Of a stretch of DNA of 64,000 nt, positions 1 to 64,000 are shown in pieces. The notes beneath the pieces are model-generated. The model was not told the DNA's origin. It made no database searches and was given only the letters and a program-made list of their open reading frames with translations. Source of the stretch: an uncultured Paracoccaceae bacterium (GTDB taxonomy: Bacteria; Pseudomonadota; Alphaproteobacteria; Rhodobacterales; Rhodobacteraceae); contig CANLYJ010000001.1 in the NCBI GenBank assembly GCA_947495295.1, forward strand, positions 806,001-870,000, read 5' to 3'. The position numbers and the translations under genes were made by a program. How positions within the stretch are numbered: the first letter of the stretch is position 1; each line of letters opens with the position of its first letter.

Positions 1-908
1 TTTCAGGGGTCTGGCTTGACGGGACCTTTGGCAATGGGGGGTATACCCGCGCGCTACTGGCCGCCGGGGCGGATCAGGTGATTGGGGTGGACCGTGACCC
101 GCTGGCCTTCGATATGGCAGCGGAATGGGTCGGTGATTATGGCGACCGGATCGTCCTGAAACAGGGCGTATTCTCGAAGCTGGATGAATACGGGTCCGAC
201 CTCGATGGCGTCGTGCTGGACCTTGGGGTCAGTTCCATGCAACTCGATCTGGCTGAACGGGGCTTTTCCTTCATGCGGGACGGTCCGCTGGACATGCGCA
301 TGTCGCAGGACGGGCCATCGGCGGCTGATCTGTGCAATGACGCGGAAGAAAGCGAACTCGCCGACATCATCTATCTGTATGGTGAAGAACGGGCCTCGCG
401 CCGCATCGCCAAGGCCATCGTCGCGGCACGCCCCCTGACGACAACCGGGGAACTGGCGCGCGTGGTCGAATCCTGCCTGCCGCGCGCCAAACCGGGGCAA
501 TCGCACCCTGCGACTCGGACCTTTCAGGCGCTGCGGATCGCGGTGAATAACGAATATGAGGAACTGGCTGAAGGGTTGATGGCCGCCGAACGCGCGCTCA
601 GACCGGGCGGGCAACTGGCTGTTGTGACCTTCCACTCGGTCGAGGACCGGATGGTGAAACGGTTTATCCAGGCGCGGTCCGGCAACACGGCCAACGCCAA
701 TCGTTACGCGCCAGAGGCCGAACAGATCACCCCGGCCTTCACCGTCAAAAGCCGCAAAGCGATCGGACCCGACGATCAGGAACTGGCCGAAAACCCAAGG
801 TCGCGGTCATCCAAACTGCGGGTGGCGATCCGTACTGATGCGCCAGCCGAAAATATCGACCCGGGCGTGCTCGGCATGCCCATGAAAAAACAAAGGAGGG
901 GCAGGTAA
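1..908 (+). CDS. rsmH: 16S rRNA (cytosine(1402)-N4)-methyltransferase RsmH (MraW), 5' end outside window
   Basis: This gene enters the window already open in frame 3. The first visible residues ([19 protein letters not shown]) are the SAM-binding motif I of RsmH, so the true start lies upstream and the internal GTG near 78 is not a start. RsmH N4-methylates C1402 of 16S rRNA in the ribosomal P site. Other family marks are VDRDP after motif I, the [11 protein letters not shown] block, and the C-terminal [21 protein letters not shown] signature. It is the first visible gene of the dcw cluster. Its stop codon overlaps the ftsL start (TAATG), which suggests translational coupling. Only a short N-terminal piece is missing. 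Confidence 0.96.
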
Positions 909-1267
909 TGCGTGGTATCTTATATGTTTTCGCCGCTCTCGCCGTGATGGGGCTGGCCTTTTGGGCCTATCAGGAAAACTACAAAACGCAGCAATCGATC
1001 AAGGATATGCGCATCCTGCATGCCCGCATTGGTGCGGCCCATGAACGGCTGGGCATGTTGCGGGCGGAATGGGCCTATCTGAACCGACCTGACAGGCTCG
1101 CCGATCTGGCGGAGTTGAATTTCGACCGACTGGGACTTCTGCCACTGATGCCTGACGCGTTTGGTGCGGTGGATCAGATCATCTATCCCATTCCGCCCAT
1201 CGCGCCCATCATCAACCCGATTGAACTCTCCGCAGATGCGTTCGCCGATATCGAGAACCCGCTATGA
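908..1267 (+). CDS. ftsL: Cell division protein FtsL
   Basis: This 119-aa bitopic membrane protein has a short cytoplasmic start, one hydrophobic segment at about residues 4-20 and a periplasmic helical region (YKTQQSIKDMRILHARIGAA) with coiled-coil character. That is the FtsL architecture, and it sits in the canonical place between rsmH and ftsI. FtsL joins FtsB and FtsQ to activate FtsWI septal peptidoglycan synthesis. Sequence conservation in this family is weak, so the call rests largely on size, topology and position. The start overlaps the rsmH stop and the stop overlaps the ftsI start (ATGA). Confidence 0.88.
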   Translation: MRGILYVFAALAVMGLAFWAYQENYKTQQSIKDMRILHARIGAAHERLGMLRAEWAYLNRPDRLADLAELNFDRLGLLPLMPDAFGAVDQIIYPIPPIAPIINPIELSADAFADIENPL

Positions 1268-3045
1268 GGACACCACTCCGCCCGCTCGCCCGTATTCTCA
1301 AGGCCCGCGCCCGCGGCGAAGATCCCGCCGTGATCGAAGCTGAAAACAAGCGCCGCCGTCACGAGGAAATGGCCGACAAGGCAAGGCAACGGGCCGAAGG
1401 GCGGTTGTTGGTCCTTGGGCTGGCCTTTTTCTGCGCCTTCATTGTCATCGGCGGGCGCATGGGCACGCTGGCATCGTCGGTACCGGAAGAACCGCGCGCA
1501 ACCAGTGTGGGCAACCCCATTATCGGGCAACGCGCTGATATCGTTGACAGAAACGGGCGCATTCTGGCAACCAACCTGGAAACCCATTCGCTTTACGCCC
1601 ACCCGCGCGACATGATCGACCCGGTCAATACGGCGACCGGTCTGGCAGATATTTTCCCCGAGCTGGACAAAGATGAGCTGATCAAGGATTTCACCGGCGA
1701 CCGCAAATTCTTGTGGATCAGACGGCAGATCAGCCCCGAACAGATGCAGGCGGTGCATGACCTTGGCTCGCCCGGTCTGCTGTTTGGGCCGCGCGAAATG
1801 CGGCTCTATCCCAACGGGCCGATTGCGGCGCATATCCTTGGCGGGGCCAGCTATGGGCGCGAAGGGGTGGCCAGCGCCGAAGTCATCGGTGTGGCGGGTG
1901 TCGAACGCAAATTCGACGCCTTCCTGCGTGATCCGGCAAATGAAGGCGCGCCGCTGGAACTGTCACTTGACCTGACGGTGCAAGCCGCTGCCGAACAGGT
2001 ACTGGCGGGCGGTATGTCCCTGATGAATGCCAAAGGGGCGGCATCGGTCCTGATGGATGTGCATACGGGCGAGATTATTTCGATGGTGTCCCTGCCTGAT
2101 TTCGACCCCAATAACCGCCCGCGCGTCCTGACCACAGGCGACCAATCCGACAGCCCGCTGTTCAACCGAGCGGTGCAGGGTGTCTATGAACTGGGATCAG
2201 TCTTCAAAATCTTTGCCGTGGCGCAGGCGATGGAACTGGGGCTGGTCAACCCCAACACGTTGATCGATACGCAGGGGCCGCTGACCTGGGGGCGGTTTCG
2301 GATCAGGGATTTCCACGATTACGGACCGGAACTCAGCACAACGGATGTGATCGTTAAATCCTCCAACATCGGCACCGCACGGATCGCGATGATGATCGGG
2401 GCGGAACGGCAAAAGGCATTCCTTGGCTCGCTGGGGTTTCTGGAACCAACCCCGGTTGAGATGGTCGAAGGTCCCACAGGCAAACCGTTGCTGCCACGTA
2501 ACTGGTCGGAAATCTCAACGATGACAATCTCTTACGGGCATGGGCTGTCATCCTCGCCACTGCATCTGGCCGCCGCCTATGCGACACTTGCCAATGGCGG
2601 CACGCAGGTCGAACCAACCCTGCTGCGCACCCCCGACGCGCCGACAGGCCCGCGGGTGATGCGCGAGGTGATCGCGCAACGCTCCGTTGCCATGCTGCGG
2701 CAGGTGGTCGAACGTGGCACCGCGTCATTTGGGGAAGTCCCCGGATATGCCGTTGGCGGCAAAACCGGCACGGCGGATAAACCCCGCACATCTGGCGCTG
2801 GGTATTATGACGACAAGGTCATCGCGACCTTCGCATCTGTGTTCCCGGCCAATGACCCGCAATATGTGCTGATTGTGACGCTGGATGAACCATCAGAAAA
2901 CTCTGGCGACAAACCACGCCGCACCGCCGGTTGGACAGCTGTGCCCATCGCCGCCGAAATGATCCGGCGCATCGCCCCGCTGCTGGGCCTCAGACCACAA
3001 GTGGACATGCCGCAATCCATCGGTGTAACACTCACCTCGAACTGA
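1264..3045 (+). CDS. ftsI: Peptidoglycan D,D-transpeptidase FtsI (PBP3)
   Basis: This 593-aa class B penicillin-binding protein makes the septal cross-links. An N-terminal basic stretch precedes one membrane segment (about residues 48-66). The PBP dimer domain follows (IIGQRADIVDRNGRILATN), then the transpeptidase domain. The three active-site motifs are visible: SVFK with nucleophile Ser312, SSN at 366-368, and KTG at 500-502 in GGKTGTADK. It overlaps ftsL by 4 nt and lies 15 nt before murE. Length is normal for the family. Confidence 0.97.
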   Translation: MRTPLRPLARILKARARGEDPAVIEAENKRRRHEEMADKARQRAEGRLLVLGLAFFCAFIVIGGRMGTLASSVPEEPRATSVGNPIIGQRADIVDRNGRILATNLETHSLYAHPRDMIDPVNTATGLADIFPELDKDELIKDFTGDRKFLWIRRQISPEQMQAVHDLGSPGLLFGPREMRLYPNGPIAAHILGGASYGREGVASAEVIGVAGVERKFDAFLRDPANEGAPLELSLDLTVQAAAEQVLAGGMSLMNAKGAASVLMDVHTGEIISMVSLPDFDPNNRPRVLTTGDQSDSPLFNRAVQGVYELGSVFKIFAVAQAMELGLVNPNTLIDTQGPLTWGRFRIRDFHDYGPELSTTDVIVKSSNIGTARIAMMIGAERQKAFLGSLGFLEPTPVEMVEGPTGKPLLPRNWSEISTMTISYGHGLSSSPLHLAAAYATLANGGTQVEPTLLRTPDAPTGPRVMREVIAQRSVAMLRQVVERGTASFGEVPGYAVGGKTGTADKPRTSGAGYYDDKVIATFASVFPANDPQYVLIVTLDEPSENSGDKPRRTAGWTAVPIAAEMIRRIAPLLGLRPQVDMPQSIGVTLTSN

Positions 3046-3060
3046 CAAACGGGGCAGGCG

Positions 3061-4548
3061 ATGACATCTCTGGCGGAACTTGGATTACGGGCACAAGGCG
3101 GGGCAGAGGCGCAGATCACCGGCATCGCCGTTGACAGCCGCGAGGTGAAACCGGGGTTCCTGTTTGCTGCATTGCCCGGCGCGCGGGTCCATGGCGGCGA
3201 ATTTATCCAATATGCCCTGCGGATGCAGGCGGCGGCGATCCTGACGGATGCCCAAGGGGCCAAAATCGCACAAGCGGAGCTGGCCGCATCCGATGCCGCC
3301 CTGATCATCGCACAAGACCCGCGTCAGGCGCTGGCGCAAACCGCGTCGCTTTGGTTCGGGGCACATCCGGGCACCGTTGTGGCGGTCACCGGGACAAACG
3401 GAAAAACCTCAATCTCCACCTTTTGTCGCCAAATCTGGGAAGAGATGGACATCGCCGGGGTCAATCTGGGCACCACCGGGGTCGAAGGCGCATGGACCCA
3501 CCCGCTCAAACACACAACGCCCGAACCGATCACGCTGCACCGGGTGATGGCAGAGGCCGCGCAAAACGGCATCACCCATGTCGCGATGGAGGCATCATCG
3601 CATGGGCTCGACCAACGTCGCCTTGACGGGGTGCTGCTGGCGGCGGCGGGGTTTTCCAACTTCACGCAGGATCATCTTGACTACCACGAAACCTTCGCCG
3701 CCTATTTCGAGGCCAAGATGGGCCTTTTCAAACGGGTGCTGCCCGATGACGGGGTCGCCGTGATCAATCTGGACGATCCCCAAGGGGCAGAAGTCGCCGA
3801 AATATGCACCGCACGCGGGCAAGAGGTGATCGGCGTTGGACGATCCGCCGATGCCCGGCTGCGCCTGACCGGCCAGCGTTTCGATGCAACGGGGCAGGAC
3901 CTGCTTTTCACCTGGCAGGACCGACCCTATCAGGCGCGGCTTGATCTGATTGGCGGTTTTCAGGCCGATAACGTGCTTTTGGCTGCCGGTCTGGTCATCG
4001 CCGCCGGGGGTGACCCGGCACAGGTCTTTGACACCCTGCCACATCTTGGCACGGTCCATGGCCGCATGGAACTGGCTGCCACCCGCGAAAACAGGGCAGC
4101 GGTGTTTGTGGATTACGCGCACACACCTGATGCGGTTGAAACCGCGCTCAAGGCGATGCGCCCACATGTGATGGGGCGGATCATTGTGATCGTGGGTGCA
4201 GGCGGCGACAGGGATGCGGGCAAACGGCCCTTAATGGGAGCCGCCGCCGCGCAAAACGCCGATATCGTCATCGTGACCGATGACAACCCACGCTCTGAGG
4301 ACCCCGGCAGCATCCGGGCCGCGGTGATGGCCGGGGCGGTGAATGCAGCCGGTAGCAACAGCATCACCGAAGTGGGCGACCGTGCCGAAGCCATCCTGCG
4401 CGGCATCGACATGCTCGCCCCCGGCGACGCGTTGCTGATCGCAGGCAAAGGGCACGAGACAGGGCAGGTCGTGGGCGACAGTGTGCTGCCCTTTGACGAT
4501 GTCGAACAGGCCAGCGTGGCTGTGGCCGCATTAGAGGGGCGGATATGA
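3061..4548 (+). CDS. murE: UDP-MurNAc-L-Ala-D-Glu:meso-diaminopimelate ligase MurE
   Basis: This 495-aa cytoplasmic Mur ligase adds the third residue of the peptidoglycan stem peptide. It has the N-terminal UDP-substrate domain (VDSREVKPGFLFAALPG), an ATP P-loop GTNGKTS at about residue 111, and the DNPR motif at 408-411 that selects meso-diaminopimelate rather than lysine. This implies a DAP-type Gram-negative wall. A GGGGCAGG purine stretch precedes the ATG. It overlaps murF by 4 nt. Confidence 0.97.
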   Translation: MTSLAELGLRAQGGAEAQITGIAVDSREVKPGFLFAALPGARVHGGEFIQYALRMQAAAILTDAQGAKIAQAELAASDAALIIAQDPRQALAQTASLWFGAHPGTVVAVTGTNGKTSISTFCRQIWEEMDIAGVNLGTTGVEGAWTHPLKHTTPEPITLHRVMAEAAQNGITHVAMEASSHGLDQRRLDGVLLAAAGFSNFTQDHLDYHETFAAYFEAKMGLFKRVLPDDGVAVINLDDPQGAEVAEICTARGQEVIGVGRSADARLRLTGQRFDATGQDLLFTWQDRPYQARLDLIGGFQADNVLLAAGLVIAAGGDPAQVFDTLPHLGTVHGRMELAATRENRAAVFVDYAHTPDAVETALKAMRPHVMGRIIVIVGAGGDRDAGKRPLMGAAAAQNADIVIVTDDNPRSEDPGSIRAAVMAGAVNAAGSNSITEVGDRAEAILRGIDMLAPGDALLIAGKGHETGQVVGDSVLPFDDVEQASVAVAALEGRI

Positions 4549-5978
4549 CCCCGCTTTGGACGTCTGCCGATGCCGCCGCTGCAACCGGCGGACAGGTAAC
4601 AACCGACTGGCAGGCGCACGGGGTGTCTATCGACACACGCACGATCCGGCCCGGCGATCTGTTTGTGGCGCTCAAGGATGTGCGCGACGGGCATGACTTT
4701 GTGGCACAAGCACTGGAAAAAGGGGCCGCTGCGGCGTTGGTTACGCACAGGCCTGATGATGTTGCGGGTGACGCGCCCCTGCTGATTGTCCCGGACGTGC
4801 TGGACGCGCTCGCCGATTTGGGCCGTGCGGCCCGCGCCCGGACCAAAGCGCGGATTGCGGCAATCACCGGCTCTGTTGGCAAAACCTCGACCAAGGAAAT
4901 GCTGCTGACTGTGTTGGGACGGCAAGGCAAATGCCACGCGGCCGAAGCATCCTACAATAACCACTGGGGTGTGCCGCTGACATTGGCGCGGATGCCCGCA
5001 GATGCAGATTACGCGATCATCGAAATCGGGATGAGCAACCCTGGCGAAATCGCCCCACTATCCCAGATGACCCAGCCCCACGCAGTGATGATCACAACCG
5101 TGGCTGCGGCGCATCTGGCCGCCTTCGACGATCTGGCGGGGATTGCGCGCGAAAAGGCCGCGATCATCGACGGGCTGATCCCCGGTGGGGTGGCCATCCT
5201 GAACGCCGATATCGAAACCAGCCAGATCTTGCGCGACCACGCCAGCCAGCATAGCGCACAACAGGTGCTCTTTGGCGAAACAGGCGACGACTGGACGGTG
5301 CAGGATGTGCAGCTGTCGGGCGACGTGACGGTGATCCGGGCCAAGGGGCAGGGGCATGACTACCTGTTCAAGCTCTCCGTGCCAGGGCGACATTTCGCCA
5401 TGAACGCGGTTGGGGTGCTGGCCGTGACTGACGCGCTCGGGGCCGATCCAGTCCGGGCCGCACTCGACATCGCGCAATGGGTGCCCCCCGCAGGGCGCGG
5501 CACGCGCGAGGTCATCGTGATCGACGGGGCAAATGAAAATGAAACCATCGACCTGATTGATGACGCCTTCAACGCCAACCCGACATCACTTGCCGCCTCT
5601 CTCGAAGTCATCGCGGCCAGCAAACCGCATGACAATGTCGGGCGGACCATCAAAGGACGGCGTGTGGCGATCCTGGGCGATATGCTGGAACTGGGACCGG
5701 ATGAGGTCGCGATGCACCGGGCCATCGCAGGCAACAGCGACTTGCAAAAGCTCGACCTGATCCATTGTGCGGGGCCACTGATGCACCACCTGTGGCAATC
5801 CCTGCCTGACGGACAACGCGGGCATTGGGCCGAACGGGCCAGCGATCTGGTGCCAAAACTGTCGGGGCTGGTGGATGCAGGTGACGTGGTGCTGATCAAG
5901 GGCTCCAAGGGCAGCAAAGTCAGCCTGATCGTTGACGCCATCCGCAAATTGGGGCATCGGCGCCTCCAAGATCAATAA
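4545..5978 (+). CDS. murF: UDP-MurNAc-tripeptide:D-Ala-D-Ala ligase MurF
   Basis: This 477-aa Mur ligase adds D-alanyl-D-alanine to complete the pentapeptide precursor in the cytoplasm. The P-loop GSVGKTSTKEM starts at about residue 109. YNNHWGVPLTLARMP and DAFNANPTSLAASLE are MurF family blocks, and GSKGSKVS near the C-terminus matches the typical MurF ending. It starts inside the murE stop (4-nt overlap) and ends 9 nt before mraY. Confidence 0.97.
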   Translation: MTPLWTSADAAAATGGQVTTDWQAHGVSIDTRTIRPGDLFVALKDVRDGHDFVAQALEKGAAAALVTHRPDDVAGDAPLLIVPDVLDALADLGRAARARTKARIAAITGSVGKTSTKEMLLTVLGRQGKCHAAEASYNNHWGVPLTLARMPADADYAIIEIGMSNPGEIAPLSQMTQPHAVMITTVAAAHLAAFDDLAGIAREKAAIIDGLIPGGVAILNADIETSQILRDHASQHSAQQVLFGETGDDWTVQDVQLSGDVTVIRAKGQGHDYLFKLSVPGRHFAMNAVGVLAVTDALGADPVRAALDIAQWVPPAGRGTREVIVIDGANENETIDLIDDAFNANPTSLAASLEVIAASKPHDNVGRTIKGRRVAILGDMLELGPDEVAMHRAIAGNSDLQKLDLIHCAGPLMHHLWQSLPDGQRGHWAERASDLVPKLSGLVDAGDVVLIKGSKGSKVSLIVDAIRKLGHRRLQDQ

Positions 5979-5987
5979 GGGTATTCC

Positions 5988-7070
5988 ATGTTATACTGGC
6001 TCACAGCACTTTCTGACGGCGGCGACTTTTTCAACCTGTTCCGGTACATCACCTTCCGGGCAGGGGGGGCATTCATGACGGCGCTGCTCTTCGGGTTCAT
6101 CTTCGGGCCACCGCTGATCAATGTGCTGCGACGCAAACAGGGCAAGGGGCAGCCGATCCGGTCCGACGGGCCGGAAGGGCATTTCGAAAAGGCGGGAACG
6201 CCGACCATGGGCGGGCTTTTGATCGTGGGGGCGTTGACCACATCCACCCTGCTTTGGGCGCGGCTGGACAACCCGTTTATCTGGATGGTGCTGTTTGTGA
6301 CCCTGTCCTTTGCGATGATCGGCTTTGCGGATGATTATGCCAAAGTGTCAAAACAAAACACTGCCGGGGTGTCGGGCAAAATCCGCATCCTCCTGGGCAT
6401 TCTGATCGCTGGCATCGCGGGCTATTGGGCGGCGGCCTACCACCCTGATGACCTCAGCAACCAACTGGCCCTGCCAATCTTCAAGGACACGCTGATCAAT
6501 CTGGGCGTCATGTTCATCCCCTTTGCGATCATTGTGATCGTGGGCGCGGCCAACGCGGTCAACCTGACAGACGGGCTGGATGGGCTGGCGATCATGCCGG
6601 TGATGATTGCGGCGGCAACCTTTGGCATTATCGCCTACGCGGTCGGGCGGACCGATTTCACCGAATATCTGGACGTGCATTACGTGCCGCAAACCGGTGA
6701 AATCCTGATCTTTTCGGCAGGGCTGATCGGCGGGGGGCTTGGGTTCCTGTGGTATAACGCACCGCCCGCCGCAGTCTTCATGGGCGACACAGGATCACTG
6801 GCGCTGGGCGGCGGGCTTGGGGCCATTGCGGTCGCGACCAAGCACGAGATTGTGCTGGCCATCGTCGGCGGGCTTTTCGTGGTGGAGGCGCTTTCGGTCA
6901 TCATCCAGGTCGCCTATTATAAACGGACCGGCAAACGGGTCTTCCTGATGGCGCCGATCCACCATCACTACGAGAAAAAGGGCTGGGCCGAACCGCAGAT
7001 CGTGATCCGGTTCTGGATCATCTCGCTGATCCTGGCGATGATCGGGCTGGCGACACTCAAGGTACGATAA
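5988..7070 (+). CDS. mraY: Phospho-MurNAc-pentapeptide transferase MraY
   Basis: This 360-aa polytopic inner-membrane enzyme transfers phospho-MurNAc-pentapeptide to undecaprenyl phosphate, making lipid I. Landmarks are the early PTMGGLL loop, the catalytic acidic motif [33 protein letters not shown], and the histidine-rich [12 protein letters not shown] loop before the last membrane helix. About ten hydrophobic segments are visible. In many relatives murD follows directly. Here about 1.6 kb with an unrelated gene intervenes. Confidence 0.97.
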
Positions 7071-7410
7071 CGCCATATCGTAGGGTGGGTGCAACCCACC
7101 TGCAACGCAGGTATCCCGTTTAGTATTCCGGCCCGGCACCGCCGGAAAGCGCCCGGACCTCCCCCATGGGGAGGGCGCTTCGCACCCACCCCGAGGTCCT
7201 GGCGATACCCTCCAAAGCGACGCAGTGGCGAATAAGGATGCGATTTGGCCGTGAGGGTGTCAGCGACCACATAAGCGCCAAAGACGGAGAGTGCTATGAA
7301 AGTCTGCAGTGAGCCTCATGCCGCAATAAAGATGCTTGGATTCTTGTCTTAAGAGGCGTCCATATGTCAGTGTCCGACTTCACTAGAGCCAACGGAGATA
7401 GGAACGGAAT
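7071..7410. other. Gap after mraY with hairpins and one structured repeat
   Basis: This 340-bp stretch has no supported gene. It starts with a hairpin (GGTGGGTgcAACCCACC at about 7085-7101), then CCTGCaacGCAGG, then the structured repeat at 7149-7204. The later part contains GATACCCTC and GAGGGTGTC as loosely inverted words and a 19-codon ATG frame from about 7297, which is too short to support. Base composition falls toward the next gene, so the insertion boundary may lie here. Confidence 0.6.
7149..7204. repeat. Multi-stem structured repeat, copy 1
   Basis: Outer arms CGCCCGGACCTC (7150-7161) and GAGGTCCTGGCG (7193-7204) pair at 11 of 12 positions. They enclose a CTCCCC/GGGGAG hairpin (7159-7173) and a GGGcGC-ttc-GCaCCC hairpin. 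A 23-nt core ending GCGCTTCGCACCCACCC is identical to the copy at 16651-16705. The outer arms differ in sequence but still pair, which suggests selection on folding. Confidence 0.75.
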
Positions 7411-8334
7411 TTGACCTTTCAGTGGACGCCAGGTTTGGGACCCTCCTGTCAGGCATTGAGCGCAATGCGCAAGGCGACTAGCCAACCAAACGAGCTCATG
7501 GGCGAGGCGTGGTTCATGGGTGAGACGCGAAAAGTGTATCCCCAGCTCAAGCACGCTCTCGAAGCCACATCCACGAGTTATCTGCAGGAAGTCTTGGAAG
7601 CTATCGGGAGTGGAATCTCTGCATTTGGGCTTCTTGAAGAGTGGGAAGATTGGTTCCAGTACCTTCTGCCGAGGCTTATCCCGCGCTGCGATGAGAAGTA
7701 TGTTTATTGGCTGCTTGAAGACCTTTGTACGGCCTTCCTTCAGGTTGATCTCGCTATCGCTGATCGTAATCATGCTTCTCTTGATTCTGAATTGGTACTT
7801 CAAACGCTGGGTCGAGTGATTATGAGCCCCGCCCGTTGGAAAGATGGACGAATAAACATCGGACGCATCTTACATCCCTCAAATAACAATCCAGCTGGGA
7901 TTTGGGGATGGGCCAACGTCAGCGGCGACTTGGCAGCTTCACTGATCGTCTGTCTAAGGAAGGTCTCTGATGAGGATCTGGAAGCCTGGGTCGGCTCTAT
8001 CTTCTCAATCGAATGCCCCTATTGGCGTGCGCAACTGCTTACTTGGTATGTGGGGGCTCAGCCTCTGTTAAACGGCAAGGCGAGGTTTCCAAACCAATTC
8101 GACAACTGGACACCCAAGATCGGATGGAGTTGGTCTCATGTCATTGGCGGCACGCAGGGAAATTCTATTGTTGCTAAGACTCTGTTTCCTACAGGACGAG
8201 TTGAAGCATTTAGGAGCGCTTTCGAAGGAAATTTAGCCGATGCCAAACTGAAAGACTGGAAGGATGAAATTCTAGAGATTGAGGCACTTCGGTCCGAAGT
8301 CGGCAACCTGGTCCAGAGCTTTGAACTGCACTAG
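7411..8334 (+). CDS. Unrecognised 307-aa protein inserted in the dcw cluster
   Basis: I do not recognise this protein. It is Trp- and Leu-rich and looks mainly helical and soluble, with no signal peptide or clear membrane segment. Notable patches are EEWEDWFQYLLPRLIPRC, GIWGWANVSGD and FDNWTPKIGWSWSHVIGG. The longest frame opens at a TTG; ATG codons at 7465 and 7498 are plausible alternatives. Codon use is looser and more AT-rich than in mraY or murD, with mixed third positions. This and its place between two core genes suggest horizontal gain. No mobility gene or target-site repeat was found beside it. Whether it is expressed is unknown. Confidence 0.6.
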   Translation: MTFQWTPGLGPSCQALSAMRKATSQPNELMGEAWFMGETRKVYPQLKHALEATSTSYLQEVLEAIGSGISAFGLLEEWEDWFQYLLPRLIPRCDEKYVYWLLEDLCTAFLQVDLAIADRNHASLDSELVLQTLGRVIMSPARWKDGRINIGRILHPSNNNPAGIWGWANVSGDLAASLIVCLRKVSDEDLEAWVGSIFSIECPYWRAQLLTWYVGAQPLLNGKARFPNQFDNWTPKIGWSWSHVIGGTQGNSIVAKTLFPTGRVEAFRSAFEGNLADAKLKDWKDEILEIEALRSEVGNLVQSFELH

Positions 8335-8667
8335 CAGCGGCAGACGGTCTCCACCATTACAACGCTCCGGATCAAATCCAGTCACCACGCGGCCACCCTC
8401 CCCAAACCTTAACCCCACATTTACATTCCCGCCGCACGCCCCGTTAACCCGCCAAATCCACAAAATCGTGCCCGACGCTTTGCCGACGTCTCGCCGACGC
8501 TCTGCCGACTACCCATTTCAGCCAAAACCCCTGCGTTAACGGCTCCAACCGCGATTCGGCCCGACAAGGGTGTTGCGCCCGCACGCTCCTCCCACCGCAC
8601 GTTGCGCAGCCCCATATTGCGCCCGCCCGAAAAATCCGCAATTTGGTTGCAGGATAAAGGGGTGTTC
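8335..8667. other. Gap before murD with a CCGAC array
   Basis: This 333-bp intergenic stretch precedes murD. It holds the 11-bp-spaced CCGAC array (8472-8509) and two GTTAAC words (near 8444 and 8536). It ends in the murD ribosome-binding site. No gene is supported. It probably carries the promoter for murD and downstream genes, since the inserted gene separates murD from mraY. Confidence 0.6.
8472..8509 (+). promoter_or_regulatory. Array of four CCGAC boxes at 11-bp spacing (locus A, upstream of murD)
   Basis: CCGAC occurs at 8472, 8483, 8494 and 8505, exactly 11 bp apart, separated by six-base words of the type GCTTTG, GTCTCG and GCTCTG. The array ends about 160 bp before the murD start. 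The same four-box layout recurs at 41803-41840 and 51732-51769. Spacing close to one DNA turn suggests a cooperatively bound operator. The binding protein is unknown. Confidence 0.65.
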
Positions 8668-10068
8668 ATGATACCGGTCAGTGGGTTTGAAGGTCAGACA
8701 GTGGCCATCTTGGGGTTGGGCCGCACAGGCCGGGCCGCAGCGGCGGCCTTGCAGGCCGGTGGGGCGCAGGTGATTGTCTGGGATGACAGCAGTGCCGCCC
8801 GCGACGCGGCCGCAGATGACGGGCTGGATGTTGTGGATTTGGGCAAACCGGACGCCATGGATGGTGTCGCTAGCCTGATCGTCAGCCCCGGCATCCCACA
8901 TCTTTACCCCAATCCCAACCCGATTATCGCCGCCGCATGGGCCGCTGGCGTGCCGGTCGACAACGATATCGGTCTGTTCTTCCGGTCCTTCGCCACACGC
9001 GACTGGGACAGTTTCGATGTGGCCCCGCGCGTGATCGCGGTCACCGGATCAAACGGGAAATCAACGACATCGGCCCTGATCCACCATATCCTGATCGAAA
9101 ACGGACGACCGGCCCAGCTTGCAGGGAATATCGGGCGGGGCGTGCTTGATATCGATCCGGCGCAAGATGGGGGGGTGGTGGTTCTCGAACTCTCCTCCTA
9201 CCAGACTGAACTGGCACGGGCGCTAACCCCGGATGTCGCTGTTTTTACAAACCTTTCTGCCGATCATCTTGACCGGCACGCTGGGCTTGGCGGGTACTTT
9301 GCAGCCAAACGGCGGTTGCTGGCCGAAGGTGGGCCAGATCGGGCTGTGATCGGTGTAGATGAACCCGAAGGCCGGTTTCTCTGCAACCAACTGATCCAGG
9401 GGCCGCAGGATGATCGGGTGATCCGAATATCCTCCGGGCAAAAACTCATCGGACCGGGCTGGACCGTCTTTGCGCGCAAAGGATACCTGTCTGAATACCG
9501 CAAAGGACGGCAGGTGGGATCCATAGATTTAAGAGATATCAAAGGGTTACCGGGCGCACATAACCATCAAAATGCCTGTGCGGCCTATGCAGCCTGCCGG
9601 ACGCTGGGCTTCGGCCCCAAGGGGATCGAGGCCGCGATGCGCAGCTATCCGGGCCTGCCACATCGTAGCCAACTGGTGACCGAACGGGACGGGGTCCGGT
9701 TCGTCAATGATAGCAAGGCGACCAATGTGGACAGTGCGGCCAAGGCGCTGCAAGCGTTCGACAAAATCCGCTGGATCTGCGGGGGATTGCAAAAAGATGG
9801 CGGATTGGACGGGGTGCTGCCGCATCTGAAACGCGTCGTCAAAGCCTATGTGATTGGTCGCGAGGCGGAAGATTTCGCCCGACAACTGGTTAATACGAAA
9901 GCAGAAATCTGCACCACCATGGATGTCGCCGTTGCGCGTGCCATGGCAGATGCACAGCCGGGCGAGGTCGTCTTGCTGGCCCCTGCGGCGGCGTCCTTTG
10001 ACCAATACGACAATTTCGAAAAACGGGGTGACGATTTTGTAGCCCGCGTTACAGACGCCACAACGTAA
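8668..10068 (+). CDS. murD: UDP-MurNAc-L-alanine:D-glutamate ligase MurD
   Basis: This 466-aa cytoplasmic Mur ligase adds D-glutamate to UDP-MurNAc-L-Ala. The N-terminal Rossmann motif [14 protein letters not shown], the P-loop VTGSNGKST and the C-terminal [20 protein letters not shown] block are diagnostic. I chose the ATG at 8668 because AGGATAAAGGGG lies just upstream. A GTG two codons earlier is possible, and the longer frame from 8602 lacks family sequence. The stop lies within a 26-bp palindrome shared with the convergent flavoprotein gene. Confidence 0.96.
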
Positions 10069-10090
10069 GATGGGTTTAAACCCATCTTAC
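10065..10090. terminator. 26-bp perfect palindrome between convergent genes (copy 1)
   Basis: The sequence reads GTAAGATGGGTTT followed by its exact reverse complement. It contains both the murD stop (TAA, 10066-10068) and the opposing flavoprotein stop (10087-10089). It can fold in either transcript and probably acts as a bidirectional terminator or 3'-end stabiliser. An identical copy is at 53912-53937 and a degenerate one at 50318-50341. Confidence 0.7.
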
Positions 10091-11274
10091 GGCGCTTTGA
10101 TCGCGCGCCCTGCCGCCCAACCCGATGACCAGGCCCATTGGAAGTTGTAGCCACCCAGCCAGCCAGTCACGTCAACGCATTCGCCAATGAAATATAGGCC
10201 GGGTACCGCCTTGGCCCGCATGGTTTTCGATGACAGCGCAGCGGTGTCAACACCGCCCAACGTCACCTCGGCCGTGCGATAACCTTCGCTGCCCGAGGGG
10301 CGCAGAACCCAGGCACCAAGCCGGTTGCAGATCGCTTGCAAGGCGGCATCACTTTGGTCGGCGGTATTGCCCGATAACGACAATTCCCCGCCCAGATGAT
10401 CAACCAGACGTGAGGGCAGATACTGGCCCAGAACCGTGGTCAACGCCTTGCGCCCGTCACTTTGCCGTTGGTGTTGCAAGGCCTTCAGCAGATCGGCATC
10501 GGGGCTCAGGTTGACGATGATCGGCGTACCCTCTGCCCAATAGGACGAGGCCTGCAACACCGCAGGCCCAGACAGGCCGCGATGGGTGAACAGGATCGCC
10601 TCATCAAAACTGGTGCCACCGGCCGTCACCCGGGCAGGGGTGGCGACACCGGCCAGCGGTTTGAAGCGGTCATCGCCAAAGGTCAGGGGCACAAGCCCCG
10701 GGCGTGGCGCAATCACAGGCAGGCCGAACTGTGCCGCGATCTGATAGCCCAGCCCGGTTGCCCCCATCTTGGGGATCGATTTGCCGCCACTGGCCACAAC
10801 CAGATTGCGGGGGGTGACTGCGATATCGCGGCCGTCACGGGTAAGTTGCACGTGAAACCGGTACCCGTCATGGCTGATCTGACCGACCTGTGTTTGCAAC
10901 CAGAGCGCCGCACCGGCCCGGCCCATCTCGGCGCGTAACATGGCGATGATATCTTTGGCGCTGGTGTCGCAAAAGAGCTGGCCAAGGGTCTTTTCATGCC
11001 AGGGGATCTGGTGCCGGTCGACCAGATCAATGAAATCCCATTGGGTATAGCGGCCAAGGGCGGACTTGGCGAAATGCTTGTTCTGGCTGATAAAATTCTC
11101 AGGCCCAGTGTGCAAATTCGTAAAGTTACACCGACCGCCGCCAGAAATGCGGATCTTTTCACCCGGTGCCTTGGCGTGATCAACCAGCACAACACCGGGG
11201 CCTGCATGGGCGGCACACATCATACCCGCGGCACCGGCGCCGATGATCAGGGTTTCAACTTGCATCTGCGGCAT
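10087..11274 (-). CDS. HI0933/BaiN-family NAD(P)/FAD-dependent oxidoreductase
   Basis: This flavoprotein of about 395 aa has the N-terminal dinucleotide-binding signature ETLIIGAGAAGMMCA, the family hallmark SGGGRCNFTN, and a C-terminal FIGECVDVTGWLGGYNFQWA block that contacts FAD. Characterised relatives reduce C=C bonds (BaiN in bile-acid metabolism); the physiological substrate here is unknown. I chose the ATG giving MPQMQVETLI; an ATG three codons later is possible, and upstream in-frame sequence is basic and non-conserved. It runs against the surrounding division genes and meets murD tail to tail at a palindrome. Confidence 0.88.
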   Translation of the reverse strand: MPQMQVETLIIGAGAAGMMCAAHAGPGVVLVDHAKAPGEKIRISGGGRCNFTNLHTGPENFISQNKHFAKSALGRYTQWDFIDLVDRHQIPWHEKTLGQLFCDTSAKDIIAMLRAEMGRAGAALWLQTQVGQISHDGYRFHVQLTRDGRDIAVTPRNLVVASGGKSIPKMGATGLGYQIAAQFGLPVIAPRPGLVPLTFGDDRFKPLAGVATPARVTAGGTSFDEAILFTHRGLSGPAVLQASSYWAEGTPIIVNLSPDADLLKALQHQRQSDGRKALTTVLGQYLPSRLVDHLGGELSLSGNTADQSDAALQAICNRLGAWVLRPSGSEGYRTAEVTLGGVDTAALSSKTMRAKAVPGLYFIGECVDVTGWLGGYNFQWAWSSGWAAGRAIKAP

Positions 11275-11413
11275 GTGCCACGCACCGCGGCCAAGATCAA
11301 TTCGCGCGCGACGACGTCCCCCCCGAATTTCAGTGGAATCGGGCCACAATGCCGGCTATGGTGCCTTCAGACCTGGAAAACCGGGCGAGCAGAGGCAATA
11401 TTGGCGGTGATCC

Positions 11414-12583
11414 ATGACAGAAATGGTGCATGGTGCGATCCCGGTTTCATCCGGTGATCCAATTCTTCCACGGTGGTGGCGGACGATTGATAAATGGACG
11501 ATGTCCTGCATTCTGATCCTGTTCGGGATCGGGTTGCTTTTGGGGCTTGCGTCCTCGCCGCCATTGGCCGCCAAAAACGGGCTTGAGCCGTTCCACTACG
11601 TGACACGCCAGGCGATCTTTGGCGGCATGGCCATGGTGGTCATGTTCGTCGTGTCGATGATGTCACCCACCTTGGTACGACGTCTGGCAGTGCTGGGGTT
11701 TCTGGGGGCGTTCGCGGCCTTGGCCATGTTGCCGGTACTGGGCACGGATTTCGGCAAAGGGGCGGTGCGCTGGTATTCGCTGGGTTTTGCATCGCTGCAA
11801 CCGTCTGAATTCCTCAAGCCCGGGTTCATCGTCATGGCAGCCTGGTTGCTGGCGGCGAGCCAGCAAATCGGCGGCCCGCCGGGCAAGACTTATTCGTTTG
11901 TCCTGACAATGGTCATCGTGTTGATGCTGGCCATGCAGCCCGACTTTGGGCAGGCGGCGCTGATCCTGTTTGCATGGGGGGTCATGTATTTCGTCGCCGG
12001 CGCGCCAATGCTGATCCTGATCAGCCTGGCCGGGTTAGTGATCTTTGCAGGCACAATTGCCTATTCCAATTCCGAACATTTTGCCCGCCGGATTGACGGG
12101 TTCCTGTCGCCTGATCTGGACCCCACAACACAGCTTGGCTATGCCACGAACGCAATCCGCGAAGGCGGGTTTTTTGGCGTTGGCGTGGGCGAGGGGCAAG
12201 TGAAATGGTCACTCCCTGACGCGCATACCGATTTCATCATCGCCGTCGCGGCCGAGGAATACGGGCTGATTTGTGTACTCGTGATCATCGCGCTTTACAC
12301 GGTGATCGTGGTGCGATCCCTGCTGCGGCTGATGAAGGAACGCGACCCGTTCATTCGGCTTGCAGGCACCGGGCTGGCCTGCGCCTTTGGCGTACAGGCG
12401 ATGATCAATATGGGCGTGGCCGTGCGACTGCTGCCCGCCAAGGGGATGACTTTGCCGTTCGTTAGCTATGGTGGCTCTTCGCTGATCGCAGGGGGCATCG
12501 CCGTTGGCATGCTGCTGGCCTTCACCCGAAGCCGTCCGCAGGGCGAGATGGAGGATATCCTGCTCCGCCGGGCAAACCGATGA
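11414..12583 (+). CDS. ftsW: Septal peptidoglycan glycosyltransferase FtsW
   Basis: This 389-aa SEDS-family membrane protein polymerises lipid II at the septum with FtsI. About ten hydrophobic segments are visible. [19 protein letters not shown], the [10 protein letters not shown] block and [19 protein letters not shown] are SEDS signatures. It overlaps murG by 4 nt. The upstream 140 bp separate it from the divergent BaiN gene and may hold a shared promoter region. Confidence 0.96.
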
Positions 12584-13677
12584 GCGCGCCACTGATCATT
12601 ATCGCCGCCGGTGGCACCGGTGGGCATATGTTCCCCGCGCAGGCCTTGGCAGAGGCGATGCTGGAAAAAGGCTGGCGGGTGCGATTGTCGACGGATGCGC
12701 GCGGCGCGCGCTATACCGGGGGTTTTCCCAAGGCGGTTGAAGTGACCGTTGTTGGCAGTGCGACTTTCGCTCGCGGCGGCATCCTCAAGAAACTCCTTGT
12801 CCCCTTCCGGATCCTTGGCGGGATCGCCGTTGCGAAATGGCGGATGCTGCGGGACCGGCCACAAATTGTTGTGGGTTTTGGCGGCTACCCCAGTATCCCG
12901 GCGATGACAGCCGCGTGGGCGCTGCGCATTCCACGCATGATCCATGAACAAAACGGGGTTCTGGGCCGGGTGAACCAGCTTTTCGCCAAACGGGTGAATG
13001 CGGTGGCTTGCGGGACATGGCCCACCGAACTGCCCAGCGGGGTTGAGGGCGTGCATACCGGGAACCCGGTACGCGCCGCCATTCTGGACCGGCACCAGGC
13101 CCCTTATATCCCGCCGGGCGATTATCCGATGTCGATCCTCGTGATGGGGGGCAGCCAGGGCGCGCGCATCCTGTCTGATATTGTGCCCCCCGCCATCGCA
13201 TCACTGCCCGAAGAACTCCGGCGCAATATCCGGGTCAGCCAGCAGGCACGCGAAGAAGACCTGGAACGGGTCACCGACTATTACGAAAGCGAACTGATTA
13301 CGGCGGATGTCCAGACATTCTTTACCGATGTGCCCGGGCGCATGGCGGATGCGCAGCTTGTCATCGCACGCTCTGGCGCGTCTACCGTGGCTGATGTCAG
13401 CATCATCGGGCGGCCCGCGATCTGGGTGCCGCTCGCCTCCGCGATCCGGGATGAACAAACAGCAAATGCACGGCAACTGGTCGAGGCCGGGGCGGCCATC
13501 CTGATGCCTGAAAGCATGTTTGAAGTGGACACATTGCGCGAACAGATTGCGCTGGTGCTTGGCAATGAAGAAGGGGCCATGCGGATGTGCCACGCCGCCT
13601 TGGCCTGCGGCATCCCCGACGCGACGGACCGGCTTGTGCAATTGGTCGAAAATCTGGCGGAGGGACGCGAAACATGA
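12580..13677 (+). CDS. murG: Lipid II synthase MurG
   Basis: This 365-aa peripheral membrane GT28 glycosyltransferase adds GlcNAc to lipid I. It shows the N-terminal [14 protein letters not shown] glycine loop, [22 protein letters not shown], the GNPVR motif, MGGSQGA, and [10 protein letters not shown] in the UDP-GlcNAc domain. The start overlaps the ftsW stop, and its own stop is embedded in the murC start (ATGATGG). Confidence 0.97.
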
Positions 13678-15092
13678 TGGATGGGAACCCGGTGATGAAT
13701 GCAGCAACCAAATTACCGCTTGATGTCGGTGCGATCCACTTTGTCGGGATCGGCGGCATTGGCATGTCGGGCATTGCCGAGGTGCTGTTGAACCATGGCT
13801 ATCAGGTGCAGGGGTCTGACCTGAAAGCGTCGAAAATCACCGAACGGCTGAAATCGCTGGGGGCGGTCATCTTCGAAGGGCAGCGCGCCAAAAATCTCGA
13901 CGGGGCCGAGGTGATCGTGATCTCATCGGCCATCAAACCCGGCAATCCCGAATTGGATGAGGCGCGGGCGCGCGGCCTGCCCGTTGTCCGCCGGGCCGAG
14001 ATGCTGGCCGAACTGATGCGCCTGAAATCTAACGTCGCCGTGGCAGGCACCCATGGCAAGACGACAACCACGACCATGGTTGCGGCCTTGCTGGATGAAG
14101 GCGGGATCGACCCGACCGTGATCAATGGGGGGATCATCCATGCCTATGGCTCCAACGCCCGGATGGGGCAGGGCGAATGGATGGTGGTCGAGGCTGACGA
14201 AAGCGACGGCACCTTCAACCGCCTGCCCGCAACCATCGCCATCGTCACCAATATCGACCCCGAACATATGGAACATTGGGGCACGGAAGAGGCGCTGCAC
14301 CGGGGCTTTTACGATTTTGTATCAAATATTCCGTTCTATGGGCTGGCGGTCTGCTGCACCGATGACCCGGATGTGCAATCCCTGGTGGGCAAAATCACCG
14401 ACCGGCGGGTGACAACATTCGGTTTTAACGCCCAGGCCGACGTGCGGGCCGTTAACCTTTCGTATAGAAACGGGGTCGCGCATTTTGATGTGGCGTTGCA
14501 GGCAGAGGACGCGGTGATCGAAGGTTGTGAGCTGCCCATGCCGGGTGATCACAACGTTTCCAACGCACTGTCTGCCGTGGCCGTGGCCCGCCATCTGGGG
14601 ATGAAAAAGGATGAAATCCGCGCCGCCCTCAAAGGGTTCGGCGGCGTCAACCGGCGCTTTACGCGGGTGGGAGAGGTCGATGGCGTCACCATCATCGACG
14701 ACTACGGGCACCACCCGGTTGAGATTGCGGCGGTCCTGAAAGCCGCCCGGCAAGCGACCGAAGGCCGGGTCATCGCCGTCCACCAACCGCACCGGTTCAC
14801 CCGGCTGCACCACCATTTCGACGAATTCTGCGCCTGTTTTAACGATGCCGACGTGGTGGGTATCTCCGAGGTTTTCGCCGCCGGCGAAGACCCCATCGCA
14901 GGCGCCAGCCACGCCGATCTGGTCGCCGGGCTGATCCGGCACGGGCACCGGCACGCACGGATCGTGGAGTCACAAGACGACCTAACAAGGATCGTGCGGG
15001 AACAGGCAAGACCCGGCGATATGGTGGTCTGCCTGGGGGCCGGGACGATCAGCGCCTGGGCGAATGAACTGCCGGAGAAGTTGAAAGGGTAG
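13674..15092 (+). CDS. murC: UDP-MurNAc:L-alanine ligase MurC
   Basis: This cytoplasmic Mur ligase of about 472 aa makes UDP-MurNAc-L-Ala. It has an N-terminal Rossmann motif [18 protein letters not shown], the P-loop [20 protein letters not shown] and [11 protein letters not shown] chose the ATG at 13674 because GGAGGG lies 9 nt upstream and it continues the 4-nt overlaps of this cluster. Starts at 13677 or 13695 (giving MNAATKLP) are also credible. It is followed immediately by the alanine-repeat gene. Confidence 0.95.
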
Positions 15093-15096
15093 TTGG

Positions 15097-16593
15097 TTGG
15101 AGATTGATCAGGTTGTTGATCACGGGACGCTCAAGGATTACCTAGCCGACCTGCCTGATGACACACAGCGCGAAATCACCTTACGTGTCGCATATCACGC
15201 CGCGGCGCGCGTGATGCCGATGGCCGTTGTCGCCTTGTTGACGACTGATTGGGCGCGGAAACGTGATTTGACTCCAGTTGCGGTTTTCGGTGCTGTCTCA
15301 CTCACCGGGGTTGCGGTCAAAACAGCAACCCCGGTGAGTGGTTCCGCCGCCTACGCCTACGCCGCCAACACCGACGCCGCCTTCGCCGCCGCCGAAGCCG
15401 CCGCCGACGCCGCCGACGCCGCCGACGCCTACGCCGCCGCCTACGCCGCCGACGCCGCCGCCTACGCCGCCGACGCCGCCGACAACAAATTCGATGTCTG
15501 GCAATGGGTTCGCCATGATCTGTCTACAGATGGTGCTGTGTGGCCAGATGGCCCGCCGCCCGCATTGCAACAATCCTGGTCTGATGCAGTTGCCGCGACG
15601 CAGGCGCATCCCGCCGACTGGTCGATCTGGATTCACTGGTACAATCGCATCCTGCAAGGCCGTGATTGGCACCCCGAAGCCATGGGCGAGGTGCTGCAAA
15701 AAATCACCCGCGACGATTGGGAAAAAGGCCCAGAGCATATCAACCCGATGTTTGATGAGGTGCTGGGACTGTATTTGGCAGAGGATGCGGCAGAACCTGA
15801 CAGGCAGGCAGTAGACGATGCTACCAACCAGTTGATCGAAGCAACGCCATTGGCAGAGGACGTTGTTTTTGACCCCGCGCGCCAAGTGCTTACCTTGCAA
15901 CCAAAAGATCGGGTGGACGAGGATTACCTGAGCGATGTGCGCGTGCAGATCGCGGGGGCCGGTGACATCTTCGATAACATCGCATCGCCGACAAACGCTG
16001 CAGGCGCATTGTCAGAAGAGATCAAAATCCTGCGCAGGGCGCTTGAACAGAACCCGGATCGTCCAGTGATCCTGCTACGCACAGTATCACGGGTTTTGAG
16101 CCGGTTGGATCACAAGGTTACTCAATGCGCGTGCCCCAGTCCGGAAGAGGATGCCAATGTCAATGATTTCAAGGATGTATTGACCAATGTGCAGTTGGAT
16201 CTGATCGCGCTATCGCCCGAAGTGCGCAAATATCATGAGGCAACAAAGCCGCAGCTTTTGGAAGGCGTTGTTGTGACGGCAGTGCAAGCCGCGCAATCCG
16301 TGGCAGCCGTTAGCGATGCTGAATTGGCCGAGGTGTTAGAGCAGGAAAGCGACGTTTTGAGTGATCCCACACAGGATGAGATTGCGCAGCAAAACGCCCT
16401 TTACAGGCTGATGGGCCTTGTTGCGCGCGGATATCGCGCGGTTCGGACGACTGCGCAAGAAGGCGCTACGTTGGTTAAGAATACATCAATCATCGTTGCC
16501 GGTGTTACTGCGAGCGTAACCGGTATCGGATGGCTTTCTAGCCCGGCGTTCAAAGAAGTGTTGACCGCATTTTTGAAGTCCTTTGGTGGTTAG
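15097..16593 (+). CDS. Unrecognised 498-aa protein with an all-GCC alanine repeat
   Basis: I do not recognise this protein. The apparent TTG start lies four bases after the murC stop, and its Shine-Dalgarno is weak. Residues 1-82 include a helical stretch (ITLRVAYHAAARVMP). Residues 84-129 are a low-complexity Ala/Tyr/Asp repeat. A middle region (WQWVRHDLSTDGAVWPDGPP; DWSIWIHWYNRILQGRDWHP) is Trp-rich. The C-terminal third is helical and ends in a possible membrane-inserting segment, SIIVAGVTASVTGIGWL. All 30 alanines of the repeat use GCC and all tyrosines TAC, unlike the rest of the gene, which points to DNA-level repeat expansion. A 16-bp inverted repeat precedes the tract. Confidence 0.65.
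   Translation: MEIDQVVDHGTLKDYLADLPDDTQREITLRVAYHAAARVMPMAVVALLTTDWARKRDLTPVAVFGAVSLTGVAVKTATPVSGSAAYAYAANTDAAFAAAEAAADAADAADAYAAAYAADAAAYAADAADNKFDVWQWVRHDLSTDGAVWPDGPPPALQQSWSDAVAATQAHPADWSIWIHWYNRILQGRDWHPEAMGEVLQKITRDDWEKGPEHINPMFDEVLGLYLAEDAAEPDRQAVDDATNQLIEATPLAEDVVFDPARQVLTLQPKDRVDEDYLSDVRVQIAGAGDIFDNIASPTNAAGALSEEIKILRRALEQNPDRPVILLRTVSRVLSRLDHKVTQCACPSPEEDANVNDFKDVLTNVQLDLIALSPEVRKYHEATKPQLLEGVVVTAVQAAQSVAAVSDAELAEVLEQESDVLSDPTQDEIAQQNALYRLMGLVARGYRAVRTTAQEGATLVKNTSIIVAGVTASVTGIGWLSSPAFKEVLTAFLKSFGG
15299..15340. repeat. Perfect 16-bp inverted repeat inside a coding region
   Basis: CACTCACCGGGGTTGC (15299-15314) and its exact reverse complement (15325-15340) flank a 10-base spacer. 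The structure lies in frame within the 498-aa gene, encoding LTGVAVKTATPVSG, directly upstream of the GCC tract. No T-run follows, so it is not an ordinary terminator. It could fold strongly in mRNA or extrude as a cruciform. Confidence 0.85.
15346..15483 (+). repeat. GCC-codon repeat tract
   Basis: This 138-bp in-frame tract is built from GCC triplets interrupted by TAC, GAC and single TTC, GAA, AAC and ACC codons, encoding 30 alanines with Tyr and Asp. Sub-blocks such as GCCGACGCC and GCCTACGCC recur, as expected from slippage or recombination. Length changes in multiples of three would keep the frame. Confidence 0.85.
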
Positions 16594-16630
16594 GAATTCA
16601 CCCAAAACTGGGCTTGATAGTGAATCTCTT

Positions 16631-16705
16631 GCCCGGTCGACCGACCGGGCAGCGCCCGACCCTCCCCACGGGAGGGCGCTTCGCACCCACCCAGGGTCGG
16701 GCGCT
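16631..16705. repeat. Multi-stem structured repeat, copy 2, with an adjacent palindrome
   Basis: A first dyad, GCCCGGTCG-ac-CGACCGGGC (16631-16650), is followed by outer arms AGCGCCCGACCCT (16651-16663) and AGGGTCGGGCGCT (16693-16705), a perfect 13-bp match. Inside are CCTCCC-cac-GGGAGG (16661-16675) and GGGcGC-ttc-GCaCCC. A 23-nt core is identical to copy 1 at 7149-7204. It lies in the gap between the alanine-repeat gene and the DUF2484 genes and could act as a terminator or a REP-like element. Confidence 0.78.
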
Positions 16706-16811
16706 GCCCTCGGTTCTTACATGTACGGTTCGGTGCTTTTGATACCGATGCCGTTGCCCCGCCCGCTTTCGGTGGTATTCTTGCCATGATTATGGATGAC
16801 ATTATCACATC

Positions 16812-17066
16812 ATGACCTACTCGATTATTCTTGGCTGCCTTTGGGTGCTTGCCTCTACCATCGTGGCGTTGTTACCGATGCGGCATCAATATGTGCCCGG
16901 CGTCAGCCTGCTGATCGCGGCACCCATCCTGATCATCTGGGTCGGCTATGACCACGGCTGGTTCTGGTCTTTCCTATGTGTGGCGGCGTTTGTTTCCATG
17001 TTCCGCAACCCGCTGCTTTATTTCTACCGGCGCGCCCGGGGTGAGCAGCCGGAGATTCCGAAATGA
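16812..17066 (+). CDS. DUF2484 family small membrane protein (first of a tandem pair)
   Basis: This 84-aa inner-membrane protein has two or three hydrophobic segments (SIILGCLWVLASTIVALLP; VSLLIAAPILIIWVGY; WFWSFLCVAAFVSMF) and a basic C-terminal tail. Size, CLW and AP.LI motifs, and position between murC and murB fit the DUF2484 family of Rhodobacterales. Its function is unknown; the location suggests an envelope role. It overlaps the next paralogue by 4 nt. Confidence 0.78.
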   Translation: MTYSIILGCLWVLASTIVALLPMRHQYVPGVSLLIAAPILIIWVGYDHGWFWSFLCVAAFVSMFRNPLLYFYRRARGEQPEIPK

Positions 17067-17311
17067 CCGTTCAGGTGACCGCTATTTGTCTTTGGCTTTT
17101 GCTGGCCTTCGTGATGGCCGCGATCCCGTCAAACGACAATCACTGGCGCCGCGCCTATATCCTGATGGCGATTGGTGCGCCGATGCTGATCTGGGTGATC
17201 TGGTCGGGGCATATCTGGGTTGCAGTATTGTTTGTGATGGTTGCCTGTCTGGTGTTTCGCTGGCCGCTGCGGTTTCTGTGGCGCTGGATGCGGCGCAAGG
17301 CCGGGGCGTAG
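17063..17311 (+). CDS. DUF2484 family small membrane protein (second of a tandem pair)
   Basis: This 82-aa protein resembles the preceding one: CLWLL near the start, an AIP turn, GAPMLIWVI in the second membrane segment, and FRWPLRFLWRWMRR as a basic C-terminus matching FRNPLLYFYRRARG. The pair looks like a tandem duplication. The ATG lies in the stop of its neighbour, indicating coupled translation. Confidence 0.78.
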   Translation: MTVQVTAICLWLLLAFVMAAIPSNDNHWRRAYILMAIGAPMLIWVIWSGHIWVAVLFVMVACLVFRWPLRFLWRWMRRKAGA

Positions 17312-17314
17312 CCG

Positions 17315-17605
17315 GTGACAGAGATTGGCATTCTGGGCCTGATGCTCATCGCGGCCATGTTGCCGTTTATTCTGATGGTGAAACTGGTGCGGAGCGGCAA
17401 GAACGGGCCGGCGCTGAGCCTGATGTCCATTGCAGGGGGCGTTTTTGTCGTTCTGATTTACGCAAGTGGGCGGCCGTTTGGGATTGATCCGGTCGGTGCG
17501 ATGTCCGGGGCCATGTTGGTTTTTCTACCTGCTTTACTGGGCGGTGGGGCAGGGGCGCTGCTGGGCTGGATGCTGCGGCGCAGGGATGACCGAAGGCTGC
17601 AATAA
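17315..17605 (+). CDS. Unrecognised 96-aa membrane protein
   Basis: This small protein starts at a GTG three bases after the second DUF2484 gene. Three hydrophobic segments are visible (ILGLMLIAAMLPFILMV; LMSIAGGVFVVLIYASG; AMLVFLPALLGGGAGALLGW) with a strongly basic end (MLRRRDDRRLQ). I cannot assign a family. Tight spacing places it in the same transcript as the DUF2484 pair. Confidence 0.62.
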   Translation: MTEIGILGLMLIAAMLPFILMVKLVRSGKNGPALSLMSIAGGVFVVLIYASGRPFGIDPVGAMSGAMLVFLPALLGGGAGALLGWMLRRRDDRRLQ

Positions 17606-17626
17606 TCAGGATTGAAAGAAAATACT

Positions 17627-17668
17627 TGAACGGCGTTCATATATTTGCTAAGAAATGAACAATGTTCA
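17627..17668. promoter_or_regulatory. Paired TGAAC-N3-GTTCA dyads
   Basis: Two perfect palindromes of identical form, TGAACGGCGTTCA (17627-17639) and TGAACAATGTTCA (17656-17668), have centres 29 bp apart. They lie 17-58 bp upstream of the small membrane gene before murB. TTGAAA and TTGAAC words overlapping them could be -35 elements. The layout resembles a repressor operator pair of TetR type; the regulator is not identified. Confidence 0.6.
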
Positions 17669-17684
17669 AATATGGAGTAGAATC

Positions 17685-17975
17685 ATGATCACCGAGGATA
17701 TCCTTGTTTTCGTCGTCCCCGCCGTCGCTTTCGCTTTGACAGTCGCCGCGGGCTATTTCTCTGGCAAGGCGCGTAGTCTGGCCGCATCCGTGATGCTTGG
17801 CCTTGTCTGGACAGGGTTTACAGTGGCGATGTTTTTTGGAATGGAAAACGCGTCCGGCTGGGATGGCCTGGGATACCTGCTTGGCCTGCTGTTCATCAGC
17901 GCCCCGACAGGTCTGGGACTCAGCATCGGCAGTCTGGTCGGCTGGTTAAAGAATGGAACAATGAAGCATGCTTGA
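17685..17975 (+). CDS. Unrecognised 96-aa membrane protein upstream of murB
   Basis: This small protein has three hydrophobic segments ([59 protein letters not shown]). I chose the ATG at 17685 because GGAG lies about 9 nt upstream; an ATG at 17655 would place the start inside the second dyad. It overlaps the murB start by 8 nt, so murB is probably translated from the same mRNA and shares its control. No family is recognised. Confidence 0.6.
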
Positions 17976-18906
17976 TCTTCCCCCGGTGCGCGGCACGTTG
18001 ACTGCGGACCGGCCATTGGCAGAACTGACATGGATGCGGGTCGGCGGACCCGCAGACGTGTTGTTTCAGCCTGCGGATCGCGATGATCTGTGCACCTTTC
18101 TGGCCGCACTTGATCCATCGGTCCCGGTCTTTCCCATGGGTGTCGGCAGCAACCTGATTGTGCGCGATGGCGGCATCGCGGGGGTCGTGATCCGCTTGGG
18201 GCGCGGGTTTAACAACATCGCGATTGAAGGCGACACGGTTGTCGCTGGCGCCGCCGCACTTGACGCCCATGTCGCCCGCAAATCGGCAGAGGCGGGGTTG
18301 GACCTGACCTTTCTGCGCACGATCCCCGGTACCATCGGTGGGGCTGTGCGGATGAATGCGGGCTGCTACGGCGCATATGTGGCCGATGTTTTAATATCGG
18401 CAACCCTTGTTTTGCGCGATGGCACCATCACCGAAATGGCCGCTGACGCCCTGCATCTGGCCTATCGGCAAAGCACGATCCCGGATGGGGCCGTGATTAT
18501 CGCTGCCAGATTTGCCGCCCCTGTCGCTGACGCCAAAGCGCTCGCAACCCGGATGCAGGATCAACTGGCCAAGCGCGATGAAACCCAACCGACCAAGGAT
18601 CGCACTGCCGGGTCCACCTTTCGCAATCCCGCTGGGTTTTCATCTACCGGGCGGGCCGATGACATCCATGATCTGAAAGCCTGGAAGGTGATTGATCAGG
18701 CCGGAATGCGCGGGGCCACCCATGGCGGTGCCGTCATGAACACAAAACATTCCAACTTTCTGACCAATGCCGGAGGTGCCACCGCCGCCGATCTGGAGGA
18801 TTTGGGCGAAGAGGTGCGGAAAAAGGTTTACGATTCGCAAGGGATTAAGCTAGAATGGGAAATCATGCGGGTCGGTCGCCGGGAAGGCGAAGAATCCGCA
18901 CAATAA
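17968..18906 (+). CDS. murB: UDP-N-acetylenolpyruvoylglucosamine reductase MurB
   Basis: This 312-aa FAD enzyme reduces UDP-GlcNAc-enolpyruvate to UDP-MurNAc. FAD-domain features are [28 protein letters not shown] and [16 protein letters not shown]. The GSTFRNP motif carries the proton-donor Ser, and the C-terminal LEWEIMRVG supplies the conserved Glu. It starts within the preceding small gene. Confidence 0.96.
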
Positions 18907-18995
18907 CCGGCCAAAATGGCCTGATCTGGGGTTAAAAAACCTGGGATCGACAAAATTGACGGGTCGCCAAAGACCCGCGAACGAGGCGGTAGGGT

Positions 18996-19910
18996 ATGTC
19001 GAGCAGGGCAAACCCGAAAGTTGTTGTCCTGATGGGCGGTCCATCGGCTGAAAGGGAGGTTTCCCTCAGCTCGGGCCGTGAGTGTGCGGCGGCTTTACGG
19101 GAAGCAGAATGCGAAGTGATCGAGGTCGATGCAGGCCCCGATATTGCTGCGCGCCTGCAGGATATCGCCCCTGATGTTGTGTTCAACGCGCTTCATGGCC
19201 GTTGGGGCGAAGATGGTGCCATTCAGGGTGTTCTGGAATGGTTGCAAATTCCTTATACCCATTCGGGCATCCTCGCCTCTGCGCTTACTTTGGACAAGCA
19301 GCGGACAAAGGACGTCTATCGCAATGTTGGCTTGCCCGTTGTGGACAGTGTTTTGGCCGCTGCTGATGATGTGCGCGCCGCCCATGTCATGTCACCGCCT
19401 TATGTCGTGAAGCCGTATAACGAAGGCTCCAGCGTCGGCATCTATATCGTTGACAAGGATGCAAATGGCCCGCCGCAACTGGCCGACGACATGCCTGATC
19501 AGGTCATGGTAGAGGCATTTGCCCCCGGTCGCGAACTGACCACGACGGTTATGGGCGACCGCGCGCTGACCGTTACGGATATCATCACCGATGGCTGGTA
19601 TGACTATCACGCCAAATATGCACCGGGTGGGTCGCGCCATGTTCTGCCCGCCGATATTCCAACCGACATTTTCGATGCCTGCATGGATTATGCCCTGCGC
19701 GCGCACCAGGCCCTTGGCTGCCGTGGTGTGACCCGCACTGATTTCCGCTGGGATGAAACCCGCGGCATTGATGGCCTGATCCTGCTGGAAACCAATACCC
19801 AACCGGGTATGACGCCCACATCACTCACCCCCGAACAGGCGGCACATGTGGGCGTCACCTTTCCTCAGCTCTGCCGCTGGATGGTGGAGGACGCATCATG
19901 CGATCGCTGA
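18996..19910 (+). CDS. ddl: D-alanine:D-alanine ligase
   Basis: This 304-aa ATP-grasp enzyme makes D-Ala-D-Ala for MurF. It contains VVLMGGPSAEREVSLSSG at the N-terminus, LHGRWGEDGAIQG, the ATP-binding KPYNEGSSVGI, and the C-terminal LETNTQPGMTPTSL metal-binding block. The 89-bp gap before it holds two short hairpins (including GGGTC-gccaaa-GACCC at 18961-18976). It overlaps ftsQ by 13 nt. Confidence 0.95.
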   Translation: MSSRANPKVVVLMGGPSAEREVSLSSGRECAAALREAECEVIEVDAGPDIAARLQDIAPDVVFNALHGRWGEDGAIQGVLEWLQIPYTHSGILASALTLDKQRTKDVYRNVGLPVVDSVLAAADDVRAAHVMSPPYVVKPYNEGSSVGIYIVDKDANGPPQLADDMPDQVMVEAFAPGRELTTTVMGDRALTVTDIITDGWYDYHAKYAPGGSRHVLPADIPTDIFDACMDYALRAHQALGCRGVTRTDFRWDETRGIDGLILLETNTQPGMTPTSLTPEQAAHVGVTFPQLCRWMVEDASCDR

Positions 19911-20794
19911 CCCGCCGCAAAGCCGCAGATGCACCCCATGATCCCGCACCTTCGCGTCTGGGCTACCGGTATCAGCGGTTATTGTTGACGCCAGGGTTCC
20001 GGGTTTTCGTGCGGGTTGGCGTGCCGATCATCCTGATCGCGATCATCGCAACCAGCTGGTTTTCGCATGAGGAAAACCGGGCGATGTTGCAGGCCCGGAT
20101 CGACGATGCGCGGCAAGGTTTTCAAACCAGACCGCAATTCATGGTGCAATCCATGGCGATTACCGGCACCGATGCGGCGTTAGAGGCCGACGTCGCCGCC
20201 GTTTTGCCGATCATCTTTCCTGTCTCGTCCTTTGATCTGGACCTTGAGGCATTGCGCAAGCTGGTCGAGGATTTGCAAGCTGTCAAATCCGCGCGGGTCA
20301 AGGTGGGCGAGGCCGGGGCGTTGCAGGTCGCCGTGAACCCGCGGGTGCCCGTGGCGCTATGGCGTGACGGGACCATATTGCGCCTGATTGATGCCGAGGG
20401 GATCCAATCCGGGACGGTGATCGCGCGCTCTGACCGGCTTGATTTGCCGCTGATCGCTGGGGACGGGGCGGAACAGAATATTGTTGAGGCATTGGCGCTC
20501 CATGCCGGTGCCGGGCCTTTGCGCGACCGGGTGCGCGGGCTCGTGCGCATGGGTGAACGCCGCTGGGATATCGTGCTGGACCGTGATCAGCGCATCCTGC
20601 TGCCGGGTGAAGATTCGGTGGCGGCCTTTGACCGGATCATCGCACTGAACGAAGCGCAGGATATGTTGAAACGTGACGTGGTTGTTGTGGATATGCGCAA
20701 CGCCAACCGGCCCACGCTGCGGATGAATGAAGAGGCGGCGCTGGCGCTGCGCCGGGTCAATGAAACAATACCAAATAGCGGGGCGGACGAGTAA
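19898..20794 (+). CDS. ftsQ: Cell division protein FtsQ
   Basis: This 298-aa bitopic protein has a basic cytoplasmic tail, one membrane segment (VGVPIILIAIIATSWF, about residues 44-59), a POTRA-like domain (QFMVQSMAITGTDAAL) and the FtsQ/DivIB domain (VNPRVPVALWRDG). It recruits FtsL/FtsB and regulates FtsWI. It overlaps ftsA at one base (TAATG), and its place between ddl and ftsA is canonical. Confidence 0.92.
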   Translation: MRSLTRRKAADAPHDPAPSRLGYRYQRLLLTPGFRVFVRVGVPIILIAIIATSWFSHEENRAMLQARIDDARQGFQTRPQFMVQSMAITGTDAALEADVAAVLPIIFPVSSFDLDLEALRKLVEDLQAVKSARVKVGEAGALQVAVNPRVPVALWRDGTILRLIDAEGIQSGTVIARSDRLDLPLIAGDGAEQNIVEALALHAGAGPLRDRVRGLVRMGERRWDIVLDRDQRILLPGEDSVAAFDRIIALNEAQDMLKRDVVVVDMRNANRPTLRMNEEAALALRRVNETIPNSGADE

Positions 20795-22128
20795 TGGGCG
20801 ATCTCTATGACAGCCAACGGGCGATGCGACAAATGCGCAAAGCGGCGATGCAGCGCGGCGTTGTTGCCATTCTGGATGTCGGCACATCCAAGATTGCCTG
20901 CCTCGTGCTCCGCTTTGACGGGCCAGAGCAATTCCGCAGCGTTGATGGGGTTGGGTCCATGGCGGGCCAATCCCAGTTCCGCGTGATTGGTGCGGCGACC
21001 ACCCGGTCGCGCGGCGTGCGTTTTGGTGAAGTCGATGCGATGCAGGAAACCGAACGCGCCATTCGGACTGCTGTGCAGGCGGCGCAGAAAATGGCCAATG
21101 TGCGCGTTGATCACGTGATTGCCTGCGTGTCGGGCGCGCGCCCCCGGTCCTACGGTCTGGACGGGTCGCTTGACGTGTCGGGCGGAATGATCACCGAACA
21201 GGACATCAGCCAGGTCATGGCCGATTGCGACGTGCCCGATTACGGGGCGGATCGTGAGGTGTTGCATGCCCAGCCGGTGAATTTTGCTCTTGATAATCGG
21301 TCTGGTCTTGCCGACCCGCGCGGTCAGATTGGTCACAGGTTGACCACCGATATGCATATGCTGACAGTGGATGCTGCTGCGATCCAAAACCTGTTTTACT
21401 GCATCAAACGCTGTGATCTGGAACTGGCCGGACTGGCATCATCTGCTTACGTGTCGGGCATGTCGTCGCTGGTCGAGGATGAACAGGAACTTGGTGCGGC
21501 CTGCATTGATCTGGGCGGCGGATCAACCGGCGTGTCGATCTTCATGAAAAAACACATGATCTATGCCGATGCGGTGCGCATGGGCGGGGAACATGTGACT
21601 TCGGACATTTCGATGGGGCTGCAAATCCCCACCGCAACTGCTGAGCGGATCAAGACATTCTATGGCGGCGTTGTCGCCACCGGTATGGATGACCGCGAGA
21701 TGATCGAAATCGGCGGCGATACCGGCGACTGGGAACATGACAGGCGCACCGTCAGCCGGGCCGAACTGATCGGGATCATGCGACCCCGTGTTGAAGAAAT
21801 CCTAGAAGAAGTGCGCCTGCGTCTGGATGCCGCCGGATTTGAACACCTGCCCAGCCAGCAAATTGTGCTCACCGGCGGCGGCAGCCAGATCCCCGGACTT
21901 GATGGTCTGGCCAGCAAAATTCTTGGCCAGCAAGTGCGCCTTGGTCGACCTTTGCGGGTTCAGGGCCTGCCGCAAGCCGCTATCGGACCTGCATTTTCCA
22001 GCGCAGTGGGACTGACATTATTTGCCGCGAATCCGCAGGACGAATGGTGGGATTTCGAAATTCCGGCAGATCGTTACCCCGCACGGTCGCTGAAACGCGC
22101 TGTGAAATGGTTTAAAGACAACTGGTAA
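20794..22128 (+). CDS. ftsA: Cell division protein FtsA
   Basis: This 444-aa actin-like ATPase tethers FtsZ to the membrane. [16 protein letters not shown] is the phosphate-1 loop, [15 protein letters not shown] the phosphate-2 loop, and [15 protein letters not shown] the adenosine motif. The final residues [13 protein letters not shown] form the amphipathic membrane-targeting helix. Confidence 0.96.
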
Positions 22129-22297
22129 TACGCAACATCTTGCCGATCAGTCGAAATCAAGCGGAAAAGCAAAGTTTTTCGTCCAGATTTGGTGGCAATT
22201 TTGTGTTTTTAACGTGACCTTTCGGCATCACTCCGGTAGGGTGAGTCCCAATAAGCAGGCGCTCGTGGGCACGGGCATAAAAACAGGCGGATCGAGT

Positions 22298-23917
22298 ATG
22301 ACATTGAATTTATCCCTCCCGGGGCATGAAGAGTTGAAGCCACGTATCACCGTATTCGGTGTGGGTGGTGCGGGCGGCAATGCCGTCAACAACATGATCG
22401 AGAAAGAACTCGACGGGACAGAGTTTGTGGTCGCCAATACCGATGCGCAGGCGCTTCAGCAGGCACGCGCTGGCAACAAGATCCAGATGGGCCTTAAAGT
22501 CACCGAAGGTCTGGGTGCCGGGGCCCGGGCCACAGTGGGCGCTGCCGCCGCCGAGGAAAGCATCGAACAAATCGTCGATCATCTGGCGGGCGCGCATATG
22601 TGTTTCATCACTGCCGGTATGGGCGGGGGCACTGGTACTGGTGCCGCCCCGATCATCGCACAGGCCGCCCGCGAACTGGGTGTTCTGACCGTTGGTGTTG
22701 TCACCAAACCCTTCCAGTTTGAAGGCGCAAAGCGGATGAAGCAGGCCGAAGACGGGGTTGAGGCCCTGCAAAAGGTCGTTGATACGCTGATCATCATCCC
22801 CAACCAGAACCTGTTCCGGTTGGCCAATGAAAACACAACCTTTACCGAAGCTTTCGCACTTGCCGATGATGTCCTTTACCAGGGTGTCAAAGGCGTGACC
22901 GACCTGATGGTGCGCCCCGGCCTGATCAACCTCGACTTTGCTGACGTTCGTGCCGTGATGGATGAAATGGGCAAGGCGATGATGGGCACCGGCGAAGCAG
23001 ATGGCGAAAACCGCGCCATTCAGGCCGCGGAAAAGGCGATTGCCAACCCGCTTCTGGACGAGATTTCGCTGGAAGGCGCAAAAGGCGTTTTGATCAATAT
23101 TACAGGCGGTTACGACCTGACCTTGTTCGAACTGGACGAGGCCGCAAACAAGATCCGCGAAAAGGTAGACAGCGAAGCCAACATCATTGTCGGCTCCACG
23201 CTTGATACGGGCATGGAAGGTCGCATGCGCGTGTCTGTCGTCGCAACCGGCATCGACGCTGCTGTCAGTAATGCCGATACGCCGCTGCCACGCCGGTCTA
23301 TGGCCGCCCCGCTTGCGCAGCCTGTGGCGGTTGAGGCGCCTGAACCCGCAGTGCAGGAAGTTCCCGCACCAGCGGCCGCCGTCGCGCACGAAGAGCAGCC
23401 AACATTTGCAGAACTGGACGTGCCAGCCGCAGCACCAGCGCCGGAACCACAGGCACAGCCTGCGGCGTTCCAACCACGTGTGGAGCCCGCTGCAGCAGCG
23501 CCACAGCCAGCCGCCGCAGACGATCTGCCGCCACCGGCCTACACACCGCGGCCCGCGCCACAGCTGACAGAGGCCGAAACATTCGTCGCCCCGCGCGCCA
23601 CAGCACCCAACGCGGCACCTGGCACACCAACGCCCGAAGCGATGGCACGGCTGCAGGCCGCCGTTGCCCGCGCCCCGAGGCAGGCACCAGAACAACCTGC
23701 CGCACGCCCACAGGAACCGACGGCGTCAGAGGCGGAAAAGCCACGCTTTGGCATCAACTCTCTGATCAACCGTATGACAGGCGCGCAAGCCGAAGGTGGG
23801 GGCCAACAACCTGCACGGGCACAGCCACAGGTGACAGCGATCCATCAGGAGCCTGAAGCCAGCGAAGACCAGGATCGAATCGAAATTCCGGCCTTCCTGC
23901 GTCGCCAGGCCAACTAA
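22298..23917 (+). CDS. ftsZ: Cell division GTPase FtsZ
   Basis: This 539-aa tubulin homologue forms the Z-ring. The ATG giving [20 protein letters not shown] fits the family. The tubulin signature [28 protein letters not shown] and the T7-loop region [11 protein letters not shown] are clear. After about residue 330 comes a long Ala/Pro/Gln/Glu-rich intrinsically disordered linker, longer than in enterobacteria but usual in alphaproteobacteria. The C-terminal conserved peptide [14 protein letters not shown] binds FtsA and other partners. A 169-bp leader separates it from ftsA, and a strong terminator follows. Confidence 0.97.
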
Positions 23918-23960
23918 ACCGGGGTTCTTCGCCCATTTGAACGTGGCGTCACGTCATTGC

Positions 23961-23993
23961 AAAAGACCGCTTCTGGGCGGTCTTTTCTTTTTT
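23961..23993 (+). terminator. Rho-independent terminator after ftsZ
   Basis: AAAAGACCGC (23961-23970), loop TTCTGG, then GCGGTCTTTT (23977-23986) form a perfect 10-bp stem followed by CTTTTTT. This is a textbook intrinsic terminator 44 bp past the ftsZ stop and separates ftsZ from lpxC. Confidence 0.93.
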
Positions 23994-24138
23994 ATATCAA
24001 CGGTTTATTGTCGCTGTCACATTGCTGCCATAGAAAAGCGCGTCGATGTTTCAGACCGTTAGAAAGAGTGAGTTGAGGGAAAACGTCCATCACCTTACTT
24101 CCTACATGTAGAAGAAATGTGACAAGGGCCTCACCCCC

Positions 24139-25056
24139 GTGCAAACGACCCTCCAGACCGACGTCGTGTTTGATGGAACCGGATTACATTCCGGTGTGCC
24201 TGTGCGCGTGGTTTTGCGCCCTGCTGCGGCGTCGACCGGGATTGTGTTCCGGCGGACCGACCTGTCGGATACACCACGACTGGCGGCGACATGGGACAAT
24301 GTCATTGTATCGCCCCTGAATACCCGGCTGACAAATGCCGACGGTGTCACCGTTTCAACAATCGAACATCTTATGGCAGCCCTTGCCGGTTGTGGCGTGC
24401 ATAACGCGCTGATCGACATTGACGGGCCCGAAGTGCCGATCCTCGACGGCAGTGCGGCCTTGTTCGTGCGCGGCATCGTCCGGGCCGGGGTCACACGTTT
24501 GTCGGCACCTTTGCGTGCGATTGAGATTATCAAAGACGTCACCGTGACCGAAGGTGGTGCAGTGGCCACGCTGTCACCCGCAACAACCCTGCAGATCGAT
24601 TTCGCAATTGATTTTGCAGATGCGGCCATTGGACGGCAGCACAAGGTGCTGAACCTGGCGAACGGAACATTCGTGCGTGAGCTGTGCGATAGCCGGACGT
24701 TCTGTCGGTCGTCAGATGTGGACCATATGCGGGCCAACGGTCTGGCGCTGGGTGGGACCATGGAAAACGCCGTCGTTGTGGATGGTGATGCAGTCCTGAC
24801 ACCCGGCGGTTTGCGCCACCGGGATGAGGCCGTGCGGCACAAGATGCTGGATGCTTTGGGTGATCTATACACCGCTGGGGCGCCGATCCTCGGGCGGTAT
24901 TCGGGCTCACGCTCTGGGCATGCGATGACAAACAAACTGCTCCGCGCGCTTTTCGCAGATCCGACAGCATGGCGTTGGGTCGATTGTGACGCAAAAATCG
25001 CCGCTCGTTTGCCCGGTGTCGGGGTCAGCGCGGCCGATCTTTATGCCGTTGCCTGA
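24139..25056 (+). CDS. lpxC: UDP-3-O-acyl-N-acetylglucosamine deacetylase LpxC
   Basis: This 305-aa zinc enzyme performs the committed step of lipid A synthesis. Family marks are FDGTGLHSGVPV, TIEHLMAALAG with a zinc His, DGSAALFV, RHRDEAVRHKMLDALGDL with zinc His and Asp, and GRYSGSRSGHAMTN with the catalytic His. A GTG start is used, because an in-frame stop lies ten codons upstream and no ATG is available. It implies an LPS-bearing outer membrane. Confidence 0.95.
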   Translation: MQTTLQTDVVFDGTGLHSGVPVRVVLRPAAASTGIVFRRTDLSDTPRLAATWDNVIVSPLNTRLTNADGVTVSTIEHLMAALAGCGVHNALIDIDGPEVPILDGSAALFVRGIVRAGVTRLSAPLRAIEIIKDVTVTEGGAVATLSPATTLQIDFAIDFADAAIGRQHKVLNLANGTFVRELCDSRTFCRSSDVDHMRANGLALGGTMENAVVVDGDAVLTPGGLRHRDEAVRHKMLDALGDLYTAGAPILGRYSGSRSGHAMTNKLLRALFADPTAWRWVDCDAKIAARLPGVGVSAADLYAVA

Positions 25057-25189
25057 CACTTCGCGCAGATAGTTGATCAGCAACCTGCGCAAAAGGCATT
25101 TTGCCCCCGATTTTTCTATGCTAGACCCAAAGCCAACCAAGGGCCAATGTGTCCAAAATTCGAGCGACCACAGGGTGGGGACATCAGCA

Positions 25190-26026
25190 ATGTCAGGCGG
25201 GACAAGCAAAAGACGCGCAAATCTTGGCGCCGCCATGGCATTGGCGTTTCTGGCGGCTTGTGGCGGCCCATCAGAGCCTGCACTTGATGCGCTGACGGCA
25301 CAGCAAATCTTTGAGCGTGGTGAACGGCAGTTGGAAACGGGCAAGCCCGATGATGCGGCGTTTTCCTTTGGTGAAATCGAACGGCTTTATCCGTATTCGG
25401 AATTTGCGCAGCGCGGTTTGATCATGCAAGCCTTTGCCTATCACCGTGACGAAGACTACCCCAATAGCCGGGCTGCGGCGCAGCGATACCTCGACTTCTA
25501 CCCGGCAGAGGAAGACGCGCCATATGCGGCTTATCTGCTGGCGCTATCTTACTACGATCAGATCGACGAGATCGGCCGCGACCAAGGGCTGACCTTTCAG
25601 GCGCTGCAATCCTTGCGCCAGGTGATCGAACAATATCCTGATAGCGAATACGCCCGCACGTCCGTCCTGAAATTCGATCTTGCCTTTGACCATCTGGCGG
25701 CCAAGGAAATGGAAATCGGGCGTTATTACCTCAAGCGGGGCCATTATGGCGCGGCAGCAAGCCGATTCCGCATTGTGGTCGAAGATTTCCAAACGACGAC
25801 TCATACGGCTGAGGCGCTGCACCGGCTTGTGGAAACCTATCTGGCATTGGGCCTTGTCGAAGAGGCGCAGACTGCGGGCGCAATACTGGGTCATAACTAC
25901 CGCTCAAGCGACTGGTACGCCTCCAGCTTTGCGTTGCTGAACGGGCGTGATTTGCCAGCAGAGGCGCGCGGCGATAATTGGCTGGCTTCGATCTACCGGC
26001 AGGTGGTGCGCGGTGAATGGCTGTAA
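25190..26026 (+). CDS. bamD: Outer membrane assembly lipoprotein BamD (ComL)
   Basis: This 278-aa lipoprotein has an N-terminal signal ending in a lipobox (LAFLAACGG, Cys acylated) and TPR-like repeats from about residue 40 (GERQLETGKPDDAAFSFGEI; RLYPYSEFAQRGLIMQAFAY). BamD is the essential helical partner of BamA in beta-barrel insertion. I chose the ATG at 25190, preceded by GGGTGGGG, because the longer frame adds non-signal sequence. Confidence 0.93.
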   Translation: MSGGTSKRRANLGAAMALAFLAACGGPSEPALDALTAQQIFERGERQLETGKPDDAAFSFGEIERLYPYSEFAQRGLIMQAFAYHRDEDYPNSRAAAQRYLDFYPAEEDAPYAAYLLALSYYDQIDEIGRDQGLTFQALQSLRQVIEQYPDSEYARTSVLKFDLAFDHLAAKEMEIGRYYLKRGHYGAAASRFRIVVEDFQTTTHTAEALHRLVETYLALGLVEEAQTAGAILGHNYRSSDWYASSFALLNGRDLPAEARGDNWLASIYRQVVRGEWL

Positions 26027-26061
26027 GCATGACGGGGTAAACCCGACCATGGGAGGCTGAC

Positions 26062-27711
26062 ATGCTGCGCGGCCTCGACATCCGAAACATGCTGATCATT
26101 GACCGTCTGGAACTGGCGTTTCAACCCGGCTTGAACGTGCTGACCGGCGAAACCGGGGCTGGTAAATCAATTCTGCTGGATGCGTTGGGTTTTGTGTTGG
26201 GCTGGCGCGGTCGGGCCGAACTGGTCCGCCAAGGTGCCGATCAGGGTGAGGTGACAGCATGGTTCGATCTGCCAACAGGGCATCCCGCCCTTGATGTGCT
26301 GGAGGACGCTGGCATCGCCTATGAGGGCGAATTGATCCTGCGCCGGATCAACACCCGCGATGGGCGCAAGACCGCGTGGATAAACGATCGTCGCGCAAGT
26401 GGCGAGGTGCTGCGCCGCCTGTCAGATACGCTGGTCGAATTGCATGGGCAGCATGATGACCGAGGGCTGCTGAACCCGCGTGGTCACTTGCAAATGCTGG
26501 ATGCATTTGGCGGCTATGATGCCGCTGTGACCAAGACGCGCGTGGCTTGGCGTGCCCTTGGCATTGCCAAAAATGCGCTGGAAGCTGCGACGACGAAACT
26601 CTCCGAAGCTCAAGCGGAAGAAGACTACCTGCGGCACGCCGTGGCCGAGCTTGATGCGCTGTCACCAGAGGCAGGAGAAGAAGAAACGCTCGATACCCAG
26701 CGCCGCCTGATGCAGGCGGCAGAACGCATTCGTGAAGATATCACAAAGGCCCATGATGCATTGGGGCTACAGGGGGCAGAGGGGTTGGTCACCGACGCCT
26801 CGCGCTGGCTGCAGGGCGTGGCCGACAAGGCCGAGGGACAATTGGACGCCCCCCTGTCATCAATTGAACAGGCGATGCTGGCCCTTGATCAGGCCCAGCA
26901 AGGGATCACCAATTGCCTTGATGCGCTGTCCTTCAACACGTCCGAACTGGAAGAGGTCGAAGAACGGCTTTTCGCGATTCGCGGGCTGGCGCGCAAGCAC
27001 GGTGTGTTGCCTGATGACCTGCGCAGTTTTGCCGATGATTTGCGGGCGCGGTTGACCATGCTGGACAATGGCGCCGGTGAGATAGCCGGGTTACAGTCGG
27101 CAGTGGATCAGGCGCAGTCGGATTATGAAACGGCGGCCCAGAAACTGACAGCCAAGCGGGGCAAGGCGGCCAAGGCACTCGATAAGGCAATGGCGACCGA
27201 ACTGGCCCCGCTGAAAATGGAGCGCGCGGCATTTGCCACACAAATCAGCGCTGCCGAACCGGGACCGGATGGCCGCGATGGGGTGGCGTTTACCGTTGCC
27301 ACCAACCCCGGCGCACCGGCCGGGCCGCTCAACAAAATTGCCTCTGGCGGGGAGCTGAGCCGGTTCCTATTGGCATTAAAAGTCTGCCTGACCAAATCGG
27401 ACGACGGCCTGACAATGATCTTTGACGAGATTGACCGCGGGGTCGGCGGGGCCACGGCGGATGCGGTGGGTCGCAGACTGGCCGAACTGGCCGAAGGCGG
27501 GCAGGTACTCGTTGTGACCCACTCACCGCAGGTGGCTGCATTGGGTGGACATCACTGGCGGGTTGAAAAGCGTCAGCAGGCAAATATGACAACATCGACG
27601 GTTGTCGCGTTGGACAGCAAGGCAAGGGTAGATGAAATCGCGCGGATGTTATCAGGCGATACGGTGACAGATGCAGCGCGGGCGGCGGCGCGCGCATTGA
27701 TCAAGACATAA
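26062..27711 (+). CDS. recN: DNA repair ATPase RecN
   Basis: This 549-aa SMC-like protein acts in double-strand-break repair. It has Walker A GETGAGKS near residue 31, a central coiled-coil region (about 150-360), the ABC signature-like IASGGELSRFLLALK, and Walker B MIFDEIDRGVGG followed by the H-loop VVTHSPQVAA. GGGAGG precedes the start. I saw no alphaproteobacterial LexA box (GTTC-N7-GTTC) in the short gap upstream, so SOS control is not supported here. Confidence 0.96.
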   Translation: MLRGLDIRNMLIIDRLELAFQPGLNVLTGETGAGKSILLDALGFVLGWRGRAELVRQGADQGEVTAWFDLPTGHPALDVLEDAGIAYEGELILRRINTRDGRKTAWINDRRASGEVLRRLSDTLVELHGQHDDRGLLNPRGHLQMLDAFGGYDAAVTKTRVAWRALGIAKNALEAATTKLSEAQAEEDYLRHAVAELDALSPEAGEEETLDTQRRLMQAAERIREDITKAHDALGLQGAEGLVTDASRWLQGVADKAEGQLDAPLSSIEQAMLALDQAQQGITNCLDALSFNTSELEEVEERLFAIRGLARKHGVLPDDLRSFADDLRARLTMLDNGAGEIAGLQSAVDQAQSDYETAAQKLTAKRGKAAKALDKAMATELAPLKMERAAFATQISAAEPGPDGRDGVAFTVATNPGAPAGPLNKIASGGELSRFLLALKVCLTKSDDGLTMIFDEIDRGVGGATADAVGRRLAELAEGGQVLVVTHSPQVAALGGHHWRVEKRQQANMTTSTVVALDSKARVDEIARMLSGDTVTDAARAAARALIKT

Positions 27712-27727
27712 AGCCAACGGCGATTTG

Positions 27728-27750
27728 TGTCGCGCAAAAGGACCGCGACA
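27728..27750 (+). terminator. Possible terminator hairpin after recN
   Basis: TGTCGCG (27728-27734) and CGCGACA (27744-27750) pair perfectly 17 bp after the recN stop. The nearest T-rich run (TTTGTCTTTTT) is about 10 bases beyond the stem, so intrinsic termination is uncertain. Confidence 0.35.
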
Positions 27751-28093
27751 TACCGAGTCCCTTTGTCTTTTTACGAAGTTGGGATGTCTACGAAGCATCG
27801 TCAGAAACGAATTGGGGGCGACGCCTGCGCTCTCAACGCTGCATCGCCCCCGGAACATACGGGTTACCCAACCCACTCGTAACATTGCACGTTTTGGCCA
27901 CTCACCTCCGCCACGCACGTCTTTCAATAGTTCTCGAAAGGACCCGCAAACGTTTCCTTCCTTTAACACTGAGCGCGTTTCCGCCGATATGCGGACGCCG
28001 AACCCAGATACTCGTTAACCACCCAAGGTCTAACGCGACCCTGTACGAGATGATTAGCAGGTATTCGCCGACATGCTCAACCTGTCCCAAAGT

Positions 28094-28112
28094 ATGTCAT
28101 ATATACTGACAT
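28094..28112. promoter_or_regulatory. ATGTCA-N7-TGACAT dyad
   Basis: Perfect 6-bp inverted arms are separated by TATATAC in the AT-rich gap upstream of the chloride channel. The form fits a dimeric repressor site overlapping a -10-like TATA sequence. No regulator is identified. Confidence 0.35.
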
Positions 28113-28716
28113 AACTATCAGAAGTTGACTGAAATCGATAAATTCACGACCAGATTTCGACGCGATGAAGATGGAAATGAGCGTGATATATGAAAAAAAA
28201 GTCAATTTTTGTTATTTATTACAGTCGTTTCTGGGGTAAACCAAATGTTGTGGTGGTTTGAACGGCAGCTGTGAATAACGCGATATGGGTAACGCGCATA
28301 ATCTCCCTGAGATTGAGTCGTATCACGTCACAACTTCACGCTGCGCTGCAGAAAAATGACGTTAGGTAATTTATGTTGCAATTTTACATCGGCAAAATGC
28401 CGCTCATAAATGATTACCTCTGCGGCATTAATAATTGATGCACTTTCGGCGCCTTCGAACGTCATCTATCGCGCCTGACGAACGCGCACCAGGGCTGACG
28501 TGATCGCATCCTGAACCATCTGATCAGATGGACGCATTGGCCAATGCCCGAATTCGTCTTTGCTAATTCTTTGAACAGCTTAGTGCCGTGCGAATCAAGG
28601 TTGGACGAAACTGCCTGATCGCCTAATAGTGTGCGTGCATGTGGTAGCGGGGCCAGAGGCCGGTCATTTGCCATGCATGTCGTGATGGTACCGCATTTGG
28701 TGCAAGGGTTGGCAAG

Positions 28717-30408
28717 ATGAATGGCAAAGCGCTGATTTCATGGCTCACTCAATGGCTGATCAGCCTGAGAGTGGCATATACCAACGCATTGCACGTCATG
28801 AAAACCCGCGGGCCCAGCCAAATTCAGTTCTGGTTTATCGCATTGGCCATCGGCGTGATCTCGGGTTTGGCCGCCTTGCTGTTCCGGCTGGGGATCGAGG
28901 CGGCGCAATCTTGGCTATATGGCACGGATGATCCGACTTATCTGGCCAGTTTTGCCGCTGGCTTGGCCTGGTATCAGATCCTGATCATCCCAATCCTCGG
29001 TGGGCTTTGTGTTGGTATCATCCTTGACCGATTCACCGATGATGGCCGTGTCCGGTCGGTCGCTGACGTGATTGAAGGGGCAGCGCTGACAGAAGGCCGG
29101 GTTGAGGTGCGACGCGGGCTGGCATCGGCCGCCGCATCCTTGATCACCTTATCCTCTGGTGGGTCAAGCGGGCGCGAGGGGCCAGTGGTCCACCTGGCGT
29201 CCGTTGTGTCCACGGCTGTTTGTCGGTTGATCCGCGCCAATGGAATCACCGGGCGCGATCTGCTGGGCTGTGCTGTAGCAGCCGCCGTATCGGCCAGCTT
29301 TAATGCACCGATTGCCGGGGCGCTTTTCGCGTTAGAGGTGGTTTTGCGGCATTTCGCCGTTCATGCTTTCGCGCCCATCGTGATTGCCTCAGTTGCCGGA
29401 ACCATCATCAACCGCCTGGCATTCGGGGATGTGACTGAATTTATGCTGACGGGCAAAAACGCCTTGGCCTTTTACGTCGAACTGCCCGCATTCCTCCTGC
29501 TCGGGGTGGTCTGCGGCCTGGTCGCGGTTGTGCTGATGAAAGCGATTTTCTGGGCGGAGGATTTTGCCAGTTTCATGCAAGACGCAACCGGGTTGCCGCG
29601 TTTCCTGCGGCCTGCCGTTGCGGGTGGATTGCTGGGGCTTTTGGCAATCTGGTGGCCGCATATCATTGGCGTTGGGTATGAAACGACATCGGCGGCGCTG
29701 ACCGGCGAACTGCTTCTGCACGAGGCCGTTGCCTTCGTTATCCTCAAGGTCATCGCCGTAGCGATCACCATGGGCGGGCGCATGGGGGGCGGGGTGTTTT
29801 CACCGTCCTTGATGGTGGGGGCGCTGACCGGATTGGCCTTTGGGATCATCGCCACATCGGTTTTTCCAAACGTATCCGGTGAAGGCACGCTATATGCCTT
29901 GGCCGGAATGGGGGCTGTTGCCGCCGCTGTGCTGGGTGCGCCGATTTCGACAACGCTGATTGTCTTTGAACTGACCGGGGATTGGCAGACCGGGCTGGCG
30001 GTGATGGTATCGGTTTCGCTGTCCACCGCGCTGTCAACACGGCTGGTGGACCGGTCGTTCTTTTTAACGCAGCTGGAACGGCGCAATGTGCATCTGGCGG
30101 CAGGACCGCAAGCCTATCTGTTGGCGACGTTCAAGGTTGCCAACGTGATGCGCAGCAAAGACGCCGAAAAGGCTGCGCCAGAGGATCGGTGCTGGGAGCT
30201 GATCAGCGATGGGGTCTATATTGATGGGAACGCCACGCTAGAGCAGGCGATGCCGATCTTTGAACAATCAGGGCAGGCCTTTATCCCGGTTGTGACACTG
30301 GGCGGCGAAGGCAGCCCGCCCGAATTATGGGGCGCGCTGTTTCAGGTTGATGCGTTGAAAGCGATGAACCGGGCGCTGTCCGAAACAGCGGCCGAAGAAC
30401 ATTCCTAA
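28717..30408 (+). CDS. CLC-family chloride channel/transporter
   Basis: This 563-aa membrane protein has about ten or more hydrophobic segments. CLC motifs are visible: SGGSSGREGPVVHLAS (the GKEGP filter motif with Arg) and GGRMGGGVFSPSLMVGA (GxFxP). After the membrane core, the C-terminal 130 residues contain CBS-like sequence (ATLEQAMPIFEQSGQAFIPVV). It would move chloride across the inner membrane; whether as channel or H+/Cl- exchanger cannot be told. The stop overlaps the convergent DUF427 gene by 4 nt. Confidence 0.9.
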   Translation: MNGKALISWLTQWLISLRVAYTNALHVMKTRGPSQIQFWFIALAIGVISGLAALLFRLGIEAAQSWLYGTDDPTYLASFAAGLAWYQILIIPILGGLCVGIILDRFTDDGRVRSVADVIEGAALTEGRVEVRRGLASAAASLITLSSGGSSGREGPVVHLASVVSTAVCRLIRANGITGRDLLGCAVAAAVSASFNAPIAGALFALEVVLRHFAVHAFAPIVIASVAGTIINRLAFGDVTEFMLTGKNALAFYVELPAFLLLGVVCGLVAVVLMKAIFWAEDFASFMQDATGLPRFLRPAVAGGLLGLLAIWWPHIIGVGYETTSAALTGELLLHEAVAFVILKVIAVAITMGGRMGGGVFSPSLMVGALTGLAFGIIATSVFPNVSGEGTLYALAGMGAVAAAVLGAPISTTLIVFELTGDWQTGLAVMVSVSLSTALSTRLVDRSFFLTQLERRNVHLAAGPQAYLLATFKVANVMRSKDAEKAAPEDRCWELISDGVYIDGNATLEQAMPIFEQSGQAFIPVVTLGGEGSPPELWGALFQVDALKAMNRALSETAAEEHS

Positions 30409-30746
30409 ACCTCTTCGACGGCCACTTTGGTTGTGTAGAATGCCAGATAACCCTTGATCCCTGCCACAGCATCAAGCGGATCTTCATACGACCAGACCGC
30501 ATCCCTGATCAGCCCGCTTTTGGCGACGATGGAATAGTAAGTGGCCTTGCCTTTGTAAGGGCAGGTGGATGTGATGTCGCTGGGTTCCAGAAACGCCATC
30601 GCGATGTCGGAACGTGGGAAATAGATCACCGGGGGGTAGTCGCCTTCCTGCAACTCCAGTGCCGCAGTGCTTTCGCCCAGAACGGCGCCACCGGCGCGCA
30701 CGGTCCAGTTTCCGGATGCGGGGCGAATGGTAATATGATCAGCCAT
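30405..30746 (-). CDS. DUF427 domain protein
   Basis: This 113-aa cytoplasmic protein matches DUF427: a compact beta fold with IYFPRSDIAM and the family-defining TSTCPYKGKATYYSI block, followed by AVWSYEDPLDAVAGIKGYLAFY. The function is unknown. GAAAGGAAA lies upstream of the ATG. Confidence 0.88.
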   Translation of the reverse strand: MADHITIRPASGNWTVRAGGAVLGESTAALELQEGDYPPVIYFPRSDIAMAFLEPSDITSTCPYKGKATYYSIVAKSGLIRDAVWSYEDPLDAVAGIKGYLAFYTTKVAVEEV

Positions 30747-30797
30747 GGCGGTTTCCTTTCGTTGTCACATCTAAGGTCCGCTTATGACAGTTCTGTA

Positions 30798-32582
30798 TTA
30801 CAGTGGTGCGCAGGCCTGCATCAGCCAGTCACGCACTGCATCATCCAATCGCGGTGCCAGAAGGGCGACTGTATCGGCATGATACTGATCAATCCAGTCC
30901 CGTTCTGCTTGCGTCAAAAGGGCGGGGTCGATCAGGCGGCGATCAAGCGGCACATAGGTCAATGTCTCGAAATTCAGCATGTCGCGATCGTCATCGCCAG
31001 GGATACGCGGGGCCTTTTGCGTGACAATCAGGTTTTCGATGCGAATACCAAAAGCACCTTCGCGGTAATAACCCGGCTCATTCGACAGGATCATACCGGG
31101 TTCAAGCGCCACTTCCGATCGGCGCGATATCCCTTGCGGCCCTTCATGCACACTCAGATAGCTGCCAACGCCGTGGCCGGTGCCATGGTCATAATCCATA
31201 CCCGCCAGCCAAAGCGGCGCGCGCGCCAGCGCATCCAGATGCTGACCCCCGACCCCTTGTGGGAAACGGATGCGGCTGACAGCGATCATGCCTTGTAACA
31301 CGCGGGTATAGCAGGCGCGATGTTCATCCGTCGGCGCACCAACGACGATGGTGCGGGTGATATCAGTGGTGCCGTCGACATATTGGCCGCCACTATCGAC
31401 CAGCAATAGTTCACCGGGGTTCACAGGACGGTTGGTGTCGTCACTGACCCTGTAATGCACAATGGCCCCGTTCGGACCTGCACCGCTGATCGTCTCAAAA
31501 CTGATATCACGCAGGGCGTTGGTCTGGGTGCGGAACCCTTCGAGCGTTTTGACCACGTCAATTTCGGTCAGCTGACCCTTTGGGGCTTCTGCGTCCAACC
31601 ATGCCAGAAACCGTACCACGGCCACGCCGTCACGCGCATGGGCGGCTTTCGCTCCTGCAATCTCGACCGTGTTCTTGCGGGCCTTGGGCAGGATGCACGG
31701 ATCGCGGCCGTGAACCACCTCAATCGCATTGTCTTTCAACGTGGTGGCCAACACATCGGGGCAGGATTTGGGATCAATCAACACCGGCCCCTTCAGCGCG
31801 GCCAGCCCGGGCAGAAACGCCACAATATCATGGACTTGCACATCGGAACCCAGATGATCCACCACATCGCGCGCCTTGCCGGGTCCGGCATATAGATCAA
31901 CCTTGCCGCTATCATGCAGCACGGCAAAACCCTGTGGGACGGGGTTACGTTCGATATCCGTGCCACGAATATTCAACAGCCACGCGATGCTGTCGGGCAG
32001 GGTGATGATGGCGGCCTTGGCATCCAGATCGGCAGCTAGCCTGGCACGTTTGTCGCCATGCGCTTCGCCCGCATGTTCCAAAGGATGCACCGTGAAAGGG
32101 GCCGCAGGTGCGGCGGGTTGATCGTCCCAGATCGCATCGACCAGGTTGTCGATGGGGCGCAGGGTGAACCCTTTCAACTTCTTGCCCAGATCGGCCAGTT
32201 CCGAAACGGTATGCAGCCAAGGATCATAGGCCAGGACGCAGCCGTCAGGGCGTTGTTCCAGCAGCCAGTCTGCCAGCTTTATTTCGGGCCAATCAACTGG
32301 TGTGAAATCATCAGCAACCTGCGCCCGGACCTGCACGCGATAGCGGCCATCAACGAAAACCCCGGCAATATCCTGCAGCACGGCACAAAACCCGGCAGAG
32401 CCGGAAAATCCTGTCAGCCATTGCAAGCGCGCATCGCGTGGGGCGACATATTCGCCCTGATGAGCATCGGCGCGGGGGACCAGAAAACAATCAACCCCAT
32501 GCTGGGCCATCAATTGGCGCAGCGCGGCCAGCCGGGGCGGGCCCTGATCGGGTGAAGATGACGCCTCAAATGTCTGAAACAT
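30798..32582 (-). CDS. Xaa-Pro aminopeptidase P family (M24B)
   Basis: This 594-aa metallopeptidase has two creatinase-like N-terminal domains and a C-terminal pita-bread catalytic domain. Metal ligands are visible in LVDSGGQYVDGTTDITRT (two Asp), GTGHGVGSYLSVHEGP (His), SNEPGYYREGAFGIRIEN (Glu) and the later Glu. It should remove N-terminal residues preceding proline. It follows cobT at 16 nt on the same strand, so they may be co-transcribed. Confidence 0.93.
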   Translation of the reverse strand: MFQTFEASSSPDQGPPRLAALRQLMAQHGVDCFLVPRADAHQGEYVAPRDARLQWLTGFSGSAGFCAVLQDIAGVFVDGRYRVQVRAQVADDFTPVDWPEIKLADWLLEQRPDGCVLAYDPWLHTVSELADLGKKLKGFTLRPIDNLVDAIWDDQPAAPAAPFTVHPLEHAGEAHGDKRARLAADLDAKAAIITLPDSIAWLLNIRGTDIERNPVPQGFAVLHDSGKVDLYAGPGKARDVVDHLGSDVQVHDIVAFLPGLAALKGPVLIDPKSCPDVLATTLKDNAIEVVHGRDPCILPKARKNTVEIAGAKAAHARDGVAVVRFLAWLDAEAPKGQLTEIDVVKTLEGFRTQTNALRDISFETISGAGPNGAIVHYRVSDDTNRPVNPGELLLVDSGGQYVDGTTDITRTIVVGAPTDEHRACYTRVLQGMIAVSRIRFPQGVGGQHLDALARAPLWLAGMDYDHGTGHGVGSYLSVHEGPQGISRRSEVALEPGMILSNEPGYYREGAFGIRIENLIVTQKAPRIPGDDDRDMLNFETLTYVPLDRRLIDPALLTQAERDWIDQYHADTVALLAPRLDDAVRDWLMQACAPL

Positions 32583-32598
32583 TTATGAAATCCCTGGG

Positions 32599-34479
32599 TT
32601 AGCTGGCTTTGCGCATGCCCATGACACGCGCCCGTTTGCGCGGATCGCTGTCAAACAACGCGGCCAATTGTTCTGTCATGGCACCGGCCAGCTGTTCAAC
32701 ATCCGTGATGGTCACCGCGCGTTCGTAATAGCGTGTCACATCATGGCCGATCCCGATGGCGACCAGTTCAACGGCCTTGCGCTTTTCAACCATCGCAATC
32801 ACATCGCGCAAGTGTTTTTCGAGGTAATTCGCGGGGTTAACGGACAAAGTTGAATCGTCCACTGGCGCGCCGTCGGAAATTACCATCAAGACTTTGCGCT
32901 GTTCCTGACGCGCGGCCATGCGACGATGCGCCCATTCCAGCGCCTCACCATCGATGTTTTCCTTCAGCAGACCCTCTTTCATCATCAGACCCAGATTGGG
33001 CCGGGTCCGCCGCCATGGGGCGTCAGCGGATTTATAGACGATATGGCGCAGATCATTCAGGCGACCGGGGGTGGCAGGCCGCCCATCGGCCAGCCATTTT
33101 TCGCGGGACTGGCCGCCTTTCCACGCCTTGGTGGTAAAGCCCAAAATCTCAACCTTCACGTCGCAACGTTCCAGCGTGCGGGCCATCACATCAGCACAGA
33201 TCGCGGCAATCGAAATCGGGCGACCACGCATGGAGCCGGAATTATCCAACAGCAGGGTGACAATCGTATCGCGGAATTCGGTATCTTTTTCGACTTTGAA
33301 CGATAGTGGGGTGGTGGGCGAGGCGACGATACGCGCCAGACGGCCCGCATCCAGAATACCCTCTTCGCGGTCAAACTCCCATGACCGGTTCTGCTGGGCC
33401 TGCAAGCGGCGCTGCAACTTGTTGGCCAGACGGGACACAGCCCCTTTCAACGGCTCCAACTGCTGATCCAGATAGGCGCGTAGCCGTTCCAGCTCGACAG
33501 GCTCGGCAAGGTCCTCTGCGCCGATCTCTTCGTCATACTCGGTGCTGAACACTTTATAGTCGGGGTCGGCATCCGAAATCGGCTGCGGGGCGGGTGGCTC
33601 TAACGGGGCCTCCCCATCAGGCATCTCCGTTTCTTCGCCCATCTCGGCATCAGCCTGATCATCCATGCTGACCTCGGCCTGCGATGCATCCTGTTGCTGT
33701 TCCTGGCTTTGCTCGGGCGACGCTTCGGCCTCATCGCCTTCGCTTTCGTCATCGCCGGTGCTGTCAGGCTCATCTTGGTTATCGTCCTGGCCTTCCTCGG
33801 CCTCGTCTTCCTGATCATCATCAAGGCTATCCGGGTCATCGCCCAGCTGATCACCATAGCCCAGATCGCTGATCAACTGGCGGGCAAATTTGGCAAAGGC
33901 TTGCTGGTCGTTCAGCATATCCTCAAGGCTATCCAACGTGCCGCCGCAATGATCCTCAATGAAGCCGCGCCACAGCTCCATGACGTTTTCGGCGCCTTTG
34001 GGCATGTCACGACCCGTGGCCAGATGGCGGATCAGATAGCCCGCAGCGGTGGCCAGCGGGGCATCAGCGGCTTGGGTGATCTGGTCATAGCCTTTGCGCA
34101 TCGCCTCATTGCCGATCTTGGCATCGATATTGCCGGCGGTGCCCGGCATGTAGCGGGCGCCCACGGCCTCGATCCGGGCGGTTTCCATCGCCTCGTACAG
34201 ATCCTGCGCCATCTGGCCTTGCGGCATGTAGCGGGCGGCAACTTTCGGGTCATGGAATTTGTGGCGCAGGGCAAATGCATCTGCGGTGCCACGGGCCAGC
34301 AACACCTCATCCTTGGTCATGCGGCGGCTGACCTGCGGCAGGCGAATGGTGTCCGCCGTCTGACCGGCAGGATCAACCGAATAGGTGACGGCCAGTTCCG
34401 GATCATCGGCCATGACCTTGGTCGCCTCGGCCAATGCCTTCTTGAACGGATCGGCAGGATTGTCAGTTGGTTTGTTCAT
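32599..34479 (-). CDS. cobT: Cobaltochelatase subunit CobT
   Basis: This 626-aa protein has an N-terminal helical domain, a strongly acidic Asp/Glu/Gln-rich hinge (about residues 210-300), and a C-terminal VWA domain with MIDAS motif [11 protein letters not shown]. CobT forms a AAA+ chaperone complex with CobS that drives CobN insertion of cobalt into hydrogenobyrinate a,c-diamide in aerobic B12 synthesis. I chose the ATG giving [12 protein letters not shown]. cobS lies two genes upstream; cobN is not in the window. Confidence 0.93.
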
Positions 34480-34544
34480 CGCCCGGGGTCCTTTGCTTAC
34501 CCGCAAACTAGAACCGGGACCGGGCAAAGGCCAGAGGGTGTGGC

Positions 34545-34910
34545 TTACTCTTCGCCGAAATCATCCATTTCAAAACTGATATTCATCTCGGGCGTGATGT
34601 CGAACGGGTCCGATACCATCTCGTGCAGATTCACAAGGTCAGCGGCACCGGGCAGAATACCGCCCGCCTCATCCACAAAAGCCATACGCGGGCGATAGGT
34701 TTTGCCACCCAGCTGAATCTCGCCCTCATCGAACAGATAGGCCAGTTCGGTCAAGATACCCTCGACATTGGCCTTGGCGATGTCCTCGCTCATGTTTTCG
34801 GCAAACAAGGGAAACAGCGCCTGCGCAATCAGCGCACCTGCGGTCTGGGCAAGATCCTCGTGGCTGACCACGTAATCAGCGGGCAGTTCTGTTCCAATCT
34901 TCATCTTCAT
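34545..34910 (-). CDS. Unrecognised small protein between the cobS block and cobT
   Basis: This 121-aa acidic soluble protein is not recognised. It contains [19 protein letters not shown] and [19 protein letters not shown] chose the ATG at 34910 because GGAG lies just upstream; the alternative 7 codons earlier falls in a dyad. It is about 65 nt upstream of cobT on the same strand and may be co-transcribed. Any link to cobaltochelatase is inference. Confidence 0.6.
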
Positions 34911-34925
34911 GATCGGCTCCGATTT

Positions 34926-34940
34926 AGTCAATTTTTGACT
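34926..34940. promoter_or_regulatory. AGTCAA-ttt-TTGACT dyad upstream of the small gene
   Basis: A perfect 6-bp inverted repeat with a 3-base centre lies 16 nt upstream of the chosen start of the 121-aa gene. On the minus strand it overlaps a TTGACT word that could be a promoter element. It may be an operator; the evidence is limited to symmetry and position. Confidence 0.35.
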
Positions 34941-35034
34941 ACAATACTGACAAAGCGGACCGGATTATGACAAGCCTGTGGTTATTAAGGCATAAAACCC
35001 TCGGTAAATATGGCTTTTTTTGCTGCGGGCCTAG

Positions 35035-35730
35035 CTATTTAAGCGTGTTTGCCCCGACGGCCAGATCGGCCAGCACGTCAACATGCACATCCAATGCGTC
35101 AATCACCCGGTAGCCCGGATCATGACCGTCAAAGGCCAGATTAAGGTCCGTGCCGGCCAGAACAATTGCATCGGCGCCATGGTCTTTGATCATGCGCGCA
35201 CCAGCTTCGACGAATACGGCGCGCTGCGCATCCGTGCAGTGACCGGCCACCGCTATGTCCAGATAATGCTGGCTCAATGTGTCGATCTCATCATCCAATA
35301 CGACGGCTTTGGTCTTCTGAAGCTGGCCATAAAGGCCAGTGCGCATCACGACCCCTGTGCCCAAAAGACCAACCCTTGCAATGCCTTGTGCCGCAAAAAA
35401 CCCATCCAGCGGGGTGACCGCCGAGACCAGTGGCAACGATGACAAAGGCACCGTCTTGTCGAAACAGAAATGCCCGCCAAGCGAGGTGATCGCGGCACAA
35501 TCACAACCTGCTGCTTTTAACCGGTCAATCAACTGGGCATAGACCTTGGCCTGCGCCTGCCGATCATCTGCAAGGTTATTGCGGATCAGCTCCTGCACAT
35601 CGGCATGCACAATGGTCAGGTCAAGCTGACCGCCGCGCGCAATCACAGCCGCCGTCAGCCTTTGATAATAAACAACCGTGGCCGCAACACCGATCCCACC
35701 GATGAGGCCGATATGCAGCCCCTTGTTCAC
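35035..35730 (-). CDS. Asp/Glu racemase-like protein lacking both catalytic cysteines
   Basis: This 231-aa protein has the racemase fold signature ([18 protein letters not shown] near the N-terminus; [16 protein letters not shown] at mid-length). Active racemases use two cysteines, in CNTxH and GCTE motifs. Here the equivalent segments are TSLGGH (about 82-87) and AGTDL (about 192-196), so neither cysteine is present, although Cys76, Cys78 and Cys89 are nearby. Racemase activity is therefore doubtful. It starts at a GTG within the cobS stop (4-nt overlap), indicating translational coupling. Confidence 0.8.
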
Positions 35731-36713
35731 CCCAGGCTCAGACTTGCCGCACTTTCCGGCAGTTCCTCGTCAAAGCAACGCTGGTAGAACTCAGCGACCG
35801 TCTGCCGCTCCAGCTCGTCACATTTGTTGAGGAAGGACAGGCGGAATGCGTAGCCGATATCGTTGAAGATCCGGGCGTTTTCGGCCCAGTTCAGCACGGT
35901 ACGGGGCGACATGACGGTGCTCAGGTCACCATTCATAAACGCGGTCCGGGTCAGGTCAGCGACAGTGACCATTTGCGAAATGGTGCTGCGGCCCTTTTCG
36001 GTGTTGAAATGGGGCGACTTGGACAGGATGATCGCTGCCTCGGCATCATGTGACAGATAGTTCAGGGTCGCGACCAGTGACCAACGGTCCATCTGCGCCT
36101 GGTTGATCTGCTGGGTGCCGTGGTAAAGGCCGGTTGTATCACCCAGACCCACCGTGTTGGCCGTGGCAAAGAGGCGGAAATAGGGGTTCGGAGTGATGAT
36201 CTCGTTCTGGTCCATCAGCGTCAGCTTACCGTCAGCCTCCAGCACCCGTTGGATCACGAACATCACGTCAGCACGGCCCGCATCATATTCGTCAAACACG
36301 ATGGCAACGGGGTTGCGCAGCGCCCAAGGCAGGATGCCTTCGTGGAATTCGGTCACCTGCACACCATCGCGCAGTTTGATTGCGTCTTTGCCGATCAGGT
36401 CGATCCGGCTAATATGGCTGTCAAGGTTCACACGGACGGCGGGCCAGTTCAGCCGGGCGGCAACCTGTTCGATATGGGTCGATTTACCGGTGCCGTGATA
36501 GCCCTGGATCATGACGCGGCGGTTATAACCAAAGCCTGCAAGAATGGCCAAAGTCGTATCAGGATCGAACTTATAGGTGCTGTCAATCTCTGGCACGCGG
36601 TCAGACCGATCCGCAAACCCTTTGATCTTCATGTCACTGTCGATGCCAAACACATCGCGCACCGAAATCTCTTCTGTGGGTTTCGCTTGCATATCGGTTG
36701 TGCCGTCGGCCAT
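35727..36713 (-). CDS. cobS: Cobaltochelatase subunit CobS
   Basis: This 328-aa AAA+ ATPase has Walker [14 protein letters not shown] and Walker [14 protein letters not shown], then [14 protein letters not shown] as sensor 1. [14 protein letters not shown] is the CobS N-terminal signature. It works with CobT as the ATP-driven part of aerobic cobaltochelatase. I chose the ATG giving MADGTTDM, preceded by AAGG; upstream in-frame ATGs at 36749 and 36782 lack a good ribosome-binding site. Confidence 0.94.
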
Positions 36714-36905
36714 GTCGGTTGCCTTTTCCACTGCGTCAAATCTGTTCATGCCGGGGATGCAACATAACGCAAGGCGCTGCAAGGGGAAGGGCGGCCCGGC
36801 AATCAGCTGACAGGGTGTTCACATGATCGTGGGTTGGCCCGGTTTTTCTATCCATGATGAAAATCCGGCTGCTAGAAAGACGCACGTTAATAGGAGTTAG
36901 CCTCG

Positions 36906-37361
36906 ATGAACCGCCGTACCTTTACCTTGTCCATGCTCGCCGCTGCCACTGCGCCCGCCGCGTTGCAGGCGCAACGATTCGAGGTCACCCGCACAGATGC
37001 TGAATGGCGGGCGATGCTGACGGATTTGCAGTATCAGGTGATGCGACATGAGGCGACAGAACGATCGGGGACCTCACCGCTTGATAAAAACTACGCGGCA
37101 GGGACCTATTATTGCCGGGGCTGTGACCTTGCGCTGTATCCGTCAGATACGAAGTATGACAGCGGCACAGGCTGGCCCAGCTTCTGGGCAAGTCTGGACA
37201 ATGCGATTGGCACCAAACCGGATCGCAAGCTGTTTAGTGTGCGCACAGAATGCCATTGCAGACGCTGTGGCAGCCATTTGGGGCACATCTTTGATGATGG
37301 GCCACAGCCAACAGGGAAACGGCATTGCCTGAATGGGGCCAGCCTGGTGTTCAAAGCTTAA
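36906..37361 (+). CDS. msrB: Exported peptide-methionine (R)-S-oxide reductase MsrB
   Basis: This 151-aa MsrB repairs methionine-R-sulfoxide. Zinc cysteines are C70/C73 (CRGC) and C118/C121 (CRRC), and the catalytic Cys141 lies in RHCLNGASL. The fold marker GTGWPSFW is present. Unlike cytoplasmic MsrB it begins with a signal peptide carrying a twin-arginine motif (NRRTFTLSML, cleavage near ALQAQ), so it is probably Tat-exported to the periplasm. GGAG precedes the ATG. It diverges from cobS. Confidence 0.9.
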   Translation: MNRRTFTLSMLAAATAPAALQAQRFEVTRTDAEWRAMLTDLQYQVMRHEATERSGTSPLDKNYAAGTYYCRGCDLALYPSDTKYDSGTGWPSFWASLDNAIGTKPDRKLFSVRTECHCRRCGSHLGHIFDDGPQPTGKRHCLNGASLVFKA

Positions 37362-37691
37362 CGCGAAATTGGTGCATTTTCGGGCGTAAGCACCATCATT
37401 TCCGGCATGTTCTTGCCACAATCGCAATTGGATTCGGCATTTGGCAAGGGTTTGACCCGCAAGCCGGGCGGATCTGACGAACCCGCCGGTTTTTATCGAG
37501 TGGAAAAATATCAAGCATTTCGAGTGGCTTGGCGATGATGAGCGATTTTCCGCCGTTTTTCCATTGAGGGCATAAGCGGAATATGGCAAAAAGGGGGCAT
37601 TAAAATGTGAGCGCCCTGTGACGTTTCGCACAGACCGAAGTTTAGGTTTCTGCAAAAAAGAGGTCGTTAACCAGTATCGGAGGTATGCGCA
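37362..37691. other. Gap of 330 bp after msrB
   Basis: No gene is supported. A weak GC-rich inverted repeat followed by GGTTTTT lies near 37470-37495 and could terminate msrB. CGGAGG near 37679 serves as ribosome-binding site for the next gene. I see nothing else. Confidence 0.5.
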
Positions 37692-38228
37692 ATGTTCGCG
37701 CGGCTATTTAACAAACTACATTTGACCCGCGGTCAGAAAGCCAATGCTTTGGCCTATGGCGCGGTTGTGGCGGTCGGTGCAGGAATTACCCTGATGATCA
37801 TGTCCGCCATGGAAGGCGAAAACGCAATCCCGCCTGAACCAACACTCTTTGATAACTGGGTCATCATGGCCGGGGGCATCGCCGCCGGACTTGCATTGTT
37901 CCTGTCACGGAATTGGTTGGGCGGAAGCGGCGCGCTGGGGCTTGCGCGTGCGCTTGTAGCATCGGTTCTTGTAACCTTTGTGGCAGCACTGATCGCCGGA
38001 ACGCTTGTGGCACCATTTTATGGCACTCTGGCGGCACCGTTCATCCTTCTCTCGCAATTCACTGCGGTCCCGCCTTTAGCGGTCGCATGGTTCGGGGTTC
38101 TTTTCGGGGCGCATGCCTTGATCGGGATTTGGCGGCATGAACGGAACTGGGGCCAGAGTGACAGTGCCGTATCGCAATTAAGCGACCTCTCACGGGCAAA
38201 CTTTTACGGTAATACTTACCGGCACTAA
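37692..38228 (+). CDS. Unrecognised 178-aa membrane protein
   Basis: Four hydrophobic segments are visible (AYGAVVAVGAGITLMIMSA; WVIMAGGIAAGLALFL; ALVASVLVTFVAALIAGTLVAP; AVAWFGVLFGAHALIGIW) with a basic N-terminus and a polar C-terminal tail. No enzymatic motif is seen and no family is recognised. CGGAGG precedes the ATG. A bidirectional-looking hairpin follows the stop. Confidence 0.65.
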   Translation: MFARLFNKLHLTRGQKANALAYGAVVAVGAGITLMIMSAMEGENAIPPEPTLFDNWVIMAGGIAAGLALFLSRNWLGGSGALGLARALVASVLVTFVAALIAGTLVAPFYGTLAAPFILLSQFTAVPPLAVAWFGVLFGAHALIGIWRHERNWGQSDSAVSQLSDLSRANFYGNTYRH

Positions 38229-38252
38229 GAACGAAACACTGTTGCTCTGTCT

Positions 38253-38284
38253 GGGGTCCGTTCTACGGGCCCCTCATCTTTTTC
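38253..38284 (+). terminator. Rho-independent terminator
   Basis: GGGGTCCGT (38253-38261), loop TCT and ACGGGCCCC (38265-38273) form a 9-bp stem with one G-T wobble, followed by TCATCTTTTT. It lies between the membrane protein gene and the convergent metallopeptidase gene. Confidence 0.8.
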
Positions 38285-39680
38285 ACGCAAATGACATGAC
38301 ATAGGCGGCGTAATTGTCGGCATTGACCCTTGCCAGTGCAGGCTTGCGGCGGGCCAGTCGTTTAATCAACCGGGTCCCATAGATCTCAGCATCTTTATGC
38401 GTCTCGGACACCGGGTCGAAAACCAGCTTTGACACACCGGCAAGATGCGCGATCTCGTGGGCGATGGTGATGCGCCGGGCTTCTGTCCACCAGCGTTTTC
38501 TGCGCTTGCCGCGCGGTTCTTTGAAAAAGCCGGGGCAAAGGGCGATCTTGTGCGGTGGCGGTTCTGGCGGGTTGCGCAATGGGCGATCCACATCAACACC
38601 AACTGATCGGAATGCCAGCCCAAGCGTTTCCTGCTCGTTACAACAAATAAACCGGGCGTCGATTGTGCGGTTCTCGCTATCCAGCAGGTTTTTGGCGCGA
38701 TTGCCTTTTTGCTTCGCGGCCCTGCTCCAGCGTTTGACGGGATGCAGACCAAGCGGCGGCGGCAGTTCAGCATGTTTCTTGCAGATCTTTCGGGGTGGCG
38801 TATTGCAATCAAATGATTCGACCGTCAGCACATGCCGCCGGGCGGGTTTTCCAGCATGGGGTGGCGCATCTTTTCCATGCAAGATGCGATAGATACGGTT
38901 GGTAAATCGGCGGACTAGGCGAAACGGGGTTTGTTGACCGCCTGCCTCATATTTGCCGAACCAGATAACCTCGGGCCCCGCGTTCCACGCCGCGCGCCGT
39001 GCCGCTTCAGGCATCGCTGCCAACTTATTCATCCGACTGCGCGCCTTCGTACTGGCATGGAAGGACTGTTTGATCATTTTTTCGACGAAAGCATTTGTGT
39101 CGCCGCGCTTGTAGATGGGAACTGTTCTTTTCTTCCGTTTGCGTGGGATGGCAGTGAACAGCGATACATCGACACGACGGTTTTCGGCGCGGTTTGCGCG
39201 GGCGGCCTTGTCAGAGCGTTTGATCAGGTTTGGGACAACCGGGCGCTTGTTCCCGCGTGACCCGACATAAAGGGCGACAGCAACGCCTTTTTGCGGTTTG
39301 CAACGACGTCCATTCGACCCAATTTGCAACGCATCCTCAGACAGGGTTCTTGCGCTGATACCCTGCGCCTGCAACTGCGCGCTTAGTTCCTTGGCAACGG
39401 AATAAGCACGCGCCATCGCGTTTTTGAAGTAATCCTCTGTCTTCATATCGCGCCAGGTTGCGGCATGGCCGACCAGCCTGACACAGCGGATTGGGGCTGA
39501 TCCGCGATGCGAGACCGCAATTTTCTGCGCAATTGTGCCAATCGTCTTGCGATGAAACGGCTGTAATTCTGTATCAAAAGCAGCAAAGCGGGCAAGCCGG
39601 TGCGCAACAGGTATCTCATCCGGCCCAATCAGATCAGCCGGATCAGACCCATGATACAGAACGGCCCGCGCGTATGACAT
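38283..39680 (-). CDS. OmpA-like domain fused to an M35-like (aspzincin) zinc metallopeptidase
   Basis: This 465-aa protein appears to have two domains. Residues about 30-174 resemble an OmpA C-terminal peptidoglycan-binding domain, with CVRLVGHAATW, an Ala-rich helix and the closing NRAENRRVDVSL signature. The middle is strongly basic. The C-terminus has HEIAH (408-412), a downstream Asp in THKDAEIYG (about 430) and NADNYAAYV (453-461), the pattern of M35 aspzincin/lysine-specific metallo-endopeptidases. No N-terminal signal peptide or membrane segment is visible, which is odd for an OmpA-domain protein. Possible roles are a secreted effector or toxin, or a wall-associated peptidase; the substrate is unknown. 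Confidence 0.7.
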   Translation of the reverse strand: MSYARAVLYHGSDPADLIGPDEIPVAHRLARFAAFDTELQPFHRKTIGTIAQKIAVSHRGSAPIRCVRLVGHAATWRDMKTEDYFKNAMARAYSVAKELSAQLQAQGISARTLSEDALQIGSNGRRCKPQKGVAVALYVGSRGNKRPVVPNLIKRSDKAARANRAENRRVDVSLFTAIPRKRKKRTVPIYKRGDTNAFVEKMIKQSFHASTKARSRMNKLAAMPEAARRAAWNAGPEVIWFGKYEAGGQQTPFRLVRRFTNRIYRILHGKDAPPHAGKPARRHVLTVESFDCNTPPRKICKKHAELPPPLGLHPVKRWSRAAKQKGNRAKNLLDSENRTIDARFICCNEQETLGLAFRSVGVDVDRPLRNPPEPPPHKIALCPGFFKEPRGKRRKRWWTEARRITIAHEIAHLAGVSKLVFDPVSETHKDAEIYGTRLIKRLARRKPALARVNADNYAAYVMSFA

Positions 39681-39866
39681 GCTATTCCCCCAAGAAATCG
39701 CCTACTCAATCCATAGGGTTTCATCATGCGCCGGGGCGACCAATCGCTTGGTTAGGCTAGCTTTGGTGGCCTTAGTTCAGCGAACAATCAGAATCTGCAC
39801 AAACCGCCACCAAAACATCTGCGCCATTTTGCAAAGCTGCGGTGACGACAAGTACCGGAGGACAGC

Positions 39867-40334
39867 TTGCCATTCCCAATCCCTACCACCCGCGCCGTGA
39901 CCATTGGGTCGATGATGTCTATTGTTGGCGGGGTAACCGCCAGTGTCATGTTCTGGAGGTTCCGGGCAGATGGAAGCAATATTCTAGCGGGCGACGAATG
40001 GGCGGTCGTGGCCGTGGCCGTCATTGGTGCATTCCTCGCCGGGATCGTGGTGGCACCGGGCTTTGGCGGGGCAGGGTGGCGCGGTTGGGGTTTTGCCCTA
40101 CTTGGGGCCATCGCAGCGACGGCATCAGGCGCATTTATAGGCGGACTGATCCTGTTTCAAACCCTGCAAGAGGCGATGATTTGTGTCTTCATGGTCGGAA
40201 CAAGCATCGTGACATTCCCCATCACTGGCCTGTTTTGGCTGGCAATGATGGGAAGCGTTCAAAAACTGGCGCTAATCCTTGTCCCGAAAATTCCGGCTGA
40301 CCTTGATCTGGTCCCAGGCCCAGACAACTTCTGA
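39867..40334 (+). CDS. Unrecognised 155-aa membrane protein
   Basis: Four hydrophobic segments are visible (VTIGSMMSIVGGVTASVMFW; VVAVAVIGAFLAGIVVAP; FALLGAIAATASGAFIGGLILF; CVFMVGTSIVTFPITGLFWL). The TTG start is favoured by GGAGG five bases upstream; no ATG has a comparable site. The 3' end overlaps the convergent J-domain gene by 63 nt. No family is recognised. Confidence 0.6.
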   Translation: MPFPIPTTRAVTIGSMMSIVGGVTASVMFWRFRADGSNILAGDEWAVVAVAVIGAFLAGIVVAPGFGGAGWRGWGFALLGAIAATASGAFIGGLILFQTLQEAMICVFMVGTSIVTFPITGLFWLAMMGSVQKLALILVPKIPADLDLVPGPDNF

Positions 40335-40907
40335 CAGCTGATCTTCCTGACTACGGTCGCCGCCATTCATATCAGGGTGCAGGATTTTGATCAGGGCCTT
40401 ATAGGCCTTGCGGATCTCGGGCTTGGACCAGTTATCCTTGGCTTCCAGAATCTCAATTGCGCGACGTTCGGTCGGGGGCAGTTTGCGGCCCGATGCCGCA
40501 CCACGGCCGGGGTTCTGTGTGGCGTTGGCACCCAGCACCTGATGCGGATCATCGACACCCAACCGGGCCCATGCGCGTTCTTCCACGGTCCGTTTGAACG
40601 GTTTGGTGGGGCGTTCCCAGACGCGATCCTGATCCATCTGCGCGGCCAGTTCAGCCTCGGATGTGCTGTCGAAAAAGTTCCATTTCAGGTTATATTCGCG
40701 CACATGTTCCTGACAGAACCAGAAAAAGTCATCCAGAATATCGGGGGATTTGGGCGCGCGGTATTTGCCCGATTCCTGACAGCCTTCATGGTCGCAAACG
40801 CGGGTCGATGTCTCGGACGCGCCTGACATGCCACGCCGTCCACGCGGGTTCTTTTTCTTCGAACTCGACACGGACATGTCGAAACCAAATGGGTCATCTT
40901 TCTTCAT
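40272..40907 (-). CDS. J-domain (DnaJ-like) protein
   Basis: This 211-aa protein carries a C-terminal J domain (about residues 145-205) with the HPD tripeptide in ILHPDMNGGDRSQ, the motif that stimulates Hsp70 ATPase. The N-terminal half has a possible metal site (CDHEGCQES with a later FCQEH) and a linker. It is a co-chaperone-like protein of a type common in Rhodobacteraceae. It lacks the Gly/Phe and zinc-finger regions of true DnaJ. Confidence 0.85.
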   Translation of the reverse strand: MKKDDPFGFDMSVSSSKKKNPRGRRGMSGASETSTRVCDHEGCQESGKYRAPKSPDILDDFFWFCQEHVREYNLKWNFFDSTSEAELAAQMDQDRVWERPTKPFKRTVEERAWARLGVDDPHQVLGANATQNPGRGAASGRKLPPTERRAIEILEAKDNWSKPEIRKAYKALIKILHPDMNGGDRSQEDQLSEVVWAWDQIKVSRNFRDKD

Positions 40908-40985
40908 TGCGCGTCTTCTCTTTCCGTCACGAGCAACACACTTTAAACCTCTGGGCGAGAGATTGAAGAGGGCAGGAGCAAAATA

Positions 40986-41237
40986 ATGACTTTAGAGGCC
41001 GAAATTCGCGAAAACCTGCGCGCACTGTCACCGACACATTTGGACGTGATCAACGAAAGTGCCTTGCATCATGGGCACGCAGGCGATGACGGGTCCGGCG
41101 AAAGCCATTGGCGTGTCGTGATCGCAGCACCGCAGTTGGACGATTTGTCGCGGATCGCACGACACCGCGCGATCCATTCCGCCATTGGCAAGGACATTAT
41201 CGGGCGCATCCACGCCTTGGCTATCGATATTCAGTAG
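40986..41237 (+). CDS. bolA: BolA family protein
   Basis: This 83-aa protein has the BolA fold pattern: an N-terminal helix (LEAEIRENLRALSPTHLDVINES), the HWRVVIAAPQ beta segment and the RHRAIHSAIG helix. It keeps conserved His residues that, with a monothiol glutaredoxin, can bind an Fe-S cluster. It diverges from the J-domain gene. Its stop directly abuts the convergent DUF4177 stop. Confidence 0.9.
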   Translation: MTLEAEIRENLRALSPTHLDVINESALHHGHAGDDGSGESHWRVVIAAPQLDDLSRIARHRAIHSAIGKDIIGRIHALAIDIQ

Positions 41238-41714
41238 TTATTCGGCCGCGACATCCGGCTTTTTGTCGGGCGTATTGACCCGGTCAGCCCTTAGCAGCTC
41301 TTCCTTCAACTCCGGCGTCAACCGTTCAGGGGCGGCCAAAGGGCGCGTGACTTGCTGCCCCGTCCGGCGCTTGGGCTGGTCAGGTTCAGCTGACAACGCC
41401 GGTTCCGGCTTGGTCACCGGCGGGTTGGCCGGGGCGGGGACAGGCTTTTCCGCGGCGATGGGGGCGGCGGCAGTCTGCGCCTTTGGCAAGGCACGCCGAA
41501 ACACCAGCATATTCTGGTAAACGGTTGTCTTGCTCATCAGCCCTTCGCGCTGTTCACAAGGCAGGGTGTCTGTGCGCTGATATTCCCAGCCATCGGCGGC
41601 CTGATCATTCATCGCCGTTTCCAAGGCATTGGCAAACCGATCTTCAGCGGTTTTGACACCTTTGGCTTTCAACCCGCGCGTCGGCGCTGGCACGACTTTG
41701 TATTCGTATGACAT
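41238..41714 (-). CDS. DUF4177 domain protein
   Basis: This 158-aa protein has an N-terminal DUF4177-like domain (YEYKVVPAPTRGLKAKG; ADGWEYQRTDTLPCE; NMLVFRRAL) and a disordered Pro/Ala-rich C-terminal half. I chose the ATG giving MSYEYKVV. The function is unknown. A CCGAC array lies about 90 bp upstream. Confidence 0.82.
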   Translation of the reverse strand: MSYEYKVVPAPTRGLKAKGVKTAEDRFANALETAMNDQAADGWEYQRTDTLPCEQREGLMSKTTVYQNMLVFRRALPKAQTAAAPIAAEKPVPAPANPPVTKPEPALSAEPDQPKRRTGQQVTRPLAAPERLTPELKEELLRADRVNTPDKKPDVAAE

Positions 41715-41760
41715 CACGTCACCCCTTTTTCCACCGGGCAGATATAGCAAAGCGCGCCCT

Positions 41761-41776
41761 CGAATCCAAGGATTCG
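41761..41776. repeat. CGAATCC-AA-GGATTCG hairpin
   Basis: A perfect 7-bp inverted repeat with a 2-base centre lies about 47 bp upstream of DUF4177 and just before the CCGAC array. It may be a leader hairpin or operator. It is not part of a tRNA. Confidence 0.45.
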
Positions 41777-41802
41777 GGTTCAGACAGCGTTAACACTTAT
41801 GC

Positions 41803-41840
41803 CCGACGTTTTGCCGACGCTGCGCCGACGCTTTGCCGAC
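41803..41840 (+). promoter_or_regulatory. Array of four CCGAC boxes at 11-bp spacing (locus B)
   Basis: CCGAC occurs at 41803, 41814, 41825 and 41836, with spacer words GTTTTG, GCTGCG and GCTTTG. It lies between the gatB stop (minus strand) and the DUF4177 start (minus strand), about 90 bp upstream of the latter. The layout matches the arrays at 8472 and 51732. Confidence 0.65.
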
Positions 41841-41850
41841 AAGGGTTTTT

Positions 41851-43362
41851 CTAAAGGCCCAGCTTCGTCGTAACCAACCGATTGACCGCCGCTGGATTGG
41901 CCTTACCGCCAGTGGCTTTCATCACCTGACCGACAAACCAGCCCGCCAGTTTGGGGTTCTGTTTGGCCTTTTCGACCTGGGCTGGGTTGGCTGCAATAAT
42001 TTCGTCCACTGCGGCCTCGATCGCGCCGGTATCGGTGACCTGTTTCATGCCTTCTGCTTCGACAATTTCAGTTGGCTCGCGGTCAGAACTATATGCGATT
42101 TCAAATACTTCCTTTGCGATCTTACCGTTGATGTCACCTGACTTGATCAATCCGACGATCTGCCCCAGACGGTCCGCTGAAATCGGGCTTTCGCCAATTT
42201 CCTTGTCGTCCTTTTTGAGGCGACCAAACAGTTCGTTGATCACCCAGTTTGCTGCCAGTTTCCCGTCACGACCATCGGCAACCTTTTCAAAGAACGCGGC
42301 ATTCTCAGCCTCGACGGTCAGGACCGAAGCGTCATAGTCGGATAGTCCGAAGTCGCTGATAAAACGCGCCTTTTTGGCATCCGGCAGTTCCGGTAAAGCG
42401 GCTGCGATATCGTCAACCCAAGCCTGTTCAATCTCTAGTGGCAGCAGATCAGGATCAGGGAAATAGCGGTAATCATGTGCTTCTTCCTTGGACCGCATCG
42501 ACCTGGTTTCATTCTTGTCCGGATCATAAAGGCGTGTTTCCTGCACCACCTCTTGGCCGTCTTCAACCAACGCAATCTGGCGGCGGGCCTCGACGTCAAT
42601 CGCCATCTGGATGAAGCGCATGGAGTTCATGTTCTTGATCTCGCACCGCGTACCCAGATAGGAAAAATCCTGCGTTTCCTGATACTTCTCGTATGCGCCG
42701 GGTTTGCAGATCGATACGTTCACGTCGGCCCGCAGATTGCCGTTTTGCATGTTCCCATCGCAGGTGCCCAGGTAACGCAGGATCTGGCGCAGCTTGCCAA
42801 CATAGGCGGCGGCCTCTTCGGGGCCGCGAATATCGGGGCGGCTGACGATTTCCATCAGCGCGACACCAGTGCGGTTCAGGTCCACGAATGACATGTTTGG
42901 GTCCATATCGTGAATTGATTTACCGGCATCCTGTTCCAGATGAATGCGTTCAATCCGCACATTGCGGGCCGTGCCGTTGCCCATTTCGACCAGCACTTCG
43001 CCTTCGCCGACGATGGGATGATACAGCTGCGAAATCTGGTAACCCTGCGGAAGGTCTGGATAAAAATAGTTCTTGCGATCGAAGGCAGAGGTCAGATTGA
43101 TCTGCGCTTTCAGGCCCAAACCGGTGCGGACTGCAAGTTCAACACATCCTTCATTAATGACGGGCAACATGCCGGGCATGCCCGCGTCAACAAAGGCCAC
43201 GTTGCTGTTGGGTTCGGCACCAAACTGGGTCGATGCGCCCGAAAACAGCTTGGCCTGTGTGGCGACCTGGGCGTGAACTTCCAGTCCGATCACAAGTTCC
43301 CAGTCATGTTGCGCGCCCGCAATCACTTTGGGGGCAGGGGTGTCATATGTCAGGTCAAGCAT
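41851..43362 (-). CDS. gatB: Asp-tRNA(Asn)/Glu-tRNA(Gln) amidotransferase subunit B
   Basis: This 503-aa subunit binds and activates misacylated tRNA in Gat[23 protein letters not shown] is the N-terminal signature, followed by [15 protein letters not shown], the [19 protein letters not shown] block and the C-terminal YqeY-like helical tail ([11 protein letters not shown]). gatA and gatC are not in the window. Confidence 0.97.
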
Positions 43363-43497
43363 GGGGCACTTCCTTTGTCTTTCAACGGCTGTCTAAGAGA
43401 AGGCGGGAACGGCTTCAAGTCAGCATGGGCCGTCATGGTTCCGCCGATGCAAGAAACAACACTTGTTGGGTTTGGTCCTGCGGTGCAGATTGGCGTC

Positions 43498-44304
43498 ATG
43501 AACTGGATCAGAACCATCGTGGGGGCGATGGCGGCGGTCGCGCTAACAACGCATGTCGCTGCCAACCCGCAACAGGACCGTCCCATATCGCGTCAGGATG
43601 CGCTGCATGCGCGTCTCGCCTCTGTCGCACCGCAGCCACGTCCGCCGCATATGTTGCGCTATCCGGTGCAGGTGGAAACCGGCAAACCCGATGTGCGACC
43701 CGTTGCGCGCAGCCGGTTTCAGCCACGTGCGCGTTGGGATTTCAAAGATGGCGGGCGGATATGGACCCGTGCTGCGATGTCGGCGATTTCGGATCATGCC
43801 GGGGCGCTGTTGGAAAATGTGCCGCGCGATATCGACGCATGGTGTCCGGCTTATGCCGATCATGGGCCTGAAATGCGTCGCGCTTTTTGGGTTGGCATGA
43901 TGTCGGCCCTGTCAAAACACGAAAGCACCTATGACCCGCGCGCTGTGGGTGGGCCCAATCTATGGTACGGGCTTTTACAAATATATCCCGATACGGCAAG
44001 GCGTTACGGATGCCGCGCCCGCACTGGCGAGGCACTGAAAGACCCGGCAGAGAACCTCAGCTGTGCTGCCCGGATCATGGCTGTGACCGTCACGCGGGAT
44101 AATGCCGTCGCTGTCTATGACGGGCGTTGGCGTGGGGTGGCAGCAGATTGGGGTCCGATGTCGAACAGACGCAAGATATCCGAGATGTCTGCATGGACCC
44201 GCGTGCAAAGCTATTGCACGCCCATCGACAATATCCGGCCCATTGCGCGGCCTAGTCAGCCTGTGGCGATCTCAACCATGACCGCGACGCCGCAACCAGA
44301 TTAA
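43498..44304 (+). CDS. Lytic transglycosylase (SLT domain) with signal peptide
   Basis: This exported protein of about 268 aa begins MNWIRTIVGAMAAVALTTHVAAN, a clear Sec signal peptide; I chose that ATG because upstream in-frame sequence is antisense to gatB. The SLT domain contains ALSKHESTYDPRAVGG with the catalytic Glu, YGLLQIYPDTARRYGC and DPAENLSCAARIM. It should cleave MurNAc-GlcNAc bonds in the periplasm. The 3' end overlaps the convergent acyltransferase by 53 nt. Confidence 0.88.
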   Translation: MNWIRTIVGAMAAVALTTHVAANPQQDRPISRQDALHARLASVAPQPRPPHMLRYPVQVETGKPDVRPVARSRFQPRARWDFKDGGRIWTRAAMSAISDHAGALLENVPRDIDAWCPAYADHGPEMRRAFWVGMMSALSKHESTYDPRAVGGPNLWYGLLQIYPDTARRYGCRARTGEALKDPAENLSCAARIMAVTVTRDNAVAVYDGRWRGVAADWGPMSNRRKISEMSAWTRVQSYCTPIDNIRPIARPSQPVAISTMTATPQPD

Positions 44305-45121
44305 CGGAAGGGGCGTCCTTGCCGCCCAAGGCGAGCGTCGCCTTGCGCAGCATTGCGATCCCGTCTTCGGAATTACGCGGAAGCGCAGCAGCGGAGATTG
44401 GTTCGCCCACGGTGACGCGGTATGGCTGTTTGGCCTTGTTGAGCGTCTCATGAAACAAGGTGATATCGCGCAGAGTCGGGTGCAGCAGATCAAACAGATA
44501 GAACAACACAGAATTGCGCGCCTGAATGTTCACCGGCACCACCGGCAAGTCGAATTTGCGCGCCAACATCGCCGCTGATGGCATCCACGGCCTTTCAAAC
44601 AGGCGCAAACCGCGCCGTTTTGCCAGACGGCCAGAGGGGAAAATCACGCCGAGCCTGCCAGCAGCCGTTGCATCATGCACAAATCGCAACGTGTCACGGG
44701 TTTTGGCATGGCTGCGCCGCTCCTTGCGCCACTCAACGGGGGCAATCATGCAATCCATCTGCGGAAACACCCGCAGTATATCGCGGTTGGCAAAGAAATA
44801 GGCATCGGGTCGCCCACCGGCAATCAGGTGATGCAGGATGATTCCATCTGCAATTCCAGTGGGGTGATTGGCCACGATAATGGCGGGACCATGAGCCGGT
44901 ATATGGGTCAGCCCGCGGGCCTCAACAGATTTCGCCAGAAGGGATGCCATCGCACCCATGATGCGGTCAGCCGGTTGATTTTTAAGCGTTTTTGTGATAC
45001 ACAAGGTGGCATCATAGCCCAGCAGTTTATGCAGGTGACGCCGGGCAAGCCGCGCACCGGGGCGATCATCATAAAGCCAGGGCGCACGTTCGGCGATCAA
45101 CGGGTCAATGCGATGTTCCAT
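44252..45121 (-). CDS. Lysophospholipid acyltransferase family protein (PlsC-like)
   Basis: This 289-aa protein carries acyltransferase motifs: VANHPTGIADG (the NHP-type catalytic block), FANRDILRVFPQMD, IFPSGRLAKRRG (the FPEG-equivalent substrate site) and LPVVPVNIQARNS. It probably transfers an acyl chain to a lysophospholipid or related lipid at the membrane. The exact substrate is unknown. Confidence 0.85.
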   Translation of the reverse strand: MEHRIDPLIAERAPWLYDDRPGARLARRHLHKLLGYDATLCITKTLKNQPADRIMGAMASLLAKSVEARGLTHIPAHGPAIIVANHPTGIADGIILHHLIAGGRPDAYFFANRDILRVFPQMDCMIAPVEWRKERRSHAKTRDTLRFVHDATAAGRLGVIFPSGRLAKRRGLRLFERPWMPSAAMLARKFDLPVVPVNIQARNSVLFYLFDLLHPTLRDITLFHETLNKAKQPYRVTVGEPISAAALPRNSEDGIAMLRKATLALGGKDAPSVNLVAASRSWLRSPQAD

Positions 45122-45224
45122 GCCGCATTCTTGCGCATGTCAGCGTAACGGTTCCACGACACACCGTGTGAAAACCCGGGACTGGCAAAGTGCTGCGCCA
45201 AATCGCGATGCGCGTCGGCGACCA

Positions 45225-47774
45225 TCAGCCGAGCATGCGCGCGACCATTTCATTCAGATCATTGGACAGGTCCGGCTTTTGTGCGATCCGCTGCAAGCTG
45301 GTTCGCATTTTTTCCTGCCTGTCAGCATCATAGCGTGTCCAGGTCTGGAACGCTTTACTAAGCCCGGCTGCAATCTGCGGATTGACCCCATCCAGCGTGA
45401 TCAGCCAGTCGGTCATCAGATCATATGCCGCACCGCTGGGATGATGAAAACCTGCCGCATGCCGCGCCAGACTGCCAAAGACAGCCCGCACGCGGTTGGG
45501 GTTTTGCGTTACAAAATCAGGATGTTGCGTCAGGTGCTGGGCTGTGCCCGCCGCTTTCTCGGGTGCGGCGCAGGCCACCTGCATGCCGAACCACTTATCC
45601 ATGACAAGCCCATCATGGCTCCACTGCTTGGCGAATGCAGCAAGCTCATCCTCGCCTTTGCCTATCCGCAACAGCGCCGTCAGAGCGGCCTGTTGCAGGG
45701 TCATGTTATCTGCTGCGGCATATTGCTGTACCGCCTGTTTGCCCCCGTCCAGTTTTGTGATCAGCGACAGCGCTGCATTGCCCAAGGCCCGCTTGCCAGC
45801 GGGGCCGGCATCGGGTGTGTAGGACCCTGTGACAGCCATGCTGGCATAAAGCCGGGGCAGCATATCTTGCAGATGTTGCGCGGTTTGCAGGCGCAGGGCC
45901 TCATGCGCGTGATAGATTGCAGTGGGGTCGGGTGTTGTACCCGCCTCGACCAGGGTTTGCGCGGTGTCATCTTCGGATGGCAGGGCAAGCACAAGTGCCC
46001 GGAACGCCGGATCAAGGCTGTCATCGCGCAACACGGCAGCCAGCCCATCCAGATAAGCGCTGTCGGGTGTCGCCTCATCGCGCACCATGCGTTTGAGCAC
46101 ATCCTGCGCCAACGCGCGCCCGGCATCCCAACGGTTAAATGGATCCGTATCATGGGCCAGCAGGAACGCCCTTTCGGCATTTTCCTGTTCGCGCCGCAAA
46201 ATCACAGGGGCAGAAAAATTGCGCAGGATCGATGGGATCGGTTTGCTGGGTAACCCCTTGAATTGAAAACTTTGTTCTGTTTTTGTCAATTCCAGCACTT
46301 CGGTGGCGTGGACCTCTGACCCGTCATCATTCAGCAACCCAACGGCAATCGGAATGACCAGCGGTGCCTTGTCGACCTGTCCGGGTGTTGGCGGTGTATG
46401 CTGTTTAAGATGCAGGCTATAGATGCCATCGGTGAAGTCATCCGTGATCGTCACCTCTGGCACGCCAGCTTGACTATACCAAAGGGCGAACTGGGTCAGA
46501 TCGCGGCCAGTCGCATCTTCAAAGACCTTTAGCCAATCCTCAATCGTGGCGGCGTCGCCGTCATGCCGTTCAAAGTATAGATCCAGCGCCTTGTAGTAGT
46601 CCGCATCGCCCACCAGCGTCTTGAGCATGCCAATCAGCTCTGCCCCTTTTTCGTAGACGGTCACGGTGTAGAAGTTATTGATCTCAACAAAGCTCGCGGG
46701 CCTCACCGGGTGCGCCAGTGGCCCGCTATCTTCGCGGAATTGATGGGCACGCAGCACGACCGCATCATCGATCCGTTTGACAGCAGGGCTGCGCATATCG
46801 GCTGTGAATTGCTGGTCGCGAAATACGGTCAGACCTTCCTTGAGGCACAGTTGAAACCAGTCCCTGCAGGTGATCCGGTTGCCCGTCCAGTTATGAAAAT
46901 ATTCATGTGCGATAATCGCCTCGATCTGTTCGAAATTGGCGTCCGTGGCGGTTTCGGGCGAAGCGAGTACGGCGGAGGCATTGAAGATGTTTAGCCCCTT
47001 GTTTTCCATTGCGCCAGCATTGAAATCATCAACAGCGACAATGTTGAAAACGTCCAGATCATATGCGCGGCCATAGACGTCTTCGTCCCATGTCATGGCC
47101 TTTTTCAACGCATCCATCCCGAATGCACATTTATCTATGTCCGTGGGGCGCACCCAGATGTTCAGTTCAACGCACCTGCCGGATTTTGTGGTGAATTGGC
47201 CGGGGTGATTTACAAGATCGCCTGCAACAAGGGCAAACAAATAGGCCGGTTTTGGCCATGGGTCATGCCATTCCGCCCAGCCATCGCCCCGGTCGGTCGG
47301 ATTGCCATTGGACAACAGCACCGGCAGGTCACTTTCGATCCGTACGGTGAATGTGGCCATCACGTCGGGCCGGTCGGGGTAATAGGTGATCCTGCGAAAC
47401 CCTTCGGCCTCGCATTGGGTGCAATACATGCCCTTGGACATATAAAGCCCTTCGAGCGATGTATTTGCTGCTGGATCAATCACGACCTCTGCTTCAAAGG
47501 TGAAAGGCGCATCTGGCACTGCGCAGGTCAGGCCTGCTGGTGTGAGCGTCGGGTTGATCGTCGTCCCGTCGATACGGGCCGAGATCAGCTTAAGCCCCTC
47601 GCCATGTAAGAAAAAATCCTGCGATTGCACCTGTGGATTGGGCTTGAACCGGATGCGCGACAGGACGCGGGTTGCCTTTGCGTCAAGCTTGAAGGCGAGA
47701 TGCACATCCTCAACCAGATAGGCAGGTGGTGTGTAGTCCTTCAAATAGATCGTCTGGGGCGTGGCGTCTTTCAT
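45225..47774 (-). CDS. pepN: Aminopeptidase N (M1 family)
   Basis: This 849-aa zinc aminopeptidase has the GAMENKGLNIF exopeptidase motif and the HEYFHNWTGNRITCRDWFQL zinc site (HExxH with downstream Glu), followed by the DUF3458 immunoglobulin-like and C-terminal helical domains. Length and motifs match the bacterial PepN subgroup. It is a cytoplasmic peptide scavenger. It diverges from the DUF2256 gene. Confidence 0.96.
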   Translation of the reverse strand: MKDATPQTIYLKDYTPPAYLVEDVHLAFKLDAKATRVLSRIRFKPNPQVQSQDFFLHGEGLKLISARIDGTTINPTLTPAGLTCAVPDAPFTFEAEVVIDPAANTSLEGLYMSKGMYCTQCEAEGFRRITYYPDRPDVMATFTVRIESDLPVLLSNGNPTDRGDGWAEWHDPWPKPAYLFALVAGDLVNHPGQFTTKSGRCVELNIWVRPTDIDKCAFGMDALKKAMTWDEDVYGRAYDLDVFNIVAVDDFNAGAMENKGLNIFNASAVLASPETATDANFEQIEAIIAHEYFHNWTGNRITCRDWFQLCLKEGLTVFRDQQFTADMRSPAVKRIDDAVVLRAHQFREDSGPLAHPVRPASFVEINNFYTVTVYEKGAELIGMLKTLVGDADYYKALDLYFERHDGDAATIEDWLKVFEDATGRDLTQFALWYSQAGVPEVTITDDFTDGIYSLHLKQHTPPTPGQVDKAPLVIPIAVGLLNDDGSEVHATEVLELTKTEQSFQFKGLPSKPIPSILRNFSAPVILRREQENAERAFLLAHDTDPFNRWDAGRALAQDVLKRMVRDEATPDSAYLDGLAAVLRDDSLDPAFRALVLALPSEDDTAQTLVEAGTTPDPTAIYHAHEALRLQTAQHLQDMLPRLYASMAVTGSYTPDAGPAGKRALGNAALSLITKLDGGKQAVQQYAAADNMTLQQAALTALLRIGKGEDELAAFAKQWSHDGLVMDKWFGMQVACAAPEKAAGTAQHLTQHPDFVTQNPNRVRAVFGSLARHAAGFHHPSGAAYDLMTDWLITLDGVNPQIAAGLSKAFQTWTRYDADRQEKMRTSLQRIAQKPDLSNDLNEMVARMLG

Positions 47775-47851
47775 TATGCGATCCTTTTTTGGCCTACGAT
47801 TAGCCTAGGCGGAGAGTCAGGATTGTACCACCATGATCCGGATAGGGTGCG

Positions 47852-47897
47852 CAAAATCTGAAACAGATTTTGGTTCAAAATTTTTTGAAAAATTTTG
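47852..47897. repeat. Twin hairpin element, copy 1
   Basis: Two adjacent perfect hairpins: CAAAATCTG-aaa-CAGATTTTG (47852-47872), then after 3 bp CAAAATTTTT-TG-AAAAATTTTG (47876-47897). They lie between pepN and the DUF2256 gene. The same architecture, with different stem sequence, occurs at 62070-62115. Confidence 0.75.
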
Positions 47898-47913
47898 CCG
47901 TCGCGATACCTAG

Positions 47914-48066
47914 ATGGCTATGCCCAAGATGCGCCGGAAATCCGATCTGCCCCGGAAAATCTGTGCGAGCTGTGGCCGACCATTTGCGTGGCGCAAGAAA
48001 TGGGAAAAGGTTTGGGATCAGGTCCGCTATTGTTCGAACCGGTGTCGCGACCAGCGCGCTAAATGA
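47914..48066 (+). CDS. DUF2256 family small zinc-ribbon protein
   Basis: This 50-aa basic protein has [14 protein letters not shown] followed by YCSNRC, a four-cysteine zinc-ribbon pattern characteristic of DUF2256. The start is ATG GCT ATG; the second ATG at 47920 is equally possible. The family is of unknown function and is often encoded near photolyase/cryptochrome genes. Such a gene lies about 5 kb downstream here, so the pairing is loose. Confidence 0.85.
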
Positions 48067-48166
48067 ATCAGACCCCATTTGTTGCCTATCGGAAACTTCT
48101 GCTCTACCTCTCTGCTGGAACCGGGGCCGGTGTGCCGCTGTATGCATATTGATGAGGGAAAGTATC

Positions 48167-50314
48167 ATGACCGATCGCATCGAAAAGAACGGGATTATGG
48201 TGGCAGCCGAACTGGCCAGTTTCGTTGATAACCATGCGTTACCCGGCACCGGGATATCGCCGGATTATTTTTGGTCAGGCTTTGCGGAGCTTGTGGAAAA
48301 GATGACACCGCGCAATCGCGCGTTGCTGCAAACCCGCGAGGACCTGCAGGCCCGTATTGATGAGTGGCATGTCAAACGGCGCGGGACCACGCATGACCGC
48401 ACCGAATACGAGGCTTTCCTGCACGAGATCGAGTATCTGGTGGAAGAGGGAGAGGCGTTTGAGATTACAACCACAAATGTTGACCCAGAGATCGCGACCG
48501 TACCCGGACCGCAGCTGGTCGTGCCGATCACCAATGCCCGTTTTGCCCTGAATGCCGCCAATGCCCGATGGGGCAGTCTCTATGATGCGTTCTATGGCAC
48601 CGATGCCATGGGCGTGCAGCCGCCCAAAGGGCCATATGATCGCGGCCATGGTGCCCGGGTTGTTGCCCGGTCGCGGGTCTTTCTGGATGAGGCTTTCCCA
48701 ATCGAGGGCAGCAGCCATGCCGATGTGTCCCGTTATTACGTGCATGATGGCGCGCTGCTGATCGATGATAGCCCCTTGCGCCAGCCAGAAAAATTTGCGG
48801 GCTATCGCGGCAATCCCAAGGCGCCGGACAGCATCCTGTTGGTGAATAACGGTTTGCATGTCGAACTCGTTTTTGACCGCGCCCATCCGATTGGCAGCCG
48901 TGATCAGGCGCTTTTGGCTGATGTGCGTCTGGAAAGTGCCGTGACAGCAATTATGGATTGTGAAGACAGCGTTGCCTGCGTGGATGCTGAAGACAAGGTG
49001 TTGGCCTATCGCAACTGGTTGGGCCTGATGCGCGGTGATCTGACGTCTGAGTTCCAGAAGGGCGGTCAAACCCAGACCCGCCGTTTGTCGGATGATCTGA
49101 CCTATGTCGCCCCCGATGGTAACCCGTTGACATTGAAGGGCCGCGCCTTGCTGTGGGTCCGCAATGTCGGTCACCTGATGACCAACCCGGCCATTCTGGA
49201 TGCTGATGGCGAAGAGGTTTTCGAAGGGCTGATGGACGCCATGTTCACAGTGCTAATCGCCATGCATGACCTGAAACGCGAAGGCGGCAATTCGGCCTAT
49301 GGCGCGGTCTACGTGGTCAAGCCCAAGATGCACGGGCCAGAGGAAGTGGCATTCACCAATGACATCTTTGCCATGGTTGAGGATGCGCTGGGGCTGCCAC
49401 GCCACACCGTCAAGATCGGTATCATGGATGAGGAGCGCCGGACGACAGTGAACCTTAAGGCCTGTATTCGTGCCGCGAAGGATCGCGTCGCCTTCATCAA
49501 TACCGGTTTTCTGGATCGGACCGGTGATGAAATCCATACCTCAATGGAGGCAGGACCGTTCAGCCGTAAAGATTTTATCAAGCGTAAACAATGGATTGGT
49601 GCCTATGAAGATCAGAATGTCGATATCGGGCTGGAATGCGGATTTTCCGGCAAGGCCCAGATCGGCAAGGGTATGTGGGCGATGCCCGACATGATGGCTG
49701 CCATGCTGGAACAAAAGATAGGCCATCCGCAATCAGGCGCAAACTGCGCCTGGGTGCCCAGCCCCACAGCAGCCACGCTACACGCACTGCATTATCATAA
49801 GGTTGATGTGATGGCGGTGCAGGACAAGCTGCGCAAGGGCGGGCGTCGTGCCTATGTGTCGTCCATTCTGGATATCCCGCTGGCCCAGTATCAGCGCTGG
49901 ACCGACGCGCAAAAACGCAAGGAGATCGAGAATAACGCGCAAGGTATCCTGGGCTATGTCGTGCGCTGGATTGATCAGGGTGTTGGCTGTTCGAAGGTGC
50001 CTGACATCAATGATGTGGGACTGATGGAGGATCGTGCGACCTGCCGTATCTCTAGCCAGGCCTTGGCCAATTGGTTGCATCACGAGGTTGTTTCCGAGGC
50101 ACAGGTCATGGATGCAATGCATAAGATGGCGGCTGTTGTTGACCAGCAGAATGCCAATGATCCGGCCTATCGCCCGATGGCACCGAATTTTGACGGGATC
50201 GCATTCCAAGCGGCCTGCGATCTGGTGTTCAAAGGGCGCATGCAACCGTCCGGTTACACCGAGCCCGTACTGCATCAGCGTCGGTTGGCGTTGAAGGCAC
50301 AACGGAATTCTTGA
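48167..50314 (+). CDS. glcB: Malate synthase G
   Basis: This 715-aa enzyme condenses glyoxylate with acetyl-CoA to malate. Length and blocks such as [50 protein letters not shown] and [14 protein letters not shown] identify the monomeric G isoform. I chose the ATG giving [10 protein letters not shown], preceded by GAGGGAA. A GlcG-like gene follows at 39 nt, suggesting glycolate/glyoxylate use; the glycolate oxidase genes glcDEF are not adjacent. Confidence 0.96.
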
Positions 50315-50317
50315 AGG

Positions 50318-50341
50318 GTGATGGGTTGAAACCCATCTTAC
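50318..50341. repeat. Degenerate copy of the 26-bp palindrome (copy 3)
   Basis: GTGATGGGTTGAAACCCATCTTAC is an imperfect, 24-nt version of the palindromes at 10065 and 53912, with the left arm shortened. It sits between glcB and the GlcG-like gene and could form a GATGGGTT/AACCCATC stem in the mRNA, perhaps tuning relative expression. Confidence 0.65.
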
Positions 50342-50353
50342 GGGAGACAAAAA

Positions 50354-50782
50354 ATGGCAGAAATTTCAACGAATAAGGCCCGGACGATCATTCGCAAGGC
50401 GATGGCCAAAGGGGCCGAGATTGGCCTGAAACCACTATCGGTTGTGGTTCTGGATGCCGGTGGTCACGTCAAGGCGTTTGAGCGTGCTGACGGCGCCGCG
50501 CCGGGCCGGTTCGGGATCGCGCATGGCAAGGCCTATGGCTCTGTCATGCTGGGGATGGCTGGTACAGCACAGATGGCGCGGGCTGAACAGCAGGCCTATT
50601 TCATGGCCGCGGTGAACGGCGTTTATGGTGGGCAGGTTGTGCCTGTCCCTGGTGGCGTTCTTGTCCGCGACAAGCGCGGCAATGTCATTGGTGCCGTGGG
50701 TGTGACCGGAGATACGTCTGACAATGATGTGATTGCTGCGATGGCCGGTATCGAAGCCGCAGGGCTGTCTGGAGAAGCATAA
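50354..50782 (+). CDS. GlcG/HbpS family protein (DUF336)
   Basis: This 142-aa protein has the GlcG/HbpS pattern: LSVVVLDAGGHVKAFERADGA, FGIAHGKAYGSVMLG and GGQVVPVPGGVLVRD, ending IGAVGVTGDTSDND. Relatives bind haem or cobalamin-type ligands or accompany glycolate operons. Its place after malate synthase G suggests the glycolate context. Its molecular role is unclear. Confidence 0.87.
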   Translation: MAEISTNKARTIIRKAMAKGAEIGLKPLSVVVLDAGGHVKAFERADGAAPGRFGIAHGKAYGSVMLGMAGTAQMARAEQQAYFMAAVNGVYGGQVVPVPGGVLVRDKRGNVIGAVGVTGDTSDNDVIAAMAGIEAAGLSGEA

Positions 50783-50905
50783 ATCTGACCCGTTAGTGAA
50801 TATGATATCGCGCTGTGCAAAACTGTGCGCGCGGGTCTGCGGAATTGTTGCCTTTCACGATCCTGCATGACGGGTTACTAAGGTTGAAATCTGAAGGGAT
50901 GTAAT

Positions 50906-51673
50906 ATGGATCGTCCGGTCATTGGCATTATCGGCAACAGCAATCTGATCAATGATGAATATCCGGTCCATGCGGTAGGCCATATGAACACACATGCGAT
51001 TGCCGATGTGTCCCAGGCGATCCCGATGATTATCCCTTCCGACCCGGCTGTGGTCACGCCGGCAGAACTGATGTCGGTTTGTGATGGTTTTCTGTTCACT
51101 GGCGGGCGCCCCAATGTCCACCCCGAGGAATATGGCGAGACCCCGACCGAGGCCCATGGCGATTTTGATCGGAATCGTGATGGCATCGCCCTGCCATTGA
51201 TCCGTGCTTGTGTCGCGGCGGGGCAGCCGATATTTGGAATCTGCCGCGGTTTTCAAGAGGTTAACGTGGCAATGGGTGGTACCTTATACCCTGAAATCCG
51301 TGATTTGCCGGGCCGTGATAACCATCGTATGCCCCCCGATGGCAGCCTGGCCGAGAAGTTTGAGCTGCGCCATGAGGTCACGTTTTCCGCCGATGGTCCG
51401 TTTCATCGGTTGCTGGGCGCGCAGACCGTTTTGACCAACACATTGCATGGTCAGGGCATCAAGGCCCCGGGTCCGCGTATTGTGGTTGACGGCTATGCTG
51501 ATGATGGCACGCCGGAGGCGATTTACGTGGCTGACGCGCCCGGTTTTACTTTGTCTGTGCAGTGGCATCCGGAGTGGAATGCCAATGCTGATCCGGTGTC
51601 CCGCCCGCTGTTTGAGGCCTTTGGTGCGGCCTGTCGTGACTGGGCGGCCGGTGGTTTGCGCAAGACGGGCTAG
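50906..51673 (+). CDS. Gamma-glutamyl-GABA hydrolase family protein (peptidase C26)
   Basis: This 255-aa class-I glutamine amidotransferase-like hydrolase has the nucleophile elbow IFGICRGFQEVNVAMGG (Cys) and the His-Glu pair in SVQWHPEWNA. DGFLFTGGRPNVHPEEYG is the PuuD-type block. It probably hydrolyses gamma-glutamyl bonds, for example in putrescine degradation, but no other puu gene is nearby. Confidence 0.9.
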   Translation: MDRPVIGIIGNSNLINDEYPVHAVGHMNTHAIADVSQAIPMIIPSDPAVVTPAELMSVCDGFLFTGGRPNVHPEEYGETPTEAHGDFDRNRDGIALPLIRACVAAGQPIFGICRGFQEVNVAMGGTLYPEIRDLPGRDNHRMPPDGSLAEKFELRHEVTFSADGPFHRLLGAQTVLTNTLHGQGIKAPGPRIVVDGYADDGTPEAIYVADAPGFTLSVQWHPEWNANADPVSRPLFEAFGAACRDWAAGGLRKTG

Positions 51674-51731
51674 GGCGCGCCGCATTCCACGAATCAAACG
51701 TAAACACTGCTGTTTCAGGGAGATTTGCCCG

Positions 51732-51769
51732 GTCGGCAGCGCGTCGGCGAAACGTCGGCCTTTTGTCGG
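51732..51769 (-). promoter_or_regulatory. Array of four CCGAC boxes at 11-bp spacing (locus C, minus orientation)
   Basis: GTCGG occurs on the + strand at 51732, 51743, 51754 and 51765, the reverse complement of the CCGAC arrays at 8472 and 41803 with identical spacing. It lies about 125 bp upstream of the HemG-like gene and just upstream of an FNR-type box. Confidence 0.65.
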
Positions 51770-51820
51770 ACCCTTGCGCGCGGTACGCCGCGATTAAACC
51801 CCCGTATGCCATGTTAACGA

Positions 51821-51834
51821 CTGATACAGATCAA
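51821..51834. promoter_or_regulatory. FNR/FnrL-type box
   Basis: CTGATACAGATCAA matches the FNR consensus TTGAT-N4-ATCAA with one mismatch. It lies 59 bp upstream of the HemG-like start, a suitable distance for activation. FnrL in Rhodobacteraceae controls tetrapyrrole genes under low oxygen, which fits the target. Confidence 0.6.
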
Positions 51835-51892
51835 GGCATTACACGGCATCATCTGCGAGACTTGCCCCCGAACACCAAAGGGGGATCCCGTC

Positions 51893-52435
51893 ATGAAAAT
51901 ACTGATCGCTTATGCGTCGACCGAAGGGCAGACCCGCAAGATCGCAAGATTTTGCGCCGATCATCTGATTGATACCGGCCATTCTGTTGAATTGGCCCAT
52001 GCCAGTGATGCCAAGGAGATTGCGTTTGACCGGTTTGATGCTGTCTTACTGGCCGGGTCGGTGCATGCCGGCCAATATCAGAAAGTACTGCGCAATCTGG
52101 CGATCCGCCAGCGTGATGCGCTGGCGGGGATGAAAGCTGCGTTTATGTCGGTTTCTCTTGCCGCAGCAGGGGACGACCCGGATGATTGGAAGGGGTTGCA
52201 GGGCTGTGTTGACCGGTTTGCGGCGAAAACCGGCTGGTCACCCGCAACGGTGATGCATGTAGCTGGTGCGTTCCGCTTCTCGGAATATGACTTTTTCAAG
52301 TCTTGGGCGATGCGTTGGATTGCTGCCCAGAAGAAACAATCCGTCGATCCGCATGAAGATAAGGAATACACCGATTGGGGCGCGCTGAAGCAAATACTTG
52401 ATGACTGGTTGGCGATGGGTGATATCCCGGTCTGA
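51893..52435 (+). CDS. hemG: HemG-like flavodoxin-domain protoporphyrinogen dehydrogenase
   Basis: This 180-aa protein has a flavodoxin FMN loop (YASTEGQTRKIARF), then VLLAGSVHAGQYQKVL, AFMSVSLAA, a HemG-type insertion HVAGAFRFSEYDFFKSW and the C-terminal KEYTDWGALKQI. These match menaquinone/quinone-linked protoporphyrinogen IX dehydrogenase HemG, which oxidises protoporphyrinogen at the membrane without oxygen. GGGGGATCCC precedes the ATG. The upstream FNR box supports an oxygen-responsive role. A different flavodoxin function cannot be excluded. Confidence 0.82.
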   Translation: MKILIAYASTEGQTRKIARFCADHLIDTGHSVELAHASDAKEIAFDRFDAVLLAGSVHAGQYQKVLRNLAIRQRDALAGMKAAFMSVSLAAAGDDPDDWKGLQGCVDRFAAKTGWSPATVMHVAGAFRFSEYDFFKSWAMRWIAAQKKQSVDPHEDKEYTDWGALKQILDDWLAMGDIPV

Positions 52436-52676
52436 CTGTCACTTCGTCATATGTGTTCACCATATCTGTGGACCAGGGGAGCGGAGGATAAAACGGACCC
52501 GCTTAAACGAGGTTACGGCGTAGGCGGTTGCGATGATCCGTTCTTGTGCATTTGTTCTGCCGCCCTTTTGCCTATTGCTTACCGGACGATGTCAAGTCCC
52601 GTGCGGATGGTGTGCGGCCTGTGACTGTGGCGCGCTGTTGTCGGGATATCACCGACGACCGTGCAGGCCGCTATGA

Positions 52677-53873
52677 TCAGATGGGTTGTTTCTGTTCATT
52701 TTGCGCCCGGTCGCTGCCGTGGCGATTGTTGAGCTGATTGATCAGCCCGGGGATTTTGTCCTTGAACCGAAAGAACCCGTGCGTGGCGTGTGGCCATGCA
52801 GCACCGTCATAAGGTCTGATGATCTGCGCGAGTTGCGTGCCTTTGAGCGCGTCGCGGGTTGGCCCGGTAGGCGTGTAGGATGTCACAATTTGTTGGATGT
52901 TGTTTTCTGCGGCCCATGTGCTGATCGTCTTGGGCGTCACACTGCTGATCGGCCCGCATTTGTTGCCAAACCGTGTCGTACATTCGGCGAGGGCCTGTTT
53001 GACAAATGTGGTGACATTGGCGGCCGTTGCCAGTGGGCTGCGGTGATCGGTTGTTTGGATCGTCGCCGTCGCAATTGGGTTGATCTGATCAAACAACCAG
53101 CCGGGCGACATGTCCTCTTCGCTGATCAAAAGCCCTGCGCGCAGCGATGTGTCGATGGGAGCGCTGATGGGCACAGGTCCGGGCGCTGGATGCGGCATCC
53201 CGTCAAGCGGTGCGGCATGCGTGGCCAGGCCTTGCGGGTGGAAACGCCCGTCCGTGTATCTGGCAATATTGTCGGGGCGGGCGAGGTAGGTTTTGCCGAT
53301 GGTTTGCAGCCCCCCGACCCAGCGCCATGACAGCGTGTTGGACGCCGGATCGCCGTCAATGAGCTGCCGTAGGAAAAAATCCGCGCCGAGCGTCCAGGGC
53401 AGCCGGAGCGTGAAAATCCAGATCGAGGCGAACCACATCCGCGCGTGATTGTGCAGATAGCCGGTTTCGATCAGTTCCTGCGCCCAGTGGTCAAAACAGT
53501 CGATCCCGGTTTGGCCTTTGCAGGCGGCTTCCCATTCCTGCCGCAGGCCGCTTTCGGTTTGGACCCGGTTCAACGCTGATTGCAAATCCGTCTTGTAGGC
53601 AGTCCAAACGGACGGCCGCAGTTCCAGCCAGCCTTTCCAGTAGCTGCGCCAATAGACCTCTTGTATGAATTTCTCGGCCGCTTGTGGGCTGTGCCGGGCG
53701 CGCGTGGTGCGCAGCACCTGCTCTTCGGTGATGATCCGGTGCCGGATATAGGGCGACAGGGTCGAAACGCCCGCGAGGTCATCATAGTTGCGTTTGCTGG
53801 CGTAGTCGCGACCGGCCTTGGGTGCGAAATCGTGCAGGCGTTGCAGGGCGGCGGTGTAGGTCGGGTCAAACAT
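52677..53873 (-). CDS. Photolyase/cryptochrome relative with FAD domain first
   Basis: This 398-aa protein begins directly with the helical FAD-binding domain of photolyases: STLSPYIRHRIIT, EKFIQEVYWRSYWKGW, GQTGIDCFDHWAQELIETGY, LHNHARMWFASIW and the phosphate/FAD block DGDPASNTLSWRWVGG (about 35-200). The alpha/beta antenna domain that normally precedes it is absent. Instead residues about 245-376 (RAGLLISEEDMSP; TWAAENNIQQIVTSYTPTGP; TRDALKG; GFFRFKDKIPG) resemble that domain at the C-terminus. Known members repair UV lesions or sense light; the role here is unknown. The domain inversion is inferred by eye. Confidence 0.8.
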   Translation of the reverse strand: MFDPTYTAALQRLHDFAPKAGRDYASKRNYDDLAGVSTLSPYIRHRIITEEQVLRTTRARHSPQAAEKFIQEVYWRSYWKGWLELRPSVWTAYKTDLQSALNRVQTESGLRQEWEAACKGQTGIDCFDHWAQELIETGYLHNHARMWFASIWIFTLRLPWTLGADFFLRQLIDGDPASNTLSWRWVGGLQTIGKTYLARPDNIARYTDGRFHPQGLATHAAPLDGMPHPAPGPVPISAPIDTSLRAGLLISEEDMSPGWLFDQINPIATATIQTTDHRSPLATAANVTTFVKQALAECTTRFGNKCGPISSVTPKTISTWAAENNIQQIVTSYTPTGPTRDALKGTQLAQIIRPYDGAAWPHATHGFFRFKDKIPGLINQLNNRHGSDRAQNEQKQPI

Positions 53874-53911
53874 GCGCTTGAGCTAACGCAGTGGCGCGGG
53901 GTTTCAACGAC

Positions 53912-53937
53912 GTAAGATGGGTTTAAACCCATCTTAC
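53912..53937. repeat. 26-bp perfect palindrome (copy 2)
   Basis: Identical base for base to 10065-10090. It lies downstream of the SRPBCC gene and upstream of the photolyase-like gene, both on the minus strand, so it probably ends the SRPBCC transcript. Exact identity of two distant intergenic copies suggests a dispersed element or strong constraint. Confidence 0.75.
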
Positions 53938-53945
53938 CGGATCAT

Positions 53946-54407
53946 TCAGGCGTGAACCGGCGTTTTAGCTGTCGTGGCAAAACAACCCAGTACAATGTCC
54001 CACCCGTGCAGGTAGCTGGTGCTGACCGCGTCTGCCAGATCGCCCAGAATATCAAAGCCGCCATGGCATAGGTCACAGCGCGTCCCTGCCTCTGTCGCTT
54101 TGAAGCTGACTGTCACAACCGTTGCTTCATCCTCTGACTTGCCGGGATGCCATGTGAAGGCGAGGTATTTGCCCGGATCATAGGCCAGGATCGTACCCCA
54201 GATTTCTGTCTCGCCCTCATCGGTAATCTCGCTGATTTTGCCGCCTTTATGGGTGTCGAACCCGACTTTACGGGGTGATCTGTTTTTGGCTGCAGACACT
54301 GAATGGCTGGCGCCCGGCCACCATTTGTCGATCCCATCGGTAAAGAGCGCAAATGCCTCTGCCGGGGTCAATGGCACGGAGATGGTTTTGTTGATAGGGT
54401 CATTCAT
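53946..54407 (-). CDS. SRPBCC (AHSA1-like) domain protein
   Basis: This 153-aa protein has the SRPBCC/AHSA1 fold pattern: ISVPLTPAEAFALFTDGIDKWWP, GGKISEITDEG, WGTILAYDPGKYLAFTWHPG and a C-terminal helix (YLHGWDIVLGCF). It starts within the end of the ArsR-type regulator gene (8-nt overlap). This ArsR-SRPBCC pairing is common. The ligand is unknown. Confidence 0.87.
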   Translation of the reverse strand: MNDPINKTISVPLTPAEAFALFTDGIDKWWPGASHSVSAAKNRSPRKVGFDTHKGGKISEITDEGETEIWGTILAYDPGKYLAFTWHPGKSEDEATVVTVSFKATEAGTRCDLCHGGFDILGDLADAVSTSYLHGWDIVLGCFATTAKTPVHA

Positions 54408-54732
54408 CCTGTTTTCCTTTGGCTTGTTCCTGGGCGGCGCGCGCAAATGCCGCAAGCGCGTCATCCCACAACCCGTCAAGATATTGCCGCAACGCGTCCA
54501 CCCCATCAGGCGCAATGGCATAAAGCCGTCGATTGCCTGATGGTGTCACCGATAACAGCCCGGCATCTGACAACACGCGCAGGTGTTGGCTGACTGCGGG
54601 GCGGCTGACTGGCATGGTTTTCGCGATGGCCCCAACGGGCAGCGGCCCACCGCGTAACCGGTCGATGATATCCCGGCGTGTCGGGTCGGCCAGCGCGGTC
54701 ATGGTTGCGGCTATTGCATCTTTGTGGTCCAT
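54400..54732 (-). CDS. ArsR-family transcriptional regulator
   Basis: This 110-aa winged-helix protein has ALADPTRRDIIDRLRGG and the recognition region VSRPAVSQHLRVLSDAGLLSV, with the wing PSGNRRLYAI. No metal-binding cysteine pair is seen, so it belongs to the non-metal ArsR group paired with SRPBCC proteins. A palindrome overlapping its start suggests autoregulation. Confidence 0.9.
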   Translation of the reverse strand: MDHKDAIAATMTALADPTRRDIIDRLRGGPLPVGAIAKTMPVSRPAVSQHLRVLSDAGLLSVTPSGNRRLYAIAPDGVDALRQYLDGLWDDALAAFARAAQEQAKGKQDE

Positions 54733-54749
54733 GACTTACCGTAAGTCAT
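54731..54749. promoter_or_regulatory. 19-bp palindrome overlapping the ArsR start codon
   Basis: ATGACTTAC-C-GTAAGTCAT has perfect 9-bp arms. It overlaps the ArsR-gene ATG (minus strand, 54730-54732). On the minus strand TTGACA (54761-54766) and TACGGT (54738-54743) are 17 bp apart, so transcription would begin at or near the ATG. Binding here would block the promoter. Confidence 0.6.
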
Positions 54750-54779
54750 CGCTTACCATTTGTCAATCATGACCTGCGA

Positions 54780-54807
54780 CCCTTGAAGCCCCTGACACCG
54801 GCCACTA
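54780..54807 (+). promoter_or_regulatory. Possible heat-shock (RpoH-type) promoter of clpP
   Basis: CCCTTGAA (54780-54787), a 14-bp spacer and CCACTA (54802-54807) resemble the sigma-32 form CTTGAA-N13-15-CCCCAT, with a weaker -10. It lies 59 bp upstream of the clpP start. clpP is a usual member of the heat-shock regulon, but this assignment is by eye only. Confidence 0.4.
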
Positions 54808-54865
54808 AGACTCTGTCAGGAATTTAGAAGTAGGACGAAGATCGTCCAAATATGAGGCAGATAAT

Positions 54866-55486
54866 ATGCAAGACCCGGTCGAGACCTATATGAACCTTGT
54901 CCCTATGGTGGTTGAACAAACTGCCCGGGGCGAACGCGCCTATGATATTTTTTCCCGTCTTTTGAAAGAGCGGATCATTTTCCTTAATGGCCCTGTCCAT
55001 GATGGGATGAGCCAGTTGGTTGTCGCCCAGTTGCTGCACCTTGAGGCTGAGAACCCCAAGAAGGAAATCAGCATGTATATCAACAGCCCCGGTGGCGTTG
55101 TTACCTCGGGCCTGTCGATCTATGACACGATGCAATATATCCGCCCCAAAGTGTCCACCCTTGTGGTCGGTCAGGCCGCATCGATGGGATCGCTTTTGTT
55201 GACCGCAGGTCATTCGGGTATGCGGTTTTCGTTGCCCAATTCCCGTATCATGGTTCACCAGCCGTCCGGCGGCTACCAGGGCCAGGCCACTGACATCATG
55301 ATCCACGCTCAGGAGACCCAGAAGTTGAAGGATCGCCTGAATGAGATTTACGTCAAACATACTGGCCAGACCCTGAAAAAAGTCGAAGCGGCGCTGGAGC
55401 GTGACAATTTCATGTCCCCGGAAGAGGCCAAGGATTGGGGTCTGATCGACGAGATCGTCGAGAACCGCGAGAAGTCCGAAGACTAA
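54866..55486 (+). CDS. clpP: ATP-dependent Clp protease proteolytic subunit ClpP
   Basis: This 206-aa serine peptidase forms the tetradecameric chamber of ClpXP. The catalytic triad is Ser106 ([10 protein letters not shown]), His131 (MVHQPSGG) and Asp180 ([11 protein letters not shown]). [15 protein letters not shown] forms the oxyanion-side loop. GAGGCAG precedes the ATG. clpX follows after 190 bp. Confidence 0.97.
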
Positions 55487-55676
55487 CGCTTTGACCCCGC
55501 CGGTTTGAGTTAGGATTTGGTTAATCTTCCCTTGCTCAGACCGGTGCCGCAACACTTTGTTAACGTGACCGTGCGCATGGTCATTTTGACATTGTGGACC
55601 TTGGCGGGCTGTCCTAGAGTTGTGGCGGGGGCTGCCTGAATATTGTTTGAGCGGCCAATTGGCCAAGAGGTTAAAG

Positions 55677-56942
55677 ATGGCGAATACATCCGGCGGCGAC
55701 AGCAAAAATACGCTTTACTGCAGTTTTTGTGGCAAGAGCCAACACGAGGTGCGCAAGCTGATTGCAGGCCCGACCGTCTTCATCTGTGATGAATGCGTTG
55801 AGTTGTGCATGGATATCATTCGCGAGGAAACCAAATCCGCTGGCCTGAAGGCTGGCGATGGTGTGCCGACCCCAACCGAGATTTGTCAGGTGCTTGATGA
55901 TTATGTCATCGGCCAGATGCACGCCAAGCGCGTGCTGTCGGTTGCCGTGCATAACCATTACAAGCGTCTGAACCACGCCGATAAATCCGATATTGAGTTG
56001 GCAAAATCCAACATCATGCTGATTGGTCCGACCGGTTGCGGTAAAACCCTGTTGGCCCAGACACTTGCACGTATTCTGGACGTTCCTTTTACAATGGCTG
56101 ACGCCACCACCCTGACTGAGGCCGGCTATGTGGGTGAGGATGTTGAAAACATCATTCTGAAGCTTTTGCAGGCCTCTGAATACAATGTGGAACGTGCGCA
56201 GCGCGGCATCGTTTATATTGACGAGGTCGACAAGATTACCCGCAAGTCTGACAACCCATCGATCACCCGCGACGTGTCGGGCGAGGGGGTACAGCAGGCG
56301 CTGTTGAAGATCATGGAAGGGACTGTGGCTTCTGTTCCGCCGCAAGGTGGTCGCAAGCATCCGCAGCAGGAATTCCTTCAGGTGGATACAACGAATATTC
56401 TGTTCATTTGTGGCGGTGCGTTTGCGGGTCTCGACAAGATTATCGGCCAGCGCGGCAAAGGGTCCGGCATGGGCTTTGGTGCCGATGTGAAGGACAATGA
56501 TGACCGTGGCATTGGCGAAGTGTTCCAGGATCTGGAGCCAGAGGACCTGCTGAAATACGGGTTGATCCCGGAATTTGTCGGCCGTTTGCCGGTGATCGCG
56601 ACCTTGACCGATCTGGATGAGGATGCATTGATCACCATTCTGACCGCACCCAAGAATGCGCTGGTCAAACAGTATCAGCGTTTGTTTGAGCTGGAAGATA
56701 CCAAGCTGACATTCACCGAAGACGCGCTGAGCGCCATTGCCAAACGTGCGATTGAGCGCAAGACCGGTGCCCGTGGATTGCGGTCCATCATGGAAGACAT
56801 CCTGTTGAACACGATGTTCGATCTGCCCGGTATGGACACCGTGACCGAGGTTGTGGTGAACGAAGAGGCGGTGACATCTGAAGTGGCTCCGCTGATGATC
56901 CATGACAAGGGCAACAAGAAAGAGCCTGCGACGGCCAGCTAG
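55677..56942 (+). CDS. clpX: ATP-dependent Clp protease ATP-binding subunit ClpX
   Basis: This 421-aa AAA+ unfoldase has an N-terminal C4 zinc-binding domain ([22 protein letters not shown]), Walker [13 protein letters not shown], Walker [11 protein letters not shown] and [12 protein letters not shown] pore-region sequence. It feeds tagged substrates to ClpP. I chose the ATG giving [11 protein letters not shown], because upstream in-frame sequence lacks family similarity. Confidence 0.97.
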
Positions 56943-56945
56943 GTC

Positions 56946-57329
56946 ATGGCCGTCCGCCATATCACTACCGGGTCCCCGTTTGAAAAGCAGATCGGTTACA
57001 GCCGCGCGGTTGTTGCCGATGGTTGGGTGTTTGTTGCGGGCACCACCGGGTATGACTATGCAAACATGACCATGCCGGACAGTATTGTGGATCAGTGCCG
57101 CAATGCGCTGTCGACCATTGCAAAGGCATTGGAAGACGCGGGCAGTGGTGTCGATCATGTGGTGCGGGTGAACTACATTGTTCCGAATGCCGATGATTGG
57201 CCTGCTTGCTGGCCTGTCACCTCTGCTGTTTTTGCCCGCGCGTTGCCCGCCGCCACGATGATTTCGGCGGCTTTGCAGAACCCCGAAATGAAGATTGAGA
57301 TTGAGGTGACCGCGCGACTGCCGCGCTGA
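56946..57329 (+). CDS. RidA family (YjgF/YER057c) protein
   Basis: This 127-aa protein has the RidA pattern: EKQIGYSRAVVADGWVFVAGTTG, QCRNALSTIAKALEDAG, HVVRVNYIV and MKIEIEVTARLPR near the end, where the conserved Glu and Arg bracket the active-site pocket. Members deaminate reactive enamine/imine intermediates. It starts 3 bp after clpX and is probably co-transcribed. Confidence 0.88.
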   Translation: MAVRHITTGSPFEKQIGYSRAVVADGWVFVAGTTGYDYANMTMPDSIVDQCRNALSTIAKALEDAGSGVDHVVRVNYIVPNADDWPACWPVTSAVFARALPAATMISAALQNPEMKIEIEVTARLPR

Positions 57330-57390
57330 GCCTACTGGACCTTTGATGCCCGTTGGTGCATGACAAGGGCAACGCAACCGGAGACGCGCA

Positions 57391-57774
57391 ATGGGCCTTG
57401 GTCACAACATCAAACGCATTTTCACCTGGTGGGACGGCCAGTCTTTTGGCACGCAGCTATGGACCAGCCGTAATGGTCAAAAAGTTGGTGAGGATGCCGA
57501 GGGCAATGTGTTTTATCGCAACGCGGACGACAGCCGCCGTTGGGTGATTTACAACGGTGAGAATGAGGCATCGCGCGTCAGCCCGGAATGGCATGGCTGG
57601 CTGCACCGCACTTGGGACGAAGCCCCCAGTGAGGTGGCCCCCAAACGCAAGGATTGGGAAAAGCCGCATGTGGAGAACCTGACCGGCACGGCGGCTGCTT
57701 ATGCGCCTGCCGGATCGATCCGCAAGGCTGCCCCGGCAGAGCGTTCCGATTATGAGGCGTGGTCGCCTGAATAG
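57391..57774 (+). CDS. NADH:ubiquinone oxidoreductase accessory subunit NDUFA12 (B17.2)
   Basis: This 127-aa protein has family blocks IKRIFTWWDGQSFGTQLWT, VGEDAEGNVFYRN, RRWVIYNGENEASRVSPEWHGWLH and a Pro/Ala-rich end. NDUFA12 is an accessory complex I subunit shared by alphaproteobacteria and mitochondria. The nuo operon is elsewhere. Confidence 0.94.
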   Translation: MGLGHNIKRIFTWWDGQSFGTQLWTSRNGQKVGEDAEGNVFYRNADDSRRWVIYNGENEASRVSPEWHGWLHRTWDEAPSEVAPKRKDWEKPHVENLTGTAAAYAPAGSIRKAAPAERSDYEAWSPE

Positions 57775-57780
57775 GGTGTG

Positions 57781-58146
57781 ATGATGCGCATTATCCTAGC
57801 ACTGGTCTTTTCGTTGTTAACGACCGTAGCGGCGGCGCAAGACCGTGACGCAACCCTGGCATCAGGCGGGGAATTGCGTGTGTTGGATAAGCTGACGGGC
57901 GCTGTCATCGATATGTCCTTGAATACCGGCGAAACCGGCGTGATCGGGTTTCTTGAAGTCACGCTGGTCCAATGCCGTTATCCGGCAGCAAACCCGTCTG
58001 GCGATGCCTATTCAGAAGTCGTCGTGTTCTACCGTGATCAGGACGCGCCGGTTTTTGCGGGCTGGATGTTCGCCTCTTCACCCGCTTTGAATGCGATGGA
58101 TCATCCGCGCTATGACGTGTGGCCGTTGCGCTGTATGACCTCCTGA
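57781..58146 (+). CDS. DUF2155 family exported protein
   Basis: This protein of about 121 aa has a Sec signal peptide (MRIILALVFSLLTTVAAAQ) and the DUF2155 pattern: LRVLDKLTGAVIDMSLNTGE, LEVTLVQCRYPAANP, AGWMFASSPALNAMDHPRYDVWPLRC with two conserved cysteines. The function is unknown; it is probably periplasmic. An ATG one codon earlier (57778) is also possible. Its 3' end overlaps the convergent aat by 37 nt. Confidence 0.87.
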   Translation: MMRIILALVFSLLTTVAAAQDRDATLASGGELRVLDKLTGAVIDMSLNTGETGVIGFLEVTLVQCRYPAANPSGDAYSEVVVFYRDQDAPVFAGWMFASSPALNAMDHPRYDVWPLRCMTS

Positions 58147-58760
58147 GGTGAGGGCATTGCCCCTGGCATTTCGAATGAGGCGTTTCCTGCGATAGCAATG
58201 GCCAGCTGTTTGCGATACGCGTTCCGGCTGATTTCAATCGCGCCCAGGCTTGCCAGATGCGGCGTAATAAACTGTGTATCGAATAGAGTGAAACCGCCCA
58301 GTTGCAATCTGTCCACCAGATAGGCCAGTGCCATCTTGGATGCATCCGTGACCCGGCTGAACATGCTTTCCCCAAAGAATGCGCTGCCGATACTGACACC
58401 GTAGACCCCGCCGACCAGGTTCGATCCTTCCCAGATTTCAACAGAATGTGCCTGTTTGCGGTGGAACAGAGATTGGTAGAGATCGAAGATCGTGTCGTTG
58501 ATCCAAGTTTCATCCCGATCTGCGCAACCCGCAACGGTTTCCGCAAAAGCCGCATTCACGCTGGCCGTCAGGTGGCCGCGCCGCATGGTCTTGGCCAAGC
58601 TCCGCGATATCCGAAAACCATCCAAAGGGATCACACCCCGTCTTCTGGGATCAACCCAGAACACATCCGGGTCGTTCCGCCCTTCGGACATGGGGAAGAC
58701 GCCGACCTGATAAGCCTGCAAAAGCAGGTCTGCCGTCAGGGTCGTATCGTCATCCCGCAT
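58110..58760 (-). CDS. aat: Leucyl/phenylalanyl-tRNA:protein transferase
   Basis: This 216-aa N-end-rule enzyme adds Leu or Phe to N-terminal Lys/Arg of proteins, marking them for ClpS-ClpAP. Family blocks are LLLQAYQVGVFPMSEG, VFWVDPRRRGVIPLD, TWINDTIFDLY, HSVEIWEG, GGVYGVSIGSAFFGESMFS and FDTQFITPHLASLGA. I chose the ATG giving MRDDDTTLT, four bases after the accC stop. Confidence 0.95.
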   Translation of the reverse strand: MRDDDTTLTADLLLQAYQVGVFPMSEGRNDPDVFWVDPRRRGVIPLDGFRISRSLAKTMRRGHLTASVNAAFAETVAGCADRDETWINDTIFDLYQSLFHRKQAHSVEIWEGSNLVGGVYGVSIGSAFFGESMFSRVTDASKMALAYLVDRLQLGGFTLFDTQFITPHLASLGAIEISRNAYRKQLAIAIAGNASFEMPGAMPSPQEVIQRNGHTS

Positions 58761-58764
58761 CGGA

Positions 58765-60111
58765 TTAGCTGAGGTTTTGTTCCAGCCAATGTTCCAGCCA
58801 ATGGATGTTGTAGTTGCCGGTTTGCACGGCTTCTTCGGCCAGCAATGCATGGAACAATGGGATGGTTGTATCGACGCCATCAACGATCAATTCGCCAAGC
58901 GCACGGGCCAGTCGCGCCAACGCCTCAGGCCTGTCGCGCCCATGTACGATCAGTTTGCCGATCAGGCTGTCGTAATAGGGGGGGATCCGGTAGCCGTCAT
59001 AAAGCGCGCTGTCCATCCGCACGCCTAGCCCGCCGGGCGCGTGGTACTGGGTGATTGTGCCGGGGCAGGGCGCGAAGTTGGGAAGCTTTTCTGCGTTGAT
59101 CCGCACCTCAATCGCGTGGCCGTTAATTTGAAGGTCGTCCTGGGTGAACGACATAGGTTCGCCAGCTGCGACGCGCAGCTGTTCGCGGACCAAGTCGACG
59201 CCAAAGATGCCTTCGGTCACCGGGTGTTCGACCTGCAGGCGCGTATTCATTTCGATGAAGTAGAATTCATCATTTTCAAACAGGAACTCGATTGTGCCGG
59301 CGCCGATATAGTTGATCTTGGCGACAGCGTCCGCACAGACCTTACCGATCCGCGCGCGCAGTTCTGGGGTAATGCAGGGGCCCGGTGCCTCTTCAAACAC
59401 TTTTTGGTGCCGTCGTTGCAGCGAACAGTCCCGTTCGCCCAGATGGACGGCGTTCCCCTTGCCATCGCCAAAGACCTGGATTTCGATGTGGCGCGGCGTG
59501 GTTAGGTATTTTTCGATATAGACTTCGTCATTGCCAAAGGCTGCCTTGCCCTCGGCCCGGGCGGAATGGAACGCCTGTTCCATGTCGGCTGCGGTCTTGG
59601 CGACTTTCATGCCGCGCCCGCCGCCACCGGCTGTTGCCTTGATGATGACCGGATAGCCGATTTCGTCACCGACCCGCTTTGCGTCCGCCAGTGTTGGCAC
59701 GCCGCCATCAGAGCCAGGGACGCAGGGCACGCCGAGGTCTTTCATGGTGTCTTTGGCGGTGATCTTGTCGCCCATGACCCGGATATGTTCCGCCGTTGGG
59801 CCGATGAAGGTCAGGTCGTGATCCTGCACCGCCTGCACGAAAGCTGCGTTTTCAGACAGGAACCCGTATCCTGGGTGAATGGCCTGCGCGCCGGTGATTT
59901 CGCAGGCCGAGATGATGGCCGGGAATGACAGGTAGCTTTGTGTGGAGGAGGGCGGGCCGATGCAGATCGCCTCATCCGCCATACGGACATGCATGGCGTC
60001 AGCATCTGCGGTGGAATGGACCGCAACGGATTTGACGCTCATTTCGCGGCAAGCCCGGACGACACGCAATGCGATTTCGCCGCGGTTCGCGATAAGGATT
60101 TTGTCGAACAT
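58765..60111 (-). CDS. accC: Acetyl-CoA carboxylase, biotin carboxylase subunit
   Basis: This 448-aa ATP-grasp enzyme carboxylates the biotin on AccB, the first step of fatty-acid synthesis. It shows [32 protein letters not shown], the glycine-rich [13 protein letters not shown] loop, [16 protein letters not shown] and [19 protein letters not shown]. It lies 9 bp after accB in the usual accBC arrangement. Confidence 0.97.
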
Positions 60112-60120
60112 GAGGTGATC

Positions 60121-60618
60121 CTATTCGATGATCACGAGGGGTGCGCCAAATTCAACGGCGCCGCCGTCTTCGACCATGATCCGTTTGACGGTGCCTGCCT
60201 TTGGTGCAGGGATGTGGTTCATGGTTTTCATTGCTTCGATGATCAGCAATGTGTCGCCTTCCTTGACGCTGGCCCCGACGCTGACAAAGGCAGCAGCACC
60301 AGGTTCGGGAGCAAGATAAACGGTGCCGACCATGGGTGAGGTGACTGCACCTGGATGTGAGGCTGGATCAGAGGCCTGTTCAGCGGCTGGTGCGGCGGGC
60401 GGGGGCGCTGATGGTGCAGGGGCTGCAGGTGCCGCGGGGGCAGGGACGCTGGCCTGCACAACAGCGGCTTGCGTCTGTCGGCTGACCCGAACGTTCAAGC
60501 TGTCGTTTTCGGCATAATCTCGTTTGACCTGCAATTCGGTCAGATCGTTTTCGCGCAGCAGTTCAGCCAATGCCTGAATGAAACTGACATCGCTGTCGTG
60601 AGAGGTTTTGTTGCTCAT
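60121..60618 (-). CDS. accB: Acetyl-CoA carboxylase, biotin carboxyl carrier protein
   Basis: This 165-aa protein has an N-terminal helical segment, an Ala/Pro-rich flexible linker (about residues 55-85) and the biotinyl domain with [12 protein letters not shown], where the Lys carries biotin. I chose the ATG giving [10 protein letters not shown], preceded by GAGG, because the longer frame adds unlikely sequence. Confidence 0.96.
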
Positions 60619-60739
60619 ATTTGTCCTCGGCCCCGTTGCCTGTCTTTGCAGCACGCACGACGTAGCGTCACATGCATTCTGCTCGCTTATAGGGCAAGGC
60701 TGCGGAGGTGGAAAGCGGGGGAGGATTGAAAAAAGAAGA

Positions 60740-61192
60740 CTACATTTTGGTGTCGCCGGATTCTTCTGGCAGTTTTGCAGTTTCCTGCTGTCGTTCTGGC
60801 GCTGTTTCATTTCGCGCTGTGTCAGTCATTGCGTTTTCATCTACGCGATCAATAGTATCGCCAGCTGTTGTTTTTTTCGCCGGCTCAGTAGCTGCCCGCT
60901 CTTCAACTATTGCTTCTTCCTCTGTGTCTTTGTCGCTGGGTAACATTGGCGTGTCATAGGGCCGCAATGTGCGTTCTTCGGGCACAATCTCACCCGGATT
61001 TTCCGGGAAGGCTGTCCCAGACAGCCGTGCTGTGACGACCTGAGCCACGAATGGTTTTTCCGCAGGCAGGGTCGCGCTGGCGTCAAGCCCTTTCACGATG
61101 GGGACTTTCTTGTCAGATGGTGGCTGCTGCTCTGGCGCGTAGCTTGGCGCAGCGACTGCAGGTTTTGGGGCGAGGGCGAGCGTAGTGTCCAT
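60740..61192 (-). CDS. Unrecognised 150-aa disordered protein
   Basis: This protein is rich in Pro, Ala, Glu and Thr, with no membrane segment, and looks largely disordered. A more ordered stretch is [16 protein letters not shown] followed by [15 protein letters not shown]. It is not recognised. It lies 121 bp upstream of accB on the same strand. The gene is plausible because of its clean frame, but it is not proven. Confidence 0.5.
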
Positions 61193-61303
61193 TGCAAAGC
61201 TCCGAAAAGCGAAAATCTGTCAATGGTAGGGTCGCAGCGTCACCTTACCAGAAGCTTAATGTCAGCCTCCAATTTCCGTCGTATTTAAATCGAACCGTGC
61301 TTA

Positions 61304-62053
61304 TCAGATCGCCAGATACTGCGCGCGCAGTTCCTCGTTTTCGAGCACTTCGGCGGCTGATCCGTCAAAGACAACCGTGCCGGTGTCCAGAATGACTGCC
61401 CTGTCCGCAAGTTTGAGCGCGGCAATTGCGTTTTGTTCGACGATCACTGTGGTAATCCCCTGATCGCGGATGATGCCAAGGGTTTTGGCAATTTCCTGCA
61501 CGATGACGGGTGCGAGCCCTTCGTAAGGTTCGTCAAGCAGCAGCACCTTGATGTCGCGGGCCAATGCCCTTGCGATGGCCAACATCTGCTGTTCCCCACC
61601 TGACAAAGTCACGCCTTCTTGTTTGCGCCGTTCGCCGAGGCGCGGAAAAAGATCGTATATCCGTTCGAGCGACCAGCCTTTTGGGGGTGCGATCTGGGCC
61701 AGTTGCAGGTTCTCTTCGACCGTCAGCCCGGGGATGATCCGCCGATCTTCGGGGACAAGCGCGATCCCGGCGCCTGCGGCCTCATAGCTTTTCATTTCGT
61801 GCAGTGGTTTGTGATCGAGCCAGATTTCACCATGTCGCAGTTCGGGATCATCAAGCCGCGCGATGGTGCGCAGGGTGGATGTCTTGCCCGCGCCGTTGCG
61901 GCCGAGCAAGGCCAGAATTTCGCCTTCATGGATGTTAAAGCTGATATTCTGGACGATATAGCTTTCGCCGTAATATGCCTCGATTTCCCAGATGCTGAGG
62001 TAAGCAGGGTGGGTTGCGGCGTTATTGGCGTGTTTGTTGAATGGTGCGTTCAT
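61304..62053 (-). CDS. livF: Branched-chain amino-acid ABC transporter ATP-binding protein LivF
   Basis: This 249-aa ABC ATPase has Walker A GRNGAGKTSTL, signature LSGGEQQMLAIARAL, Walker B VLLLDEPYEGLAP and the H-loop in VIVEQNA. The LivF-type EGLAPVIV and LTVEENL features separate it from LivG. It powers high-affinity uptake with LivG and LivHM. A twin hairpin element lies just upstream. Confidence 0.92.
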   Translation of the reverse strand: MNAPFNKHANNAATHPAYLSIWEIEAYYGESYIVQNISFNIHEGEILALLGRNGAGKTSTLRTIARLDDPELRHGEIWLDHKPLHEMKSYEAAGAGIALVPEDRRIIPGLTVEENLQLAQIAPPKGWSLERIYDLFPRLGERRKQEGVTLSGGEQQMLAIARALARDIKVLLLDEPYEGLAPVIVQEIAKTLGIIRDQGITTVIVEQNAIAALKLADRAVILDTGTVVFDGSAAEVLENEELRAQYLAI

Positions 62054-62069
62054 TTGCGTCTCCGGGTGT

Positions 62070-62115
62070 CAAACTTTCGCAGAAAGTTTGGGGACAATTT
62101 TTGTGCCAAAAATTG
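62070..62115. repeat. Twin hairpin element, copy 2
   Basis: CAAACTTTC-gca-GAAAGTTTG (62070-62090) and CAATTTTTG-tgc-CAAAAATTG (62095-62115) are two perfect 9-bp hairpins 4 bp apart. They fill nearly the whole gap between livG and livF. This matches the layout at 47852-47897. In the liv mRNA they could uncouple the two genes or protect ends. Confidence 0.75.
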
Positions 62116-62120
62116 GCGGC

Positions 62121-62882
62121 CTAGACCTGCGCCTCGCCAAGATAGGCTTCGCGGACTTTTGGGTGGCCTTTGATGTTATCGGGTATGTCTTCGACCAGTG
62201 GTGTGCCCTGGGCAAGAACCGTAATCCGTTCTGCCAATGAAAACACGACATTCATATCATGTTCGATAATCGCCATGGTGATCCCCCGTTTTTCACGGAT
62301 TTCCTTGAGCAGGTTGATCGTGTTTTCCGTGTCGGCCCGTGCCATCCCTGCCGTTGGTTCATCCAGCAAGAGCAGGCGCGGATCCTGTACCAGACACATG
62401 GCCATTTCCAGCCGCCGTTTGTCGCCGCGTGACAGGCTGGAGGCGATCATGTTCTGCTTTTCCAGCATGTTCACATCGTCCAAGATCGCTTCGGCCTGCG
62501 CCCTGATGCCCTTTTCTGCGAAAACGCTTTCGATAGCATGCATTCTGAACGCGCCGTCCCGTTTGGCAAAGCAGGGGATCATGACGTTTTCCAACACGCT
62601 GAGATCGGTGAAAATCTCAGGCGTTTGGAACACCCGGCTGATCCCCATCTGGTTAATTTCATGCGGCTTGCGCCCCAGCACTGACTGGCCGTCAAACATG
62701 ACTGATCCGCTATCGGGGATCAGCTTGCCCACCAGCACATTCAACAGGGTGGATTTGCCTGCCCCGTTGGGGCCGATGATGGCGTGCGTTGTGTTTTCGG
62801 TGACGCTGAGGTTCACATCGCCGAGCGCTTGCAGCCCGCCGAACCGTTTATTGATGCCTTTGACTTCAAGGATTCCCATCAT
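62121..62882 (-). CDS. livG: Branched-chain amino-acid ABC transporter ATP-binding protein LivG
   Basis: This 253-aa ABC ATPase has Walker A GPNGAGKSTLLNVL, a signature region ASSLSRGDKRRLEMAMCL, Walker B LLLLDEPTAGMA and the switch His in IIEHDMNVVF. NKRFGGLQALGDV at the N-terminus is LivG-like. The signature reads LSRGDKR rather than the usual LSGGxxR, which is seen in some LivG proteins. It is 8 bp after livM. Confidence 0.92.
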   Translation of the reverse strand: MMGILEVKGINKRFGGLQALGDVNLSVTENTTHAIIGPNGAGKSTLLNVLVGKLIPDSGSVMFDGQSVLGRKPHEINQMGISRVFQTPEIFTDLSVLENVMIPCFAKRDGAFRMHAIESVFAEKGIRAQAEAILDDVNMLEKQNMIASSLSRGDKRRLEMAMCLVQDPRLLLLDEPTAGMARADTENTINLLKEIREKRGITMAIIEHDMNVVFSLAERITVLAQGTPLVEDIPDNIKGHPKVREAYLGEAQV

Positions 62883-62890
62883 CCGTCTCC

Positions 62891-63988
62891 TTATTCGGCG
62901 GGTTCGGTGGCGCTGCGTTTGGCGTCATCGGGTTTCTTGCGTTTGAAGGCGGCGGCGATTTTCTGGCCGCCCTGAACCAGCCCACCGGGCAGGAAGATCA
63001 CGACCAGCATGAACAAGAGCCCCAGCGTGAGGTGCCAGCCTTTGCCGACGAAAGGATAGATCAGCGTGATCACGAAATCTTCCAGCCCATCGGGCAACCA
63101 GTAAAACCAGCCTTCCAGCGTCGTCTTGTTGATCTTGGATACGATGTTTTCAAAATACTTGATGAAACCCGCCCCGAGAACTGGCCCGATCAGCGTGCCC
63201 GCCCCGCCCAGAATCGTCATCAGGACGATTTCACCGGAGGCTGTCCAGAACATCCGTTCCGCCCCGGCTTGCGGGTCCATCGAGACCAGAAGCCCACCGG
63301 CTAGCCCTGCATACATGCCAGAGATCACAAAGGCCGCCAGCGTGTAGGGCCGGGCGTTCAGCCCCGTATAGCTCATCCTTGTCTGGTTTGATTTGATCGC
63401 CCGCAACATCATCCCGAATGGCGACCGGAAAATCCGGATCGAGACGTAGAAGGCGACAATCATCAAGACTGCGGCAAAGTAATAACCCGCATTGAAAGTG
63501 AAGACCCAGCTGCCAACTGACAGTTCAAGACTGTCACGCATGTCAAACAGGCCGAAGAAGCCCGGCGTGGCTGTTTCGCCTGGTGCCAAGGCACCGTCGA
63601 GGATGCGTGGATCGCCCGGTTTTGGCTGTAGGCCTGTTTCGCCACCGGTGAGTGGCGTCAGAACCGAATAAGCCAGCGCGTAGGACATTTGGGCGAAGGC
63701 CAATGTCAGGATTGAGAAGTAGATCCCGGAGCGCCGCAGCGATACATATCCGATGATCAGGGCAAAGACGCCCGCAATCACGACGCTGAGCAGGATGGCT
63801 GGTATCACATTCATGCTGAGCAGCTTGAACATCCAGACGGCGGCATAAGACCCTACCCCCAGAAATGCGGCGTGTCCAAAAGACAGATAGCCTGTGAGCC
63901 CAAAGAGAATGTTGAACCCGATCGCCAGAATGCCGAAGATCACAAAGCGCTGCATCAGGTCAGGGTAGCCTGCGTTGAATTGCGCCAT
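62891..63988 (-). CDS. livM: Branched-chain amino-acid ABC transporter permease LivM
   Basis: This 365-aa inner-membrane permease has about ten hydrophobic segments. [18 protein letters not shown] and the cytoplasmic loop [23 protein letters not shown], which contacts the ATPases, plus [19 protein letters not shown] are LivM/LivH signatures. GAAGGA precedes the ATG, so the gene is complete and ends 12 bp from the window edge. LivH is expected just beyond. Confidence 0.92.
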
Positions 63989-64000
63989 GTCTGATCCTTC

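Follow-up and report, generated by a model that had tools for sequence, protein, structure and literature searches.

Intergenic arrays of CCGAC boxes at an 11-bp period in a Paracoccaceae chromosome: candidate sites of a DNA-binding protein, with different box words in related genera

The window analyzed here, a stretch of 64,000 nucleotides from an uncultured Paracoccaceae bacterium (genome G000), carries three arrays of four CCGAC boxes. Array 1 (8472..8509, plus strand) has its boxes at an 11-bp period and lies 5′ of murD (TIGR01087), 107 bp upstream according to a simple codon-usage ORF caller. Array 2 (41803..41840, plus strand) is flanked by the gatB stop codon at 10 bp and by the start of a DUF4177 gene at 85 bp. 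Meanwhile, array 3 (51732..51769, minus strand) has a Peptidase_C26 gene on one side and a HemG-like flavodoxin gene on the other. The first-pass annotation had described three four-box arrays beside unrelated genes, and this description was borne out: all boxes are exact, all gaps between them are 6 bp and the neighbors are indeed unrelated. Its remark that the spacers contain no purine run fails on array 3, where one spacer reads AAAAGG. With up to two mismatches allowed, the window contained six overlapping three-box matches, all six exact, against 0.24 expected, and the maximum across 100 dinucleotide shuffles of the window was 4.

Short words accompany these arrays, and the coordinates of each were checked. 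To the left of array 1 are CCGCACG (8432..8438, plus strand), a word from the consensus of the larger module presented below, and an unstranded GTTAAC (8443..8448). The right flank displays a second unstranded GTTAAC (8535..8540), both GTTAAC sites coming from the placement test, then GATTCG (8553..8558, plus strand), from the GTTAAC-GATTCG search, and farther out the word CACCGCACG (8593..8601, plus strand), from the word count. Array 2, which lacks the full module, has an unstranded GTTAAC on its left (41789..41794), and G048, G047, and G042 have this word in the orthologous gap as well. The downstream side of array 3 displays GTTTAC, a variant of GTTAAC (51700..51705, minus strand), and GATTCG (51690..51695, minus strand), and its upstream side GTTTAA (51794..51799, minus strand).

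Array 2 is orthologous in four other array-rich genomes of the genus. At this locus, G047 has three boxes, G042 has one box mutated, and G050 retains the array though the upstream flank has been replaced, while none of the 16 other genus members examined there has an array. In these four relatives (G042, G047, G048, and G050), array 3 likewise has an orthologue, again beside the Peptidase_C26 gene.

A whole-genome search, which the first-pass annotation had proposed, was run over the 4.27 Mb (21 contigs) of G000 and returned 134 three-box and 55 four-box matches; the pattern read backwards, used as a control, returned 0 of either kind. Allowing for overlaps, including one overlapping pair of four-box matches, these counts correspond to about 79 arrays: 53 with four boxes, 25 with exactly three, and 1 with five. 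The number four, given in the annotation as exact, is true of the window arrays and typical genome-wide, but does not hold as a rule, given the three- and five-box arrays and the 5 or 6 boxes often found in G085, which is from another genus. The sole five-box array of G000 (L060:3260-3773) has an extra CAGAC box behind it, and a BrnA-antitoxin-like gene (PF14384) starts 63 bp away. We examined 58 of the G000 arrays with their flanks; the remaining 21 or so of the 79 are nearly all three-box arrays.

The arrays are patchily distributed. Within the genus, four-box arrays occur in 14 of 56 genomes, five of which have 42-81 matches (G000, G042, G047, G048, and G050) and nine of which have 1-5. The family sample contained an exact four-box CCGAC array in 32 of 395 genomes, and the genomes of other genera with at least 10 matches (10 to 66) are G085, G114, G190, G215, G266, G304, G345, G403, and G418. 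Some low-count genomes (e.g., G174 and G442) contain repeats with identical or near-identical spacers, which seem to be unrelated. Four family genomes gave matches to the reversed control, namely G242 (33 matches, taken up below), G075 (2), G307 (1), and G442 (1). A 414-kb sample of the relative G008, about a tenth of its genome, displayed one isolated three-copy period-11 match and no recurrent 11-bp word. Since 363 of the 395 family genomes have no exact four-box CCGAC array and this sample has no recurrent word, the system is dispensable or lost in most lineages. Two array subtypes were observed within G345 (L198 and L203), with boxes following G or T in one and TA (TACCGAC) in the other.

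Beyond the family, scattered exact matches in unrelated bacteria are among those listed in a scan of named genomes. Viral contigs contained at least 120 stretches with the pattern, but these matches are uninformative, since 70 of the 131 arrays tallied there have identical spacers and one resembles the G000 arrays. Single 45-base queries, which are weak tests, retrieved no match from plasmids and one weak match from phages, in a haloarchaeal virus. CCGAC arrays with 11-bp spacing were also found about 130-640 bp from the starts of related genes, judged by eye to be tyrosine-recombinase-like, in several unrelated bacteria (L091, L095, L103, L114, L128, and L162; hosts include Samsonia, Leptothrix, Massilia, and an actinomycete bin). 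These recombinase-associated arrays are probably a different element.

Comparisons between species provided insights into which parts of the array are maintained. Between orthologous arrays of G000 and G048, changes affected 3 of 275 box positions and 17 of 246 spacer positions (p = 8e-4). Between G000 and G047, they affected 0 of 140 and 31 of 126, respectively (p = 1e-11; one deletion pair excluded). The G000 boxes are exact by selection, and the test relies on changes in the other species, where some loci were also chosen by their arrays; loci that were not picked by arrays point in the same direction, with 3 of 175 box against 13 of 156 spacer positions changed in G048 and 0 of 60 against 11 of 54 in G047. 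Flank identity is about 93 percent for G048 and 83 percent for G047. Spacers changed at 6.9 percent of positions in G048, against 8.5 percent in the adjoining 60 bp on each side, and at 27 against 29 percent in G047, the deletion pair being counted here. The boxes are under purifying selection, while the spacers drift at roughly the rate of the flanks.

The base preceding a box changed in 0 of 62 cases and the base following it in 3 of 62; as one base on each side is also constrained, the core comprises 7 bp (GCCGACG). In the six genomes profiled, A/T accounts for 59-100 percent of the bases at spacer positions 3-5. Among 22 ortholog pairs there was one indel, which is the loss of one entire 11-bp unit. 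Deviations in the fourth box were also patterned. Among arrays with three exact boxes in the G000, G047, and G048 loci, with orthologues counted apart, the remaining box deviated by a single base in 10, always at box position 2 (8 CAGAC, 2 CTGAC), and was box 4 in 9 of these; 19 further arrays had more than one mismatch there. The places themselves seem to turn over between species, as suggested by the 8 ortholog pairs obtained from 22 G047 arrays against 14 from 22 G048 arrays, when compared with 58 of the roughly 79 G000 arrays.

For the placement of the arrays, genes were called by the simple codon-usage ORF caller and not by a standard gene finder. Among 57 G000 arrays, 54 are cleanly intergenic, 1 overlaps a gene end, and 2 lie within a predicted gene, in sampled DNA with a coding share of 88 percent. 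The first-pass annotation had stated that arrays at random positions, including inside genes, and without conservation would speak for noise; what we found instead was this intergenic placement, together with orthologues in relatives and in other genera. The 144 arrays placed in six genomes, which represent fewer independent events because three of the six are closely related, fell into 13 divergent, 87 tandem, and 44 convergent gaps. Array-free background gaps of at least 60 bp (525 in total, taken from a sample of 60 pieces, each at most 20 kb long) comprised 131 divergent, 332 tandem, and 62 convergent ones. Divergent gaps are thus depleted of arrays (p = 2e-5) and convergent gaps enriched (p = 3e-7). 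Orientation relative to genes is mixed, and both orientations occur at gene ends. Some arrays lie directly before a ribosome-binding site or directly after a stop codon, and a minority precede lpd, aroQ, or arfB by 8-38 bp. Those without the full module, array 2 among them, are a few bases from a stop codon or right before a start. Along one scaffold of G345 the arrays are unevenly spread without a symmetric pattern, and no clear relation to origin or terminus was seen in the array positions of G345 and G085, with origin and terminus guessed from G345 skew samples.

Many arrays sit inside a larger module. When aligned on the array, its consensus reads roughly CACCGCRCG, TTAA at -28, GGGGT, the four boxes, an A/T tract 6-9 bp past the last box, GCGTTAAC near +64, and then GATTCG. 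In the 58 G000 arrays, TTAA is present in the -45 to -15 flank of 41, in the +15 to +45 flank of 40, and in both flanks of 35; GATTCG lies further right in 33, and 11 display none of these three features. Most occurrences of TTAAC or GTTAA within 150 bp of an array occupy the -70/-60, -40/-30, and +60 bins in G000, G047, and G048, and the -30, +60, and +110 bins in G345; in G304 they are mostly at -30 and +50, and in G242 mostly at -40 to -20 and +50. The G000, G304, and G242 loci were picked by arrays alone; those of G047 and G048 were partly picked by the GTTAAC-GATTCG motif, so that their flank counts are biased. GTTAAC reaches a density of 2.4-2.8 per kb in array-bearing gaps, against 0-0.27 in other gaps, and the GTTAAC-GATTCG combination matched 14-22 times in the five array-rich genus members, against 0-5 times in the other 51. 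CACCGCRCG occurred 14 times near arrays and never in the remaining intergenic DNA of the G048 sample; it was also found between genes in the array-free G008 (4 times) and, away from arrays, in G345 (3 times). The short palindrome CCGYRCGG is present in 10 of 57 left flanks.

Some array places recur across genera: before lpd, aroQ, and arfB, and after gltD. Upstream of lpd, an array lies at 24-26 bp in G000, G004, G016, G025, and G146 (the last from another genus) and at the same place in G040; by coordinates it is 26 bp off in G042 and 38 bp off in G215. The box word at such a place can differ. The end of gltD displays CCGAC in G000, L118, and L138, and CAGCC in G242. The region upstream of aroQ displays CCGAC in G246 and G345, and CAGCC in G242, and arfB is accompanied by CCGAC in G016 and G040 and by CCATAC in G099. 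Four CAGCC boxes at 11 bp gave 33 matches in G242, with 0 for the reversal of this pattern. All 29 distinct arrays examined in that genome are intergenic and have the same A/T tail, some are flanked by GTTAAC, and several have a common left flank ending TTTTACTGCG. A de novo scan for any 5-letter word, on samples picked around arrays except for part of the G048 pieces, found period 11 almost only for CCGAC and its shifted forms in G000, G048, G304, and G345, and for CAGCC in G242.

The lpd locus was compared across 30 genera, using the best 30 protein matches of 90 genomes, which are no random draw. A strong period-11 signal was present within 130 bp upstream in 6 of the 30 and absent in 24, and all other periods from 7 to 21 together gave one signal, at period 15. 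The six words are CCGAC in G000, three ACCGAC boxes in G105 and in G128, four CCATAC boxes in G099, CAGAC mixed with CATAC in G129, and three copies of TTGTGCAT in G132. In this last genome (L405:90) the three units stand at 11 bp immediately 5′ of lpd, in an orientation unlike the CCGAC type, and the word is tentative because its direction differs from that of the other arrays. In 260 kb of G099, CCATAC was the only word at two period-11 places, lpd and arfB, the lpd piece having been chosen to include it; its register as C-CATAC was set by eye from a common ACGCTTT. No recurrent period-11 word was found in 100 kb of G129. A single intergenic case in that genome (L400:7354), three copies of GCCCAA with an 11-bp period, is a possible further box word.

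CCGAC, CAGCC, and CATAC are two steps apart from one another, and each is one step from CAGAC. Because the same places carry different words in different lineages, the pattern suggests that the specificity of a putative protein drifts together with its sites. We tentatively propose a chromosome-marking system spread across Rhodobacteraceae, in which the protein and its scattered arrays would repeatedly change their word together by single-base steps around CAGAC, while some places and the 11-bp register stay. We consider this proposal less likely than not, and outside G242 the word changes amount to one or two loci per genome. Such a system would be reminiscent of the fast-evolving recognition of hotspots or centromeres, as a bacterial counterpart.

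Based on the letters and their conservation, we consider it rather probable that the arrays are cooperative sites for one sequence-specific protein with a role in local DNA architecture, and they probably mark where this predicted protein grips the chromosome. Conserved cores in a fixed register, free spacers, both orientations, and the bias away from divergent promoters argue for protein-bound DNA with an architectural role. The first-pass annotation had suggested cooperative binding or a structural mark without a tie to one pathway. This remains the best reading, considering that the boxes are kept, the register was broken once in 22 pairs, the neighbors are unrelated, and divergent promoters are avoided, although no bound protein was found. 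In each 11-bp unit, the 7-bp core (here GCCGACG) would be joined by 4 trailing bp that are freer and AT-leaning, a structure that suggests three or four subunits or domains side by side along one face of the DNA. The arrays would most likely act on local architecture, as a roadblock, as a bend or wrap, or as an anchoring point, and not in the on/off control of a regulon, since, unlike promoter operators, they favor convergent gaps and gene ends, and some occupy short gaps before a gene. The larger module, from TTAA word through array, A/T tract, and second TTAA word to GATTCG, would have spread to dozens of places in some lineages, with a few places (lpd, aroQ, arfB, and gltD) recurring across genera. 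Changes in recognition by the protein, followed by the sites, may then have produced lineage-specific box words.

Single parts of this picture resemble known kinds, namely 11-bp operator arrays, REP-like dispersal, and scattered chromosome-structure sites, and a literature search of open-licence PMC papers, which leaves most subscription journals outside, returned no description of such arrays. Noc, SlmA, and MatP sites are single short sites. They resemble the arrays as scattered sites of one DNA-binding protein (a predicted one here) with no pathway tie, and differ from them in that the arrays are direct repeats, often within a larger module. The plant DRE/CRT element RCCGAC, bound by AP2 domains, has the same six-letter word, but AP2-domain proteins were found in none of the 35 genomes examined, whether array-rich or array-poor, and are rejected as binder. 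Genes adjoining arrays, screened for a regulon or for the binder's own gene, displayed scattered recurrences and, by eye, no plausible binder.

An unlikely alternative is that the arrays belong to a selfish or domesticated dispersed repeat, a module copied by a mobilizing protein that needs the boxes and tolerated at gene ends, where it does little harm. REP/BIME elements are dispersed, intergenic, and gene-end-biased palindromic repeats with lineage-specific copy number and a partner transposase, RAYT. The arrays share the dispersal, the intergenic and gene-end-biased placement, and the lineage-specific numbers. A set module architecture at many unrelated intergenic places, abundance in some genomes and absence from relatives, avoidance of divergent promoters, the apparent turnover of places, and the common left flank ending TTTTACTGCG of several G242 arrays are all as this alternative predicts. 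However, the arrays are direct repeats and not palindromes, lack a consistent RAYT partner, and have a core selected site by site; dead copies would not be expected to retain boxes at orthologous places amid drifting spacers, nor would some places be expected to recur across genera. RAYT was the sole mobilizing candidate examined. A single query found no match in G304, G190, G403, G085, G215, and G242, all array-rich and 6 of the 16 array-listed genomes, and did match in array-free genomes such as G008 and G001, and we rejected RAYT as the mobilizer. RAYT-like genes do occur near arrays, within about 1 kb in L094 and, by coordinates, at 187 bp in G000 and 125 bp in G345. At L014 (G000:C1, about 319198), such a gene lies near a three-box array and is bordered on both sides by its own, different palindromic repeat, GTGCGCATGAATGCGCACCCTACG. 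The patchy distribution, the common module, and the apparent turnover are compatible with a dispersed repeat as well, and the two readings may both apply.

A conventional regulon, in which the arrays would be operators of a transcription factor, for instance a response regulator of the OmpR/PhoB type, over some eighty operons, appears improbable. Pho boxes comprise 7 conserved and 4 free bp. Operators of this family, including Pho boxes and PhoP direct repeat units, resemble our arrays in being 11-bp direct repeats on one DNA face with a conserved core followed by freer, AT-leaning bases, and the few arrays found 8-38 bp before lpd, aroQ, or arfB would suit such control. Meanwhile, the arrays have another word and are not tied to promoters: dozens lie in convergent and gene-end gaps, divergent gaps contain 13 of the 144 arrays but make up 131 of the 525 background gaps, and a minority of arrays stand just before a gene. 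The unrelated neighbors and the mixed orientation to genes likewise argue against a regulon. The one alphaproteobacterial OmpR-type motif that was looked up, that of CenR, is a TGA-N8-TGA direct repeat (PMC9275681), as opposed to the CCGAC-N6 of the arrays, and CenR was rejected as binder on these grounds.

An RNA element in leaders or 3′ ends is very improbable. The arrays found just before ribosome-binding sites or just after stop codons would be compatible with it, and RNAalifold consensus energies for 17 aligned modules (-3.8 on the plus and -11.0 on the minus strand) lay below the minima of 30 column shuffles (-0.6 and -2.5), a weak signal that derives from two or three short helices. On the other hand, arrays at gene ends are found in either orientation, single-sequence folds do not stand out (mean z of +0.4 and -0.3 on the two strands), and there was no Rfam match within the window. 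Tandem-repeat noise without function, to which the scattered exact matches in unrelated bacteria and viral contigs, many with identical spacers, might be ascribed, can practically be dismissed, since the reversed pattern gave 0 against 134 matches in G000 and spacers diverge while boxes stay.

If the arrays are sites of a binding protein with an architectural role, they offer a bait for this binder, and their tendency to lie at gene ends and in convergent gaps suggests that this role concerns topology or the layout of the chromosome. If the changes of word are likewise true, a bacterial DNA-binding protein with dozens of sites would have switched its recognition word several times, with its sites following. 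These bacteria would then provide a natural series for the co-evolution of a protein and a genome filled with its sites.
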